NCBI RefSeq assembly: GCF_000949635.1
Contig: NZ_BAFN01000001.1
Coordinates: forward strand, 3,035,052-3,099,051
DNA length: 64,000 nt
Origin: Candidatus Brocadia sinica JPN1
Lineage (GTDB): Bacteria > Planctomycetota > Brocadiia > Brocadiales > Brocadiaceae
Direction: 5' to 3'
Positions 1 through 64,000 of this stretch are shown one piece after another. The stretch's first letter is position 1. The number at the start of each line of letters is the position of its first letter. The notes under the pieces were generated by a model. It ran no database searches. It worked only from the letters and a program-made list of their open reading frames with translations, and was not told the DNA's origin. The translations under genes and the position numbers were made by a program.

Positions 1-65
1 AAGTCCGGATAATAGCCTACCATATTAAAGCCGCATATGGTACAGACATATTGTTCCTTTTGCAT
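1..65 (-). CDS. Rubredoxin-like zinc/iron-binding domain protein (5' end only)
   Basis: Only the first 21 codons lie in the window; the gene continues off the left edge. A strong Shine-Dalgarno (AGGAGG) sits just upstream of the ATG at 65. The peptide reads MQKEQYVCTICGFNMVGYYP, a CxxCG knuckle of the rubredoxin/rubrerythrin type, in which a second CPxCG knuckle usually follows. Such domains bind Fe or Zn and are found in rubrerythrins and as tails of metallo-beta-lactamase and flavoprotein enzymes. The full product cannot be told from this piece. Confidence 0.6.
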   Translation of the reverse strand, partial: MQKEQYVCTICGFNMVGYYPD

Positions 66-93
66 GACATCCTCCTTTCCGCTTTATCCATAA

Positions 94-1284
<1,191 letters not shown>

Positions 1285-1335
1285 TCACTTCCATATTCTT
1301 AAAAACCCTGGCACAGCACAGCCGCAACCAAATTG

Positions 1336-1461
1336 ACCACCCCTTGCTCTCCTCCTTCGCAAGGAAGGGACTTCGTCATGAGTCTTCGGCATGAACTCAG
1401 ACGACCGCTCAGTCGAACGGTAAAGGGGAGGTAAAAAACTTCTCAAAAAAGAAGTTTTTAC
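1336..1461. repeat. GC-rich intergenic palindrome plus A/T-stem hairpin
   Basis: The segment opens with ACCACCCCTTGCTCTCC and closes with AAAGGGGAGGTAAA, one member of a family of CACCCC...GGGGTG palindromes repeated about ten times in the window. At 1431-1461 a second inverted repeat (AAAAACTTCT...AGAAGTTTTT) forms a hairpin with a T-run on the minus strand. It could terminate transcription of the GNAT gene just upstream on that strand. Confidence 0.55.
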
Positions 1462-1482
1462 ACAGTAATACTATATAGCGAG

Positions 1483-1911
1483 TTATTTATCCGAATCGTT
1501 ACGGATCATTACATAGTGGTCAATACCAGCCTCTTTGAATATATCGCTAATGATCTCGAACCCATGTTTCCGATAAAAGTCGGTAAGACTTGCCTGGGCA
1601 TGCACCTTGAATTTCTTAAATCCTCGTTCTTTTGCAGTTGAAATCATAAACTCAGTCAGTTTGTTGCCCAGATTCTTTCCCCGGTACGATTCCCGTATTG
1701 CAATGCGTTCCAGTTTTGCATACTCACCATGTGTCCGTATACGGCCTGCTGCAAAGGGCTCTCCGTTTTCTTCTCCCAAAATATGCGTTGCAGAGTAGTC
1801 ATACTCGTCGCGTTCTATTTTATACGAAACCCCCTGTTCTTCAATAAACACAATACCGCGTACGATAAACACCTTAATCAAATCGTCGAGATTTGTTACT
1901 ACTCTAAACAT
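1483..1911 (-). CDS. GNAT-family N-acetyltransferase
   Basis: This is a 142-residue single-domain GNAT protein, the usual size. The central LERIAIRESYRGKNLG stretch (about residues 68-83) is the beta4 strand plus acetyl-CoA pyrophosphate loop, a variant of Q/RxxGxG/A. The later HAQASLTDFYRKHGFE segment is the typical beta5-alpha4 FYxKxGF motif. The N-terminal part with EEQGVSYKIERDEYD resembles the ElaA/YjcF type. It transfers an acetyl group from acetyl-CoA to an unknown amine. It stands alone, with unrelated neighbours. Confidence 0.85.
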   Translation of the reverse strand: MFRVVTNLDDLIKVFIVRGIVFIEEQGVSYKIERDEYDYSATHILGEENGEPFAAGRIRTHGEYAKLERIAIRESYRGKNLGNKLTEFMISTAKERGFKKFKVHAQASLTDFYRKHGFEIISDIFKEAGIDHYVMIRNDSDK

Positions 1912-2055
1912 TTAGAAATCAGAAATTAGAAGTTAGAAGTCAGAATCCAGAATTAAACGGTTTTTACTTCGGACTTCTGAATAGTTAGCAGAGTGATTAG
2001 CAACAACCCTTTACTCGGAACGACAATAACAGTGAAACTATTTCCAGACAATACA

Positions 2056-2772
2056 CTAAATCAGATGCACATCCACAAGAAGGAGTTCTGCATCAGTTTC
2101 TGCCTTTACATGAAGTCTTGTTTCTTCAACAACCTTTGCAGCACCCAGGGCAGGAACAAGGTGATTATTTACCTGAACAGGCCCTCCCTCGAGCACATAG
2201 AGATAGACTCCCCTCCAGTCTCTGATCTGGTAATCTAATGTCCGCCCAGCCTGGAGGAAAGAGGAATGAACCTGTGCATTGGAGTGTATGGGAAGGGCGT
2301 CCATGTGTTCATTGGAAACAAGGGGAAGGAGTCGATTCGTCCGTTCTGCACGTTCCACCCTCTTTTGTCCCACTGAAGGTTCCAGACCGCTTTCAGAGGG
2401 GAAGAACCACATCTGAATAAACCTCATTGGCTTATCTGGAAGATTGTTAATTTCAGAGTGGTACATACCTTTACCGATCGTTGTGTGTTGTACCCAACCC
2501 TTTTTTAGAACTCCGCCCTCTCCGTCTTCGTCAGCATGGCGGAACTCCCCGCCAGCACAATACGTCACCACCTCGATCTCCCGATGATAATGCAATGGCC
2601 ACACGGCACCCGGAGAAAGGGTATCGTCATTAAATACCCGTAAAGTCCCGAATTGCATATATTCAGGGTCATGGTATTCGTCAAAAGAAAAATGCCAGCG
2701 GCCATGAAATGTGCCGTTCTGGATATCGCCCTCTGCCTGATAGATATCTTCTGGTCTTCGAACTGTGATCAT
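2056..2772 (-). CDS. Pirin family protein (YhhW-like quercetinase)
   Basis: A 238-residue bicupin. The N-terminal cupin carries PLHYHREIEVVTY and HADEDGEGG...MYHSEIN, supplying the three His and one Glu that bind Fe/Ni in pirins. IQMWFFPSE and the less conserved C-terminal cupin follow. YhhW-type members of this length oxidise quercetin in vitro; the physiological role in bacteria is unclear. The gene is flanked by non-coding sequence on both sides. Confidence 0.88.
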   Translation of the reverse strand: MITVRRPEDIYQAEGDIQNGTFHGRWHFSFDEYHDPEYMQFGTLRVFNDDTLSPGAVWPLHYHREIEVVTYCAGGEFRHADEDGEGGVLKKGWVQHTTIGKGMYHSEINNLPDKPMRFIQMWFFPSESGLEPSVGQKRVERAERTNRLLPLVSNEHMDALPIHSNAQVHSSFLQAGRTLDYQIRDWRGVYLYVLEGGPVQVNNHLVPALGAAKVVEETRLHVKAETDAELLLVDVHLI

Positions 2773-3261
2773 GTGTATCTCAACATGTCATTAAAAGGAA
2801 GCGTTTTTATACCTAACCCCAAAGAATCAGAAGAAATAAAATCCGAAGCACGAAATATAATTATTTTTTTGCCAAAAAAATGTTAAAATATTGTTAAAAT
2901 TAAAATACCAAGAAATGTTCATATTTACAAGGTGAAAGAGCTATTGAACCGAAGAGTACCGTTTCATATAAAAAAAGAAAATTTGTAGTGCTAAAAGTTC
3001 ATCGACTTTTCTTCTGCTACAAAGACTTTAAGATTTGACGTTTTTCTTCATGCCTCAGTGACTTTGTGATTATTTGAGATTTATGCATATCAAGTTAGGC
3101 CTTCGGCGACTTTTTACAAAATAAGATAAAACTCACCCCTGAATCCCCTCCCAGGAGGGGACTTTTCTAATCCCCTCTCGAGAGGGGGTTGGGGGTGTGT
3201 AAGGCAGTAGCAGAAAGTTTGAAATTCCTTGATATTAAATTACCTATTCACTATGTCCCGA
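2773..3261. repeat. Intergenic region with a GC-rich palindrome at 3133-3200
   Basis: No gene was found in these 489 bases. The left part is AT-rich. At 3133-3200 lies a CACCCCTGAATCCCCTCC...GGGGTTGGGGGTGTG palindrome of the dispersed family, with an internal CCCTCTCGAGAGGG. Confidence 0.6.
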
Positions 3262-3897
3262 TTACTCTTTGCCCAGAGAAAATACCAGGAAATGTTGCCT
3301 TGGTAGAAAGTTGAATTCGTGTTGGAGGTGATAGCCAGCCGACTCCATCTCCTTCTTTATTACTTCGCTTGCCGTGAAGTGTGGCAAAATCTTTTGGAAC
3401 CACCCTTTCCCATTGAAGTCCATGATTGCAATGCGACCGCTCGGTTTTAGGCATCTTCTGGTTTGAGAAAAATACGCCACCCTGTCTTTGATATGATGAT
3501 ACGTATTACAGGTAAAGATCAAGTCTACCCCATCTCCCGGAATAAGCGGGTCATGATGCTGAGCAAGAATGACCTCGATGTTCGGGTAGCCTCTTTTTCT
3601 TGCTTGTTTCTCCATATATTTATTCATCCCCTGGTCAACATCCACGGCATATACCTTGCCGTTTGGGCCAACTGCATCCGCCAAACGGAAGGTAAAGTAG
3701 CCACTGCCGGAACCAAGGTCGGCGATGTGCTGGCCAGTCTGTATCTCAAGGACGCGGATTGCCTGCCCAGGATGTTGCCACCTATCCCGCCAGAACCCCT
3801 CGTATGCAAAACGCTTGAGGTTCGTACAGCAAACACTACAGGTCGCAAGGAGAAAGAAAACTACGGATAAAAATATGCGGCTTTTCCCATCTGTCAT
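3262..3897 (-). CDS. SAM-dependent methyltransferase with N-terminal signal/anchor
   Basis: Class I methyltransferase: the VLEIQTGQHIADLGSGSGYF stretch is motif I (SAM-binding GxGxG) and VYAVDVDQGM is motif II. The HHIKDR and LKPSGRIAIMDF segments are the later beta strands. Unusually, residues 8-25 are hydrophobic (IFLSVVFFLLATCSVCC) like a signal peptide or lipoprotein anchor, so the domain may be membrane-attached or periplasmic. Periplasmic SAM supply is not expected, so the topology is puzzling. The substrate is unknown. Confidence 0.8.
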   Translation of the reverse strand: MTDGKSRIFLSVVFFLLATCSVCCTNLKRFAYEGFWRDRWQHPGQAIRVLEIQTGQHIADLGSGSGYFTFRLADAVGPNGKVYAVDVDQGMNKYMEKQARKRGYPNIEVILAQHHDPLIPGDGVDLIFTCNTYHHIKDRVAYFSQTRRCLKPSGRIAIMDFNGKGWFQKILPHFTASEVIKKEMESAGYHLQHEFNFLPRQHFLVFSLGKE

Positions 3898-4348
3898 ATA
3901 TAACCAAAATTCTGTAATGGGACACGGATTAACACAGACAAGAACAGATAAAATAATTACATAATTTCTTTCATTAACTCATCCAATGGGTGATTGACCG
4001 CACTCATGCATGTTATTGAAAAAACGTTATAAATTTGCGTTCATCTGTGTCCAAATGTGTTTTTAGGTAGGGCCAAGTTATGAGTAGGGTAGGTTAAGGC
4101 GTTGGTTTTTACGCCGAATCCACCAATACCATTTCGCGGGAAGGTGGATTTGCTCTTGCTTAATCCACCCTAGCTTGGACCATTTTTGTATCCTGTTTTG
4201 AGTAAACCTCATGAGCAAAAGGCTCACAAAAGAGGATGAAAATACATCACCCTCCCTTAATCCCTCCCGTCAAGGGAGGGAAAGTTCCCTCGCCCCTTGT
4301 GGGAGAGGGCCTGGGTGAGGGGTATTTTCGTGTCAATTACCACAAAAA
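3898..4348. repeat. Intergenic region with two dispersed repeats
   Basis: There is no convincing gene in 451 bases. At 4078-4178 lies an element (GAGTAGGGT...TTTTTACGCCGAATCCACC...TTAATCCACCC) that reappears inverted at 62804-62952. At 4245-4323 lies a CACCCTCCC...GGGTGAGGGG member of the GC-rich palindrome family. Confidence 0.65.
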
Positions 4349-4675
4349 TTAAGGATATGCTTCGAGTCCAGCCTTCAATGCACCTTTTATTGTCCCATCC
4401 ACATGTTCGGAACCTGGAAAGAACCAGTCTTCAGCATCATAGCTTTCGTTACTGTACTTGAAAATCTCAAACTCCCACTCATCCATATTTCCTGTATACT
4501 TCAAACGACACAGGTGACTTATGCTATCATGGTCAAGACGGTCGATATAAAGATAACTCCCCTTGTAGCGAGTAACATAATAGCGGTTCGGGTTTTTGAT
4601 AACGGTTTCATTAAAGGCCTTGACGATTTCGTCTGCTTGTTTCTTGATTTGTTCTGTAATAATTTGCTTACTCAT
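4349..4675 (-). CDS. Small hypothetical protein
   Basis: A 108-residue acidic/aromatic protein starting MSKQIITEQIKKQADE, with RYYVTRYKGSYLYID and an AEDWFFPGSE segment. I do not recognise a family. A ribosome-binding site (AAAGGG) lies 7 bases before the ATG, supporting the start. It is soluble, with no signal peptide or cysteine cluster. A perfect hairpin at 4700-4730 sits just upstream and could be an operator. Confidence 0.55.
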   Translation of the reverse strand: MSKQIITEQIKKQADEIVKAFNETVIKNPNRYYVTRYKGSYLYIDRLDHDSISHLCRLKYTGNMDEWEFEIFKYSNESYDAEDWFFPGSEHVDGTIKGALKAGLEAYP

Positions 4676-4699
4676 ATATTTGCCCTTTGTTCTTTTAAT

Positions 4700-4730
4700 A
4701 GTTTTGTAGACATTCTATGTCTACAAAACT
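4700..4730. repeat. Perfect inverted repeat (14-bp arms)
   Basis: AGTTTTGTAGACAT-TCT-ATGTCTACAAAACT is a perfect hairpin, with no T-run in either direction, 25 bases upstream of the 4349-4675 gene. It may be an operator or a small dispersed palindrome rather than a terminator. Confidence 0.55.
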
Positions 4731-4839
4731 AGGGTGTTAAAGATTGAAGGGTGGAAAGGAATATGGAAAAACACGGATTATTCAATATTTGCAGCATAGG
4801 CTATCGATCCGCTTTAAATGGCTATCTTGGATTTTGGGT

Positions 4840-6332
4840 TTATAATTGATTACCTACACCGTAACTATAGTTCTCAAGCCGGTGATACAAATTCCATCGG
4901 GAAGGCATAGCATTCCACCAGGTGTAAACATTGGTCAAAAGACTATTGTAATTCCCACTGCCGTTACCCCAATACATAGCTGTATCTTTGTATCCCAATT
5001 CCTTTATGTATTTTCTTTGATAATATGTTGTTCTGGTGGTTCCATCTGAATTAAATTCAGACCAATTACCTACATACCCGGTATAACTATTATCTTGTGC
5101 CCAATACGTTGCATAGTTAACACCGGTTATAGGTCTCCTATCAGTGTAAGCTAAATGATCTTTTTTGCACATATATTTATTCCCATCGGTGCCATATACC
5201 CAGGATACATCATCAAACTCTAAAATTGTACTCCAACTCCAATTATTCTCTCCTATTAGGGGTTTGTTTCTGTAATAGTCATGAGAATAAATCAACACCC
5301 AACCTGTAGGAATTGACGGATTCCATAAATAAACAGAATTACGCCTCAACTGTGGCTCACCATCAGCTACTAATTTCGATTCATTCACATAGAATAAAGT
5401 CTGTCGTGAGTGACCACCATCATCCAACCCGTTTATTATGTATGGTGCTAAAATAGGATCATTTAACGATTTTACCATCTGCCATTTGTTGTACGGATCA
5501 GCCTGGTTTGGTCCAGGAGAATCACCCTGATAATTTCGATATGCTGCCCAAGTGCCGTAACTACCCGAATAAGCTATTGAATTCCAATACGTCGAATTTG
5601 GGGGTTGATTGCTACTTGAGGCAGTATGAGACCATTTACATTGATAACTGTTGCCTCCCCAATTAACCGTATCTCCGCTGGTAACAGACCAGTCAAATAC
5701 GATTACTTGTTTAAGATTACTATAATATGCACCATAAAACTCTATTGAAACGTCAGACCTGGTTAACGCTGTCGTAAATAACCAACTCGTCGGAATCCCT
5801 TCTCCTATATCAACATAACACCCAGAAGGATATACTGTCATCTTCGTATACAACCTGGCATAATCATATCCAGGGAAAGCTGGTGCAAGATATACATTTC
5901 CAGACACCCAGGCAGCATGATTACTTTTATACGGAATATGCTGCCAATATGTTGTGTTAGGCGGCTGATTACTGGTACTTGATATATGATTTAATATACA
6001 TTTATAACTCTCATTGTTAAACTTAACATTGTTACCATCGTTATAAATTGTACCTTGCCCAGCCCCCATAGGCAACGGCATACCTTCAGTTGAAATCTCT
6101 TTATCCTTCTCCTTTTTTTTGTTTTTGTTTCGTCCAACCTCTTTAATTCGGCTTTCTCTTCGACTGTCATACTGTCCATTATTTCCGTTGATATGTCAAT
6201 TACCGGTTCGTCATTGCCTGTATCAGGATTGTATAAAGTCTACGGCAACTGTGACTTACACCAACCCACAGAACTTATACCCATGACCATGAAAATTGAT
6301 AAAACCATTAAAAACACCATTCGCTTCAGCAT
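4840..6332 (-). pseudogene. Secreted protein with three CBM5/12-like repeats, broken by an amber stop and a frameshift
   Basis: A well-placed AGGAGG and ATG at 6332 begin a signal peptide (MLKRMVFLMVLSIFMVMG...). The frame meets TAG at 6240-6242 and then continues without a stop through YNPDTGNDEP and MDSMTVEEKAELKRLDE. It loses frame at an A8 run (6113-6120 on the plus strand). After a -1 shift the rest stays open to 4840. The long open part (413 residues) holds three similar units, roughly residues 8-60, 130-185 and 290-345, each with Y-x-C-x(3)-H and NQPPN-like plus TYW signatures. These resemble the aromatic chitin-binding CBM5/12 fold. It may be a decayed cell-surface carbohydrate-binding protein or carry sequence errors. 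The other secreted gene immediately upstream is intact. Confidence 0.65.
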
Positions 6333-6424
6333 TTCCTATCCTCCTATAAGAATTCCACCTGAAATAAAAAGTCCGAATTGCACTATGAATTAAATCTCTC
6401 TGTTTTTTGGTATATCCCGCATCG

Positions 6425-7141
6425 CTACCTTCCTACCTTCACGGTCACAGTAGTCCTCAAGCCACTGGCTGTCTTGAATTTCACCTTTGCATTACCTGTC
6501 TTCTTCGTAGCCGTAATCGTAAATATAGCCTCACCGCCAGCATCGGCATTTTGGCTTAACGGTGTAACCGATATGCGCCTCTTACCAGACTTAATCTTCG
6601 CCGTTACCGTTTCACCCACAACCGGGCAACCTTCGCTGCCCGTCACCGTTACCGTTACGTCACCACTCTCCTCCCTCTGGAGCTTCAGCGTTTTCGGAGA
6701 CGCCTCTATAGACTCAGCTTCACATACGGGTGTAGGTGTTACCATAGGCGTTGGTGTGGCTTCTAATGTAGTAAAGAATTTTTCATTTCCATAAACCATA
6801 GGCAAGGGTGTGCCTGGTAGGGTGTCATGTCCAGCTATCCTATAGTAATAAGTTGTCGCAGCCAATAGCCCGCTTATCCTGGCGCTTACCTCTTTTTTGC
6901 CTGGAAACCAATCCTGTACTGACTCTGCAGTAGTATAATACCCACTGCCGGTACCGTATTGAAACCCCAGCTCCGGAGCACGCCCACTAATAACAGTGCC
7001 GTGTAACGTTGCGGAGTTTGATGTTATATCCGTTGCTTCGCCCGTTTCTAACTCCATTGCAGATGATATATTTGAACCCAAAATGAACACAACACAACCA
7101 AGTAGCAAACAATATTCAATCCTGAACAATATGTTTCTCAT
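6425..7141 (-). CDS. Secreted protein with fibronectin-III-like and Ig-like domains
   Basis: A 238-residue protein with a strong Shine-Dalgarno (AGGAGGAGG) upstream of the ATG. A signal peptide spans about residues 8-28. A fibronectin-III-like domain (about 30-120; DITSNSATLHGTV, LLAATTYYYRIAG) is followed by a Thr-Pro linker (TPTPMVTPTP). A C-terminal beta-sandwich (about 145-238) resembles invasin/Big_1-type domains. There is no catalytic motif, so it probably has an adhesive or structural role outside the cell. It precedes the broken carbohydrate-binding gene and may share its transcript. Confidence 0.75.
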   Translation of the reverse strand: MRNILFRIEYCLLLGCVVFILGSNISSAMELETGEATDITSNSATLHGTVISGRAPELGFQYGTGSGYYTTAESVQDWFPGKKEVSARISGLLAATTYYYRIAGHDTLPGTPLPMVYGNEKFFTTLEATPTPMVTPTPVCEAESIEASPKTLKLQREESGDVTVTVTGSEGCPVVGETVTAKIKSGKRRISVTPLSQNADAGGEAIFTITATKKTGNAKVKFKTASGLRTTVTVKVGR

Positions 7142-7718
7142 ATTTTGTACCTCCTCCTTTTGGTTCGTAACAGTACTTTGTTAAAAGTTAAGTGGCCAAT
7201 TTTTCTACTGAATTATACTTTATATCTCTCTGAAAAAGTATCTGATACTACGGGATTAGTAACTATTTTATCTGTGCCATTTCTTCCCCTTATATCTGAC
7301 AGGCTTTATTCCCATCTTTAGCATCTTTATGGTTCCATTGACGGCCATCAGTTTTGTTTGTCCTGGTCTTCCAATATACGATAATCGCATCCCCTCCGTG
7401 CACTCATAAACTATGAATTATGCAGAAATAATTGTATAATTTTCAGAAACCATTCTTTTACAGAAAACGGCAATGTAAATACATTAATATTTCTGAGGCA
7501 GCAATATACCACAAAACACGTATAAATACAAACCAGCGAATGATTCAACTTGAGAGGATCTTCTTTGCATGAATAGAATTGACACTATTTATTTCGTTGT
7601 TTAAACGGACAAAACCGATTATAAAATATCAATAGCACATCCTTTGAAATCGATAAAGATATCAAAATGTATATCTTGATTTGCATGGTAAGATTTACAC
7701 TATCGCTTACAAAGAGAA
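7142..7718. other. Intergenic region, no supported gene
   Basis: 577 AT-rich bases without a convincing gene. A 40-codon minus-strand frame at 7268-7390 (MRLSYIGRPGQTKLM...) looks protein-like but has poor start signals and may be a degraded gene. It probably contains the divergent promoters of the flanking genes. Confidence 0.5.
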
Positions 7719-8771
7719 ATGATTCGAATGCGGGCTGTACAAACAGTTATTCCCGTTACTATTATCCTCGTTCTTATCCTTGGTGGAGTATGGTTTATTA
7801 TGCTTCGAATGCCGGGTAAAAGATATCAGGGGCCGATGCCTTCCCTGACGGAAGAACAAAGATTATTACGGGAAATGTTACGGAAAGATGTGTATAAACT
7901 TGCCGATGAGATCGGCGACCGCAATGTCAGAACGAATTACGAAAATCTTTGTGCTGCGGCTGATTTTATTGAGGCATCGTTGCAACAGACAGGATATAAA
8001 GTCGATCGACAGGGCTATGAAGTGAGTTTAAGTGGTCTGCAAGGTCGAACGTGTTATAATCTCGAAGTGGAAATCACCGGTTCAGAAAGATCTGGCGAAA
8101 TTGTGGTAATTGGTGGGCACTACGACTCGCTCGAAGACACACCAGGGGCCAATGACAACGCATCGGGAACGGCTGCAGTTCTGGCATTAGCACGCGCTTT
8201 TGCTGGTAAACAAACTGTGCGGACACTTCGTTTTGTTACCTTCGTCAATGAAGAGCCGCCCTATTTTCAAAGTAAAGATATGGGCAGTTGGGTGTACGTG
8301 AAACGGTGCCGTCAACGGAACGAAAACATCATCGGCATGCTCAGCCTGGAAACTATCGGATACTATTCCGACGAAAAATGGAGTCAGAATTACCCCGTCG
8401 CTCCTCTGGGTCTCGTTTATCCAACTGCGGGAAATTTTGTGGCATTCGTTGGAAATATCAAATCACGTAAACTGGTGCGGGATGTAGTGGGATTGTTTCG
8501 CCGCTATGCAGAATTTCCATCTGAAGCAGCAGCATTACCAGAAATGCTTGTAGGCGTGGGCTGGTCTGACCAATGGGCATTCTGGCAGGGAGGATATCCA
8601 GGGGTTATGGTGACGGATACCGCACCTTTCAGGTATCCCTATTATCATACTCAGGAAGACACCCCTGACAAAATCGATTACGACCAGCTTGCATACGTGG
8701 TGAGCGCCCTGGAAAAGGTCGTGGCAGGCCTTGCGGGTTGTAAGCATGAAACCAGTAGGGTAAACAGATAA
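7719..8771 (+). CDS. M28-family zinc aminopeptidase, membrane-anchored
   Basis: A 350-residue protein. Residues 10-30 form a hydrophobic signal-anchor (VTIILVLILGGVWFIML), placing the catalytic domain in the periplasm. The co-catalytic two-zinc site of family M28 is complete: GGHYDS (His, Asp), PGANDNASG (bridging Asp), VNEEPP (catalytic Glu-Glu), LETIGY (Glu) and YYHTQEDT (His). Family members remove N-terminal residues from peptides or act on glutaminyl termini. The pseudouridine synthase gene follows 25 bases later, so the two may be co-transcribed. Confidence 0.9.
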   Translation: MIRMRAVQTVIPVTIILVLILGGVWFIMLRMPGKRYQGPMPSLTEEQRLLREMLRKDVYKLADEIGDRNVRTNYENLCAAADFIEASLQQTGYKVDRQGYEVSLSGLQGRTCYNLEVEITGSERSGEIVVIGGHYDSLEDTPGANDNASGTAAVLALARAFAGKQTVRTLRFVTFVNEEPPYFQSKDMGSWVYVKRCRQRNENIIGMLSLETIGYYSDEKWSQNYPVAPLGLVYPTAGNFVAFVGNIKSRKLVRDVVGLFRRYAEFPSEAAALPEMLVGVGWSDQWAFWQGGYPGVMVTDTAPFRYPYYHTQEDTPDKIDYDQLAYVVSALEKVVAGLAGCKHETSRVNR

Positions 8772-8796
8772 TTTTCCACAGATTTCTCACAAGGCA

Positions 8797-9621
8797 ATGC
8801 AAAAACTTATATTTACTCGTGAAGATGACATACACACGCTGCTACATTTTATTGCCCGGAAACTAACCTTATCCAAAAAAAAGGCGAAGCAACTTCTGGA
8901 TGAGCGATTGGTTTTTGTAAACAAAAGACGTGTGTGGATTGCTTCCTACCAGCTACACAAAGGGGACGTGGTTGAAATCCTTACAAAAGAAGTGAAATCC
9001 CAAAAGTTTCAGAAAAGTACTATACTCTATAAAGATGACCATTATCTGGTCGTTTCAAAACCTCCTGCTATGGTAACAAATGGGCCTGAAAGTCTTGAAA
9101 GCAACCTGAGGGTATACTTTCAGGACAACCATATCCAGGCTGTTCACCGGCTCGACAAAGATACCTCTGGCGCCGTTATCTTTGCGACGAACAAGGATGC
9201 CTTCGAGCGTATGAAGGAATTATTTAAAAAAAATCTATTGAAGAAGGTCTACAGGGTGATTGTGCGGGGTAGTATAGGGAAACAGACCTTTACCATAGAT
9301 AGCCCAATTCATGGGCAAAAGGCCATGACACATGTAAGACTCTTAAAGAAAGGTAAAGATGCCTCCTATCTGGAGGTAAATATCGAGACTGGCAGGACGC
9401 ATCAGATCAGGATACATCTCACCTCTGTTGGACATCCTGTTATAGGTGAAACAGAATATGATCGCAAGCCGATCGAACGCCCGCTATTAAGACGAATCCG
9501 AAGACAAATGCTCCATGCTTATCAAATATCCTTTATCCATCCCTATACACAGAAGATAGTATCCATCACAGCGGAAACCCCTGGCGATTTCAATCAGTGC
9601 CTTAAACTTTTAGGGTTATAG
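8797..9621 (+). CDS. RluA-family RNA pseudouridine synthase
   Basis: A 274-residue enzyme converting specific uridines in rRNA or tRNA to pseudouridine. The N-terminal S4 RNA-binding domain (about residues 12-60; KLTLSKKKAKQLLDERLVFVN) is followed by the catalytic RluA domain with AVHRLDKDTSGAVIFA, containing the catalytic Asp. Further conserved blocks are GRTHQIRIHL and GHPVIGE. Which RluA/C/D subgroup or site is targeted is not clear. It lies directly downstream of the M28 peptidase. Confidence 0.93.
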   Translation: MQKLIFTREDDIHTLLHFIARKLTLSKKKAKQLLDERLVFVNKRRVWIASYQLHKGDVVEILTKEVKSQKFQKSTILYKDDHYLVVSKPPAMVTNGPESLESNLRVYFQDNHIQAVHRLDKDTSGAVIFATNKDAFERMKELFKKNLLKKVYRVIVRGSIGKQTFTIDSPIHGQKAMTHVRLLKKGKDASYLEVNIETGRTHQIRIHLTSVGHPVIGETEYDRKPIERPLLRRIRRQMLHAYQISFIHPYTQKIVSITAETPGDFNQCLKLLGL

Positions 9622-9776
9622 ATAACTATGAAATCGTTTTGGAAAAAAGTATACGGTGCAAAATGTCATTGCAAGATACGCAGTAACGAGCAATCTCCTG
9701 CTATGATACTATTTAAGATGCTTTTCTACCGCTCGCAGCGACAGTGTACCTGTAAATGCCTTAATTTCTTCGTCTA

Positions 9777-10739
9777 TTAGTCTTGCGCCGGTTTGCCTTC
9801 GTGCCGGAAACTCTTCAGATATCTGAAGTACTCTCCATCTGTGCTAAGGATGAAGTGGGTTTGTTTATTAAAGGTCGATTCGTAGGTTTCCAGGGTTTTT
9901 GTAAAAGAATAGAATTCAGGCGCTTTTTCATATGCCTCGGCATAGATCTTCACGGCCTCGGCGTCAGCCTGTCCCTTGATTTCCTCCGCGGTGCGATATC
10001 CTTCTGATTCTATTCGTTCCAGTTCTCTTTTCATCGAACCCAGGATTTCTGCCTCTTCTTTCCGTCCCTCTGATTCGTACTTGTTGGCGATACGGATACG
10101 TTCGGAGCGCATTCGATCGTATATCTTGGGAATGACGGCCTCCACATAATTAATATACTTTATCCGAACATCTACCAATTCAATCCCATAACGACTTTCC
10201 AGTGCGCGTGCAGCCATTTTCCTGATTTCTTCAACGATATTGTCGCGGCCCATTTTAATCAATACCTTTTTAACATCTTCTGCCTCTTCCAATTCCTTTG
10301 TCGTATATTCCAACCTACGATTGGTATTTCTTAAGACTTCCTTTAAGGTATATGCACTGACTACGTTTTTGACTGCCGATTCAATTACTTCATCCAGCAC
10401 CCCTTGGCCTCGCGCCTCTGTTCCTAATGAGGTATAGAATCTGAGCGGATCGATGATTTTCCATCTTGCCCATGTACCTACACCGATGTTTTCCTTGTCT
10501 CTCGTCAGGATATCGCTCGGTTCCCCCGTCCACTCCAGCAACCGCTTGTCAAAATATCTGACCTCCTGAATGAAAGGCACTTTTCCATAAAGTCCTGGTT
10601 CTGTAACTGTTCGAATAGGTTTTCCAAATTGTGTAATAACAGCCTGTAACCGTACATCCACAACATATAACGAGGCCTTTAGACATATTAATACGGCAAC
10701 CACAGAGATGATTGTAATGACAATAACCGTCTTCTTCAT
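9777..10739 (-). CDS. hflC: HflC, membrane modulator of FtsH
   Basis: A 320-residue SPFH/prohibitin-domain protein, the standard length. The N-terminal transmembrane segment (about residues 4-25) is followed by the VVDVRLQAVITQFGKP start of the SPFH domain. A long charged helix with EAEILGSMKREL and GQADAEAVKIYAEAY comes next, characteristic of HflC. With HflK it forms the inner-membrane cage that restrains the FtsH protease. The start codon overlaps the hflK stop (ATGA), showing translational coupling. Confidence 0.93.
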   Translation of the reverse strand: MKKTVIVITIISVVAVLICLKASLYVVDVRLQAVITQFGKPIRTVTEPGLYGKVPFIQEVRYFDKRLLEWTGEPSDILTRDKENIGVGTWARWKIIDPLRFYTSLGTEARGQGVLDEVIESAVKNVVSAYTLKEVLRNTNRRLEYTTKELEEAEDVKKVLIKMGRDNIVEEIRKMAARALESRYGIELVDVRIKYINYVEAVIPKIYDRMRSERIRIANKYESEGRKEEAEILGSMKRELERIESEGYRTAEEIKGQADAEAVKIYAEAYEKAPEFYSFTKTLETYESTFNKQTHFILSTDGEYFRYLKSFRHEGKPAQD

Positions 10740-11740
10740 TTTTTCACTCCTTCCCCGGCGAGATCAAGGATGGGGAGAAACCCTTTTACCTCTTTGTCGA
10801 AAATGTATAACTTTTCACATTTTGGGATAACCTTTGACATAGTTTCCAAAAATAGCCTGCGTCTGGTAACATCCTCTGCCTTCTTGTATTCTTCATAGAC
10901 AGCCAGGAATGCCTTGACATCTCCCGTGGCCTCATTGACCCTTCTTATCCGGTATCCTTCAGCCTCTTTAATGACCTGTTCTTTTTTCCCCTCAGCCGCG
11001 GGCAGTATCTTATTCTTTTGCCCTTCGGCATCATTAATAATTCTGTCCCGTATTTGAATTGCCTGGTTTACCGCATTAAAGGCATCTTTTACGGGTTCTG
11101 GCGGGTCAACCCCTTTCAGAAGTACCGTTTGAATGTCAATACCACATTTGTAACTATCCAAAATCTTTTGAATATCTTCCCTTGACTTCTGCTCGATCTC
11201 CGTCCTTCCAATGGTCAAAACCTCATCAATAGAGCGGTCACCGATTAAGGTACGCATGACGGCCTGTGAAACGCCACGAATGGTTTCCCTGACATCCCTT
11301 ACATTAAAAAAATACTCTTCCAGCGCCTTTATTTTGTATCGGATGACCCAATGCACTTCAGCGCAATTGAGGTCTCCGGTAAGCATTAATTTCTCTTCTT
11401 TTGCATCAGGGTATTCGTAATCAATCATACTGGAAAAGCTACGTTGTTCGGTCCTGAATCCGAACTCTTCATTATAAATACGTTTGACTTCGCCTTTGAG
11501 TACCTTGTCAATGCCGTAGGGAATTTTGGTATGAAGCCCGGAACCGACTGTTTCTATATATCGGCCAAATCTCAGAATAACAGCTTCTTCATTGGCTTTT
11601 ACCGTATAAAAGGCAGTATATCCTGTAATAATGACAAAGATAATAATTAATATGGGCGGTATAAATTTTTTTATCGATCCCCATGGGATATCCTCGAATC
11701 GTATTTCTTGCGGTCTTTTGTATGGTCCGTAATCGGGCAT
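10736..11740 (-). CDS. hflK: HflK, membrane modulator of FtsH
   Basis: A 334-residue SPFH protein. It has a short cytoplasmic N-terminus, a transmembrane helix at about 28-50 (FIPPILIIIFVIITGYTAFY), and then the SPFH domain beginning VKANEEAVILRFGRY with GSGLHTKIPYGI. The C-terminal helical region has QKNKILPAAEGKKEQVIKEA, typical of HflK. It partners with HflC, encoded immediately downstream with a 4-base overlap. The AIR-synthase-like gene lies 12 bases upstream on the same strand, so all three may form one operon. Confidence 0.93.
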   Translation of the reverse strand: MPDYGPYKRPQEIRFEDIPWGSIKKFIPPILIIIFVIITGYTAFYTVKANEEAVILRFGRYIETVGSGLHTKIPYGIDKVLKGEVKRIYNEEFGFRTEQRSFSSMIDYEYPDAKEEKLMLTGDLNCAEVHWVIRYKIKALEEYFFNVRDVRETIRGVSQAVMRTLIGDRSIDEVLTIGRTEIEQKSREDIQKILDSYKCGIDIQTVLLKGVDPPEPVKDAFNAVNQAIQIRDRIINDAEGQKNKILPAAEGKKEQVIKEAEGYRIRRVNEATGDVKAFLAVYEEYKKAEDVTRRRLFLETMSKVIPKCEKLYIFDKEVKGFLPILDLAGEGVKK

Positions 11741-11752
11741 ATTATTCCCTCC

Positions 11753-12760
11753 TTATAAAACCTTTGTAATTTCGTCTGCCTTAAATGTCGGCATTTTTAC
11801 AAGCTTGCCATTTTTACAAATCATTAATCCCTCAGTTTTTTGTGTAAGTTTTCCTATCCGGGTACATGGAATACTATTTTTTGCCAGGATGGCGATAACT
11901 GCTTTTGTGTCTTTTGGGTCGAGTGCTATCAATAATGCCCCCGATGCAATGAGACCGAGCGGTTGGATGTCAAATAGCCTGCAAATCTGTTTGGTTTCTT
12001 CATAACACAGAATCTTTTCTGCATCAATAACAACTCCTGTCCCTGATGCCTTTGCAAGTTCCAGAATACCCGTAGCAATCCCACCTTCCGTTGGGTCATG
12101 CATGGCATGGATTCTGGCTGTTTTATTGGCGACCAGGGCATCTGCAACGACACTCAATCCCGGCCTGTCAATGAATGCCTGCGCCCTTTTAAGGAGTCGG
12201 TCACCAAATTCCTTTTGTATTACTGTTTCCTTTTTTCGCGCAATAATGGCTGTTCCTTCTATAGCAATACCCTTGGTAAGTAAAAGATCATCGCCTGGTT
12301 TCGCATTCGAGTTTACCACAAGCTTATCCTTTTTGACTTCACCCAGCATATGACCAATAACAATAGGACGGTCGATGTTATAGGAAATTTCAGTATGGCC
12401 GCCGCACAGGGTAATATTGAGTTTTTGTGTTGATGTAATAATATCTTTAAAAATTTGTGTAGCCAGTTTTGCATTCGTCTTTCCTTCAGGGAGCAATACC
12501 GTTGCCAGGAACCACTTCGGAGTCGCCCCCATCGTAGCGATGTCGTTGGCATTCACATTGACGGCATACCATCCGATGCGATACGTAGTAAAGGTGATGG
12601 GATCTGTCTTGGCGACGAGATACTTTTTCCCAAAGTCGATGACGGCTGCATCCTCGCCAACCCTTGGGCCAACAACGACTCTTGGATCATTGATGGGGTT
12701 TAAATTCAGAAGTTTTTCCAGGAGTCGATAGTCAAGTTTTCCTACGGAATAATATTTCAT
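11753..12760 (-). CDS. AIR synthase-related protein (HypE/ThiL/PurM superfamily)
   Basis: A 335-residue ATP-binding protein of the PurM/HypE fold. An N-terminal GPRVGEDAAVIDF motif is followed by VNVNANDIATMGATPKWFL, GGHTEIS and MHDPTEGGIATGI (C-terminal domain nucleotide site). HypE proteins end in a PRIC-like cysteine that is carbamoylated. This one ends in DEITKVL without it, so it is a HypE-like paralogue of unknown substrate rather than the hydrogenase maturation enzyme. It sits directly upstream of hflK. Confidence 0.8.
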   Translation of the reverse strand: MKYYSVGKLDYRLLEKLLNLNPINDPRVVVGPRVGEDAAVIDFGKKYLVAKTDPITFTTYRIGWYAVNVNANDIATMGATPKWFLATVLLPEGKTNAKLATQIFKDIITSTQKLNITLCGGHTEISYNIDRPIVIGHMLGEVKKDKLVVNSNAKPGDDLLLTKGIAIEGTAIIARKKETVIQKEFGDRLLKRAQAFIDRPGLSVVADALVANKTARIHAMHDPTEGGIATGILELAKASGTGVVIDAEKILCYEETKQICRLFDIQPLGLIASGALLIALDPKDTKAVIAILAKNSIPCTRIGKLTQKTEGLMICKNGKLVKMPTFKADEITKVL

Positions 12761-12855
12761 ATCTCCGGAGCAGTGTAATCATAACTAAAGTGGAAGCGAT
12801 GAGTTGCATGTTCAAGATTTAACACAATAACTTACAACCTGTAATTTTTAAAAAA

Positions 12856-13542
12856 CTATAAAATATCCCGTATATCCTTCAGGCCAATCTGTTCCCGGCT
12901 CATAAAGGGTTCTCCATAATCGGTCCGGATCAAATTTCCATAATATTGATTCTTTGCCGTAAGCGAACTACTGATGTAGTTCCATCGCTCATCATCATAG
13001 GCAAACTGGGATTGATAGACCCTTGCAATCTCAAGTTTCTTTTTAAATTCCTTGCTGATGTCCAGGATGAATGAGGGTGTGACGTGTACGCGGAAATGGG
13101 AACAGAGGTAGTAAAAGATGTGAGTAGGGTAGCATGGATCTCCGGGGATATCAGATTTTGTCAGTTTCGCATAGAACCGGGCCGCCTCGCCAATCTGTGT
13201 AGTCTGAATGTGGTCAGGGTGGGCATCGATCCAATACGGAAGGAAAAGCGCCTGCGGGCGCATCTTTCGAATCACGGCAGCAACCTTTTTGCGGGCTTCT
13301 ATCCCGTCCATAAGGTAGCGATTTGGCAGGTCGAGCACAGTTCTGCTCTTCACACCGAGCAATGCGGTTGAGTGTTCCCATTCTTCTCTTCGAATTTCAG
13401 GACTACCATGTGGGGTGGGTTCGCCGTTAGTCAGATCGAGGATATGGACATCATATCCCAGGGCGACTAATTTCAGAATACTTCCCCCCATACCGCCTTC
13501 TATGTCATCAGGATGAGGCCCTATTGCAAGGATAGTTGTCAT
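12856..13542 (-). CDS. PIG-L family deacetylase (BshB1-like)
   Basis: A 228-residue zinc-dependent N-deacetylase. The GPHPDDIEGGMGG start (zinc ligands His and Asp-Asp) and YWIDAHPDHIQT (third ligand) are intact. The LTNGEPTPHGSPEIRREEW and LDLPNRYL segments match the BshB1 type, which deacetylates N-acetylglucosaminyl-malate in bacillithiol synthesis. No bshA or bshC is nearby, so the assignment within the family is inferred. Other sugar-amide deacetylases look similar. Confidence 0.8.
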   Translation of the reverse strand: MTTILAIGPHPDDIEGGMGGSILKLVALGYDVHILDLTNGEPTPHGSPEIRREEWEHSTALLGVKSRTVLDLPNRYLMDGIEARKKVAAVIRKMRPQALFLPYWIDAHPDHIQTTQIGEAARFYAKLTKSDIPGDPCYPTHIFYYLCSHFRVHVTPSFILDISKEFKKKLEIARVYQSQFAYDDERWNYISSSLTAKNQYYGNLIRTDYGEPFMSREQIGLKDIRDIL

Positions 13543-13931
13543 ATAAAATACTTTAACGGTTAATTCTTCTTTTTGAAAAAAGCAAGCTATTAATACTGAG
13601 AAATTGCTATTGTACTTAACGACTATAAAAATGCAAGGGAAAGGTAAGATTTAGGCCCGATTTATTCAAATATGAAGGTATGTGAATCTTGGATATGCTC
13701 CGGGCAGGGTTGTATTCCTATCGTTTGCTTTGACACAATAGGCGGAAATCGCATAATTATAGCGTGCAAGATTCAAATTGACAAATAATAACCATCATCC
13801 TATATTTAGACCAATCAGCACATTTTCGTGTTTTTGGAATTTCAAAGCTGGTTACATTTTCGATTTTACCCAAGGTGATGACATTCCGGGCATGGTTGGG
13901 AAATATAATTTACAGTACCTAAAATTTTCAA
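13543..13931. other. Intergenic region ahead of recG
   Basis: 389 bases without a gene, separating the divergent deacetylase gene and recG. Apart from the promoter at 13778-13806 I see nothing else distinctive. Confidence 0.5.
13778..13806 (+). promoter_or_regulatory. Sigma-70 promoter for recG
   Basis: The -35 TTGACA (13778-13783), 17-base spacer and -10 TATATT (13801-13806) give an almost consensus promoter, about 120 bases before the recG ATG. Confidence 0.6.
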
Positions 13932-16028
13932 ATGGTAGTTACTAAATCCTTAGCAAAAACAGCTTCACAGTCCGCATTAAATCAATCCGTTCAATTCCTA
14001 AAAGGTGTTGGGCCAAAACGAAGCGAAATCTTTACAAAACTGGGAATAGATACGATTCGTGACGTGCTCTTTTATTTCCCACGGGATTACAAAGATCGTA
14101 CCCGGATACAAAGGATTTCTGAGGCCAAAATAGGCGCAGAGATTACCATTCAAGGCAGGGTACTTGGCATTCAAACGAGAATGGCAAGAAGCAGAAAGAG
14201 CATCCTGGAGATCTTCGTTGGCGACGGAACGGGCGCGATTGCTGCAACGTGGTTCAATCAGCCGTTTCTTGCGAACAAATTCCATGTCGGAGACATGGTT
14301 TTTTTGCACGGCAAGGTGGGGGCATATAAATACCTCCAGTTATTGGGTCCAGAATACGAAGTTATCCGGGAAAACGAAATTGACGTAAAGGAAGGGAGCG
14401 TCGTTCCTGTTTATTCGCTTACGGAGCATATGAGCCAGACCCACTTTCGGAAGATCATGAAAATGGCAGTACATCAGTTTGCTGGTCATATCGAAGAGAT
14501 ACTTCCAAAGGAGATTACGAAAAAAAATCAGTTAGTATCCATAAACGATGCTGTAAGAAATATCCATTTTCCGGGGACATTCGAGAACCTGGAACATGCA
14601 AGATGCAGGCTTATCTATGAAGAATTGTTTATCCTTGAATTGGCTATGGCGCTGAGGAGGCGGGGCATTAAAGAAGAAACGGGAATTTCGTTCAAGATAG
14701 GAGCTAATGTCGACACACACATCCGAAACCTCATACCTTTTGCTTTGACCAATGCACAGGAGCGGGTAATCAATGAAATTACGGAGGATATGCGAAGCAG
14801 TAAGCCCATGAACCGATTGCTGCAGGGCGATGTTGGTTCCGGTAAGACGGTTGTGGCGATTTATGCAATCCTTGCAGCTATTGCCAACGGTTATCAAGTC
14901 GCTTTTATGACACCTACAGAAATACTGGCAAAACAACATTTCCAAACCATTCAGAAATATCTGGAACACTCCCACGTCAGAATACAGTTGTTGACAGGTG
15001 ATACAAATTCCAGACAGAAAAAGGATAACCTTGATCAAATCAAAACGGGACAGATCGACCTGATTATTGGAACGCACGCCCTTATTGAAGAAACCGTTCA
15101 GTTTCGGCAGTTGGGGCTTGTGGTAATAGACGAACAGCACAAATTTGGCGTGGTGCAACGTCTGAAATTGAAAAAGAAAGGGCTGCGTCCTGATGTGCTT
15201 ATCATGACGGCAACCCCAATCCCACGTACCCTTTCCCTTACCTTATTCGGTGATCTGGACATTTCGATGCTGGATGAAATGCCGCCCGGCCGTTCTCCCG
15301 TAAGAACCATTTGGGTAACGCAAGACAAAGAAAAAAACGCCTATGGCTTTATCAAAGGTGAAATTGCCAAGGGCAGGCAGGTATTTATTGTCTATCCCCT
15401 TGTTGAAGAATCAGAATCTTTTGATCTGAAATCAGCCGTCACAGAGGCAAGAAGGCTGCAAGCTGATGTATTTCCGACTCTCAGGGTGGGGCTGCTTCAT
15501 GGTCAGATGAAGCAGGCTGAAAAGGATAAGGTTATGATGGATTTCAAGGAAAAGAGATATGACATACTGGTGTCTACCGTGATCATTGAGGTGGGGATTG
15601 ATATCCCCAACGCCACCGTGATGGTTATCGTACATGCCGAACGATTCGGACTGTCCCAACTCCACCAACTGCGTGGACGCATCGGAAGGGGAAACGAACA
15701 GTCGTATTGCCTGCTCTTTGGGAATCCCAATAGCAATGTATCAGCCGAACGGCTCAAGATTATGACCAGGACCCACGATGGATTTAAGATTGCGGAGATG
15801 GACTTCAGATTGAGGGGTCCGGGTGAATTCTTTGGCACACGCCAGCATGGTTTGCCAGAACTCAAGATCAGCGATCTTATGAAAGATTTTTCCATACTCA
15901 AAAAAGCCCGCGATGATGCCTTTGAACTCGTCTCTGAAGATCCGCAACTTACCATGGTGACACATCTGAAGATTAGGCAAAAGGTTTTGGAGACTTTTAA
16001 GGATCGATTAGAACTTATTAATGTATAA
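13932..16028 (+). CDS. recG: ATP-dependent DNA helicase RecG
   Basis: A 698-residue protein, the normal RecG size. The N-terminal wedge/OB domain (about 20-230; FLKGVGPKRSEIFTKLGI, then DYKDRT) recognises branched DNA. The SF2 helicase core has LLQGDVGSGKTVVA (Walker A), VVIDEQHKFGV (motif II DEQH), MTATPIPRTL (motif III), VSTVIIEVGIDIPNA and HQLRGRIGRG (motif VI). It remodels stalled replication forks and Holliday junctions. No Shine-Dalgarno is evident before the ATG. It is preceded by its own promoter and followed by unrelated genes. Confidence 0.96.
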   Translation: MVVTKSLAKTASQSALNQSVQFLKGVGPKRSEIFTKLGIDTIRDVLFYFPRDYKDRTRIQRISEAKIGAEITIQGRVLGIQTRMARSRKSILEIFVGDGTGAIAATWFNQPFLANKFHVGDMVFLHGKVGAYKYLQLLGPEYEVIRENEIDVKEGSVVPVYSLTEHMSQTHFRKIMKMAVHQFAGHIEEILPKEITKKNQLVSINDAVRNIHFPGTFENLEHARCRLIYEELFILELAMALRRRGIKEETGISFKIGANVDTHIRNLIPFALTNAQERVINEITEDMRSSKPMNRLLQGDVGSGKTVVAIYAILAAIANGYQVAFMTPTEILAKQHFQTIQKYLEHSHVRIQLLTGDTNSRQKKDNLDQIKTGQIDLIIGTHALIEETVQFRQLGLVVIDEQHKFGVVQRLKLKKKGLRPDVLIMTATPIPRTLSLTLFGDLDISMLDEMPPGRSPVRTIWVTQDKEKNAYGFIKGEIAKGRQVFIVYPLVEESESFDLKSAVTEARRLQADVFPTLRVGLLHGQMKQAEKDKVMMDFKEKRYDILVSTVIIEVGIDIPNATVMVIVHAERFGLSQLHQLRGRIGRGNEQSYCLLFGNPNSNVSAERLKIMTRTHDGFKIAEMDFRLRGPGEFFGTRQHGLPELKISDLMKDFSILKKARDDAFELVSEDPQLTMVTHLKIRQKVLETFKDRLELINV

Positions 16029-16259
16029 AAAGCAAGCTTACCTAATTTTGATAAAAATATGCTGAACAGCATTTTGCTGATAGAAGACCGGTTAGAGATG
16101 TCATGGAAAAACCTTCATTGTCTGATGGATATTTCATTAGATGCTCAAGCGTGCTATGAAAAAGGATATATGGTACTTTTCCAATAAAAATGTCCGAACT
16201 ATTGAAATAGCAATTTTTGGTGAAATGCCTCTTTAAATTCTTCTGGAGACTATCCGAAA

Positions 16260-16682
16260 TTGAGTGGGATGAGTACAAAAGTAAGTAGTATGTTCATCAT
16301 TTTAATGTTTCTGTTTATCCCGTTTGGGTGTACTTACCCCGTTAAGTCGGATTTAAGAGATCTTTCTATTATTGGTGGGGAGTTAAACTCTCGTTATTTA
16401 GAGATAAAGCAGAGGATTTCTGTTGATTCTAAACAGTATATTCAATTAAAGAAAAGTTATAATAAAGCCAGGAACAGCTACTACTATTGTAGAGTTCTTT
16501 TGCAGGATTTTAGGAAAGCTAAGGGGACATCCCCTAGATTGAGGATATTGATCAAATATGAATACGCATATAAAAACATGATGAGCAACATCCAAGATTT
16601 GGATATTTTAATGGGGTATGTGGGAAAGGATGTGGGAGAACCTATAAACGATCAATTAATAGAGAATCCACTGCTAGAATGA
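16260..16682 (+). CDS. Putative lipoprotein, unknown function
   Basis: A 140-residue protein with a hydrophobic N-terminus ending in the lipobox-like IPFGC (cysteine near residue 24), suggesting a lipoprotein. The remainder is basic and tyrosine-rich, predicted helical (KSYNKARNSYYYCR). I recognise no family. The start is TTG at 16260, with GGAG 11 bases upstream; the ATG at 16269 is too far from it. The preceding 230 bases contain no supported gene. Confidence 0.5.
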   Translation: MSGMSTKVSSMFIILMFLFIPFGCTYPVKSDLRDLSIIGGELNSRYLEIKQRISVDSKQYIQLKKSYNKARNSYYYCRVLLQDFRKAKGTSPRLRILIKYEYAYKNMMSNIQDLDILMGYVGKDVGEPINDQLIENPLLE

Positions 16683-16750
16683 TTAAGATCGATGAAGCAT
16701 TAGGTTTTGATGGAAACGATGAGAATAATTCAGTACACACTATTCAGTTT

Positions 16751-17095
16751 TTAAATTTCTATAGTTACAGAGTCATTACAGAAAGGAGTTTCAATCCATT
16801 TTTTTACCTCCTTGAAAATAGCAATCCTTCCTTGAAAGGCCGCCTCGAATTCATTTGTAGATTGTTCGAAATTGAGAGGCGGTATGATAAACTTCTTAGA
16901 TAATGGACCTTTTCGGACTTCGAATGCTAAAGGTTTTTCAGAGAAAAAACAAATACCTTCTTCCATATTCCATGTTCTGAGTCCTGTAATAGCTTGGGAA
17001 AGACGAGCACCCCAACGAATCCTTTTGCCATCAAGGGTAGCTTCAACATAAGCTTTGCCTCTTCTCGTAATCTTTCTATTAAGAATAATCTTCAT
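16751..17095 (-). CDS. Small hypothetical protein, third gene of nuclease-like cassette
   Basis: A 114-residue basic protein starting MKIILNRKITRRGKAYVEA with a ribosome-binding site (AAAGGA). The N-terminal half looks like small beta strands (KAYVEATLDGKRIRWGARL). No family is recognised. It begins 10 bases after the stop of the metallo-beta-lactamase gene, so it is the last member of a three-gene minus-strand operon. It could be a nucleic-acid-binding accessory or an inhibitor of that cassette; this is inference. A plus-strand frame that overlaps it antisense was rejected. Confidence 0.6.
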   Translation of the reverse strand: MKIILNRKITRRGKAYVEATLDGKRIRWGARLSQAITGLRTWNMEEGICFFSEKPLAFEVRKGPLSKKFIIPPLNFEQSTNEFEAAFQGRIAIFKEVKKWIETPFCNDSVTIEI

Positions 17096-17105
17096 CGTGT
17101 CCTTT

Positions 17106-18383
17106 CTATAGTTCTACAGTTTCCTTATCTCTCACAATCATGATGTTATTCCCAAGATATTCACAATATCTTTCGGGATAAAAAGTATGGAATGGAATAA
17201 CATATCTGGGATTTATTACTTTGACAAATTTTTGTAATTCTTCAAGGTAAGCATGACCGCTTGCATGAATTTCTATAATAGGTACATTATGTTCAGTCCA
17301 GAAAGATTTAATTTTTGGCAAGTATCCTTTCCATAAAGAATAGATGAGTATCGTATCAGTCAGGTTTTTTGCAAACCTCATTCTCATCTTATGGGAATCC
17401 TTGATTACCAATTTGTCCCTCTTTTCCAATATTTCGGGGTAAGTTATTTTGGCAGATTTGTATTTGTATAAACTATGATCTTTTCCCATTTTGCCCGTAT
17501 AACTGTTACTTAGAAAGAATATCTTAATATTCTTACCCCAATTATACTGCGGAATATTTGAAGAAATCTTTTTTAACTTATCCAGTACATAGGCAGTGTA
17601 AGGATCAATTACAAAAATACGGTCACTTCCAAGACATGCACGATATACAGAAACGATCCTGTCTATATTCTGGGATGAACAAGCTACGAAAAATAGTTCC
17701 TTTCCATTCTTGAATAATTTCGCTAATTCGTTTTCGATATCGTTTTCAGTCTCATATATTCCCTTGTTTCTGCCAATTAAAGTACCTTCAAGGATCAAAT
17801 AATCAATGTTCTTCGGAGGATTTTTTATGATGTTTTTGAACAAAGTGCCCTTTCTTCCATGTCCTCTAAAATCACCTGAGTAAAAAATCTTTTTCCTTTC
17901 ACTTTCAATCAAATATGCAAATGCATCAAATCCGGAATGATCAACCAGATAAGGGGTTATTTTAAAATTTACATGTTCAAATGATTGCCATGGATTTATT
18001 GTCTTAACATTTTTTAAATCACAATCGGTTTGATTAAAATAGTGAGAAATTCCAATGAGTTCTTTGCATCCCTCACTGAGATAAATGGGGATTATTGGAT
18101 TGATAAAGGATAATAAACCGTAGTGATCGGGATGCGGATGGCTTAAAAGGACGGCGTCAAAAAGATGTGCTTCGTTTGCGTATAACCCTTTGATATCTGG
18201 CAAAACACCTTGTTTTATGAGCTCTTCGATGGACTGGCTTTCTATTCCCCTGGAATCGAATTGTTGTTTACTTTCGTTTACCAAAGGCAGTCCAAAATCT
18301 ATCAATATCCGGGAATTCCTTGCTTGAAGTTCAATGCAAGTTCCGCCGATTTCTTTTGAACCTCTTTGAATTGTGAGTAACAT
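17106..18383 (-). CDS. Beta-CASP metallo-beta-lactamase fold nuclease-like protein
   Basis: A 425-residue protein. The MBL core has LSHPHPDHYG (HxHxDH zinc motif, about residue 80), LVDHSGFDAFAY (third His) and FYSGDFRGHG (bridging Asp). The C-terminal half carries the beta-CASP signatures IEIHASGHA (motif B) and VIPFHTFYPERY (motif C His). This architecture is that of RNase J/CPSF-73-type RNA or DNA processing enzymes, though it is shorter than RNase J (about 550) and lacks its C-terminal domain. It lies between a PD-(D/E)XK-like gene and a small gene with 7-10 base gaps, so it acts in that cassette rather than as general RNase J. Confidence 0.82.
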   Translation of the reverse strand: MLLTIQRGSKEIGGTCIELQARNSRILIDFGLPLVNESKQQFDSRGIESQSIEELIKQGVLPDIKGLYANEAHLFDAVLLSHPHPDHYGLLSFINPIIPIYLSEGCKELIGISHYFNQTDCDLKNVKTINPWQSFEHVNFKITPYLVDHSGFDAFAYLIESERKKIFYSGDFRGHGRKGTLFKNIIKNPPKNIDYLILEGTLIGRNKGIYETENDIENELAKLFKNGKELFFVACSSQNIDRIVSVYRACLGSDRIFVIDPYTAYVLDKLKKISSNIPQYNWGKNIKIFFLSNSYTGKMGKDHSLYKYKSAKITYPEILEKRDKLVIKDSHKMRMRFAKNLTDTILIYSLWKGYLPKIKSFWTEHNVPIIEIHASGHAYLEELQKFVKVINPRYVIPFHTFYPERYCEYLGNNIMIVRDKETVEL

Positions 18384-18390
18384 AACTAAG

Positions 18391-19248
18391 CTAAATCGCT
18401 TTTTTTAAATTTACGGAATTGTTCAATTGAATAACTTTTAATTCAGGTGCTTTTTGTTTTAACTCTCTTATTTGTTTATCGGCTATTTTTGAATAAGCAC
18501 CAACGACGATTAATCCAAAAACGCCATCGACTATATTGATTTTTAAGCTGTTGTTCATAAGACCAAGTTCCTGCTTTTGTTTAATATTAAGTTCGTAACA
18601 TGTTTTGTAATCCCCAAAGTTATCCTTAATCCTTTTGACATATCCTCGAAGTTGTTCAATAACATCTTCCTTCAAATCATTATTGTTGCCTAACTTGACC
18701 TCAATAGGATAAAATTGGTAATCATTTCCATTTATTTGCACAAGGGATAATAGATCCAATCTGGTATTATCGGTCTTATCAATAATTTGCCTATCGATAA
18801 TAACAAAATCTGATCTATTCGCGTTATCGGTCATTATCATTTGTTCAAAAATGGTTTCTTCCTGGAAACCAACTTTCTTTATGCATGAGCAAAATTCTTT
18901 AAGATATTTATTTTGAAATAATGGATGTAGGTGATTATTTGGAATTTTCAAACAAATATAGTCACCCCGTTTATATTGGTTTTCAGTAAATCGTCGATCC
19001 TTTGCTGCAGTGGTTCCCAAAAAGAATTTTTTATTTATTCTCACTTCGTACATCTCTTTGACTTTAGGAGTTACTTTAGCAAGGCTATTTCCTTTATAAT
19101 AAAGATTGAAATAGTTGTTCCTTATTTGTAAATCATATTCAAAACCAGATTTGATAATCTTATCGATCAAAAATTTGAAGCCTGATTTAATCCTTTCTAA
19201 TACATCTTCAGAAAAATATCTTCTAATTGACGAATGAGGAAATGTCAT
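18391..19248 (-). CDS. PD-(D/E)XK nuclease-like protein
   Basis: A 285-residue protein of no named family known to me. Within it, RLDLLSLVQ followed about 13 residues later by FYPIEVKLGNN forms the D...ExK signature of PD-(D/E)XK endonucleases. A glutamine-containing helix (EDVIEQLRGYVKRIK) comes next, as in archaeal and restriction-type nucleases. The N-terminal 150 residues may bind substrate. It is the first gene of the operon with the beta-CASP protein, 7 bases away. The pairing of two nuclease folds suggests a defence or DNA-processing role; that is inference. Confidence 0.65.
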   Translation of the reverse strand: MTFPHSSIRRYFSEDVLERIKSGFKFLIDKIIKSGFEYDLQIRNNYFNLYYKGNSLAKVTPKVKEMYEVRINKKFFLGTTAAKDRRFTENQYKRGDYICLKIPNNHLHPLFQNKYLKEFCSCIKKVGFQEETIFEQMIMTDNANRSDFVIIDRQIIDKTDNTRLDLLSLVQINGNDYQFYPIEVKLGNNNDLKEDVIEQLRGYVKRIKDNFGDYKTCYELNIKQKQELGLMNNSLKINIVDGVFGLIVVGAYSKIADKQIRELKQKAPELKVIQLNNSVNLKKAI

Positions 19249-19529
19249 ATAATTCCTTTAAAATAGCTAGCAAGTAAAAAGAGGGACATTGGTTATATGG
19301 AAGGCGTTAGTAAGGATTATCGGGATGTTTGTAAAATAATTTAGTCAAATATGTAGTTCTTTTAGAAGTATATAAAAAAGTCGAGTAGGATGGGGTTAAA
19401 CGGAGTGAACCCATCAGAACAATGGTTTTGTTGGATGCGCTTTGTTTCATCCAACCTATACAACTCAACGCCATTGATCAGGCGTTCAATCTAAAGGTTT
19501 GCACGAAAATGAAAACATATGAAAAATCT
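19249..19529. other. Intergenic region with a dispersed AT/GC element
   Basis: No gene is seen. A segment at about 19383-19465 (GAGTAGGATGGGGTT...ACCCATCAG...TTGGATG) resembles the GAGTAGGATGGGTC...ACCCATCA piece at about 52312-52345, so it is probably another dispersed repeat. Confidence 0.4.
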
Positions 19530-19557
19530 TTGCAAAAAAGAGATAATGTATTATAAT
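19530..19557 (+). promoter_or_regulatory. Sigma-70 promoter for the 31-residue peptide gene
   Basis: TTGCAA (19530-19535), a 16-base spacer and a perfect TATAAT (19552-19557). It would start a transcript of about 200 bases ending at the terminator at 19725-19770. Confidence 0.6.
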
Positions 19558-19615
19558 TTTATGAAATCGTATTTTATAACAATAACCACTTTTTTTGAAA
19601 AGGAGGAGGTATTGT

Positions 19616-19711
19616 ATGTGTACGACATGTGCGAAACATAACCCTGGCGGAAAAAAGAAGATGGAAGAACCAGAAAAGAAAAAGACAGGTGAAAAGGAAA
19701 AAAAGAAATAG
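19616..19711 (+). CDS. 31-residue CxxC, lysine-rich small protein
   Basis: ATG at 19616 is preceded by a perfect AGGAGG at optimal distance and by a consensus -10. A stem-loop terminator follows the TAG. The peptide starts MCTTCAKHNPGGKKK, then is almost all Lys and Glu. The CxxC-AKH start could bind a metal. The complete set of expression signals makes a real, well-expressed small gene likely. Its function is unknown and no family is recognised. Confidence 0.7.
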   Translation: MCTTCAKHNPGGKKKMEEPEKKKTGEKEKKK

Positions 19712-19724
19712 AAAAGATAAAAGA

Positions 19725-19770
19725 AAATCCCCTCCGATAATTACAGACTTATTTACCGGAGGGGATTTTT
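19725..19770. terminator. Bidirectional intrinsic terminator
   Basis: A 12-base stem, AAATCCCCTCCG...CGGAGGGGATTT, is followed by a T-run on the plus strand, and by TTTTCTTTT when read on the minus strand. It serves the small peptide gene and, from the other side, rnpB. Confidence 0.85.
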
Positions 19771-19775
19771 GTTTA

Positions 19776-20177
19776 AGTAGACTATAAGCCGAGTTCTGTC
19801 GTGGACGGTCATTTATCTAGCCTCGTTGTTGCCAGCGAGGTCAAACGGCTTACCCAGAGGTTCTAGCGAAGCGGACCACTTCATCCCTCCCTATTTAGCC
19901 TTTCTCCCAGTGGGGTTTGCCATGCCTCCGATGTCACCACCGGAGCGGTGGGCTCTTACATTAAGTCGATACTTGCCCCTGTATATTTTCAACAGGGAAC
20001 GACCCCGCCATTTCACCCTTATCCCGCCAGAAGGCGGGACGGTATATTTTCTGTTGCACTTTCCTTCCCGTCACCGGGACTCCGCGTTACGGAGCACTGC
20101 GTCCTGTGGAGCTCGGACTTTCCTCCCGTTCCTTCTCTATCAGAGATGCGTTGGAACCGACGACCGTCTTGTCCACT
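19776..20177 (-). ncRNA. rnpB: RNase P RNA (class A)
   Basis: About 402 nucleotides. The minus-strand RNA contains GAGGAAAGTCCGAGCTCC near its 5' side (CR-I core) and GACAGAACTCGGCTTATAGT at the 3' side, both hallmark RNase P elements. The ends pair as P1 (AGUGGAC with GUCUACU), which sets the boundaries. The RNA is the catalytic part of RNase P, which trims 5' leaders of tRNA precursors. It ends at the shared terminator and lies downstream of the zinc-ribbon gene, rpoD and dnaG. Confidence 0.95.
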
Positions 20178-20255
20178 TTAACGTTAAGAAATTCAATATG
20201 ATACCCTGTACACACTTCGTTCATCGTGACGTCATTCCGGGTAGAGTTAAGGCAT

Positions 20256-20990
20256 CTACTTCATGTCTTCCTCTACCTCTTCATTGCCACTGTCCAAATA
20301 TAAAATCCGACCGCAACTGTGGCAGAAGGTGAGATCTTTGCCCGACATAAGCTGATTCAGTGTTTGTGCTGTTACGGACATAAAACATCCCTGGCATACC
20401 TGATTTACAACATTGACTACGGCTACTGCATCTTTGTGGCTTACCAATCGGTTATAATGTTGTAAGGTATCATTGTCCATCGTGGATGCATATTTATCGC
20501 GTTTTTTTCTCATTTCACTGATTTCTGTTTCCAATATTTTCAGGTCGGTTTCTACATGTTTCTGAAGTTCCTTTAATTGCGACCCTTCATGTTCAATTTC
20601 TTTTTCAAATAATTTGTATCTCTCTTGTATTCCCTCATACTTTGTCATCATGCCCAGGATCTCATCTTCCAGAACGGACTTGTCTGCTTCCTTTCCTCCG
20701 ATTTCAGTTTTTATTGCGCTGTATTCTTTATTCGTCTTGACCTGATTCATCTGGAGTCGTAATTTGTTTATCTCTGCTTCCATGCTTTTTAGGTCAAGTT
20801 CTTTCATATTAACGTTTTTCTGAAAGGTCTTTATCTCTTCACTCAGTTTTGACAATTCTGCCTTCTTTTGCTGGATCAGGTTCATTTTCTTTTGAACATC
20901 GTATCCCCTGTAGAGCTTGTCTCCTTCCAGCCTTTTCAACTTTGTATCTATTAATTGCAACCTTCGTAGTGCCTCTATCCGCTCGTTCAT
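20256..20990 (-). CDS. Zinc-ribbon coiled-coil protein (C4-type, CT398-like)
   Basis: A 244-residue protein. Residues 10-180 are charged heptad-rich helices forming a long coiled-coil hairpin (KKAELSKLSEEIKTF, MEAEINKLRLQMNQ). The C-terminal zinc ribbon has VCQGCFMSV and FCHSCGRILY (two CxxC knuckles). This matches the bacterial zf-RING_7/CT398 family, which is often encoded beside rpoD or rnpB. Its role is poorly known; links to sigma factors or secretion have been proposed for chlamydial members. It lies 54 bases after rpoD, likely in the same transcript. Confidence 0.85.
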   Translation of the reverse strand: MNERIEALRRLQLIDTKLKRLEGDKLYRGYDVQKKMNLIQQKKAELSKLSEEIKTFQKNVNMKELDLKSMEAEINKLRLQMNQVKTNKEYSAIKTEIGGKEADKSVLEDEILGMMTKYEGIQERYKLFEKEIEHEGSQLKELQKHVETDLKILETEISEMRKKRDKYASTMDNDTLQHYNRLVSHKDAVAVVNVVNQVCQGCFMSVTAQTLNQLMSGKDLTFCHSCGRILYLDSGNEEVEEDMK

Positions 20991-21044
20991 AGATTCCTCT
21001 TAACAGGTAATGTGCTTACGCCAAACCAGGCAAGACACAAGCGA

Positions 21045-22697
21045 TCAATCCGCGCCGATTCCATCCAGGAATCCTTCCAGTTTGCGGCTTCTGATCGGGT
21101 GCTGCAACTTTCGCACTGCCTTTGCCTCTATCTGTCTTACCCTTTCTCTCGTAACTTTAAATATCTTACCAACTTCTTCAAGTGTGTATGTGTAACCGTC
21201 ACCGATACCGTAACGAAGCTTAATAATTTCCCTTTCACGATACGTCAACGTTTCCAATACACTCTCAATTTTATCTTTCAACATCTCCTGGGTTGCCGCA
21301 GATACCGGAGATTCTGCCTTTTCGTCCTCGATAAAATCACCAAAGGAACTGTCTTCGCTTTCGCCAACTGGCCGATCCAGTGAGATTTGATGTCGGGATA
21401 TTTTGAGAACTCGCCGTGCCTCTGACACGGTGATCTTTACCTCTCTGGCAATTTCTTCTATTGTCGGTTCTCGACCCTTTTCCTGGAGGAGTTTCTTTGA
21501 AACATTCCTGATCTTACTCATGGTCTCGATCATGTGTACGGGAATACGTATCGTTCTCGCCTGATCGGCAATCGAACGGGTAATTGCCTGACGTATCCAC
21601 CACGTAGCATAAGTGCTGAACTTATATCCCCGGCGATATTCGTATTTGTCTACTGCCCGCATAAGACCCGTGTTCCCTTCCTGAATTAAGTCGAGAAAGC
21701 TTAATCCTCGATTTCTGTATTTTTTCGCAATGCTAACGACCAGCCTCAGATTCGCCCCGGAAAGTTTTCTCTTGGCAGCTTCATGTTCTCTACAAATATT
21801 TTCTACGGATTCTACACGTTGTTTTAAACTCTGAGAAGATTCTAATACTACCTCTTCCAGCTTTGTAAATTGAGATTCCAGGTCTTTATAATGACCATTC
21901 GATTTAGAACGCTGTTTGTATTCTATCATTTGTTTTTCTATAGCGTCCATTTCAAGAGCGATCTCTTGAAGTTTTTTCATCATGGGCTGTATCCGTTTCG
22001 TGCGAATATTGATTTCTTCGAGCAGGTCTATGCCCTTTCGTCTCCTATTTCTGATTGCACGAAGTAGTTTTATTCTTTCTTTCTCAGAGGTCTGTTTCCG
22101 TTTGGCGCGCAGGTAATCTTCCTTGTTTTTTTGAAGGAGTGATTTGAGAATTTTGGCGCTCCTGGGAAATTGCTCCAGAATCTCATCCTTACAATTGTCG
22201 ACCATCGCGTTTACCTTCAGGGTACGATCAAATGAAAGCTCTCCATTATTCACATCTTCTAATATTCTTAAACAGGTTGCTAACGAAAGATCGGAATGCA
22301 ACACTTTCTTTAAAAATCTCTTTCTCGTAATCTCTATCTTTTTAGCCAGCATGATCTCTTCGTCTCGTGTAAGCAGAGGAATTTCCCCCATCTGCGTGAG
22401 GTACATACGCACAGGGTCATCTATCTTTTCTGTAATTGTTGGAACTTCACCAAACTCTAAGTCGACTTCTGTATAGGTCTCTGCTTCCTCTGCCTCCACA
22501 ATATCACGACTCTCAATCTCTGTTTCGTCAATCAAATCGATTCCCAGCTCATCCAGCATCATTAAAATATCATCAATCTTTTCGGGAGAAATATCCGCAT
22601 CGTCGGGCAACATATCGTTCAGTTCTTCATAGGTTAAATAGCCCTTCTCTTTGCCTTTCTGTACAAGCTGCTTAATTTTTTGGTTTAAACTTTCCAT
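21045..22697 (-). CDS. rpoD: RNA polymerase primary sigma factor RpoD
   Basis: A 550-residue sigma-70. Region 1.1 occupies about residues 1-80 and region 1.2 starts [19 protein letters not shown] spacer helical domain follows, then region 2 ([19 protein letters not shown] and [15 protein letters not shown] for -10 recognition), region 3, and region 4 with the -35-binding helix ([19 protein letters not shown]). A near-perfect Shine-Dalgarno (AAGGAGG) precedes the ATG. Downstream of dnaG in the classic primase-sigma arrangement. The perfect TTGACA/TATAAT boxes found in this window fit its predicted specificity. Confidence 0.97.
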
Positions 22698-22811
22698 CGA
22701 AAGATAGACCTCCTTACCAATGCTGTTTATGTAAATGGAGATGATTGATATTTGTCTTCTTTGTTTGTCAAATCCAGTCTCACGCCTGACGGCACAAAGA
22801 CAATCTCAGTA

Positions 22812-24605
22812 CTATGATTTATTTTTCAAGATATGAATGTGTTTATTTTTTTTATGGAATTCATTCAATAACACGATAATATCTTCCTCGTTGCTGCCAA
22901 CCTTGATACTCTGTAACGTTTTTTCCTTTGTTTGGCGCCTTTCTTTTTTAGTGTTCCGCTTTTTAAAAAAATGGATACATGCCTCCAACCGCTCGTTCTG
23001 ATTTGTAATATTTTGAAACTCTTTGGTTGTTATAATATCCATGAGTGTTTTGTTGAGTTGTGCGTCATCTAGTACATGCAATACACCTTCCTCTTTTACC
23101 ACACTATTTTTATGGTATAGTTCAACGATTTTTTCGGCAATCTTAAAAAGGTTGTTATTGCTAAATTCTTCTAACCCTATTTCTTCTACGACCTTTGGTA
23201 TAAGTTCATTGTACGATAACATCAAATACAAGAGTTCCCGCTGCGCCATAAAAGAGGCATCCAGTTGATGTCTGATGTCTTGTTTGTTTTGCAGAAAAGG
23301 TGCTTGTTTATTGAATTTCTTCAAATGTATCCGTAACGCAGGCTCATCAATAGACATTTCTTCGGCGATCCTTTTGATTTGCAAATTACGTTCAATAACA
23401 TCAGGCATTTTCATTGCTGTTGAAAGGACGTCATTAATGGCATTTGCCTTTCCATGAATGGTTGACATGTCCCATTTGGATGCGGCCATCTCAACCTTAA
23501 AGCTGAAAAAATCCTTGGCGTTATTAACATACGACAAAAATTTTTCAGCTCCTTCCGCCACAAGAAAGTCACATGGGTCGTAATCCTTAGGCAGATGGGC
23601 AATTTTGACATCAAATTCTTCTTCGATAAAGATGTCCAGATTCCTATCGGAAGATTTCCATCCAGCAACGTCAGAATCCAGAAGCAGTATTACCTGATTG
23701 CAGTACTGCCTTAATTGCTTTAGGTGTTGTTTTGATATAGATGTTCCCATTACTGCCACCGACCATTCGATACCGTTCTGGTACGCCATGATTACATCTG
23801 TATACCCTTCCATGAGTATTACTCGCCGTTGCTTCAAAATAGTGCTTTTAGCAATATCAATACCGTAAAGGACGTTGCTTTTGTTGAAAAGAACTGTTTC
23901 TGGTGAGTTGAGATATTTTGGAAGCGAATCATCCAGCGCCCTCCCACCAAAACCGATGACTTGTTTTCTTGCGTCAAATATGGGAAACATCAATCTATTA
24001 CGAAAGCGATCGTAATAGCTATTTCTGTCTTTTTTTGGTATGATCAAACCAGCTTTTTCTAAGAGTTTGTTTGAAATATTGCGTTCATTACATATTTTTA
24101 TCAATGTATCCCAACTGTCAGGAGCGTAACCGAGACAGAAATTTTTTATGGATTGGTCATTTATCTGCCTTTTCTGTAAATAATCTCTTGCAAATCGTCC
24201 TTGTTCGCTCTTGAGCAAAATTTTATGATAACATTTTGCTACAAAATCATTTATGCTTATCAAACGGGTCTTTTCTGCAAGAGAAAATGCCCCCTTTTGA
24301 TTATGCAAATGAGAAAGGTCTATATGTGACTTGGAAGCTACTAATTTTACAGCCTCAACAAAATCCATATCTTCTTGTTTCATGATAAAATTAAATACGG
24401 TTCCACCCTCGCCGCACCCAAAGCATTTAAAAAGTTTTTTTTCCGGATTTACCGTAAAGGAAGGGGTTTTTTCGGAATGAAAGGGACATAAACCAATAAA
24501 ATTTCTACCGTTTTGTTTTAGGTGAACATACTCGGATATGATTTGAATAATATCTGTGGCATGCTGTATCTCTACAATCTTTTCTTGTGGGATAAAATTT
24601 ACCAT
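22812..24605 (-). CDS. dnaG: DNA primase DnaG
   Basis: A 597-residue enzyme that makes RNA primers for replication. The N-terminal zinc finger (GLCPFHSEKTPSF and KCFGCGEGG; CHC2 type) is followed by the RNA polymerase basic domain. The TOPRIM domain has MEGYTDVIMAYQNG and LLLDSDVAGW. The C-terminal helical domain binding DnaB is divergent. The frame is open 12 codons further to 24641, but that Met would sit almost at the transcription start predicted from the promoter at 24650-24677. I therefore choose MVNFIPQE at 24605. No clear Shine-Dalgarno. It precedes rpoD by 114 bases. Confidence 0.95.
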   Translation of the reverse strand: MVNFIPQEKIVEIQHATDIIQIISEYVHLKQNGRNFIGLCPFHSEKTPSFTVNPEKKLFKCFGCGEGGTVFNFIMKQEDMDFVEAVKLVASKSHIDLSHLHNQKGAFSLAEKTRLISINDFVAKCYHKILLKSEQGRFARDYLQKRQINDQSIKNFCLGYAPDSWDTLIKICNERNISNKLLEKAGLIIPKKDRNSYYDRFRNRLMFPIFDARKQVIGFGGRALDDSLPKYLNSPETVLFNKSNVLYGIDIAKSTILKQRRVILMEGYTDVIMAYQNGIEWSVAVMGTSISKQHLKQLRQYCNQVILLLDSDVAGWKSSDRNLDIFIEEEFDVKIAHLPKDYDPCDFLVAEGAEKFLSYVNNAKDFFSFKVEMAASKWDMSTIHGKANAINDVLSTAMKMPDVIERNLQIKRIAEEMSIDEPALRIHLKKFNKQAPFLQNKQDIRHQLDASFMAQRELLYLMLSYNELIPKVVEEIGLEEFSNNNLFKIAEKIVELYHKNSVVKEEGVLHVLDDAQLNKTLMDIITTKEFQNITNQNERLEACIHFFKKRNTKKERRQTKEKTLQSIKVGSNEEDIIVLLNEFHKKNKHIHILKNKS

Positions 24606-24649
24606 TACTGGGAAAGGATAAATTTTTGGAATAAGATACAAACCCTCAA

Positions 24650-24677
24650 ATTATATCATTAAATTTCATAATGTCAA
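24650..24677 (-). promoter_or_regulatory. Sigma-70 promoter for dnaG-rpoD
   Basis: Read on the minus strand: TTGACA (24677-24672), a 16-base spacer, TATAAT (24655-24650). Both boxes are perfect consensus. It would give a leader of about 40 bases before the dnaG start at 24605. Confidence 0.75.
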
Positions 24678-24747
24678 TAAACCCGAAAATAATTCTTTAT
24701 TATGGAAATGCCAAAAATTCAAATATTTTGTGATAAAAAATATATAA

Positions 24748-25524
24748 CTATTTAGAAACTCTAACGTTAATACCTTTTTTTGTCAAATATTCCTTTACTT
24801 CCCTTATAGAGATTGTTCTATAATGAAAAATAGAGGCAGCCAGGGCAGCGTCTACCTTTCCTTTTGTAAAAACATCATAAAAATGTTCTAATTTGCCTGC
24901 CCCGCCTGATGCAATAATTGGAATATTCACGGCTTCTGATATGGTTCTGTTCAATTCGATATCAAATCCATCCTTTGTGCCATCGCAATCCATGCTGGTT
25001 AGTAATATTTCTCCGGCACCTTTTTCCTCGACTGCTTTTGCCCATGCAACGGCATCTAGCCCGGTAGGAGTCCTACCGCCGTTTATGTAAACCTCCCATT
25101 TTGTGGTATTCAGGGTGTCTTTTCTTTTTTTTGCGTCAATCGCGACCACAATGCATTGACTCCCGAATCGCCTTGATGCCTTTGTAACAAACTCCGGATC
25201 TTTAACCACTGCTGTGTTGATTGAAACTTTATCCGCCCCTGCATTGAGCAACCGGCGAATGTCATCGATAGTACGAATACCACCGCCAACAGTTAAGGGC
25301 ATAAATACTTGTTCTGCAGTTTTTTGTACTACGTCGAGAATGATGTTTCTGTTTTCATGGGAGGCTGTGATATCCAGAAAGGTTAACTCGTCAGCGCCCT
25401 CCCTGTCATATACAGCCGCGATTTCTACCGGATCCCCCGCATCTCTCAGATTTAAAAAATTTGTTCCTTTAACGACTCGTCCATTCTTAACATCGAGACA
25501 CGGTATAATTCTTTTGGCAAGCAT
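24748..25524 (-). CDS. hisF: Imidazole glycerol phosphate synthase subunit HisF
   Basis: A 258-residue TIM-barrel cyclase, full length. With HisH it makes imidazole glycerol phosphate and AICAR in histidine synthesis. Visible are [15 protein letters not shown] (catalytic Asp near residue 11), [10 protein letters not shown] (phosphate loop), VVAIDAKK (second catalytic Asp) and [13 protein letters not shown] (second phosphate site). It is not next to other his genes here. The minus-strand neighbours are thiG upstream and dnaG downstream. Confidence 0.97.
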
Positions 25525-25712
25525 AATAAAATTAAAGGCCTTGCTTTCATTTGGCGCAAGGAATTTCCTTGTTAAGGTTTTTACTTATACTTCGACTTCG
25601 CTTTGTGTGATGTCATTCCGGATGGAGTCGATGAATCTAATTTAAAAAAGAAGAAATTTTTTTCCAATATATTTATAGTAAAGACTTTGCATGAGGTGGA
25701 AAAAAAAGAAGT

Positions 25713-26507
25713 TTAAAAGTCCTTTTCCGGACTGCTGGCCTTTGCGTAGAGTCTCTTCGGTATGCGCCCGGAAAGGAATGCAAGTCGTCCTGATTCGCAT
25801 GCTAGTTTCATTGCCTTTGCCATTCGTACGGGGTCTTTTGCAAGGGCAATCCCGGTGTTCAGCAGTACGCCTTCACAACCGAGTTCCATGGCTATGGTAA
25901 CGTCTGACGCCGTGCCAACACCTGCGTCTACAATAATGGGAACCCTTGCTGATTCGAGGATGATCCGTATGTTGTTTTTATTTAAGATACCCTGACCGGA
26001 CCCTATTGGCGCTCCTGCCGGCATAACGCTGGCGGCGCCAGCGTCTTCCAATTTTTTTGTAATAATAGGATCATCAGAGGTATAGACCAGTACGGTAAAA
26101 CCCTCTTTTACCAAAACCTGTGTAGCTTTCAGCGTTTCTATTGGGTCGGGCAAGAGTGTTTCTTCGTCACCCAGCACTTCTAGCTTTACCATATCTGACA
26201 TACCCGCTTCCCGTGCAAGATGGGCTACCCTGATAGCTTCATCGGCAGAATAACAACCGGCAGTATTTGGCAAAATCTTGTATTTCTTTGTATCGATATG
26301 ATCCAACAAAGATGCTGTTTCATTGATCTTTACCCTTCGAACGGCAACGGTAACGACTTCAGCGCCGCTTGCTTCCAAGGCCTCTTCCATTACCTCCATC
26401 GAAGAGTATTTGCCCGTACCAACAAAAAGTCGGGAAACAAATTCATACCGCCCGATCTTTAATTTTGTGCCTTCTATTTTTTTCTCTGCCTTATCCGCCG
26501 CCAACAA
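25713..26507 (-). CDS. thiG: Thiazole synthase ThiG
   Basis: A 264-residue TIM-barrel enzyme that builds the thiamine thiazole phosphate from deoxyxylulose phosphate, dehydroglycine and ThiS-thiocarboxylate. Conserved stretches are [22 protein letters not shown] (with the Schiff-base Lys), [13 protein letters not shown] and [10 protein letters not shown] (phosphate loop). It starts 17 bases inside the end of thiS, so expression is coupled. An annotated ThiO or ThiH partner is not present nearby. Confidence 0.96.
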
Positions 26508-26691
26508 AAGTTACTACCTCCAAAACATCCTCATCCTTTAGTATCCGCGTGGAAAGTTCCTTTCTAGGAACGACTTTTAAATTCAATTCTACTGCGACAC
26601 GATTTTTATCGATCTTGCATAAATCAAGCAGTTTCTCTATAGTCGTTCCTTCAGGACATCCCTTTCGTTCGCCATTCAAAGTAACTTTCAT
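26491..26691 (-). CDS. thiS: Sulfur carrier protein ThiS
   Basis: A 66-residue ubiquitin-like protein that ends in VTFVGGG, the Gly-Gly tail adenylated by ThiF and converted to thiocarboxylate. The start [21 protein letters not shown] is typical, with Glu-Leu-Asn-Leu spacing. It overlaps thiG by 17 bases and the upstream flavoprotein gene by 4 bases, making a tight three-gene operon. Confidence 0.93.
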
Positions 26692-29075
26692 TTGCTACAA
26701 CTTGCCACAGCAACAGGTTTTTTCGACCTTACGTAGGCATCGATTGCCTTAGCTGCCTTTTTCCCGGCGCCCATGGCCAAAATTACCGTAGCGGCGCCCG
26801 TTACAATATCCCCACCTGCAAAAACCCCTTCCTTGCTTGTCTTACACGTCTCCAAATCTGCTACAATGTTGCCCCATTTATTTACCTGCAGATCAGGTGT
26901 CGTGGATTGAACTAATGGGTTTGGACCGTTGCCAATGGACATGATCACACACTCAGCATCTATCACAAACTCCGACCCTTTTACAGGAATGGGTCGTCTT
27001 CTTCCCGATTCATCAGGTTCTCCCAACTCCATTTGCACACACTCCAGACCTTTGACCCAACCCTTTTCATCGCCTAAAATTCGTATGGGATTTGTCAGGA
27101 ACCTGAATTGTAAACCCTCTTCCTCTCCATGGTGGATCTCTTCGATCCTTGCCGGCATCTCATCTCTGGAACGCCTGTAGACGACGTATACATTTTCAGC
27201 GCCCAGACGCAATGCCGTTCTGGCCGCATCCATGGCTACGTTTCCCGCGCCAATTACAGCGACATTTTTTCTCATTGCGATTGGCGTTGCATATGTTGAA
27301 TTGTAGGCCTTCATCAGATTGACCCTGGTGAGGTATTCATTGGCCGAATACACACCGTTCAGGTTTTCCCCGGCAATTCCCAAAAACATGGGTAGACCAG
27401 CGCCAGTGCCAACAAAGACTGCATCGAAATCGTTCTGTAATAATTCATCGACTGTCTGTGCTTTTCCAATAACGGTATTAAGCTCGATCTTGACTCCTAA
27501 TTTTCGGAGATACTCAACCTCTGATTCCACAATGGTTTTGGGAAGTCTGAATTCCGGAATCCCGTAAACCAGCACACCGCCAGCCTTGTGCAGCGCCTCA
27601 AAGATTGTCACATCGTGTCCCATCTTGATCAGCTCACCCGCACAGGCGAGCCCGGCAGGGCCTGCGCCCACAATCGCCACCTTATAACCCGTTTTTTCAG
27701 GGATATTAGGTATTTCCACAGTCCCGTGGTTTCGTTCATAGTCAGCAACAAAACGTTCCAGGTTTCCAATCGCCACGGGTTTAAACTTTTTCCCTACGAT
27801 ACAGACCTTCTCGCATTGGTCTTCCTGTGGACACACCCGTCCGCAGACAGCAGGCAGGGCATTTGTTTCCTTTATCTTACGTGCTGCCGCAAGGAAATCA
27901 CCTTCTGCAATGAGTTTAATAAATCCAGGAATGTCAATACTGACCGGACATCCCTCACAACAAAGAGGTTTCTTGCACTGCAGGCATCGCAAAGCCTCCT
28001 GGCGTGCCATTTCCGGCGTATATCCATACGGCACTTCTTCAAAATTCTTTATCCTGTTTTTGGGATCTTGTTCTGGCATCTTTTGTCGCGGAATAGCGCC
28101 CATTTTCTTTACGCCGGGTTTTCCGACGCCTGCTTCTGCACCCGAAAGCCCCTCGGCTAATTGATCAATAACGGCATGCCCTTCAGCGGCATGCATGGAG
28201 ACCGCGGGTTTATGCGTCGTGCCTACACGGTCTTCTGGCGGTTTCCAGCACGAACTGTCCTGACTCACGCTTGGTATTCGCGGCTCCTTGCTATTGTATG
28301 TTTTCAAACGCTGCGTTAAATTCTCATAATCTACCAGGTGTCCGTCAAACTCCGGACCATCCACACAAACAAACTTGGGTTTATTATCGATCAAGACCCT
28401 GCAACATCCACACATGCCCGTTCCATCCACCATGATTGGATTGAGACTTACGATCGTTTTGATATTATAAGGTTTGGTAAGTTTGCTGACGGCAGCCATG
28501 AGCGGAACCGGCCCTACGGCAAATACAATGTCGATCTTCTTTCCCTGGTTTATCAAGTCCTGAAGCGCCTGCGTTGGAAACCCCTTGATACCTTTAGAAC
28601 CGTCGTCAGTGGCAATCACGAACTCTTTGCTGCACGCCTGCATCTCTTTTTCACAAATCAAGAGATCTTTGTTCCTTGCGCTGATAATTGATATAACATG
28701 ATTACCGGCATCGTAAAGCGCCTGGGCAATTGGCATCACCAGGGCAATACCCAGACCTCCGCCGATACACACGGCCGTCCCATAATTTTCGATATGCGTT
28801 GGATGTCCTAATGGTCCTACGATATCTAAAAGATAATCGCCGGCATTTAAACCGGATAGCTGCCGGGTCGTATCTCCTGCGACCTGGAAGATAATACTAA
28901 TCGTCCCGCGTGCCGTATCAGAGCCGGCTATCGTTAAAGGTATTCTTTCACCAGGTTCGTCTATACGAAGCATAACGAATTGTCCAGCCTTTCTTTTGCT
29001 GGCAATCTTGGGAGCGTCTATCTTCATTAAAAAAGTAGATTCTGCAATCTTTGCCTTTTCAACAATCTTAAACAT
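26688..29075 (-). CDS. Fused SudB-SudA / NfnAB-like NAD(P)-dependent flavoprotein
   Basis: 795 residues. Part one (about 1-280) is a ferredoxin-NADP reductase/dihydroorotate dehydrogenase electron-transfer subunit, with RIPLTIAGS (FAD), [11 protein letters not shown] (NAD) and [10 protein letters not shown]...FVCVDGPEF (four Cys for 2Fe-2S). Part two (about 330-795) is glutamate synthase small-subunit-like: two Cys clusters ([16 protein letters not shown] and [15 protein letters not shown], 4Fe-4S), FAD site [15 protein letters not shown] and NADPH site [18 protein letters not shown]. In other bacteria these are two adjacent genes acting in electron bifurcation or sulfide/polysulfide reduction. 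Coupling to thiS suggests a link to sulfur transfer; that is inference. Confidence 0.85.
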
Positions 29076-29175
29076 ATCCCCATATCCCCCTACCCATGTA
29101 TAATAAAATTCAGGAAAAATCTAATAAAATTTTATGGTAACGTATCTGGAGATAAAATGCAAGGGAAAAGAAGGT

Positions 29176-29204
29176 TTGACAACGTTCGTTGTTCTGCATA
29201 TAAT
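29176..29204 (+). promoter_or_regulatory. Consensus sigma-70 promoter for nrnA
   Basis: TTGACA (29176-29181), exactly 17 bases, TATAAT (29199-29204): a perfect consensus promoter. It gives a leader of about 155 bases that contains a 43-codon frame. Confidence 0.8.
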
Positions 29205-29233
29205 TGGTTTCTCCCTCTGGATTTGAATTTGGT

Positions 29234-29365
29234 ATGTGGGATTGTCTTGAAGAGACATTTCTCGACAAGCCTCGACGAATTTCCTCTTCTTTTCGCTCTT
29301 TACAAATAGAGCCGAGAGTTATAGATAAAAAACCTGTTCAATTGACCAGGCAGGAGTGTATTTAG
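29234..29365 (+). CDS. Possible 43-codon leader ORF upstream of nrnA
   Basis: An ATG at 29234 opens a frame (MWDCLEETFLDKPRR...) that closes with TAG at 29363-29365, directly followed by the nrnA ATG. It lies inside the transcript predicted from the perfect promoter. No good ribosome-binding site is seen, so it may be chance. If translated, it could couple to nrnA. Confidence 0.25.
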   Translation: MWDCLEETFLDKPRRISSSFRSLQIEPRVIDKKPVQLTRQECI

Positions 29366-30373
29366 ATGAAAGACGCCAGTATAAAGACGTATGTAGACAA
29401 TATCCGTGACGTTATAAAACGTTACCACCATTTTCTCATTACCACCCATATCCGGGCGGACGGGGACGGTATTGGGTCTGAAATCGCCCTCTTCTATGCA
29501 CTTGCGGGTATGGGGAAATCGGTCTTTATTGTCAACGACTCCCCGGTTCCGCAGATTTATAAATTCATTATTCCCGGCACAGGGATGTATGTCTACCCTG
29601 AATTCCCGAAAGATCCGGCCGGGGTTGTTTTTGCCCTTGATAGTCCCACCTTAGAGCGCCTTGGTAAAACACAAGAAATTATTCCCCAAGATGCGGTAAT
29701 CATAAACATTGACCACCATATTTCTAACGAGTATTTTGGTGCTATCAATTGGGTGACAGAGAGCATGTGTGCTACCGGGGAAATTATCCTGACCCTCCTT
29801 AAGGAAATGAATATTGATATTACCCCGGATATCGCCACTGCTTTGTATGTATCGATCGTAACGGATACAGGGCGGTTTACTCATAGCAATACTACATCTC
29901 AGGCACTCAGGGCGGCCGCGTTTCTCCTCGAACGTGGGGCAAGGCATACGGAGATTTCCAAAAACGTTTACAATGCGAATCCATTTAATTCGGTACAACT
30001 GCATGCCCAGGTGCTTAACACGGTCAGCCTCCATGCCGGGAATCAAATTGCCACAATCTGGCTGACCAAAGAAATGTTGGAGAAAGCGAACGTTAATGCT
30101 ATCGATACGCAGGAATTTGCTGACATTCCCGTGTCTATCGATGGGGTGACTGTTGGGGTATTGCTCCGTGAGATGACGAAGCCTAATTGGGTGAAAGTAA
30201 GTCTCAGGAGTAGAAATGGTTTTAACGTAAACGACGTTGCTAAAAAGTTTGGAGGTGGTGGTCATAAATATGCCGCCGGTTGTGAGATACAAGGCAGCAT
30301 TGCTGAGGTTCAGCAACTCATTCTTGAAGAATTAGAGAAGGTTTTGTTGCAAAAAAGCGGTGTAATTTCGTGA
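29366..30373 (+). CDS. nrnA: NrnA-type DHH/DHHA1 phosphoesterase
   Basis: A 335-residue bifunctional oligoribonuclease and 3'-phosphoadenosine 5'-phosphate phosphatase. DHH domain: HIRADGDGIGSEIAL (Mn-binding Asp), FALDSPTLER and NIDHHISNEYFG (the DHH motif). DHHA1 domain: FGGGGHKYAAGCEI near the C-terminus. AGGAG lies 11 bases before the ATG. It degrades nano-RNAs left by RNA turnover. The uracil-DNA glycosylase gene follows after 22 bases, suggesting co-transcription. Confidence 0.93.
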   Translation: MKDASIKTYVDNIRDVIKRYHHFLITTHIRADGDGIGSEIALFYALAGMGKSVFIVNDSPVPQIYKFIIPGTGMYVYPEFPKDPAGVVFALDSPTLERLGKTQEIIPQDAVIINIDHHISNEYFGAINWVTESMCATGEIILTLLKEMNIDITPDIATALYVSIVTDTGRFTHSNTTSQALRAAAFLLERGARHTEISKNVYNANPFNSVQLHAQVLNTVSLHAGNQIATIWLTKEMLEKANVNAIDTQEFADIPVSIDGVTVGVLLREMTKPNWVKVSLRSRNGFNVNDVAKKFGGGGHKYAAGCEIQGSIAEVQQLILEELEKVLLQKSGVIS

Positions 30374-30395
30374 AAATCCGCGGTGAACTATTGCC

Positions 30396-31253
30396 ATGCA
30401 TATAGATGATATAAAACAAGAGCTGACATCCATAATTAACGCTGTGAAAACTAAGGTTGAGATGGAAAAGGGCTTTGGAATAGAAATAATTACTCTTTCC
30501 AAACCAAGCAGGGTAATGAGTCCGCCTTCACGAAATCCTCTTACAGAAAGCAAGCGTATCGAAACCCCTGCTGTCGGCAAACAAATTCAGATGGTGAAGG
30601 GAGGGGCGAACGGCCGTTCGCCCACTGTTACAGTAAAGCCATTGGGTGATCAAACCTCTCTGAGTGAAAAAGAGAGAAGGATTCAGATTTTGGAAGAACT
30701 AAAACGTGAAATGTTGGCCTGCCATAAATGCCCATTGAGCAAGACGCGTACCAATCTTGTTTTTGGTGTAGGCAATTCCATGGCGAACCTTATGTTTGTG
30801 GGTGAGGCGCCTGGTCGTGATGAAGATTTACAGGGCGAGCCTTTCGTGGGTCGTGCGGGTCAATTACTCACGAAGATTATTGAGGCTATTGGTCTGAATC
30901 GCAGTGATGTGTATATAGCAAACGTCCTGAAATGCCGCCCTCCGGGAAACCGTAATCCCCTCCCCGAAGAAATCGTCCTCTGCATGCCCTATCTCTTGAA
31001 ACAGATCGAGATAATTCAGCCAAAGGTCTTATGTGCCCTTGGCACCTTTGCTGCCCAGACCCTGCTCAGCACGAAGGCTCCGGTTGGTACGCTCAGGGGT
31101 AAATTCCATGACTACAAGGGTATTCCCATGATGGTCACCTTCCATCCCGCCTATCTCTTAAGAAACCCGAATGACAAGGTGAAGGTCTGGGAGGATATGA
31201 AGAAGGTAAGGGATTTTCTGGGTAAATTATCGGAAAAAGATGCACAGGTTTAG
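30396..31253 (+). CDS. Type-4 uracil-DNA glycosylase (4Fe-4S)
   Basis: 285 residues. The C-terminal 190 are the family-4 UDG domain: [16 protein letters not shown] (two of the four cluster Cys), [16 protein letters not shown] (catalytic loop), GRAGQLL and [18 protein letters not shown]...C (remaining Cys), and [12 protein letters not shown] (second active-site loop). It excises uracil from deaminated DNA. The N-terminal 95 residues are a low-complexity basic extension seen in many UDG4 homologues of bacteria. Downstream of nrnA on the same strand. Confidence 0.92.
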
Positions 31254-31542
31254 ATTCCACAATATGGTCTGCTATAGAAGTGTGACATAGCACAATATTT
31301 GGCAACTTCCTAGTTCATGTAAAAAATTTCGACAAAATACTATTACCAATCTTTTCTTATCTATTGTTCTCATTTGAATGGCTAAAAAAAGACAGGGCAA
31401 TCGTATCAAATAAGGCCAGACCTTCCTAATTCAAAATGCTTATTGAGTTCCCTCAGCAAGCCATAGCGATTAAAGCAATGCATGGTTTTTGAGAACATTG
31501 TCCATGTTCTGATTGTGGCAATGGATAAATTCAAATGAGCGG

Positions 31543-32025
31543 TTACTTTTCACTCATTAACACGAGACCGCAATCAGGGCATTCTTTCGTGTCGGGACTC
31601 ACACAAAAACCACAAGCGGGGCATCTTCCCTGTAATTCCCATTCCTGGGAGGTTTTGATTTCAGGATACTTTTGTGTATGGAATTCCTCAATGCAATCGT
31701 GTGCGGCGTGCGCATCTCTTTTTGTCGTTAAAAGAAGATACCGGCATCCGCACTTTCCCGTACTGCAACCCGGAGCCAATGCAATTTTGGAAGAAATGCC
31801 GTTTCTCGAAAGTAAATCCGATAACTCCCGGATACCCTCTTTCCCTTCTTCCCTGATTGCAACCCATTCGTCAGGGAGATGAGCGGTAACGTCCGGTTTA
31901 TTATCCCTCTTTTTTTCGATCTCTTCCGGCATTTTCAGAGGGATGCCACAGTCGGCGCATGCTGAAATATACGCATAATACTCTGATCCGCATTCCGGGC
32001 ACAGTTTTATTTGCTCAGGAGACAT
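31543..32025 (-). CDS. Double zinc-ribbon protein with central signal-transducer-like domain
   Basis: 160 residues. There is an N-terminal zinc ribbon (LCPECGSEYY...CADCGIPL). A middle ferredoxin-like fold segment (about 55-115; EWVAIREEGKEGIRELSDLL...YLLLTTKRDA) is reminiscent of DUF2007. A C-terminal second ribbon (CPACGF...CPDCGLVL) completes it. The role is unknown. The preceding 289 bases (31254-31542) hold only a single arm of a hairpin repeat (AATTCAAAATGCTTATTGAG at about 31427) also found at 59995. Confidence 0.65.
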   Translation of the reverse strand: MSPEQIKLCPECGSEYYAYISACADCGIPLKMPEEIEKKRDNKPDVTAHLPDEWVAIREEGKEGIRELSDLLSRNGISSKIALAPGCSTGKCGCRYLLLTTKRDAHAAHDCIEEFHTQKYPEIKTSQEWELQGRCPACGFCVSPDTKECPDCGLVLMSEK

Positions 32026-32134
32026 ATACGATTATCCGGCAATATTTTGCCATTTTAAAAAGTGTTTATAAGTATAATGAAATATTCTTGCGAGGCTGGC
32101 GGTTTATTTTGGTTGCAACTGTGCTGCGTTGCAG

Positions 32135-32548
32135 TTAAGGCTGTTTTTCTGGTTCAAGAATAGTGGGAGCAACGATTCTCCTTAAACCCGCCCCTTTGGC
32201 TGCATCCATGATATCAACGACGGTGCCATAAGATACATTTTTGTCTGCCCGCAAAATAAGGGTCTTGTCGTCCTGTTTTGAAAAGGCATTCTTTAATACC
32301 GATACAAGATTTTTTCGCTCGACAGGTTCATTCTGAAAGAATAGCTTCCCATCTCGGGAAATAGTTAAGACCCGCTCCTCAATTTTACTGGTGGAAGCAT
32401 ACTTGGTTGATGGAAGTTCCAATTTGATATTTGGCTGTTCTATAAAACTGGATGTAACCAGAAAAAATAAGAGTATCAGAAACAGCATGTCCACCATTGG
32501 GGTAAGGTTTATGATAGATTTTGTAAGACGTTTTTCACGGAATCGCAT
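32135..32548 (-). CDS. ExbD/TolR family biopolymer transport protein
   Basis: 137 residues. The single transmembrane helix (MVDMLFLILLFFLVTSSF, with the proton-relay Asp at its start) follows a short cytoplasmic tail. The periplasmic domain has PSTKYASTSK and LRADKNVSYGTVVDIMDAAK, typical of ExbD. With the ExbB-like and TonB-like genes upstream it forms a proton-driven complex energising outer-membrane processes. Gene order in transcription is tonB-like, exbB, exbD. Confidence 0.9.
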   Translation of the reverse strand: MRFREKRLTKSIINLTPMVDMLFLILLFFLVTSSFIEQPNIKLELPSTKYASTSKIEERVLTISRDGKLFFQNEPVERKNLVSVLKNAFSKQDDKTLILRADKNVSYGTVVDIMDAAKGAGLRRIVAPTILEPEKQP

Positions 32549-32625
32549 AGTTATTTATAATTTAAAAGTTTAGGTATTCAAGTCTTAGGAGTTACGAAAG
32601 TTATGTGAAGCATAGCAAACTGTTA

Positions 32626-32702
32626 ACACACCCCCCAGCCCCGCTTCATAGAGGGGAGATTATGGCGTTTCCCCTCTAACAAGAGGGGATAAAGGGGTGT
32701 GT
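32626..32702. repeat. GC-rich intergenic palindrome
   Basis: ACACCCCCCAGCCCCG...AAAGGGGTGTGT, with an inner CCCCTCTAACAAGAGGGG hairpin, lies between exbD and exbB. It belongs to the dispersed family. Confidence 0.6.
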
Positions 32703-32769
32703 GTCCTTTATATTAACAAAAAGTCATTACCGAAAGGTAACCAAATTCAGTCTTCTTCGTCTGATTATC

Positions 32770-33387
32770 TTATTTTTTATCAGAATCTTGAGCAGGATAG
32801 AGTTTATTGAGGATATGCATGGAGTATTCTTCCATTTCCAGTACAAACGTATCCACCTTTTTATCAAAATAACTATAGGCAACCAGCGACGGGATTGCAA
32901 TAAAAAGTCCAAATACGGTTGTTCGGATCGCTTCTGCCAGTCCTGCGGAGAATGCCCTGGCCTGCCCCAATCCCAGCTCGGAAATAATCCCAAAAATGTC
33001 CTCTAATCCCAATACCGTTCCAAGCAACCCCAATAAGGGGGCTACTGCTGTAATGACTTCTAATACCAAAAGTCTCTTTTCGAGCGCCTTGGTTTCTTGT
33101 CGTCCGGCTGCCTGTATATCAATAAATTTTTCTTCCCGTGTGAGATGGTTGTTGGTAAGGATGCGTCTCAGCAGATTGGAAAAAGGACCAGAAATCACTT
33201 CGCATTTGGAGATTGCAAGGGGTATATCTTTTTGACTGCGTATTGCCTCTATGGTCTGGATGATCTCCGGTTTTAGGATTTTATCCCTGCGCAAATTTAT
33301 TGCCCTTTCAATGATCACCGCAAGAGCTAAAACAGAACAAATGAACAGTGGTATCATGATGGGACCACCACCTATGAGCCATTCCAA
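32770..33387 (-). CDS. MotA/TolQ/ExbB proton channel protein
   Basis: 205 residues. The first transmembrane helix (PIMIPLFICSVLALAVIIERA) is followed by a cytoplasmic loop. Helices two and three (VITAVAPLLGLLGTVLGLEDIF and TTVFGLFIAIPSLVAYSYF) carry the conserved GLLGTV and Pro/Thr residues of the proton channel. It assembles as a pentamer around ExbD and drives TonB. A 221-base gap with a palindrome separates it from exbD. Confidence 0.93.
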   Translation of the reverse strand: MEWLIGGGPIMIPLFICSVLALAVIIERAINLRRDKILKPEIIQTIEAIRSQKDIPLAISKCEVISGPFSNLLRRILTNNHLTREEKFIDIQAAGRQETKALEKRLLVLEVITAVAPLLGLLGTVLGLEDIFGIISELGLGQARAFSAGLAEAIRTTVFGLFIAIPSLVAYSYFDKKVDTFVLEMEEYSMHILNKLYPAQDSDKK

Positions 33388-33449
33388 GGTATTATCTCCT
33401 CCTGTTTATAAAATAAAAATACTATTGTTAAAACTTGACCAGAAAATTT

Positions 33450-33528
33450 CAAGTTAAGATAAACACGGACAAACAAAGTTTGTCCGTGCCACCCAAAAAA
33501 CCGCATAAATAAAATGAAAATTCCTATA
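33450..33528. repeat. Dispersed palindrome (inverted copy)
   Basis: CACGGACAAACAAAGTTTGTCCGTG in the context CTTAACTTGAA...CCACCCAAAAAACCGC...GAAAATTCCTATA. The same longer unit is at 50290-50365 in the opposite orientation; a partial copy is at 1253-1284. Confidence 0.7.
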
Positions 33529-33530
33529 AA

Positions 33531-35042
33531 TTAGAAAAAATAGAAATTAAACCTCACATCGATTGATGGCTCCTTGATTTTGGAAGGGAAAGGATTCAAT
33601 GGCGCTGCATTTTTGATCGAGGATACAAGCCGGGAGGCGAGATTAAAATTTCCTGCATCATCCACAATCTTGACTCCATCAATAGAACCGTCGGGTAATA
33701 CTTTAAACTCTACAATAATCGGTTTGTCCTCTCTGGTTTCTAGTTTTATCTCCGCACGGGTTCCATACCCAAGGAACCAGTACAGGGATATCCTGTCTCT
33801 GATATGTTTAAAATAGTCGGCATACTCATGTTTTTTGACGTTAAAAGACGGCGCGCCAGGAATCGATGCATTTGATATCGTGTCCTCAAAAAGCACCGGG
33901 TCATTATTGGATCCCTCTGTCTTCGCATTAACGCTGAAAGAGACCTTGGGTTTTTTCGATTCATCCTGGCTTTCTTGCTCATCCAATCCCCGTTCAAGCC
34001 TGCGTTGAGGTTCAACGCCTGGCAATTCTGCCGGAGGCGCTGCAGGTATTTCAGGCTGAAGGATTGCGGTATTCTTTGTCTCCTTTGTCTCATTACGGTC
34101 TTTCATTTCTGCATCCGTCTTTTCTCCGGGTTCGTGTTCCTCAAGAGACGATTGTTTCCTGAGAGGCGCTAATGATTCTTCTTCTGTTTCAGCTTCCTTG
34201 TTTACTTCATCCTGTTTATCCGTAAATAGTACCCCTTCGCTATGGGGCAGGGGTTCTGCTTCTTCTTTCCTGATAGTATGCCCGATGGTGAGCCGTTCTC
34301 TTTTCGATGGTTGTGTGGCATTTTCTGCTTTTATCGTTTTGTCCAGTTTGATTGTCTTAACTTCTGTTGCATTCATCTTCCTCTTTTCTTCAGATGGCGC
34401 CTGGGACTGCGCCATGTGCAGGGGTTTTACAGGAGGAATCTCTTGTTCCTCCAGTCCTTTGGGCAGATTGGCATAGCGGGGAGGAGTATTTTTGTCGTGG
34501 TTACTATCCTCAGGAATAATTGCCTGTGCCGTAACCGCCTGTTCTTGTGGCTGTTGCCGGTTATCATAAGGGGCGCCAGCCTTCCCTTTGCCTAATAACG
34601 GGGCTTTAGAGCGCCCTTCAGCGTGGGGTTCATTATTGACCGATTGCTTGTCGTCAGGAAAATTATCCTTTGCTACGGCCCCCTTTTCGCCGATCTTATC
34701 CGTTTCAACGTTTGCTTCCTCGTCTTTGGTATTATCGGAAGTGTCGGTAAATATTTTCTGCTTCTTTTTTTCAGCATCTGCATCCTTCTTCGGCTTGTTT
34801 TCATTTTGTTCGGTATTTGAATCTGAACTATTTTCTATCCGGGTATCTGCATTTTCAAGTTCCAAGGTAACTGCATATTCACTTGGTTCACGGATAAAAC
34901 TGTCTCGAAGTGACCTTAAACTGAGAATTTGACTTGCCTGTGGGGACATGAAGATGAGAATAGCGTGTATAGCAAGGGATGCAACAATAAGAAGTGAAAA
35001 CAGGTTTTTATTGAAAAATTCTGGACGTAGTTTAATGGACAT
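33531..35042 (-). CDS. TonB-like energy transducer with long charged linker
   Basis: 503 residues. There is an N-terminal transmembrane helix (about 15-33; LFSLLIVASLAIHAILIFM), then a low-complexity periplasmic linker of about 370 residues rich in Glu, Lys, Pro and Asn (ENKPKKDADAEKK, ALAPLRKQ-like runs). The C-terminal TonB/TolA-type domain (about 405-503) contains YADYFKHIRDRISLYWFLGY, VLPDGSIDGVKIV and NPFPSKIKEPSIDVRFNFYF. It transmits proton-motive force to outer-membrane receptors or tethers the envelope. It heads the tonB-exbB-exbD cluster. The linker is far longer than in typical TonB (about 240 residues total). Confidence 0.85.
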   Translation of the reverse strand: MSIKLRPEFFNKNLFSLLIVASLAIHAILIFMSPQASQILSLRSLRDSFIREPSEYAVTLELENADTRIENSSDSNTEQNENKPKKDADAEKKKQKIFTDTSDNTKDEEANVETDKIGEKGAVAKDNFPDDKQSVNNEPHAEGRSKAPLLGKGKAGAPYDNRQQPQEQAVTAQAIIPEDSNHDKNTPPRYANLPKGLEEQEIPPVKPLHMAQSQAPSEEKRKMNATEVKTIKLDKTIKAENATQPSKRERLTIGHTIRKEEAEPLPHSEGVLFTDKQDEVNKEAETEEESLAPLRKQSSLEEHEPGEKTDAEMKDRNETKETKNTAILQPEIPAAPPAELPGVEPQRRLERGLDEQESQDESKKPKVSFSVNAKTEGSNNDPVLFEDTISNASIPGAPSFNVKKHEYADYFKHIRDRISLYWFLGYGTRAEIKLETREDKPIIVEFKVLPDGSIDGVKIVDDAGNFNLASRLVSSIKNAAPLNPFPSKIKEPSIDVRFNFYFF

Positions 35043-35259
35043 AATTTTGTGCTAAGTATTTGGAGGAAATGCTTTAAATTCATGTCTAGTTGGAAATTAC
35101 ATCAAATGTTAAAAACTTATAATTGATTCCCGATTATTTAGAAAGTGTACTGCATGTGGATTTTGTTGTCAATGAGATTCTCATAGAGGATTCAGACATG
35201 AAATTTTGGACATTTGCGTGTGTTCATCCGTGTCATTACCGATTTGGCAGTGCATATTT

Positions 35260-35784
35260 TTAAGCACAACTTTCGGCAGAACTTTTTTTAAGCCTCGATA
35301 GCAGAAAATCAATGATGGAAGAAGCATTGTCATTGATATGAAAAAAGGGTATATCGATTTCGGGTTTTTTGTCGCCAACGACTGCCATTAAGTTCAGGTC
35401 ATCCTTACATACCAGATCAGCGCCGATTTCTGAACGCAAGACTTCAATCTTCGGAATAGCCTGGGTCTTGTAGCCCTCTGCAAGAATAATATCCATATCG
35501 TGTAAGTAGGTGTTCACAATTTCCGGGAGGGGAATCTCTTCGGACGTCATGCGTATGATTCCCGTCATCTTTTGTGAAGCCACAACAACTGCATCGGCCC
35601 CGGCCCTGGTGTGCAGCCAGCTATCCTTTCCCTCCTTATCTATTTCGAAACTATGGTGACTGTGTTTAATCGTGGCGACCTTAAAATGTCTGGATTTCAA
35701 TTCCCGAACAAGCTTTACCATAAGGGTGGTCTTGCCGCTATTGGATTTACCCGCAATGGAGATTATTGGCACTTTTGATTGCAT
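35260..35784 (-). CDS. mobB: Molybdopterin-guanine dinucleotide biosynthesis protein MobB
   Basis: A 174-residue P-loop GTPase-like protein. Walker A is IAGKSNSGKTTLMVKL. IKHSHHSFEIDKEGKDSW is the diagnostic MobB block, followed by VVVASQK and VLRSEI, then a VVGDKKPEIDIPFF end. It binds GTP and aids MobA in attaching GMP to molybdopterin. It lies 8 kb from moaA, on the opposite strand. Its presence indicates molybdo- or tungsto-enzymes with an MGD cofactor. Confidence 0.92.
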   Translation of the reverse strand: MQSKVPIISIAGKSNSGKTTLMVKLVRELKSRHFKVATIKHSHHSFEIDKEGKDSWLHTRAGADAVVVASQKMTGIIRMTSEEIPLPEIVNTYLHDMDIILAEGYKTQAIPKIEVLRSEIGADLVCKDDLNLMAVVGDKKPEIDIPFFHINDNASSIIDFLLSRLKKSSAESCA

Positions 35785-35869
35785 AGGATATTCATTATAA
35801 AAGATACGTTTCAGAAATAAAAAAGAATTTTACAGCTTTTCGAAGTATGAATGTGGTAGTGATTTAACC

Positions 35870-35899
35870 TTGACAAAGCAACTATTGGTAAATTAGAAT
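35870..35899 (+). promoter_or_regulatory. Putative sigma-70 promoter for the ferredoxin-Mrp pair
   Basis: TTGACA (35870-35875), an 18-base spacer, TAGAAT (35894-35899). The leader would be very short (about 12 bases), so the position is plausible but not certain. Confidence 0.35.
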
Positions 35900-35917
35900 T
35901 TTAAATGAGGTATTTTT

Positions 35918-36505
35918 ATGGATAATACGGAAAAAATAGTGGACAGACGGCAACTTTTTAAAGATTTGTTTGCCTTCATGGGAAACAAAGTTGCGGATTA
36001 TGCCAGTAAAAAAGTTGATCGTATAATGCCCAAGGGTGATTACCTGCGACCCCCCGGCGCTGTTGAAGAGTCCGAATTCCTTTCCTTGTGTACCCGCTGT
36101 GACGAGTGTATCAAGGTATGTCCTGCAAAAGCTATCAAGAAGTACCACGGACTGATGGATGTGGCTGTGGGCACTCCTGTTATTATGCCCAGGGAGAATC
36201 CCTGTGTTTTATGTAATGGGTTATTGTGTATTGCTGCCTGTAAAGAGGGGGCTTTGAAGCCCCTTGAGCATGTCGATAAAGTTAAGATGGGTGTCGCCAG
36301 GATTAATCAGTCACGATGCCTTGCATGGGGAGGGCAGGATTGTCAACTATGTTATATAAAATGTCCTTTACGGGGTGATGCGATTTATCAGGAGGATGGT
36401 AAGCCCGTGATCAATGAAGAGAAATGTGTCGGCTGCGGAGTTTGTGAATACGCCTGTCATACGATAAATAATACCTGTGCAATTAAGGTTATATCGAAAA
36501 GGTAG
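35918..36505 (+). CDS. Polyferredoxin (NapG/MauM-like, four 4Fe-4S motifs)
   Basis: 195 residues with four cysteine clusters: LCTRCDECIKVCP, CVLCNGLLCIAAC, CLAWGGQDCQLCYIKCP and CVGCGVCEYACHT. The arrangement resembles NapG/MauM iron-sulfur proteins. These usually have a Tat signal, which is absent here (start MDNTEKIVDRRQLFKDLF has a DRRQLFK stretch but no hydrophobic segment). So it is cytoplasmic. It passes electrons to an unknown partner. The Mrp gene follows 36 bases later. Confidence 0.82.
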   Translation: MDNTEKIVDRRQLFKDLFAFMGNKVADYASKKVDRIMPKGDYLRPPGAVEESEFLSLCTRCDECIKVCPAKAIKKYHGLMDVAVGTPVIMPRENPCVLCNGLLCIAACKEGALKPLEHVDKVKMGVARINQSRCLAWGGQDCQLCYIKCPLRGDAIYQEDGKPVINEEKCVGCGVCEYACHTINNTCAIKVISKR

Positions 36506-36541
36506 TTTTCGTTTGAAGAAGTAAAATAAGGATGTGAGTTT

Positions 36542-37519
36542 ATGAAAGGGGATGTGATGTCAGACTGTAAGATTCCGTTTACCTGTGAGCTCTGCGAGAA
36601 ACAGTTATCGTGTCAATTGGATCAGATAGAGCATAACAAGTGGGCAATTGCCCAACGTATGAAAGATATTAAATATAAAATCGTTGTGATGAGCAATAAG
36701 GGAGGGGTGGGCAAGAGCACGGTAACAACAAACCTCGGTGTTGCATTAGCCCGAAAGGGCTATAAGGTCGGAATAGCTGATGCAGATATCCACGGTCCCA
36801 ACATCCCCATAATGCTAGGTGTGGAGGGAAAAAGGCTCAAGGGCAGCAGTGGTGGCGTGCTTCCTTTGGAAGTGTTACCAAATTTAAAAGTTGCATCACT
36901 TTCCTTTTTGATAGAAGACCCCTCAATGCCGGTCATCTGGAGGGATTCCGCAAAATGGGATTTTCTCTGCGAGTTGATGGGAAGCGTGTGCTGGGGAGAA
37001 TTGGATTATCTTTTGGTGGATTTACCACCGGGAACCGGGAATGAAGCTATCTCTATTATTGAGCTTATCGGGAAGGTAGACGGTTCTGTGATCGTTACAA
37101 CACCCCAGGATGTGGTGCTGTTAGATGTAAGAAAGGCTGTTGTTTTTTCCCGGGATAGCAATGTGCCCATTATTGGGATTGTGGAGAATATGAGCGGCCT
37201 CGTTTGTCCCCACTGTAATACACAGATTGATGTGTTTAAAACGGGTGGAGGGGAGAAGATTTGTGGGGAATTGGGAGTAGAGTTTCTTGGCAAGATACCA
37301 TTAGATCCCGGGATTACGGAAAAATGCGATAATGGCGAGGCATTTGTAGCTGCCTATCCCAATTCTGAGGCGGCGAAGACTTTTGGTGAAATAGTCAGGA
37401 AATGTGAAGTCTTTGTCAGTACCCGCAAAGACGAACTCGGTAAAGTTACCGAATACAGGGAAGTGCCTTTTCTCGGCAAGGTCCCGGTAGATCCGGATTT
37501 TGTTGAAAAAATCCAGTAA
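36542..37519 (+). CDS. mrp: Mrp/NBP35-type Fe-S cluster carrier ATPase
   Basis: 325 residues. The deviant Walker A MSNKGGVGKSTVTTNLGV is followed by DADIHGPNIPIMLG and LLVDLPPGTGNEAISII. VENMSGLVCPHC is the CxxC that bridges an Fe-S cluster between two subunits. The N-terminal CELCEKQLSC motif adds extra cysteines. It delivers Fe-S clusters to target apoproteins, possibly the polyferredoxin encoded next to it. The start could also be the ATG at 36557; both have a ribosome-binding site. Confidence 0.9.
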   Translation: MKGDVMSDCKIPFTCELCEKQLSCQLDQIEHNKWAIAQRMKDIKYKIVVMSNKGGVGKSTVTTNLGVALARKGYKVGIADADIHGPNIPIMLGVEGKRLKGSSGGVLPLEVLPNLKVASLSFLIEDPSMPVIWRDSAKWDFLCELMGSVCWGELDYLLVDLPPGTGNEAISIIELIGKVDGSVIVTTPQDVVLLDVRKAVVFSRDSNVPIIGIVENMSGLVCPHCNTQIDVFKTGGGEKICGELGVEFLGKIPLDPGITEKCDNGEAFVAAYPNSEAAKTFGEIVRKCEVFVSTRKDELGKVTEYREVPFLGKVPVDPDFVEKIQ

Positions 37520-37753
37520 CAACGTGATAATTGAACAATTCAGATGAATTTGCAATACGGATAAAAAATGAGAAAATGGTTTGATTGATGCAATTTCCTG
37601 TTGAAGATTTTTCCTTATCTATTCTTAAACGGTAATTTCCTTTTCTGATGCCGTTCCTCTTTTCCATTTCGGAGTATCCTTCCCAAAAATTATTTGACAA
37701 TGTATTTGGGAATAATCGATGAATTAGTGGTTCCTTCGCAGTAAGGTAGCGCA

Positions 37754-40700
37754 ATGTTTCGTTCAATCAAGAACAAATTAATTTTTCTCTTTCTGATCGC
37801 TGTCCTTACTCCATTATTGGTAATGCGGCTTATTGCATATCCTTCGGCACAAAAGGCCATCCAGAAAACGACGATAATCAATTTGCAGCTGATCGGTTCC
37901 AAAAAAGTATCTCAGGTGAACGAATGGTTAAACAGATTAAAAAGCGATGCGGAACGCATCGCGCGCAATCCGTTTGTAGTAAATGCAGTGAATTTGACGA
38001 AAACGGATACCGATTCCATTTCTCAATTTCTCCTACATATACCATGTGAGGCAGGATTTCACAGGTTTATGATTAGCGATGTGTCCGGTAATGTCAGGTT
38101 GTCTACGGATGACAAATTGATAGGGTTAAACATTGTTGATGTTGAAGGTTTCAAGCATGCTGTTGAAGGTAAGACCTATATTTCAGATGTCGCATCCTCT
38201 GTTTTCTCTGATTTGGATGAAATCGGGACGGGATCTGAAGGATTACCTGTCATGTACGCCTCAGCGCCAATACGAAATAAGGACGGAGCGGTGACAGGAG
38301 TGATACTGTTTCAAGTTGATCTGTCCGTTCTCAATAAAGAAATGCATGAGATGCGGTATGGGGATAGTTATGATGCCTATGTCATCAATCAATATGGCCT
38401 GATGATTAGTGAATCCAGGTTTGCCAATCAATTAAAACATGTTGGATTAATCAAGGAGAGAACAACACTGGAATTGGCGGTTGTTGTGCCACAAACCGGG
38501 CAATTTACCAAAAGCGTGATTTCTTGTTTAAAGGGTGTTAATGGGTTTGATGTAAATGGCTATACGAACTACCTGGGAGAAAAAGTGGTGGGGGTATGGT
38601 ATCGGATACCTGAGCTGAAATGGGGTGTCATTACAGAAGTTAGTGCCAGCGAAGTATCTTTAGCCATGAATAATTTAAAGAATCCTATCTTAAAAATTCT
38701 CTCTTACCTGACTATTGCGGGAGTGGTTTTGGCGGTTGCCGGGATTACATTTGCCCTGGTGATCGGGCAGAAGATTGCCAATCCGATTATGGAATTGATA
38801 ACGGCTACACGGAAGATGTCTGCCGGGGATTTGTCTCAACGGGTTATGATAAAGACCGAGGATGAAGTCCGCGAGTTGGGGGATGCATTCAATGTAATGG
38901 CTGAATCCGTGCAGGAGAAGACAGCGAAACTGCAGGAAACATCGAATTTTTTAAATAGTATTCTGGTAAGTTCTACCGAGCATTCAATCATAGCGGCTGA
39001 TCTTGAGGGGAATATCCTGGCTTTTAATGAAGGCGCAAAAAGGATGTTTGGGTATGAGCCGGAAGAATTGATTCGAAGATCGGGTATCCAAATATTGTAT
39101 ACAAATGCAGATGTTGAATCGGGGAAGATGAGAAAGATGTTGGAAACAACGCTGGTTACCGGCAGGTATAAAAGCGAAATGCAATTGGTGCGCAAAAATG
39201 GAGAGGTATTTACCGGATATAGTACCTTCACTACACGGCAATCTAGCGGTGGGAAACCGATCGGTTTTGTGCTGATTGCAAGGGATATTACGGAACAAAA
39301 ATTATTAGAGCAGGAACTCCATAGCTATACAGTGCAACTGGAAAAAATTGTTGAAGAGAGGACGCGAAAATTGAGGGTATCAGAAGAAAAATACAGACGT
39401 CTCTTTGAGACAAGTAAAGACGTCGTTTTCTTCTGCGATACGGAATGCCAGTTTGCAGACATTAATCAGGCCGGTGTGGATTTATTCGGATATGAGTCAA
39501 AAAATGAGATCCTGAAATTGAACCTGGTTCAGCACTTGTTCTTCAGTCCGGCTGAGGGTAAGGCGATTAAGGAAATGGTATGCAAAAATGGTTTTATCAA
39601 GGATTATGAGGTAGAATTAAAAACGAAAGATGGTATCAGAGTGCCCTGCCTGATGACGAGCAATCTCAGACGTGATGAACGGAATAACATTATTGGCTAT
39701 GAGGGGATTATCATCGATCTAACTGAAAGGAAGAAGTTAGAGCAGGAGAAGGACATCATGAATAACATTAACAAGATTCTCGCTTCAAACCTTGACATTC
39801 GGGAAGTATATAAGTCTTTCAGCGAGGAACTGAACAAGGTCATCGATTTTGACCGTATGAGCATTACTCTGCTTGATGAAAAAAGGGAAGAGCTTTTGAT
39901 TTTTGCTGTTTCGAAAGATTACCGTGGTTCCAGGTTGGAAGAGGGTATGCATTATTCTAAATATGGAACACTGGCCGGGAAAGTTGTGGAAGATGGTGAA
40001 GTTTACATGGTTAATGACACGTCGCGGGGACGTTTCTCCACAGATCCGATTTTATTTAAAGAGGGGATCAAATCACGCCTGTCGTTTCCTCTGGTATGCA
40101 AGGGTGAGATTATTGGAAGTCTTAACTTCGGAAGTAACAATGTTCATAATTATTCAGAAAACCACGTGGATATTATCAATAAGATCGCTCCGCAACTCGC
40201 CATTGCAATTGACAACACATGTCTTTTTGATAAAATTAAGGAGTCTGAGGAAAAGTACAGGAATCTCGTTGAGGATATCGAAGATGTAATATTCAGGCTG
40301 GATAAAAAAGGCAGATATCTGTTTCTCAACAGTGCATTGAAGAATGTAACGGGATATGATCCACAGGAATTTTATGAAAACCCTTCCATTCCCATGGAAA
40401 TGATTCATAAGCACGATGGTGAATTCGTCAGGGAAACAACACGAAAGGTGCTTGCCGGAGAATTAAAAGTATCTAAAGATTTGGAATATAGAATCTATTG
40501 TAAGAATGGCGAGGAGTTGTGGATCTCCCAGAATACCTATCCGATCAAAGACAAAAAAGGAAATATTATAGGCATTGAGGGGATTATGCGGGACATAACG
40601 GACAGCAAGAGAATCGAAGAACAGATAAGGCGCTCCGAACGGTTGGCCTCGATAGGTGAGCTGGCAGCCTCGATTGCCCATGAAATCCGTAACCCTCTGG

Positions 40701-41338
40701 GCGCCATATCGAATTCAGTGGGGATGTTGAAAAGAGACTTATCTTTGAAGGATGACGATCAGAAGTTGTTTGAGATGGTTGTGGAGGAAACTGACCGGCT
40801 CAATAGTATTATTACCAACTTCCTTACCTTTGCACATCCCGCCGAGTATCATTTCGTCAGGAGTGATATACTTGAGATCATTGACGAAACACTGTTTTTG
40901 TTAGAGCAGGATGCGCGGTTTCATGAAGAAATCAGGATTGTAAAAATTTATGAGAATGATATTCCCAGGATTTATGTAGATCGAAATTGGATCAGGAAGG
41001 TCTTTTGGAATTTATTGGTAAATTCGATTGATGCAATGCCACGAGGCGGAAAAATCTTCATTCGTGTGAGAAGGCCGAAGGTCCATGACAATAACGAGAT
41101 AGAAATTGTGGTCGCAGATACGGGAATGGGAATCCCGTCTGAAATTATCAGGAAGATATTTGAGCCCTTTTTCACTACAAAAAAATCAAAAGGCACCGGA
41201 TTAGGACTTTCCATTGTGCATCGTATCGTAGACAACCATGGCGGCGTAATAGATGTGAAGAGTAAGCAAAACAAAGGGACCATATTTACGGTTAGATTGC
41301 CGGTAAAAAATAAACAAATGAAGACCATTTCAGTATAG
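37754..41338 (+). CDS. Hybrid-sensing histidine kinase (Cache-HAMP-PAS-PAS-GAF-PAS)
   Basis: 1194 residues. TM1 is about 10-28, with a periplasmic double-Cache domain about 30-310 (GFKHAVEGKTYISD). TM2 is about 315-340, HAMP about 345-395, PAS1 about 400-520 and PAS2 about 545-665. GAF is about 690-840, PAS3 about 850-970, HisKA about 985-1050 with ASIAHEIRNPLG (phospho-His) and HATPase about 1085-1190 (NLLVNSIDAM, DTGMGIP, GTGLGLSI). It senses a periplasmic ligand plus cytoplasmic cues. It partners with the sigma-54 regulator 15 bases downstream. The ligand is unknown; nearby Fe-S and Mo genes may give a hint. Confidence 0.93.
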   Translation: MFRSIKNKLIFLFLIAVLTPLLVMRLIAYPSAQKAIQKTTIINLQLIGSKKVSQVNEWLNRLKSDAERIARNPFVVNAVNLTKTDTDSISQFLLHIPCEAGFHRFMISDVSGNVRLSTDDKLIGLNIVDVEGFKHAVEGKTYISDVASSVFSDLDEIGTGSEGLPVMYASAPIRNKDGAVTGVILFQVDLSVLNKEMHEMRYGDSYDAYVINQYGLMISESRFANQLKHVGLIKERTTLELAVVVPQTGQFTKSVISCLKGVNGFDVNGYTNYLGEKVVGVWYRIPELKWGVITEVSASEVSLAMNNLKNPILKILSYLTIAGVVLAVAGITFALVIGQKIANPIMELITATRKMSAGDLSQRVMIKTEDEVRELGDAFNVMAESVQEKTAKLQETSNFLNSILVSSTEHSIIAADLEGNILAFNEGAKRMFGYEPEELIRRSGIQILYTNADVESGKMRKMLETTLVTGRYKSEMQLVRKNGEVFTGYSTFTTRQSSGGKPIGFVLIARDITEQKLLEQELHSYTVQLEKIVEERTRKLRVSEEKYRRLFETSKDVVFFCDTECQFADINQAGVDLFGYESKNEILKLNLVQHLFFSPAEGKAIKEMVCKNGFIKDYEVELKTKDGIRVPCLMTSNLRRDERNNIIGYEGIIIDLTERKKLEQEKDIMNNINKILASNLDIREVYKSFSEELNKVIDFDRMSITLLDEKREELLIFAVSKDYRGSRLEEGMHYSKYGTLAGKVVEDGEVYMVNDTSRGRFSTDPILFKEGIKSRLSFPLVCKGEIIGSLNFGSNNVHNYSENHVDIINKIAPQLAIAIDNTCLFDKIKESEEKYRNLVEDIEDVIFRLDKKGRYLFLNSALKNVTGYDPQEFYENPSIPMEMIHKHDGEFVRETTRKVLAGELKVSKDLEYRIYCKNGEELWISQNTYPIKDKKGNIIGIEGIMRDITDSKRIEEQIRRSERLASIGELAASIAHEIRNPLGAISNSVGMLKRDLSLKDDDQKLFEMVVEETDRLNSIITNFLTFAHPAEYHFVRSDILEIIDETLFLLEQDARFHEEIRIVKIYENDIPRIYVDRNWIRKVFWNLLVNSIDAMPRGGKIFIRVRRPKVHDNNEIEIVVADTGMGIPSEIIRKIFEPFFTTKKSKGTGLGLSIVHRIVDNHGGVIDVKSKQNKGTIFTVRLPVKNKQMKTISV

Positions 41339-41353
41339 TTTTCCACAAGGTGT

Positions 41354-42736
41354 ATGTTCCATATTCTGGTTGTTGAAGATCAAAAAAATATGCGAGAATC
41401 TCTCGTGATAGCTTTTAAGAGGGCCGGCTATACTGTCGATAGTGTTGAAAGCGGAGAAAAGGCCGTGGAATTTCAAAAAAACCACGTCTGTGATTTGGTC
41501 GTCGTGGACCTTAAAATGGAAGCCATGGACGGTCTGGAGGTGCTATCGCTCATTAAACGTATTACTCCATCGACAGAGGTTGTTGTCATGACGGCCTTCG
41601 GCACGATTGACAGTGCAATTCAGGCGATGAGGAATGGCGCTTACGATTACGTTACCAAGCCTTTTCAACTTTCTGATATACTTTCCGTGGTTGAACGGGC
41701 ATTAGAAAAGAAACGCTTGTCAGACAAGGTCAATAGCCTCCAAAAAGGGATTCGGGAAAAGTACAAATTTGAGGGTGTTATTGGCAATTCTCCTGTGATG
41801 ATGCGGCTCCTGAATATCCTTGTGGAACTGACAAACAGTGAAAGTACTGTCCTGATTACCGGGGAAAGCGGGACTGGTAAGGAGTTGATCGCGCGTGCCA
41901 TCCATAGCAATAGCCTCAGGGCTGATAAACCATTTGTTGTGGTAAATTGTGGGGCATTGCCGGAGAACTTGCAAGAGAGCGAATTGTTTGGACACGTCCT
42001 GGGTTCGTTCACGGGAGCGGTAAAAGATAAAAAAGGTATCTTTTTAGAGGCGCAGGGCGGCACCTTGTTTTTAGATGAGATTGGCGAGACATCGCCTTCG
42101 ACCCAGGTCAAACTCCTTCGATTCCTGCAAAATGGCGAGATACGGAAGGTCGGTGATAATAAACCAATTTACCTGGATATCCGGATTATTGTAGCTACAA
42201 ATAAAGATCTTGAGGAGGCTACCAAAAATGGATCCTTCCGAAAAGATTTATTTTACCGGCTTAACGTGATCAGAATTCATTTGCCGCCACTCAGGGAAAG
42301 AAAAGAAGATATCCCTCTTTTACTCAACTATTTCGTGAATATGTACTCGAACAAGCTGAAAAAAAGACCGCCGGAGATATCCGGAGATGCACTGACACTA
42401 CTCTTGAAGTACCCGTGGCCCGGGAATGTCCGGGAATTGGAAAATGTAATTGAGCGGGCTGTTACGCTTGCGAAGGGTAGCCACATAACCATTGCTGACC
42501 TGGCGTTGCAAAGCGCATCACCGGCGGATACTGTAAATGTTATGATTGAAATGGGAGGTATCCGGGCTGCCCTGGCGCAGGAGGAGAGAAAGACAATTAT
42601 TGAATCCCTGCGGAAACACGCCGGAAATCGTAAACAGGCTGCATGCAATCTGGGAATTTCCACGACAACCTTATGGAGAAAGATGAAAGAATATCAGATA
42701 GTGTCGAAGACGAGTTATAATACGGAAAATACTTAA
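41354..42736 (+). CDS. NtrC-family sigma-54-dependent response regulator
   Basis: 460 residues. The receiver domain (1-120) has phosphoacceptor Asp52 in VVVDLKM and Lys in YVTKPF. The AAA+ domain (about 145-375) has ITGESGTGKELIA (Walker A), LGSFTGAVKDKKG (GAFTGA loop with a GSFTGA variant) and GTLFLDEIG (Walker B). The Fis-type HTH at the C-terminus (RKQAACNLGISTTTLWRKM) binds DNA. It activates sigma-54 promoters when phosphorylated by the kinase upstream. No obvious -24/-12 site was found in the window. Confidence 0.95.
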   Translation: MFHILVVEDQKNMRESLVIAFKRAGYTVDSVESGEKAVEFQKNHVCDLVVVDLKMEAMDGLEVLSLIKRITPSTEVVVMTAFGTIDSAIQAMRNGAYDYVTKPFQLSDILSVVERALEKKRLSDKVNSLQKGIREKYKFEGVIGNSPVMMRLLNILVELTNSESTVLITGESGTGKELIARAIHSNSLRADKPFVVVNCGALPENLQESELFGHVLGSFTGAVKDKKGIFLEAQGGTLFLDEIGETSPSTQVKLLRFLQNGEIRKVGDNKPIYLDIRIIVATNKDLEEATKNGSFRKDLFYRLNVIRIHLPPLRERKEDIPLLLNYFVNMYSNKLKKRPPEISGDALTLLLKYPWPGNVRELENVIERAVTLAKGSHITIADLALQSASPADTVNVMIEMGGIRAALAQEERKTIIESLRKHAGNRKQAACNLGISTTTLWRKMKEYQIVSKTSYNTENT

Positions 42737-42749
42737 CGCAGCACTTCCG

Positions 42750-42795
42750 CGGCTAAATCCCCCTTAACAAAGGATGTGGAGGGGGTTGTAAAAAA
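42750..42795. repeat. GC-rich palindrome between regulator and moaA
   Basis: AAATCCCCCTTAACAAAGG...GGAGGGGGTTG hairpin of the dispersed family, followed by a GTAAAAAATTTTTTAAAAG stretch. It could act as a weak terminator for the two-component operon. Confidence 0.5.
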
Positions 42796-42803
42796 TTTTT
42801 TAA

Positions 42804-43811
<1,008 letters not shown>

Positions 43812-43880
43812 ATAGTATCTTCCAAAAATAATTTTGACATTCCCTGCTCAAAACATACAGGGACAAGTTTTAGCAAAAAA
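43812..43880. other. Short spacer before MITE
   Basis: Nothing recognisable in this 69-base spacer. Confidence 0.3.
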
Positions 43881-44058
43881 TCAGCGGAAGAAAACTTATT
43901 ATAATGCAGGAGATTCCGAAACAATACTGAAACCAGGTTCAGCACATGGTTCGGAATGACAAAAGTGGAAAATGTCATGCTTAATCCTGATTTTCATTAG
44001 GACAAGCTTATTGCAGCATCTCCTATCAGAAAATACCCTTCCGACTTGTTCGGGTTAG
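43881..44058 (-). mobile_element. MITE copy C (inverted)
   Basis: About 178 bases. Its right end carries CTTCCGACTTGTTCGGGTTAG, the terminal repeat of the family. The left end (TCAGCGGAAGAAAA) is eroded. The interior is nearly the reverse complement of copy B at 49401-49587 (AGATTCCGAAACAATACTGAAA). The bases from 44059 to the operator at 44363 hold no gene, only a small GGATTCCTGC-TTTT-GCAGGAAT palindrome at about 44290. Confidence 0.7.
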
Positions 44059-44362
44059 GTTTTTTCCCAACCATTATTGCAGTACAGAAACCCGCATCCA
44101 TTTCCTCTTAAGTTCATTCGAAAATGTTTCATTTGCCGCTTCCATAAAAAGCATAGGTTTTGTCATTCAGCCATACGCGGGGAATTCCGATACAACAACT
44201 CCTTAATCAAAAGAATGCGCAGTAATTCTATAATATGTATCGTAAACGTCTCAAATAAGTTAACATGCTGTTCTTTTTGTGTCATTTCCACTGGATTCCT
44301 GCTTTTGCAGGAATGACAGCTTTCCCTTTTTGTTTACTATACGGGTCTTTCGATTCTAAGTA

Positions 44363-44414
44363 ATTTGCATATGCAAATTATTTGATTTGCATAATATTTA
44401 TTTTATGGTATATT
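44363..44414 (+). promoter_or_regulatory. Palindromic operator over a sigma-70 promoter (XRE autoregulation)
   Basis: A perfect 16-bp palindrome ATTTGCATATGCAAAT (44363-44378) is followed by a second half-site ATTTGCAT (44385-44392) that overlaps the -35 TTGCAT (44387-44392). After a 16-base spacer comes TATATT (44409-44414). This fits an XRE repressor controlling its own promoter. Confidence 0.5.
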
Positions 44415-44443
44415 CATAGCGATGCATGACCGCTGCTAAAGAA

Positions 44444-44495
44444 CCCCCTCTTTTTCCTTCCTTCGCAAGGGGGGGAACACAGGGGGGTGTTAAAA
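44444..44495. repeat. GC-rich palindrome inside the XRE leader
   Basis: ACCCCCTCTTTTTCC...GGGGGGTGTTAAA, a dispersed palindrome sitting in the leader between promoter and start codon. Confidence 0.5.
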
Positions 44496-44517
44496 AAACT
44501 TGCTAAAGAGAAATAAG

Positions 44518-44898
44518 ATGATTAGTTCAAAAGAAATAAGAGAACTCCGTGAAAAGATGGGGGCAACTCAGGCTGAATTTGCCAAAGCCCTGGGGGTGAG
44601 CTTTTCAACCGTAAGCAGGTGGGAAAGCGACAAGGCACAGCCTACCGATACACAGGAAGAACAGCTTATTGCGTTGAAACAATTGCTCGAAAATAAAGAG
44701 GTTGCCATTGATGCCAAAAAGCTGAAAAAGATGCTCGCCTTGATGGGCATTGGCGGGGTTATTGCTATTGCAATAGCCGCCGGATTATCAATCTCCAACC
44801 CGTTAGGCGCTGCCATATCTTCCCTGATAAAAGGCTCCGCAACAGGGAAGCTCCTGGATTTGTTTAAAAAAAACAAGAAGCATGCCGATAAACATTAG
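44518..44898 (+). CDS. XRE-family transcriptional regulator with C-terminal membrane segment
   Basis: 126 residues from ATG 44518 (the frame is open 6 codons earlier from a TTG). The N-terminal Cro/C1-type HTH (about 5-58) reads EIRELREKMGATQAEFAKAL and VSFSTVSRWESD. The C-terminal part has a hydrophobic Gly/Ala-rich helix (LMGIGGVIAIAIAAGLSI, about 80-97) and a basic tail. So it looks like a membrane-tethered DNA-binding protein. The palindromic operator at 44363 is its likely site. The ligand is unknown. Confidence 0.8.
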   Translation: MISSKEIRELREKMGATQAEFAKALGVSFSTVSRWESDKAQPTDTQEEQLIALKQLLENKEVAIDAKKLKKMLALMGIGGVIAIAIAAGLSISNPLGAAISSLIKGSATGKLLDLFKKNKKHADKH

Positions 44899-45031
44899 TT
44901 CCTTACAAAAAATATTTTGACATTTTCAGGAAAAATATTTTTATCAAAAACCGGAGTACCAGGTAATATCAAGCCCCGTACTTGATACGGGGTAATTTGT
45001 AATGTAACTAACTTTTAAAGTTTTTAGAAGA

Positions 45032-45173
45032 CTAATCCGAACGAGTCGGAAGAGTATTTTTTGATAGGAGATGCTGAAATAAGTTCAGTATGACATTTTG
45101 CGTTTTGTCATTCCGAACTTGTTTCGGAATCTCTTGTATTATATTAAGTTTTCTTCCGACTCGTTCGGGTTAG
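45032..45173 (+). mobile_element. MITE copy A
   Basis: 142 bases with terminal inverted repeats CTAATCCGAACGAGTCGGAA and (right end, inverted) CTAACCCGAACGAGTCGGAA, about 21 of 23 bases matching. TA dinucleotides lie at both ends, as with TA-targeting Tc1/mariner or IS630-type transposons. No coding capacity. It is shorter than copies B and C by an internal deletion. Confidence 0.75.
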
Positions 45174-45191
45174 GAATTGGAGGACAATACG

Positions 45192-45353
45192 GTGAAGAAT
45201 ATCATTTCTAAAAGACTCGACAAAGACAAACTCTATGGGACAATATATGAAGCCCTGGATGAAATATTTGAGTATCGGAAAGAGTTCAAACAAAAATACC
45301 CAAGGAAAGCAGGAATGACAGAAAAAATTAAAAATAAAATGAAACATCCATGA
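45192..45353 (+). CDS. 53-residue hypothetical protein
   Basis: A GTG start at 45192 has a good Shine-Dalgarno (GGAGG, 8-9 bases upstream). The 53-residue product (KNIISKRLDKDKLYGTIYEA...) is charged and helical, resembling small regulators, but no family is recognised. It begins just after MITE copy A and ends shortly before the IS66 element. Confidence 0.5.
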   Translation: MKNIISKRLDKDKLYGTIYEALDEIFEYRKEFKQKYPRKAGMTEKIKNKMKHP

Positions 45354-45407
45354 GCCGTTGCTCACAAAGAGAGAAGATTTTTTAGTTTCTGCCTTTTATT
45401 ATTTTTT

Positions 45408-45476
45408 GTAACACTTTAGTTCTTTGAAAAATTAACAAGCGATTTTATAGGCCAACCCAGAAGGCGTTTTTACCGT
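45408..45476. repeat. Left 69-bp terminal inverted repeat of IS66 element
   Basis: It matches the reverse complement of 47752-47820 over 69 bases without a mismatch; identity stops at base 70. Such long and perfect repeats are exceptional for IS66 and suggest recent activity. Confidence 0.9.
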
Positions 45477-45557
45477 AAGAGCGTTAAAACGCAAAAAAAC
45501 GCTGGCGTCAGTTTGCCATTTATGGTATAAAGGGCTTCAGAGAAAAGGAATCTGATT

Positions 45558-46439
45558 ATGAAGCCTATCCTATTCCACTACCGTTCACGAGAACTGCATG
45601 CAGACGATATAGCCTTTATCAAGGCTCTCACTGAGCGTCATTTTCTCAGAGGGCGAAGTTATATTTCCCGTGAACTCTGCAAGAGCTGGAACTGGATGCA
45701 GCCCAATGGCAAGTTGAAAGAATACGCAGCACGAGACCTCCTTCTGAGATTGGAAGAGCAGGGATTGGTTTCGCTTCCGTCACGAATACGGCCGAAAAAC
45801 AATCTCAAACCCAAGGTCTTTGATCAGATGCCCCTTTTCGTCAAAAGAACACTGGAAGGTGCCATCACCGAGTATGAAACCCCGACGGTCCAGGTGGTAA
45901 GAGACCATCAAGAGAGGTACCTCTGGGGTTATCTCCTTCATCACTACCACTACCTCGGATGTCCCCGGCTTGTTGGCGAACACATCAGGCACATCGTACA
46001 TATCGGCAACCAGGTCGTTGCCTGTCTTGGATGGGCAAGTGCCGCATGGAAGGTCAAAGACCGTGATCGTTTCATCGGATGGGATGAGTCTACCAAACGG
46101 ACACACTTGCATTTGATTGCAAGTAACGTGCGATTTCTCATTCCACCCTGGGTTATGATCAAACACCTTGCATCCAAGGTATTATCCCTCGCCCTCAGGC
46201 GTTTGTCACATGACTGGAAATCCGTCTATGGCCATCCCGTGTATTTGGCTGAAACCTTTGTTGATACTGCACGGTTTCAAGGCACCTGCTACCAGGCAGC
46301 CAATTGGATGCGTGTTGGTAAAACCAAGGGGAGTGCAAAACGGGGCAATCGCTATCAGTATCATGGCCAACCTAAGGAACTCTACCTGTATCCTCTCCAC
46401 AAAAATTTCCGGAGGTTTCTTACTCATGACCAGGGATGA
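45558..46439 (+). CDS. DUF4338 / DruA-like protein within IS66 element
   Basis: 293 residues of the DUF4338 family, the family of the Druantia anti-phage protein DruA. Key stretches are LLHHYHYLGCPRLVGEHIRHIV, VACLGWASAAWKVKDRDRFIGW, ASNVRFLIPPW and YLAETFVDTARFQGTCY. Here it is the first gene of a transposon and overlaps the transposase gene by 14 bases, so it more likely helps transposition than defence. No druB-E neighbours are present. The molecular activity of the family is not settled. Confidence 0.85.
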   Translation: MKPILFHYRSRELHADDIAFIKALTERHFLRGRSYISRELCKSWNWMQPNGKLKEYAARDLLLRLEEQGLVSLPSRIRPKNNLKPKVFDQMPLFVKRTLEGAITEYETPTVQVVRDHQERYLWGYLLHHYHYLGCPRLVGEHIRHIVHIGNQVVACLGWASAAWKVKDRDRFIGWDESTKRTHLHLIASNVRFLIPPWVMIKHLASKVLSLALRRLSHDWKSVYGHPVYLAETFVDTARFQGTCYQAANWMRVGKTKGSAKRGNRYQYHGQPKELYLYPLHKNFRRFLTHDQG

Positions 46440-47796
46440 AGCCATAGCTATTTTGGAGATGGACAGAGAGGATGCGATTCAAGCTATCCTGATACTGGCC
46501 GAGAAAGCAGAGAAATATGACCGACTCTGCGATCAACCGAGACCAACTACCCCTCCCGGCATGACACCGCCGTATCTCAAACCCACAAGCAAAAGGAAAA
46601 GACGGCCTTGTGGCAGGAAACACGGACATAAGGGGATTTCCCGGAAACGGCCGGAAAAAATAACTGCCTATCAGACACATACCCTCAAGAGTTGTCCTGA
46701 TTGCCACCAGCCACTGCAAAATCCGGTAAGAACGTATAAGCGATACATCGAAGATATCCCACAGATTGATCCGGTCGTGACTGAACATACGGTTCATGGT
46801 TCCTGGTGTTCTTGTTGTAGAAAGATTGTCCAGCCTACGGTCACAGACGCGTTGCCAAATGCCCGACTCGGATTGCGCCTCGTTGTCTTTACCGCCTGGC
46901 TTCATTACTTAGTCGGCATAAGTATAAACAATATCGTAAAGATGGTTTCCGTATTTTTCAACTTTCACATAAGCGCCGGTGGTTTAACCCAGGCTTGGAA
47001 GTCCCTTGCAACACTCCTGGAATCACGGTATAACGATATTGGACAAAAAGTCTCCGCAAGTGCCGTTTTACACGCAGATGAAACAGGGTGGCGGTTGAAC
47101 GGGAAAACCCATTGGTTGTGGTGTTTTACCACCAAAACCCTCTGCTACTACCTCATAACACGCAATCGGGGATCGCCTGTCATAAAAAAGTTCTTAGGCA
47201 GACTATTCAAGGGCATCCTGATTTGTGACTTCTGGGGCGCTTATAACAAGATAAACGCACTGGCAAAGCAGCGGTGTTTCTATCATCTGTTCACGGAACT
47301 GGTAAAAGTCGACACATACAATCGGTCAATTCCATGGAAAGCTTTCCGGAAAAAACTCTCTCGTGTGCTCAAAGACGCATTGCGGTTATCGGAGGAAAAG
47401 AACCATTTGAGTCCAGAATGCTTTCTTCGGTTGAAAAAGAGATTACATTATCGGCTTGAACAGTTTTTGATAACACCCTATCAGGATAAAGACGCACAAA
47501 GACTGATCAAACGTCTGAATCGCCATAAAGAGGAACTCTTTACGTTCCTGGAACATGAGGGCGTGAGTCCCTATAATAACCATGCTGAGCAACAGATGCG
47601 AAAGCCGGTATTGACTCGAAAGATCTCACAACAAAATCGTTCTGCTCAAGGTGCGAATACCCAGGCTATCCTTATGACATTGCTTCGCTCTGCGGAATTA
47701 CAAGGTGCTAATCCCGTTGAAAACCTTCTGGCAATTGCCAAAAACGCCCTGACGGTAAAAACGCCTTCTGGGTTGGCCTATAAAATCGCTTGTTAA
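46426..47796 (+). CDS. IS66-family transposase (TnpC)
   Basis: 456 residues from ATG 46426 (GGAGG 10 bases upstream; the frame is open further upstream but that region codes for the DUF4338 gene). An N-terminal zinc-binding part (SCPDCHQPL, CSCCRKIV) is followed by the DDE catalytic core: VLHADETGWRLNG (first Asp), LICDFWGAYN (second Asp) and YNNHAEQQMRKP (Glu). The final 14 residues (TVKTPSGLAYKIAC) are encoded by the inverted repeat itself. Confidence 0.95.
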   Translation: MTRDEAIAILEMDREDAIQAILILAEKAEKYDRLCDQPRPTTPPGMTPPYLKPTSKRKRRPCGRKHGHKGISRKRPEKITAYQTHTLKSCPDCHQPLQNPVRTYKRYIEDIPQIDPVVTEHTVHGSWCSCCRKIVQPTVTDALPNARLGLRLVVFTAWLHYLVGISINNIVKMVSVFFNFHISAGGLTQAWKSLATLLESRYNDIGQKVSASAVLHADETGWRLNGKTHWLWCFTTKTLCYYLITRNRGSPVIKKFLGRLFKGILICDFWGAYNKINALAKQRCFYHLFTELVKVDTYNRSIPWKAFRKKLSRVLKDALRLSEEKNHLSPECFLRLKKRLHYRLEQFLITPYQDKDAQRLIKRLNRHKEELFTFLEHEGVSPYNNHAEQQMRKPVLTRKISQQNRSAQGANTQAILMTLLRSAELQGANPVENLLAIAKNALTVKTPSGLAYKIAC

Positions 47797-47820
47797 TTTT
47801 TCAAAGAACTAAAGTGTTAC
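47752..47820. repeat. Right 69-bp terminal inverted repeat of IS66 element
   Basis: Perfect partner of the left repeat. It doubles as the coding end and stop codon of the transposase. Confidence 0.9.
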
Positions 47821-47921
47821 GATTTTTTTTCTTTGTGACCTTTGTGTCTTTGTGTGAAAAAAAACAATTTTCGGGTGAAAATTCTCTTACCATCAAGCTC
47901 GTGAAAAAGGGAGAGGCGCAC

Positions 47922-49058
47922 ATGCAGTATTTCACTGCTTTCATTTTCTCCATATTCTTATTCATTTCAGGCAATCTCCTGGCATCGCCACCGATGATTT
48001 CCGGTGGAGGTTATCACAGCCTTGCCCTGAAATCAGACGGTACTGTCTGGTCCTGGGGACGAAATAATTTCGGACAACTTGGAAACGGGAAACATTCTAA
48101 AAAGAACATACCAGTATTAGTAAAAGAACTTGAAGATGTGATTGCCATTGCTGCCGGAACATGGCATAGCATGGCGCTAAAATCCGATGGCACCGTGTGG
48201 ACATGGGGACTCAATAATTATGGACAACTCGGCGATGGAACCTTTAGAAACCGGAAAACACCGGTGCAGGTAAAGAATCTTACGGACGTCATCGCGATTG
48301 CAGGCGGTTACCTGCACAGTCTGGCTCTGAAATCGGACGGTACCGTGTGGGCATGGGGGAGCAACTGGAGCGGACAGCTGGGGAATGAAACCATCGTGGG
48401 TGCCTCAGAAATACCGATTCAGGTAAACAGCCTCTCAAATATTTCTGCAATTGCCTGTGGCGGTGACCATAGCCTTGCCATACGATCATCAGACGGCACC
48501 ATCTGGGCATGGGGAAACAACTTTTATGGACAGCTAGGAAACGGGTCTGGCACAAACACTACCGCGCCAGTGTTAGTTAATGGACTGAGCGATGTATCAA
48601 AAGTAAATGGGGGATACATTCACAGCCTTGCATTGGTATCGGACGGAAGCGTATGGACATGGGGAAATAACCGGTACGGACAGTTGGGAGACGGGTCGAC
48701 ACGGGAAGAAAGACGCACTCCGGTACAGGTAATGAATATCGATAGTATAACCAGCATATCTGCCCGGGGATGGCACAACCTTGCCTTACATTCGGAGGGA
48801 AAGGTGTTTTCGTGGGGAAATAATTCCAATGGACAATTGGGAGACGGGACACGTACCGAAAGGCATATTCCTGTTGAGGTTAAAGAATTAGAGGATATTA
48901 CCGATATTAGTACAGGCTGGCAGCACAGCCTCGCCTTAAAATCGGATGGGACGGTTTGGGCCTGGGGAGATAATAAATTTGGGCAGTTGGGAGATGGGAC
49001 TTTTAAAGACAGGAAGACACCAGTACCAGTGAAAAATTTCAGTGTAAATTATGATTAA
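47922..49058 (+). CDS. Secreted RCC1/BLIP-II-like repeat protein
   Basis: 378 residues from ATG 47922 (GGGAG upstream). The frame is open to 47790 but that runs into the transposon. A signal peptide (about 1-20; FTAFIFSIFLFISG) is followed by seven units of about 50 residues, each with GGxxHSLALKSDGTVWxWG and xNxxGQLGDGT. Such repeats form a seven-bladed beta-propeller. The role is likely binding at the cell surface or periplasm; the partner is unknown. The IS66 element ends 102 bases before it and may have separated it from its native promoter. Confidence 0.88.
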   Translation: MQYFTAFIFSIFLFISGNLLASPPMISGGGYHSLALKSDGTVWSWGRNNFGQLGNGKHSKKNIPVLVKELEDVIAIAAGTWHSMALKSDGTVWTWGLNNYGQLGDGTFRNRKTPVQVKNLTDVIAIAGGYLHSLALKSDGTVWAWGSNWSGQLGNETIVGASEIPIQVNSLSNISAIACGGDHSLAIRSSDGTIWAWGNNFYGQLGNGSGTNTTAPVLVNGLSDVSKVNGGYIHSLALVSDGSVWTWGNNRYGQLGDGSTREERRTPVQVMNIDSITSISARGWHNLALHSEGKVFSWGNNSNGQLGDGTRTERHIPVEVKELEDITDISTGWQHSLALKSDGTVWAWGDNKFGQLGDGTFKDRKTPVPVKNFSVNYD

Positions 49059-49400
49059 ACCAAAATAGAAATATTAGACCGCGTTCTAGATTGCACCTAC
49101 AAAATTCTGAATTCTATAAATTTTGCGAATAGCCCTGGCGCGGCGTAGCTGCAACAAAATAACCACCCCTGTTTTCCCCTCCTTAGCAAGGAGGGGATCA
49201 AAGGGGAGGTAAAAATTTACTAAAACTTGTCCTCATGAAACGTGTCCCTGCAAAGAGGGGAATGGGGAAAAGGTAACAATTTAGATTTTTGAAAAATCCA
49301 AGGAAAACGGCACACAGCCCTGGTAGGGGTGACCTGTTTGTAGTAATAGAAATAAAATTCGATATTGTAAAAAGCTCCGTAGGCGCGGCCTGTACTATGC
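49059..49400. other. Intergenic region with a GC-rich palindrome
   Basis: No gene in 342 bases. At 49161-49214 lies AACCACCCCTGTTTTCC...AAAGGGGAGGTAAAAA of the dispersed palindrome family. Confidence 0.5.
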
Positions 49401-49587
49401 CTAACCCGAACGAGTTGGAAAAGTATTTTCTGACAGGAGATGCTGAAATAAGCTTGTCCTGATAAAAATCAGGATTCAGCATGACATTTTCCGCTTTTGT
49501 CATTCCGAACCATGTGCTGAACCTGGTTTCAGTATTGTTTCGGAATCTCCTGCACTATAATAATTTTTCTTCCGACTCGTACGGGTT
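49401..49587 (+). mobile_element. MITE copy B
   Basis: 187 bases, starting CTAACCCGAACGAGTTGGAA and ending CTTCCGACTCGTACGGGTT. The interior matches copy C (reverse complement) closely, including ATTCCGAACCATGTGCTGAA. No transposase. After 49587 there is no gene until 49814. Confidence 0.75.
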
Positions 49588-49813
49588 CGTTTCTTAAAAA
49601 CTATAGAAAGTTCGTCATATTACAAATTGGCTTATATACCTTGTATTACAAGGCATTTCAGTTCTTAATAAAAATATTTTTGCCGGAAATGACAAAATTA
49701 TCTTTGGAAGCCTATTGGGGCTGCGTTGTTCATTTTTTCCCCAAAGTTTTTCAAAAGGCTAAATTGGTATGGGAAAAGAAGTTTTTACGCTGTCATACTA
49801 ATAAAGGACACAG

Positions 49814-50173
49814 ATGCTGAAATTATTAAAAACAAACCCATGGATTGGATACGCAATAGTTGCCAGCGTTATGCTGTGTTTTATTGCCGTAATCTTCGTG
49901 CTGGATATTAACCCGCTAAGGAAACCGGTGAAGTAGGATGAGGTTCTACAGGTGTGCAGAGAAGTCGTGGAAAAGACCGGTGATATACCTGCATCTGACG
50001 GCAAGATGGAGGATGTAAGGCAGGTGGTGCATTTTCTCAGCAACACCCTTAAATCCCTTGAAAAAGAACACGTAATGCAGGCAATACCAGAATTGTCCGA
50101 ACTGGGAAAACAGTTTGAAAAGGCCATCAGTAGCTGGGGAACGGTTACAACTTCAGTTGATAGCAGTCAGTAG
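49814..50173 (+). pseudogene. Membrane-anchored small protein interrupted by an amber codon
   Basis: ATG at 49814 has AAGGA upstream. The first 40 codons encode one transmembrane helix (WIGYAIVASVMLCFIAVIFV) and stop at TAG (49934-49936). The same frame continues without another stop for 78 codons (DEVLQVCREVVEKTGD...WGTVTTSVDSSQ) to TAG at 50171. The second half looks like a helical domain and is not read from a convincing start codon of its own (GTG at 49952 is possible). I favour a single 119-codon gene broken by one stop. No family is recognised. Confidence 0.5.
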
Positions 50174-51039
50174 TCAGCCGTCAGTTGACTGTTGACAGTT
50201 GAAAAGCAAGAAAAGAAAATTTCAATGAGGCTATGGAAATTTATAGTATAGGAATTTTCATCCCCCATTTACATGGGGGCAGGTTTATTTAAGCGGTTTC
50301 TGGGTGGCACGGACAAACTTTGTTTGTCCGTGCTTATCTTAACTTGATCGTATAGGAATTTTCATTTTTTTAATGCGGGTTTGCGGGAAGGCGTTGTTGT
50401 AAGGCCTGTAATTACAAATAGATATGGCTGTGTCTCTGGTTGCTAAACGTTAATAAGAGCATTTACGGGCCTGTCTGCCCTGCCGGCACAAACAGGGAAT
50501 GGAGGGTTGAGCTTCGCTTTCTCTTCGAGTTGTACCTTAACCCAACTTACCAATGTTGAAATTATCCGATGAAGAACCCACCCCTTACCCCTCCCGAGAG
50601 GGGAATAGATGAAATCCCCTCTCGGGAGGGGGGTAAGGGGTGGGTAAATAATAAATGAACACAGAGGTACAAATTGTGTCATATCTTGTGGGAGAAAAGA
50701 GTCCGCCGCAGGCGATATGTTCAGCATATGGTTTACTGCTCGCTCCCAAACTCCTTCCCCATTTTCATGAGGACATGGTTTGGGAGTGTAATGGACGAGA
50801 AACTCAGTTTCTTTGCAATGATGTTCCTAAACAGATGCTTCAACAGGTTCAGCACATGGTTTGGGAACAAGGAGTGGCGGTTTATTTAAAGGCAATTTTT
50901 CAAACAGCTAAGATGTTACCATAATCGGAATATTCCTGGCGCTGTAATGTCATAATAAAATCCCCTTAGAAACTAAGGGGATTCAGGGGGTTGTCTACTC
51001 ACACAACACCATACGGAACTATTGTAAAAAAACAACAAC
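50174..51039. repeat. Repeat-rich intergenic region
   Basis: No convincing gene in 866 bases. It holds the GGACAAAC palindrome unit at 50290-50365, with TATAGGAATTTTCAT on both sides, a large GC-rich palindrome at 50577-50646 (CCCCTCCCGAGAGGGG and CCCCTCTCGGGAGGGG), and a CCCCTTAGAAACTAAGGGG hairpin at about 50962. A plus-strand frame at 50655-50924 runs over repeats and is not credible. Confidence 0.6.
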
Positions 51040-51396
51040 ATGAAGAAAAATTTCCTGTTTATCGTTCTATTGTTTCATTTAATGTGGTATGTGAATACAG
51101 CCACTGCTCAGAGCGGTTCTGAGCTGGTAATCAATGGCGTGGTAAATGATACTATTAATAACGCTGTATCAAAGGAGCAAGTGGACAAAATATCGAATGC
51201 CATGTCAAAGGCAGCGGATGTATATTATTCCGCTAAATCATCTGCCATAGAGACACAAAGACTTTTAAGCGGTACGGCAACGCAAGGAACCCAACAAACA
51301 CAACAAACAAAAAGGCGCAGTAAGATACTGGAGATTTTGAAGAAAATCGAGACTGTTTTTCTGGATGCATCGTTAAACAGCAACAACCACCAATAG
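51040..51396 (+). CDS. Secreted small hypothetical protein
   Basis: 118 residues. The signal peptide (MKKNFLFIVLLFHLMWYVNT...) ends at an ATAQS cleavage site near residue 24. The mature part is polar with a Gln/Thr-rich stretch (TQGTQQTQQTKRR) and a C-terminal helix. No family is recognised. It starts the run of unknown genes reaching 53.9 kb. The next gene begins 10 bases later. Confidence 0.6.
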   Translation: MKKNFLFIVLLFHLMWYVNTATAQSGSELVINGVVNDTINNAVSKEQVDKISNAMSKAADVYYSAKSSAIETQRLLSGTATQGTQQTQQTKRRSKILEILKKIETVFLDASLNSNNHQ

Positions 51397-51406
51397 GAGA
51401 CCAATT

Positions 51407-52264
51407 ATGTCATGGCTAAACATCCGGGGGAAGATATACCATTGCCTGAAATGTCCTGAGATTATTAAGGTCGAATACGAGGGAGGCGCTTGCTTAACAC
51501 AAATCGGAGATGATCGGGTATATGAACAAATGGCGCTAACGCAAAGGTATGGCCAACCAACAGCAAATCCTGATGTTGAAGGCTATTACCTGCATGATGA
51601 AGTCATTTGTGAGACGTGTTTTAAGGAGCGTTATATAAAAGGTGGGCAATATGAAGTTGCAATGCATATGGAAGCCCTTTGTAATCGTCTTTCGGGAATT
51701 AAGGATAAACATGCAGAGAACATCAGAAAAGCGACTGAATCAGCATTCAATAATTGGTTAGAAAACATTTCGCCGGGTAATTTTCGTGAAATAAACACAT
51801 CAGCCTTTGATAAAACAATCGGCCTGAAAATATTTACATTGCGGGGAAAGCGCAGGGACTTAATAGGACAATTTGTCTCCAGCGCCAAAGATTCAATAAT
51901 TTTTTTTATTTACAATCAGGTTAATAGTGATACATCTCTTCAGGAGGTAATCGGACAGTACGCTTTGGAAATACAACCAGTCATTGAAAACATAAAAAAA
52001 TTACTGGCCGATCTTAAAGGAAAAATCTTTATGGCACACAGAATAAATAAGCCGGAAAATTTGAACGACTATGTCCGGTATGAAATGACGACAAGGACTC
52101 CCGTAGAATCAACGCCGGACAAAACCGTTTTTTATGATACGAACATGAGTAAGCATGATATCACAGAATTTATGAATTTCTGCGACCCTTCAAACCAGAT
52201 TGAAATCGATGAGGACAAATGGATAGGTAAATTAAAAAACAGGCTGGAAGCGTTACAGGGTTAA
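51407..52264 (+). CDS. Hypothetical protein with N-terminal zinc-binding cysteines
   Basis: 285 residues. Two CxxC pairs in the first 75 residues (HCLKCPEI and ICETCFKERY) suggest a zinc-binding module. The middle is helical, and the C-terminal 60 residues contain acidic stretches (EIDEDKWIGKL). There is no membrane segment or recognised catalytic motif. It is 10 bases after the secreted small protein, so the two are probably co-transcribed. The function is unknown. Confidence 0.6.
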   Translation: MSWLNIRGKIYHCLKCPEIIKVEYEGGACLTQIGDDRVYEQMALTQRYGQPTANPDVEGYYLHDEVICETCFKERYIKGGQYEVAMHMEALCNRLSGIKDKHAENIRKATESAFNNWLENISPGNFREINTSAFDKTIGLKIFTLRGKRRDLIGQFVSSAKDSIIFFIYNQVNSDTSLQEVIGQYALEIQPVIENIKKLLADLKGKIFMAHRINKPENLNDYVRYEMTTRTPVESTPDKTVFYDTNMSKHDITEFMNFCDPSNQIEIDEDKWIGKLKNRLEALQG

Positions 52265-52434
52265 ACAGAAAACAGACGATAATGGCAATCCGAGGTATTT
52301 TGAATTTCAAAGAGTAGGATGGGTCAAGCGAAGCGGACCCATCACAAAGCTGATCACCTGCGTTCCTCTTAACCATCGTGAACTTTAGATGCAATAAAAA
52401 TTATTTTTACTTTTTTCAACGAAAGGGGTTAAAT

Positions 52435-52548
52435 ATGGCTGCTCGTGATTGTGACGTGTGTGGCGGTCGTGGATACACGAATGAAATATGTCCCTTCTGT
52501 AATGGCAGTTCTTCCAAGTATGTTGATGATGGGAATGAGGAAGATTAA
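52435..52548 (+). CDS. 37-residue DnaJ-type zinc-finger peptide
   Basis: ATG at 52435, with GAAAGGGG upstream. The peptide MAARDCDVCGGRGYTNEIC... contains CDVCGGRGY and CPFCNG, the two halves of one DnaJ cysteine-rich zinc finger (CxxCxGxG pairs), followed by an acidic tail. DnaJ uses four such repeats to bind unfolded proteins; a stand-alone unit is unusual. It lies between two larger unknown genes on the same strand. Confidence 0.65.
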   Translation: MAARDCDVCGGRGYTNEICPFCNGSSSKYVDDGNEED

Positions 52549-52693
52549 ATGGATAGCTCCACAAAATATACCATGTATGTTTTGGAAAAATTGATACTGC
52601 ATTTCTGAATGCAGAGCAGGATGGTAACAATCACAGAACAGAATGTAAGCAGGTAAAAATACTACGATGTAGTACTGTATTTTTTAGAATTTA

Positions 52694-53740
52694 ATGGAGA
52701 ATAAACTTATGGAGTTAGAAAACAAAAATAATATACAGACTCAAATAGTTTCTCATCCACTAACAAAAATGGAATTTGAAGACCTGTTTAATAACAACAG
52801 GAAATTGTTTAATCTTTATAGTGAGTTTATAAAACAGAAGATTGGGAATTCGCTTGGATTGCCTCTGGATATCGTTAAAACAATTACACTAGGTAAAGCA
52901 TCAAGTGGAGAATTTGTAATCTTTTCTGAGAATGTTTTCAAAGGGCTCAAAGAAGGTAGATATTATCAGCCTGTATCCAAAAAAGATGGATTGGTTTCTA
53001 CGGTAGCGCATAATAGTAAGGATGGTACAATTGTAGAGCATGGGAGAGTAGGTCGCAGAATGACATCGGTGCTTAGCGTTGGGATCGGGGTTGCACATGC
53101 TATTAGTAATCTTGATATGCAGAATCAATTAGAGGAAATAAAGGATGCCGTAGACAGGATACATAGATTTCAGTTGTCGAATAGAATTGGTGATCTCAAA
53201 GGTGTTTATGATACGTTACAAAACTGGTTAGATAGGGTATCAAGGGAGGGTTTAACTGTAGTAAATCAAATAAAAGGACAGGATATTTCAGAACGTTTAG
53301 ATAAGTTAGAACAACAATTTTTTGAAACGGCAAAATCAGAACTTGAAACAGTCAAGAATCCCGCTGATTATGGGCGAGGCAAAATGGAATTCATTAAACA
53401 TATAAAATTCATTTTCACAAAAACACCGGAACAGAAAGCTAGGGAAAAATTAAAAGCAGTGTTTGAAGATTTACAATATACAAAAATTTGTAATTTTCTA
53501 AATATGGTAGTTTGCGGGGAGCTTGAAGATGTTAATGCTTATCAAAGATCTAGTGAGCGATTATACTTAAAATTTGAGAAGATATATAATGAGCTTGATA
53601 GAAAGTGTCAATATTCAACAGAAGTATATCGAGCTTTAAAAGAAGGAGATATTTTAGTGCAAGAATTAAATTGTATTGATAAACGCCGAAAACCTGAATT
53701 ATCTATTGAGGTTGAATCTGATGGAGAAAGGAGAAGTTAA
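52694..53740 (+). CDS. Large helical hypothetical protein
   Basis: 348 residues. Central coiled-coil/helical stretches (NQLEEIKDAVDRIHRFQ, DKLEQQFFETAKSELE), a Gly-rich hydrophobic segment (SVLSVGIGVAHAISNL) near residue 130, and no known motif. It could be a bacteriophage-defence or stress scaffold, but there is no sequence proof. The next gene starts one base after its stop, suggesting coupling. Confidence 0.55.
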   Translation: MENKLMELENKNNIQTQIVSHPLTKMEFEDLFNNNRKLFNLYSEFIKQKIGNSLGLPLDIVKTITLGKASSGEFVIFSENVFKGLKEGRYYQPVSKKDGLVSTVAHNSKDGTIVEHGRVGRRMTSVLSVGIGVAHAISNLDMQNQLEEIKDAVDRIHRFQLSNRIGDLKGVYDTLQNWLDRVSREGLTVVNQIKGQDISERLDKLEQQFFETAKSELETVKNPADYGRGKMEFIKHIKFIFTKTPEQKAREKLKAVFEDLQYTKICNFLNMVVCGELEDVNAYQRSSERLYLKFEKIYNELDRKCQYSTEVYRALKEGDILVQELNCIDKRRKPELSIEVESDGERRS

Positions 53741-53741
53741 T

Positions 53742-53948
53742 ATGTCTCAAGAAAAGAAAAATTGTAAGGAATGTGGAATGCTTTTTACCCCTGGTCCGAA
53801 TAATTCTGAATATTGTCCAGAACATCAAAGGAAGAAAACTTCTATTTTGAGTTATATTAAAGCAGGAGGGATGATTGCAGGAGGTGTAATAGCATATATT
53901 TTTCTTGCGCCATTTTTGGGCAATAGGGATGATGATGCTTCTATTTGA
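53742..53948 (+). CDS. Small zinc-ribbon membrane protein
   Basis: 68 residues from ATG 53742, with GGAG 10 bases upstream (the frame is open earlier, inside the previous gene). The N-terminal half has CKECGMLFTP...YCPEHQ (zinc-binding C-C-C-H). The C-terminal half has one Gly-rich transmembrane helix (AGGMIAGGVIAYIFLAPFLG). It is encoded directly after the 348-residue protein and probably works with it. Confidence 0.55.
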   Translation: MSQEKKNCKECGMLFTPGPNNSEYCPEHQRKKTSILSYIKAGGMIAGGVIAYIFLAPFLGNRDDDASI

Positions 53949-54128
53949 GGATTTTGTTTTTGTGTTTAATACTGTGCTATACTTTATTTGAAAAATAATA
54001 TTTGGTGGTAATCCGCTATGCCAAGGTCGTGGGGTGTGGGCCTTTAATCAAGCGCAAGGATTGGGTGTGTAATAAATTTAAATAGCAAAATTAAAGCCCT
54101 TCTCTATAAAGTACTGGGGAGGTAATTT

Positions 54129-55089
54129 ATGCTCAAAGGATGGCCAATAATTTCACAATTAGAAAATCAAGACCCTTATTTACCAATTGATTCTAAACAC
54201 GTAGAACAAATTTGTAATGAATTGTCAACTTTTAACAATGAACTTAAAAACGATCTAATCAAGCTGCTCCGTTCTAATAAATTTGGTAAATGGGCTTCTG
54301 GATTAAACGGAGAATACAAAACATCTGACGAAAAACTCTTCAATTGTTATTTCTCAAACCAAGCCTTTTCTCCAGATGTGCTATCAAGACCTCCACGACA
54401 TTTAGGTGGACCGATATGTGCGGTCTTGTTTTACTTATCATTTGATTTACAAAATATGCTTATAGAGCATATGAGAAGAATATCAAGTGCTAAGATAATT
54501 CCATTCAGTAATGATGAAAAAAATTTAAAAAGCAAACATCGTATTTACCAATTCGTTGAATTTGAACAAGTAATACGTGTAATTAAATCGGTTCAATATG
54601 AGTTAGAAAGCTTTTACTCGATGTCGGAAAACATTTTTTGTAACAACGCTCAGATCTTAAAGCCTCCCACAAATAATTGGTCGTTCGACTTTGAACAATT
54701 ACAAGAAACAGTATTATTAGGATTTATGCGAGGACCTGAAGGTATAATCAATCGGGGAATCCTAAGTAGTGCAATAGTAGCTGCGGGCGTTATTCGTTCA
54801 CATTTAGAAGCAGTTCTTTTTAGAAATGATTTTCAAGCATCCTTAAATATGCAAAATTTAATAAATGCAAAAAAAATGTGATGAAGCACTAAAAATTCAT
54901 AAAAACAATGGCAATTTACATAATAACGAAATTACATGGGTAGAAAAAACTTATGGATTATTATCAGGTTCGGTGCATCAGGGGTTAGCGCTGTCGCGAG
55001 GTGAAATTTGGATGATGATCCGTGTTGTTAAGCATATTTCGAATAAGCTCTTAAATAAAAATTTAAAAAAAATTCGGATAACTTTATGA
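54129..55089 (+). pseudogene. Hypothetical AT-rich gene split by a one-base frameshift at an A8 run
   Basis: The first frame (54129-54881, 250 residues) ends in NAKKM and a stop right after an A8 run at 54869-54876. The overlapping second frame (54865-55089) continues the same protein in register if one A is removed (NLINAKKCDEALKI...). Together they encode about 319 residues. The C-terminal part (TYGLLSGSVHQG) resembles the Y..LS..VH pattern of HEPN-like and uncharacterised helical proteins, but I cannot assign a family. It may be a true pseudogene, a sequencing artefact or slippage. The last codons overlap the next gene (ATGA). Confidence 0.5.
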
Positions 55090-55637
55090 AAAACATTATT
55101 GTAGTCGCTGATAAAGATTTAAAAAGTTTCGGAAGAGAACTTGTTCATGCAATATCGAAAACAAAAATAGCAAAGGCATCATTGTTTACACCTAAACAAT
55201 ATACCGATAACGAATATCAAATCGGAGGTACTCAGTGTGTCATCTTCTTGGGGAAAAATGATGTGTCAAAAGATTTCATTCCCTTAATTCAAAAGAAATA
55301 TGAGAAACACGGCATTGTTTGGGGATATGACGCTTCAAAGACTGTAGTTTATATTGAATCTACTAATGTGGATTTAGATAATTTGAAAAAGGAATTTAGC
55401 CTAATTAAAGAAGAAAGAAAAGCTTCTTTTGATAAAACTTGGATTTGCGGAAATGCTATTATTGACATATTGTTGTACGAATTATGGTTTAAATGGTTCG
55501 ATCCAATTTATTGGATTTCTTATTTAATAAAGTACAAAAAGAAAATAAAATTAACAAAAGAATTACAAATGAAACTTGGAATCATCTCATTTTTAAAAGA
55601 CGGATTTGATGAATTTGTAAAGGTTGATTTGACATGA
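55086..55637 (+). CDS. Hypothetical protein, second gene of AT-rich operon
   Basis: 183 residues. The N-terminal half (KNIIVVADKDLKSFGRELVHAIS, GGTQCVIFLGKN, HGIVWGYDASKTVVYIE) looks like an alpha/beta nucleotide- or ligand-sensing domain, and the C-terminal half has a hydrophobic helix pair (FDPIYWISYLIKY). No named family. Start and stop codons overlap the neighbours (ATGA at both ends), so it is translationally coupled to a HEPN-like gene upstream and to the split gene downstream. Strong A+T bias suggests horizontal transfer. Confidence 0.6.
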   Translation: MKNIIVVADKDLKSFGRELVHAISKTKIAKASLFTPKQYTDNEYQIGGTQCVIFLGKNDVSKDFIPLIQKKYEKHGIVWGYDASKTVVYIESTNVDLDNLKKEFSLIKEERKASFDKTWICGNAIIDILLYELWFKWFDPIYWISYLIKYKKKIKLTKELQMKLGIISFLKDGFDEFVKVDLT

Positions 55638-55954
55638 ATAACTTCAAAGATTCGTTTCAAAAGACAATGGAATCTTTTGGCGGTTCTTATGGAAGCTATG
55701 GTGGCGAAAATTATGTAAATGAGGTTCAAGAAGAAATTGAAAAAACAGTTCACAAAATAATTGAAATTGGAAATACTAAGGTGTACCCCATTGTCTAGAC
55801 AATTATTTAATAAAAATAAGATAGAATTTTAGTATTGTTTATGCGAAGTATCTTTTAATTATTTGATGAGCAGGAAAACGGAATGGAGCGGAGCGGAATG
55901 GAGTTTTTCTGCTCATCCGCTGTGCATTTCTCCGTTCTTGCTTTCTTGCCATTT

Positions 55955-56839
55955 TTACCCGGTCAGTTCAAGAGTATTTACCATCTCTCCTTTCCGTGCC
56001 TTTTTGTTACTACAATACAGCGTTGCTGGCGCTCTGTATTCAAGCGACTGATGTAATCTCTCGTTGTTATAAAAATCAAAATACCTCCTTAAACCATCCA
56101 CTGCCTCTCTTACCGTCTTATAGTCTTTTAAATACACCTCCTCGTATTTTATCGACCTCCACAAACGCTCTATAAAAATGTTATCAAACACTCGTCCCCT
56201 TCCATCCATGCTGATCTTTACCCCGGCTCCCTCTAATTTCCCAGTAAACGCATTGCTCGTAAACTGCGATCCCTGGTCCGTGTTAAATATCTCAGGGCAT
56301 CCCTTCCTTATTGCCCTGTCTAATGCTTCCAGACAAAATCCCACATCCAGGGTTATTGATGTCTCCCACGACAGCACATACCGACTATACCAGTCCATTA
56401 TTGCCATGAGATATACATACCCCTGATTGAGCCGTATGTACGTTATATCCGCACACCACACGTGATCTGGATACTCTATACTCAATCCTCTGAGTAAATA
56501 TGGGTATTTCTTGTGTCCTTCACCTCCTTTACTTAGCCAAGGCTTCGGATAGATCGCATATAATCCCATCTTCCTCATTAACCGTTTTACCCTCTTAGGG
56601 TTTACCTCATGCCCTTCCTTTCTTAACCATGCCGTCAACCGCCTTACCCCATAAAACGGATACCCCGTATAATACTCATCTATCAGGTTCATCAATTGAA
56701 GATTATATGCACTCTCACCAATCGCCTTATAATAAAAGACTGAACGGGATATCCCCAGTAACTCACACTGCCGACTTACACTTATCTCCTCATTTTCTGG
56801 CTCTATTAACCTCTTCCTTTCCTCAACCGTTGATCCCAA
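55955..56839 (-). CDS. IS3-family transposase OrfB (DDE integrase core)
   Basis: 294 residues. HTH_21-type start (ISVSRQCELLGISRSVFYY) followed by the rve core: VWCADITYIRL (Asp), IFNTDQGSQFTS (Asp) and NIFIERLWRSIKYEEVY (Glu). Translation is expected as a fusion with OrfA by -1 slippage at the A9 run near 56843-56851; a TTG at 56839 is the apparent in-frame start. Confidence 0.95.
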   Translation of the reverse strand: MGSTVEERKRLIEPENEEISVSRQCELLGISRSVFYYKAIGESAYNLQLMNLIDEYYTGYPFYGVRRLTAWLRKEGHEVNPKRVKRLMRKMGLYAIYPKPWLSKGGEGHKKYPYLLRGLSIEYPDHVWCADITYIRLNQGYVYLMAIMDWYSRYVLSWETSITLDVGFCLEALDRAIRKGCPEIFNTDQGSQFTSNAFTGKLEGAGVKISMDGRGRVFDNIFIERLWRSIKYEEVYLKDYKTVREAVDGLRRYFDFYNNERLHQSLEYRAPATLYCSNKKARKGEMVNTLELTG

Positions 56840-57107
56840 CTTTTTTTTTCAGCCAATCCAGTTCAACCTTCAATTGCCCTATCTGCTGGTACAACGACGC
56901 ACGCAATTCATCCTCCTTTCTGGCATCTTGCACCTTCTTCAGCGAAAATATCCTCGGTATCTCTTCTATTACCTGCTTCTTCCACTGTGCTATCTGCGTT
57001 GGGTGTACCCCATATTGCCCTGCTAGCTCGTTTGCAGTCTTCTCCCCCTTTATCGCTTCTATCGCTACTCTCGCCTTAAATTCCCCATTATATTGCTTCC
57101 TCTCCAC
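56823..57107 (-). CDS. IS3-family transposase OrfA (HTH)
   Basis: 94 residues. Helix-turn-helix (MERKQYNGEFKARVAIEAIK, QYGVHPTQIAQWKKQV) followed by a leucine-zipper stretch ending LDWLKKKVGING. The AAAAAAAAAG near its end is the frameshift site shared with OrfB. Confidence 0.92.
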   Translation of the reverse strand: MERKQYNGEFKARVAIEAIKGEKTANELAGQYGVHPTQIAQWKKQVIEEIPRIFSLKKVQDARKEDELRASLYQQIGQLKVELDWLKKKVGING

Positions 57108-58493
57108 CTCTTATTTTATACCCCCTTTCCAAACCTTTTTCTCTTCCATGCCTGCCTTTAGCCAGGCATGATTTTCTATCTTAACATACTGTCCAGTTTT
57201 TGGGGTACATTATATACCGACAAAAATATTCATTATATTAAAGGAGATATTGCCGAACCGTGGCATGCTGGAACTACCAATATTTATGCAGTTACAAAGG
57301 GCATAGAAGGAATTGATGCAGTAGTACCAAGAGATAGAACTCCGATCGATATTACTGCCTATAGTCCAATTGAATATTTAAAAGAACAACTAAAAGCACA
57401 AGTAAAATATTATAAAACTCCAGAAGCTACGGTAAAAGCGATAAGCAATCCTAAATATGATGGACTAATAAAGATTGTCCCATCCGATCAATTAGAAGCT
57501 GTCAAAGAAGCTGCATATCAACTGTACTTAAAGAATCTCCAGACAAGACCTGAAATGGCAAATCAATATCTGCATACCTATCAAGCAGCAACGGATAGGC
57601 TAAGCCTGGAAAATGCGCATAGTACACCCCTTTCTGAAAAGGAAGCACTTGCTATTGCTAAAGAAATTATCAAGGATAAATTTGATCCTGAAAGACATGG
57701 CCTAAATACACTGAATTTTATCAGTTGGTCAGATATTGCACGCCAATCAGGAGAAGCAGCCCTTAATGCCGCCGTCATTACTGCCGTTTTAAAATCGGCT
57801 CCACATCTATGGACAACCTTAAAGACCTTTCTTGACGAAGGGAGAGTAAATAAAGAATCACTTCAAAAACTCGGATTCTCAACCTTGAAAGGTTCTTCAG
57901 AAGGCGCCCTGAGAGGTGGAATTTCTGCTGCATTAACTGCTTCATGTAAAGCGGGTCTTTTAGGAGAGGCTTTTAAAAATGTTGCTCCCACAGTAATTGC
58001 CGCTGCCACTGTTGTTGCTTTAAATACAATGCGTAACTCAATAGCATTATATGAAGGCAAATTGTCCCCTGGACAGTTTGCAGAAACCTGCATACGTGAT
58101 GTTTTTGTAATAAGCTGTGGTGTTTTAGGGGCAAGCACGTTCCAAACGATTATACCTATACCACTTCTCGGCGCTCTTGTGGGTAATTTTATAGGAAGCA
58201 CGTGTGCCGTGTTAATTTTTGAAGGGAGCAAATCCGTTTTCTTATCATTCTTTATTGAATCTGGTATTTCTTTCTTTAATATCGTTAAACAAGATTACAT
58301 TATCCCACGGGAAATCCTTGAAAGATGTGGCTTTGATTTAATTCAGATTGATAAGATCGAACTTGATACAATCGAATTAGACACTATTAAACTGGACAAA
58401 CTTAATTTAAGCACATCCAAAACGGAAGGTATTGACATTACGTTATTGAAAAGAGGGTTGATTAACGTTAATACGATAGGATATGTATATTAA

Positions 58494-58742
58494 GCAGAGA
58501 ACGGGCGATCGGATCAGGTCTTTCTTTTTGATGTAACGAGTTTCGCAGGTTGGGCGGGAATAATTTGAATCGTTGAGTTTCGCTCCATTCAACCCAAACT
58601 ACGTAATTGAAACACACCCCTCTAACCCCTCTCAAGAGGGGAATAAACCTGTCCTCTACTTCGGTTGAGGAAAATCCCTCCCGGGAGGGGTGCAGGGGTG
58701 GGTAAATTTCACCTCATAAATCTTTTCGAAAGGAAGGTTACC
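58494..58742. repeat. Intergenic GC-rich palindrome and TTTGAATCGTTG repeat
   Basis: At about 58560 stands AATAATTTGAATCGTTGAG, repeated after the next gene at about 59333. At 58613-58704 is a composite CACCCCTCTAACCCC...GGGGTGGGTAAA palindrome of the dispersed family. Confidence 0.6.
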
Positions 58743-59333
58743 ATGAGTACGATTAAGAAAGTCGTAAATATTGCCAAAAAGAAATTAGGCCGCAGTGTGA
58801 ATGAGGCGAAGGATTGGATAAGACAGGAAATCAAAAAGCTTACCGAAGGCGAAATCACACTAACGGAAGGTTTTATTAATGACTGCATCAGCGAATTCAC
58901 ACAAAACCATTCGGTCGAATTACATGATGGGTGTCTTGTATACAGTGGAGAAAACCTTATACCGGTTGCAAAGAAAATTGAGGTTACGTGTGCGTATGAT
59001 TCGTGCGATTTTCGTAACGATACGAAGGCGATAATCATCAAACTCTTAGACCTCAAACCTTTTTACCTGAAACCGGCATTACTTGCGCTCCCCATAAAAT
59101 TTCCATTTATAAAAACTTCAAAGAATGCAGAGGACACAAGATTGGTCACCTGCCATCTGAACGAAATCCCTTCACTCAAGGACAACAAGATACTGAACAG
59201 CCCATTTATGAAGTATCTCACGATAGAATACCTGAAATGCGAAGAGGGCAAGGTCACGATAAAACTGGGGAGGGCAGGAACCCTGGAAGACGTTATCAAT
59301 GATGCTGTGGCAATTGTATCAAAACAGGAATAA
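58743..59333 (+). CDS. Hypothetical protein, unknown family
   Basis: 196 residues from ATG 58743, with GGAAGG upstream (the frame is open earlier into a repeat). A basic N-terminal helix (KKVVNIAKKKLGRSVNEAKDWI) is followed by an alpha/beta region with PLKPFYLKPALLAL-type hydrophobic stretches. I recognise no family. It is preceded by repeats on both sides, so it may be a recent mobile cargo or simply isolated. Confidence 0.5.
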   Translation: MSTIKKVVNIAKKKLGRSVNEAKDWIRQEIKKLTEGEITLTEGFINDCISEFTQNHSVELHDGCLVYSGENLIPVAKKIEVTCAYDSCDFRNDTKAIIIKLLDLKPFYLKPALLALPIKFPFIKTSKNAEDTRLVTCHLNEIPSLKDNKILNSPFMKYLTIEYLKCEEGKVTIKLGRAGTLEDVINDAVAIVSKQE

Positions 59334-59537
59334 TTTGAATCGTTGGGTTTCGCTTCGCTCAACGCAAACTCAATAATTTGAAAACAGGTCTATATTTTCT
59401 GACAGTCTGTTGACTTTCCATTTCAATTCTGCTAGCTTTAAAATATAATTTCCCTGATGGGACTTGATTATGTTACAATGATTCACCGAAAATTCAGAGA
59501 AATACATAAATAATGACTTTAAAACGGAAGATAAATT

Positions 59538-59771
59538 ATGAAATTACTTAATTGTCGGATTTTACTCAGGAAGGAACCAGAGGGCGGTTATACAGTAATT
59601 GTTCCTAGTTTGCCAGGCTGTATTACATATGGAGATACTATTGATGAGGCAATCAAAATGGCAAAAGAAGCAATTGGGCTGTATATAGAAAGTTTGAAAA
59701 CACATGGTGAAGAAATACCTACCGAGGAGGATACCTTAGAATATACCTTAACGATAAAATCTCATGCCTAA
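59538..59771 (+). CDS. hicB: HicB-family antitoxin
   Basis: 77 residues. The partial RNase H-like fold of HicB is clear: ILLRKEPEGGYTVIVPSLPGCITYGDTIDEAI and AKEAIGLYIESLKTHGEEIP. There is no C-terminal DNA-binding helix as in long HicB. It is paired with a frameshifted hicA that starts 8 bases inside its end. Confidence 0.9.
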   Translation: MKLLNCRILLRKEPEGGYTVIVPSLPGCITYGDTIDEAIKMAKEAIGLYIESLKTHGEEIPTEEDTLEYTLTIKSHA

Positions 59772-59992
59772 ACTTTCCCCCTCTTACTCCTCAACAGGTC
59801 ATTAAGCTCATTGAAAGAAAAGGGTTTATTCTTGATAGGACAAAAGGCAGTCATCATATTTACTACCACCCAGAAAACAAAAGAAGGGTTGTTATCCCAT
59901 TTCATAAAAAAGACCTGCCTATAGGAACCTTGCATGAAATTTTAAAACAAGCAGGTATAAGTCGGGAAGAAATACACGAACTTCTGAAATAA
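59764..59992 (+). pseudogene. hicA: HicA toxin, frameshifted at codon 5
   Basis: The frame PPLTPQQVIKLIERKGF...TKGSHHIYYHPENKRR...IPFHKKDL is a complete HicA double-stranded-RNA-binding-domain toxin with its catalytic His. It is out of frame with the ATG at 59764. One extra T in CTTTCCCCCTC separates the start (MPKL) from the rest. No other start codon lies upstream in that frame, so the toxin is likely inactive unless this is a sequence error. Confidence 0.7.
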
Positions 59993-59998
59993 TAATTC

Positions 59999-60103
59999 AA
60001 AATGCTTATTGAGTTTGCTCAGCAAATATCAATATATTGTACTGACACTCCCCAAAATACCCCTGCTAATGATAATTTGCTGTGTGAACTCAATAAGCAT
60101 TTT
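59999..60103. repeat. Large imperfect hairpin (29-bp arms)
   Basis: AAAATGCTTATTGAGTTTGC...CACAGCAAAT arms (about 26 of 29 pairs) surround a 47-base loop; the right arm runs into TTTTTT. It may act as a terminator. The left arm occurs alone near 31427-31455. Confidence 0.6.
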
Positions 60104-60206
60104 TTGTAATAAGCTGTAGTGTTTTAGGGGCAAGCACGTTCCAAACGATTATACCCATACACTTCTTGGTGCTCTTGTGGGTAATTTTTAGGGAGCACAT
60201 GCGCCG
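60101..60206 (+). pseudogene. Fragment of the split glycine-zipper gene (1)
   Basis: Nearly matches 58103-58210 of the split gene (TAATAAGCTGTAGTG, CAAGCACGTTCCAAACG, CTCTTGTGGGTAATTTT), with small losses that destroy the frame. Confidence 0.75.
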
Positions 60207-60435
60207 GGGGTAGAGTAGGGCCGCATCTTAAAAGTTAAATAATCATACTTTTATTTAATAATATTTAACAGGTTGTCCGGGAATTCAACGACAGCCACAA
60301 GCGATGTGACCCTGTGAACTTCTCTATGCCATGTTTATCAGTAATTTTCCATTGACAAATATTTTACAATTAAGTAAACATAAACAAATGCGTACAGTAA
60401 AGCAAAAAGATTGAAATAATTACGGAGTTAAAATT

Positions 60436-60615
60436 ATGATAACGATAAAGAAAGAAGCGCTGGAAGTAATTTCCAGGCTGCCTGATTCAGCTAATATGGA
60501 CGATATTATGTATCATCTTTATGTTTTAGATAAAATTAGAAAAGGGCAAGAAGCGATAAAAGACGGTAAAATCATTTCAGTTGAAGAATTGAAAAAAGAA
60601 ATGAAATCATGGTAG
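60436..60615 (+). CDS. Antitoxin of ParE/RelE-type module
   Basis: 59 residues (MITIKKEALEVISRLPDSAN...ISVEELKKEMKSW), typical of small antitoxins that precede ParE-family toxins. The gene overlaps the toxin start by 7 bases (ATGGTAG). Antitoxin binding to its promoter would regulate both. Confidence 0.7.
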   Translation: MITIKKEALEVISRLPDSANMDDIMYHLYVLDKIRKGQEAIKDGKIISVEELKKEMKSW

Positions 60616-60893
60616 TCTGGTCTATTCCTGCAAAACAGGATTTGAAGGAGATATATGATTACATAGCAAGAGACTCGAAATATTATGCAGAAAAGGTTTC
60701 GCAAGGCATTGTAGAAAAATCTGAACTGTTACATAAATTTCCCAAAATTGGAAGAGTTGTTCCCGAAATTGGCGAAGCGAATATTCGGGAAGTGATTGTC
60801 TACTCATATCGTCTTATCTACGAAGTATCATCCGATAAAATTGAAATTCTCACACTAATTCATTGCAAGCAGGATTTTTCATCGGCAAGTTAA
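60609..60893 (+). CDS. ParE/RelE-superfamily toxin
   Basis: 94 residues: WSIPAKQDLKEIYDYIARDS, KFPKIGRVVPEIGEANIREV and YRLIYEVSSDKIEILTLIH, the standard ParE fold. It inhibits gyrase in characterised members; RelE-type mRNA cleavage is the alternative. The intact pair follows a hairpin repeat and a gene fragment. Confidence 0.88.
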   Translation: MVVWSIPAKQDLKEIYDYIARDSKYYAEKVSQGIVEKSELLHKFPKIGRVVPEIGEANIREVIVYSYRLIYEVSSDKIEILTLIHCKQDFSSAS

Positions 60894-61092
60894 ATCTTTT
60901 TATTCATAATTGCCTTGAGTGCTTTAACTGATTTTTGATAATCGTCACCACTGCCTCCTCTATCAACATAAAAAAATCAATGCTTCGCTTAATTTATCAG
61001 CGCGATTCTTTGCTTAATTACAGCAGGCTCAAGTTTGCATGTCTGTGCGTAACTGCACACAAGCAGGCAACATTAACCCACTGATGGAAATT

Positions 61093-61296
61093 ATCAAATA
61101 TAAATTTAATCCCGAAAGACACAGCTTAAATTAAGGGTATTTATCGGTTGGTCCGATATTGCCCGCCAATCGGGAGAAGCAACCCTTAATGCTGCCGTCC
61201 TTACCGCCGTTTTAAAATCGGCTCCACATCTATGGACGACCTTAAAGACCTTTCTTGACGAAGGGAGAGTGAATAAAGAATCACTGCAAAAACTTC
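61093..61296 (+). pseudogene. Fragment of the split glycine-zipper gene (2)
   Basis: About 200 bases matching 57663-57876 of the split gene (CGCCAATCGGGAGAAGCA, TAAAATCGGCTCCACATC, GACGAAGGGAGAGTGAAT). A stop codon and small deletions near its 5' end show it is decayed. The bases 60894-61092 before it hold nothing else supportable. Confidence 0.8.
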
Positions 61297-61298
61297 GG

Positions 61299-61412
61299 CG
61301 GGTTCAGGTTTATAACCTGAACCCATGAATTTATATGGAGAATAGCGCTGTATACAATCGATAGCAAAGTAAGCAGTATAAAGCATGGGTTCAAGTTGAA
61401 AACTTGAACCCG
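61299..61412. mobile_element. Double-hairpin element with GGGTTCA ends
   Basis: 114 bases bounded by CGGGTTCAGGTT...AACCTGAACCC and GGGTTCAAGTTG...AACTTGAACCCG, both perfect palindromes, with the outer ends forming an inverted repeat. It sits inside the fragment of the split gene (the sequence resumes as AGTTTTTAAAAATGTTG), so it is likely a small non-autonomous insertion. Confidence 0.55.
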
Positions 61413-61455
61413 CGGATGAAGTTTTTAAAAATGTTGACCACTATCGCCATTGCCT

Positions 61456-61602
61456 TGCCTTTTTAACACAGGGAACAGACTGGAAATACTGAAAGGCAAC
61501 CGCAAAGGTCAATTTAGTATCAGAATCAATGATCAGTGGCGCATCTGTTTCATATGGCGGGACGTGGATGCCTATGAAGTAGAAATAGCGGACTATCATT
61601 AG
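61456..61602 (+). pseudogene. higB: HigB toxin remnant (C-terminal half)
   Basis: The frame GNRLEILKGNRKGQFSIRIN, DQWRICFIWRDVDAYEVEIA ends at TAG 61600-61602 and is the C-terminal half of RelE-family HigB. The N-terminal half is replaced by a fragment of the split gene. HigA follows 13 bases later. Confidence 0.7.
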
Positions 61603-61615
61603 AGAGAGGTGTGTC

Positions 61616-61918
61616 ATGAAGAAAAAGTTACATCCTGTACATCCCGGCGAAGTCCTTTTGGAAGAATTCCTCAAGCCAATGGATATAAGTCAGAACAGCC
61701 TCGCGCTTAATATTGGTGTGCCAGCGCGGAGGATTAATGAAATTGTCCTTGGCAAGCGTGGAGTAACTGCTGATACTGCCCTCAGACTCGCAAGGTTTTT
61801 TGGAACATCTGCGGAGTTCTGGCTTGGTTTGCAAGCACAGTACGATTTAGATGTTACTGCTGAGAAGCTTGGCGAACGATTGGAGCAGGAAGTACAGAGA
61901 TATACGAAGGTTGGATAA
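61616..61918 (+). CDS. higA: HigA-type antitoxin (XRE family)
   Basis: 100 residues: HPGEVLLEEFLKPMDISQNS, LNIGVPARRINEIVLGKRGV (HTH), FFGTSAEFWLGLQAQYDL. A full-length HigA (VapI-like). Its toxin partner just upstream is truncated, so this antitoxin is orphaned. Confidence 0.9.
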   Translation: MKKKLHPVHPGEVLLEEFLKPMDISQNSLALNIGVPARRINEIVLGKRGVTADTALRLARFFGTSAEFWLGLQAQYDLDVTAEKLGERLEQEVQRYTKVG

Positions 61919-61944
61919 AGCTGAAAAACCAGCATTCCGAAGTC

Positions 61945-62075
61945 TTTATCACGGGAAGATGAGAGAAGAAATATTTTCAGTGATCATGATGGCCGCATTT
62001 CGTTTCTGAAAATTTTGGGAAAAATGTCGGACAGGTTTGAGGTTGAAGTTTATGCCTATGTTCTCATGAATACTA
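61945..62075 (+). pseudogene. REP-associated tyrosine transposase remnant
   Basis: With one frameshift the sequence reads EEIFS / DHDGRISFLKILGKMSDRF, EVEVYAYVLMNT, matching the start of IS200-like Y1 transposases (normally followed by HYHLL). Only about 40 codons remain. Confidence 0.55.
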
Positions 62076-62138
62076 AATCGTGGTTTATTAATCTATCTTT
62101 TATGGGGTACAGGTTGGTGTAACAATCAAGAAATCGGA

Positions 62139-62402
62139 TTACCATTTATAGACATCCTTTCTAAGTCGAACATGATAAATAACTACGGCCTTATTTTCAG
62201 TGTCAACCTGATAAATTACACGATAATCTCCAATTCGCAAACGATAGCTTGTCTCCGAGCCTTTCATTTTTCTGGATTGAACTGGAAAAGGGTTATCAGC
62301 AAGTCCTCCAATAGCATCAAGAATCTTTGGAATGAATTGTCTGTCAATTTTTCTCAGATCGTGTTCTAACGAACCTCTTGGCTCAATTTTATAAGAGCCC
62401 AT
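62139..62402 (-). CDS. RelE-family toxin
   Basis: 87 residues: LEHDLRKIDRQFIPKILDAI, SETSYRLRIGDYRVIYQVDT, VVIYHVRLRKDVYKW. Typical RelE fold with the basic catalytic residues. It would cleave mRNA on the ribosome. It overlaps its antitoxin gene by 14 bases, intact pair. Confidence 0.9.
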   Translation of the reverse strand: MGSYKIEPRGSLEHDLRKIDRQFIPKILDAIGGLADNPFPVQSRKMKGSETSYRLRIGDYRVIYQVDTENKAVVIYHVRLRKDVYKW

Positions 62403-62574
62403 CGGCTTTTAACCTTTTTTTAAGTTCTTCAAGACTAATAGCTGGTTCGTTTTTGCGCTCTGCTATGACTGTTAGATCGTGAATATCTTCTAACAGCTCT
62501 TCATAATCCTCAAGCGGTAAAATAACAGCTGTCTTGTTACCTGATTCATCTACTATAAATTGAGTGTCCATCAT
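62389..62574 (-). CDS. Phd/YefM-like antitoxin
   Basis: 61 residues: TQFIVDESGNKTAVILPLED, YEELLEDIHDLTVIAERKNE, then an acidic ISLEELKKRLKADG tail. This is the usual short antitoxin upstream of a RelE-type toxin; it starts with Met-Met. Confidence 0.82.
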   Translation of the reverse strand: MMDTQFIVDESGNKTAVILPLEDYEELLEDIHDLTVIAERKNEPAISLEELKKRLKADGLL

Positions 62575-62769
62575 TCACTCCTTTCGTAAAGCGCTTTAAA
62601 TCAAATAGGGAAAAATCAATGAACTGAATATATCAAGGCCTTTTACCGCTGTCAAGCAAGTATAATTCATAGTTACCAGGATGCCTGAGAATAGAGATTT
62701 TTGGGCCATGCAGGAGTCATGGTCAATGAAAGGGGCAAGATATAAGGGATCTTCATATTCCAATCGTAA

Positions 62770-62794
62770 TGAAAGGTTCTTCAGAAGGCGTCCT
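62770..62794 (+). pseudogene. Fragment of the split glycine-zipper gene (3)
   Basis: Short identity with 57884-57908 (GAAAGGTTCTTCAGAAGG). The bases 62575-62769 before it contain no supported gene. Confidence 0.6.
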
Positions 62795-62803
62795 GTTTGC
62801 TGT

Positions 62804-62952
62804 AGCTTGGATTAAGCGATAACGAATCCACCTTTCCCTGGTTGCGTGCGTTTACGCACAGGCAGACTGGAAATATTATTGGTGGATTCGGCGTAAAAAC
62901 CAACGCCTTAATTGTTCGATTGAGCCTCACGACGAAGTCCACCCTACTCATA
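62804..62952 (-). repeat. Dispersed element (inverted copy of 4078-4178)
   Basis: In reverse it reads GAGTAGGGTGG...GGCGTTGGTTTTTACGCCG...AATCCAAGC. It is longer than the 4078-4178 copy because of an internal insert that includes a GCGTGCG...CGCAC palindrome. It separates fragments 3 and 4 of the split gene. Confidence 0.7.
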
Positions 62953-63004
62953 ATTTAAGTACAACCAAAACGGAAGGTATTAACATTCCGTTACTGAAAA
63001 GAAG
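62952..63004 (+). pseudogene. Fragment of the split glycine-zipper gene (4)
   Basis: Matches 58404-58456 of the split gene (AAAACGGAAGGTATTAACATT and flanking bases; four or five differences). Confidence 0.7.
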
Positions 63005-63170
63005 CCGTTTGTTACTACTGATAGGGAATTCTTGAAAATTTCCGAGGAAATGGATTTGGTACTATACGATGGAAAAGTTTAATGAGTTTCTGTTTGACAA
63101 TTAATTATAAGATGTATAACATCAAATAAGACATAGCTAATAAATCATATATAGATATTGAGGTAAGACA

Positions 63171-63473
63171 ATGAAGACATTAGTAAGTGATCGGGGGCAA
63201 GTAGTTATTCCAAAAAAGATACGGGAAACTATCCATATCGGCAAAGGTGATGAGTTGGAGGTTGAGGTTGTCGGAGAGACCATTGTTTTAAAGCCAATCA
63301 GGAGATTTAAAGCCAATAAGTGGCAGGATTATGCCGGAATAGGAGAAGGGATTGTGTCCGCCCATCTTAAGGACAAGAAACTTGCAAAAGATATGAATCT
63401 GCCTGTTATAACCGATGATCCTGAATTTAAGAGCGTCGGAAATATTATTAAAGTCATACCATTAACATCATAA
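63171..63473 (+). CDS. AbrB-type antitoxin fused to the tail of a PIN (VapC) domain
   Basis: 100 residues. Residues 1-45 are a complete AbrB/SpoVT swapped-hairpin (MKTLVSDRGQVVIPKKIRET, IGKGDELEVEV). A VapB-like linker follows (KANKWQDYAGIGEGIVSAHL). The last 25 residues (NLPVITDDPEFKSVGNIIKV) match the C-terminal strand and acidic motif of VapC PIN nucleases. An internal deletion between vapB and vapC probably made this chimera. It lacks the catalytic PIN core, so it is probably only DNA-binding. Confidence 0.7.
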   Translation: MKTLVSDRGQVVIPKKIRETIHIGKGDELEVEVVGETIVLKPIRRFKANKWQDYAGIGEGIVSAHLKDKKLAKDMNLPVITDDPEFKSVGNIIKVIPLTS

Positions 63474-63737
63474 GAGACCGGTATTATATGAATATCGCTG
63501 AAGATTTTTTATGAGGAACTCTGAATTAAGCACAGAGTAAAGCAGTTATCTCCAAAGGTTCAATCGAGATTAGTTGGAGTGGAAATAGGGATTAAATGAA
63601 AATGATTAAAAGAGAGGACATAGTATCTGAGAGGGGTAGGTCATCCTTGATTAGTGATTTAATTTTTTTCCCGTAACAATTAGTCAGGCAATTAAGATGT
63701 CACCATATCTGATTTTAATTTGACAGGGGTACAAAAT

Positions 63738-63802
63738 GGGCAAGCACGTTCCAAACGATTATACCTGCATCCTTACGCCGTTTTAAAATCGGCTCCCCAT
63801 CA
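63738..63802 (+). pseudogene. Fragment of the split glycine-zipper gene (5), rearranged
   Basis: Two non-adjacent pieces of the gene, GGGCAAGCACGTTCCAAACG (58130 region) and CGCCGTTTTAAAATCGGCTC (57783 region), are joined in the wrong order with 8 bases between. The bases 63474-63737 contain no supported gene. Confidence 0.7.
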
Positions 63803-63845
63803 TACGGAAGCACTTTACAAAGAAACGAATAAGAATTTTGATGAA

Positions 63846-64000
63846 ATGAAAAAGAGTGTTATGGACTTGTCATACCAGCTTGGCAGATTAAGAGGTAATC
63901 GCATAATGCCGCTCAGTGAAATTCTAATTGCTGAATTGGGTAGGGTGCCGGAAGATGTTCAAAATATCCTCTTGTCTTTAAAGGATGTTTGGATCAAATC
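63846..64000 (+). CDS. Possible gene running off the right edge
   Basis: An open frame from ATG 63846 (MKKSVMDLSYQLGRLRGNRI...) extends to the edge for 51 codons without a stop. It is open upstream into fragment 5, so the true start is unclear. Composition looks protein-like (helical, charged). No family can be named. Confidence 0.35.
   Translation, partial: MKKSVMDLSYQLGRLRGNRIMPLSEILIAELGRVPEDVQNILLSLKDVWIK

Follow-up and report, generated by a model that had tools for sequence, protein, structure and literature searches.

What is the function of two nucleases of different fold that are encoded side by side between core genes of a bacterial genome? The question is raised by a cassette in a 64,000-nucleotide stretch of the Candidatus Brocadia sinica JPN1 genome (contig NZ_BAFN01000001.1, positions 3,035,052 to 3,099,051), termed here the window. 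The cassette consists of three open reading frames on the minus strand, genes A, B and C, with gaps of 7 nt between A and B and 10 nt between B and C. The evidence presented below suggests that A and B make up a two-gene module that spreads horizontally and most likely serves in defence against phages or other mobile elements, an explanation in which we place somewhat more belief than doubt.

Two nuclease folds between core genes

An earlier note on this DNA described the cassette as a compact operon between core genes that encodes two different, tightly linked nuclease folds, and this description holds in both respects. One flank is formed by recG and a small following gene. On the opposite flank, the cassette adjoins the RNase P RNA gene (19769-20180, minus strand; class A, 277 bits), which is followed by the genes for a CT398-like coiled-coil protein and rpoD. 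The spacer between gene A and the RNase P RNA (19249..19768) is the border between cassette and core genome and the expected site of any A-B promoter. A promoter consensus scan of the spacer gave weak matches only, no more than in shuffles, and consensus promoter and terminator scans performed no better than on shuffled sequence. The GC content is ∼32–36% in the cassette versus mostly 39–47% beside it. No defence neighbour was found for the window copy of A-B, which is not in an obvious defence island.

Gene B (17106..18383, minus strand) encodes a beta-CASP metallo-beta-lactamase nuclease of 425 amino acids and is the constant member of the pair. Pfam detects Lactamase_B_2 and RMMBL in the protein, and the AF2 model, built with 62 sequences, has a pLDDT of 93.8 and a pTM of 0.91. 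The best PDB matches are EF2904 (2az4; Z 39.4, rmsd 2.5, 387 residues aligned) and RNase J (Z about 31–34), both over the whole length, residues 1–425. Type VII Cas14 structures also match over the whole length (Z 31.8), and there is a full-length match to CPSF73. All 62 homologues compared have H82, H84, D86, H87, H149, D171, E199, H377 and H399, and B should therefore be an active enzyme. Motif II reads HPHPDH at residues 82–87 (18123..18140, minus strand), with HxHxDH invariant in the 62 homologues. Motif B is the SGH at residues 375–377 (17253..17261, minus strand), which aligns with the SGH of RNase J and has S375 in 61 of the 62 in addition to the invariant H377. Motif C is represented by the invariant H399 (17187..17189, minus strand), a residue of the RNA type. 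A histidine in motif C correlates with RNA substrates, whereas valine is present in DNA-specific beta-CASP enzymes (PMC4770246; PMC7458816). The motif-C histidine thus suggests an RNA substrate for B; some beta-CASP ribonucleases degrade single-stranded DNA as well (PMC4770246).

The two-domain core shared with RNase J and with EF2904, a protein of unknown function, extends over all of B and includes the SGH and the motif-C histidine. However, B is not RNase J. The end of the chain is the end of the core, where the RNase J C-terminal domain would start, and its absence had been pointed out in the earlier note; B also scores 82 bits with TIGR00649 against an NCBIfam cut-off of 400, is sporadic, and is tied to a PD-(D/E)XK gene.

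Gene A (18391..19248, minus strand; 285 amino acids) is the exchangeable partner, a PD-(D/E)XK nuclease that carries an N-terminal domain of its own. No Pfam or NCBIfam family model matches it above cut-off, the best PADLOC match, PDC-S18, is weak (2.5e-4), and Foldseek used alone gave no significant match (best E 9.6e-3). The assignment rests on VIA-align comparisons together with conserved residues. In the AF2 model (20 sequences; pLDDT 91, pTM 0.88), an N-terminal domain is followed by a PD-(D/E)XK domain at the C-terminus. The latter, residues 127–285, shares the common core fold with EndoMS/NucS (Z 11.1, rmsd 3.0, 108 residues aligned) and Can2 (Z 9.3), and also matches E. coli SduA (Z 7.8) and McrC (Z 7.5). 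The active site comprises E131, D165, E183xK185 and Q199xxxY203. The earlier note had expected a D and an ExK in one active site of the protein. Structure prediction agrees: catalytic D165 and E183/K185 (18694..18756, minus strand), which are conserved in partners, lie in the canonical place on the adjacent strands 163–173 and 176–186.

The N-terminal domain, residues 9–126 (18871..19224, minus strand), resembles YdhG/DUF1801 (2oc6, Z 8.3) and the MotA DNA-binding domain (Z 7.0), although Z values of this size can arise by chance. Its motif IRxNYxNxYYKGxSL is kept in 20 relatives, and the domain is possibly a recognition domain. A HigB-like toxin was considered for A and rejected; the Pfam match (E 0.02) covers the N-terminal part only and is under the cut-off.

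Linkage of the beta-CASP gene with PD-(D/E)XK partners

A search with an alignment of six B proteins yielded at least 521 relatives and, among the matches listed, 80 B loci in genomes of many phyla. Six B loci were found in viral contigs by the alignment scan, and none in a scan of these contigs with the single B protein. Plasmids have full-length B matches of about 35% identity, and a plasmid search with A gave none. The family as a whole ranges over many phyla and includes an archaeon as well as plasmids and viral contigs. Together with loci found earlier, the alignment search gave a total set of 93 B loci; the B match of an Enterococcus-like plasmid (L015), an EF2904-type gene that adjoins an ABC transporter, was left out.

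In 71 of the 93 loci, B is directly preceded by a gene of at least 190 amino acids. This upstream gene usually overlaps B or nearly touches it; its end falls in a range from 86 nt past the called B start to 134 nt ahead of it, and the commonest spacing is a 4-nt overlap (21 loci). The strict pattern D-x(n)-ExK is present in 50 of these 71 upstream partners, compared with 33 of 354 other, size-matched open reading frames from these loci and with 6.4 of 71 expected after shuffling, an excess beyond chance. Inspection and alignment identify about 65 of the 71 as PD-(D/E)XK proteins. At some other B loci the PD-(D/E)XK gene is downstream, one gene away, or split, and about 28 of the 93 either have no clear neighbour of this type or are truncated at the end of a contig. 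In an alignment of 66 partners, from which six neighbours showing no resemblance were left out and which, as aligners do, favours motifs, the only near-invariant columns are D165 (66/66), E183 (66/66) and K185 (65/66); E131, Q199 and Y203 are common. A separate observation concerns the partner in L096 (7372-8004), where E replaces the catalytic K (EVE); this protein is perhaps an inactive or altered nuclease.

The partners are diverse and comprise many families among which BLAST detects no relationship. It places them in groups of 31, 7, 7, 5, 4, 4 and 4, with smaller groups and many singletons. Pfam gives hints, all weak, of PDDEXK_9, YhcG_C, HSDR_N_2, SduA_C, PDDEXK_4 and others, and the PADLOC models matched, also weakly, are PDC-S11, PDC-S18, PDC-S02 and Cas4.

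An independent sample of 294 genomes spread evenly over the phylum points in the same direction. B was counted at E<1e-100, where the next match was at 1e-10, and an A4-type partner at E<1e-10; B matches at about 1e-10 or weaker are generic metallo-beta-lactamases and were left uncounted. B is present in 11 genomes, the A4-type partner in eight, and both in six (Fisher p=1.5e-8). A PD-(D/E)XK gene sits beside several of these B genes in upstream, downstream or convergent position, so that the A–B linkage is not bound to a single gene order. Genome G233 has the A-type gene and B on different contigs, and some B genes have no recognised partner.

Gene C (16751..17095, minus strand) is a real open reading frame for a basic protein of 114 amino acids that is co-directional with A and B. 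It has no relatives in the family libraries (Pfam, NCBIfam, PHROGs), in plasmids, in viral contigs or in the 294 phylum genomes, and no homologue was found at the other loci of the 93-locus set. Gene C is thus an orphan outside the conserved module, its role as a conserved third component is ruled out, and the conserved unit is A plus B. The earlier proposal of a three-gene cassette linked in other genomes therefore stands for A and B and fails for C. In a different branch, represented by plasmids of Cereibacter and Prevotella, B overlaps at its 3′ end with a gene for a metallophosphoesterase (L012 7209-7865, L014 7449-8018), possibly a third component there.

Exchange of partners and mobility of the genes

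The history of the pair was followed with a tree of 88 B proteins, made by a quick method, on which eight partner groups were mapped, the largest of them joined transitively. The groups require 28 changes on the tree, compared with a minimum of 7 and a mean of 30.8 for shuffled labels; values as low as 28 occurred in 7 of 200 shuffles. The distribution of partner families over the B tree is therefore close to random, and partners have been replaced repeatedly. In several close B pairs that have different partners, the stretch of similar DNA sets in exactly at the start codon of B. In the pair L049/L046, for example, 89% identity extends over 6864-8170, where B is 6867-8171. Further close pairs are L053/L057 (84%), L097/L023 (80%) and L004/L096 (89%). 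The boundary implies one of two events, replacement of the entire partner gene with B kept in place, or movement of the entire B gene. Close B pairs with different partners have dN/dS values of about 0.07–0.16, which indicates purifying selection on B.

Directly past the B stop codon, some loci have short conserved stretches (such as GCCCTACAACAA ... TTGGGC) that recall integron attC sites. They are found at L054 2877-2936, L058 5076-5135, L049 8172-8231 and L046 5649-5708. If these stretches are attC sites, some pairs of the A-B type may be integron cassettes.

In one alternative, the PD-(D/E)XK proteins would be stand-alone defence nucleases, Shedu-like and others, to which B attaches as an accessory effector. 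Such an origin would fit the weak resemblance of the partners to different known kinds (SduA_C, YhcG_C, PDDEXK_9 and HSDR_N_2; PDC-S11, PDC-S18, PDC-S02 and Cas4) and the confinement of the L049/L046 match to B, from start to stop, and a precedent exists in pairs of metallo-beta-lactamase nucleases with proteases (PMC12799240). However, the phylum sample shows a strong tie of A-type partners to B, and we consider this origin unlikely; its difference from a mobile A-B defence module is mostly a matter of which gene moves.

Within the genus, the stretch between the RNase P RNA and recG is variable. Among ten congeners, A is present only in G009 and B in none. In most congeners a 2-oxoacid oxidoreductase operon adjoins the RNase P RNA instead, and the other congeners compared have neither A nor B at this place. 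The G009 copy of A is 98.95% identical to that of the window, versus 87–95% for neighbouring features, and the A–RNase P RNA spacer is 93% identical. This points to a later exchange of A than of the core, although selection could contribute to the difference. B is absent anywhere in the G009 assembly, which is 99% complete, though the contig ends beside A. Because this end lies in repeated sequence, G009 probably lost B by insertion or deletion, unless the gene is in an assembly gap. The sequence at the contig end (L122 1-141) is repeated at least three times in the genome and abuts A exactly at the expected B start; it probably marks one edge of an insertion sequence responsible for the loss of B.

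The G009 locus has a bearing on a second alternative, an addiction pair of the toxin-antitoxin type. The toxin would be the nuclease A, or whichever protein has replaced it, and B would neutralise it, for instance through destruction of the transcript or product. The small size and overlap of the two genes, their mobility and their sporadic occurrence would suit such a pair, toxic nucleases are often part of these systems, and A precedes B in most loci. On the other hand, the intact A in G009 is without B, although the contig ends there, and this argues mildly against A as a toxin that needs B. A usual toxin and its antidote co-vary, but here one type of B serves many unrelated partners, and the catalytic site of B is intact. 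An addiction pair appears quite improbable, more so than a defence nuclease with an attached B. Ordinary nucleic-acid processing or repair by two unrelated, co-transcribed enzymes is slightly less probable again, for although both folds are also known in enzymes of RNA turnover and DNA repair, the sporadic presence of B (11/294), lateral spread, partner replacement and defence neighbours are unexpected of housekeeping genes.

Possible defence context and relation to known systems

In place of these alternatives, the defence reading fits the WYL regulators, the defence neighbours, the sporadic distribution, the presence on plasmids and the low GC content; it is inferred from context and evolution. 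WYL regulators are found immediately upstream of the pair in L013, L090, L091 and L096; one is upstream of B in L019 and one is divergent in L014. BrxR-type WYL regulators are associated with defence systems (PMC9122601). Among 146 neighbour proteins of B loci, seven match WYL, and 131 PADLOC families were matched at 1e-8. By comparison, 130 control proteins from the window's phylum matched 35 PADLOC families, for the most part redundant PD-T4-6 and PDC-S01 models that each had two members, with no WYL among the control families listed; as the control is small and comes from other genomes, the difference is support and not proof. Three further genomes of the phylum have open reading frames next to B that look WYL-like by eye (L168 3575-4213, L171 3068-4108, L173 3735-4292).

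If A and B act jointly in defence, the division of labour might be as follows. A, the exchangeable part, would detect the invader, or nucleic acid from it, and introduce a first cut, and the PD-(D/E)XK partner would probably set the specificity. B, the constant part with its RNase J-like beta-CASP catalytic core, would be expected to cut or chew RNA, and possibly also single-stranded DNA, and would finish the process by degrading RNA or exposed ends. Partner families would be replaced as targets change. A substrate common to both is not obvious, as the motif-C histidine suggests RNA for B and most PD-(D/E)XK enzymes cut DNA. Tentatively, and at a little below even confidence, we propose a widespread but undescribed class of prokaryotic immune system in which an invariant beta-CASP nuclease of the RNA type is combined with an open-ended set of unrelated PD-(D/E)XK partners that give target recognition. 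Partners would be exchanged gene-precisely at the B start codon, and specificity would evolve by swaps of whole partners.

Several known systems are partly similar. Shedu (SduA) is a single PD-(D/E)XK nuclease with a variable N-terminal part, and in addition to the structural match of A, another partner matches SduA_C at 4.7e-4. However, Shedu is a one-gene system that has no beta-CASP partner, and the likeness of A is structural only, as SduA_C (DUF4263) was not found in A up to E=1. The closest concept is that of the HamM/canu pairs of defence loci (PMC12799240), in which a metallo-beta-lactamase nuclease has recurrent partners, as B does. Those nucleases resemble ComEC-type DNA-uptake enzymes and pair with trypsin-like or caspase-like proteases, whereas B is of the beta-CASP type and pairs with PD-(D/E)XK proteins; no protease gene is beside B in the window, where the neighbours are A and the family-less C. 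As an immune use of a beta-CASP nuclease, CRISPR type VII comes nearest (PMC10910872); there, Cas14 provides immunity against RNA. Unlike that system, A-B in the window has no Cas5, Cas7, Cas6 or repeat array beside it. An assignment to this system fails, given an NCBIfam cas14 score of 25.7 against a cut-off of 800 and neighbours that are A and C only. The PADLOC candidates PDC-S18, PDC-S11 and PDC-S02 are weakly similar to A and some other partners, but neither B nor its pairing with genes of these types is represented in PADLOC.

The combination, which the earlier note did not recognise as a named system, has no name in Pfam, NCBIfam, PADLOC or PHROGs. A literature search of incomplete coverage, and therefore weak as evidence, found no description of the A-B pair. 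The components belong to known superfamilies; the pairing with exchangeable partners is absent from the libraries tested and the papers found, and there is a fair chance that A-B is a class of its own. The main point beyond the earlier note is that the PD-(D/E)XK partner is swapped for unrelated ones while B is kept. If A-B is a defence module, it would add a large, sporadic family that is unnamed in PADLOC, Pfam and NCBIfam, and the combination of a constant nuclease with a swappable partner would be a natural experiment on the split between recognition and execution in immunity.
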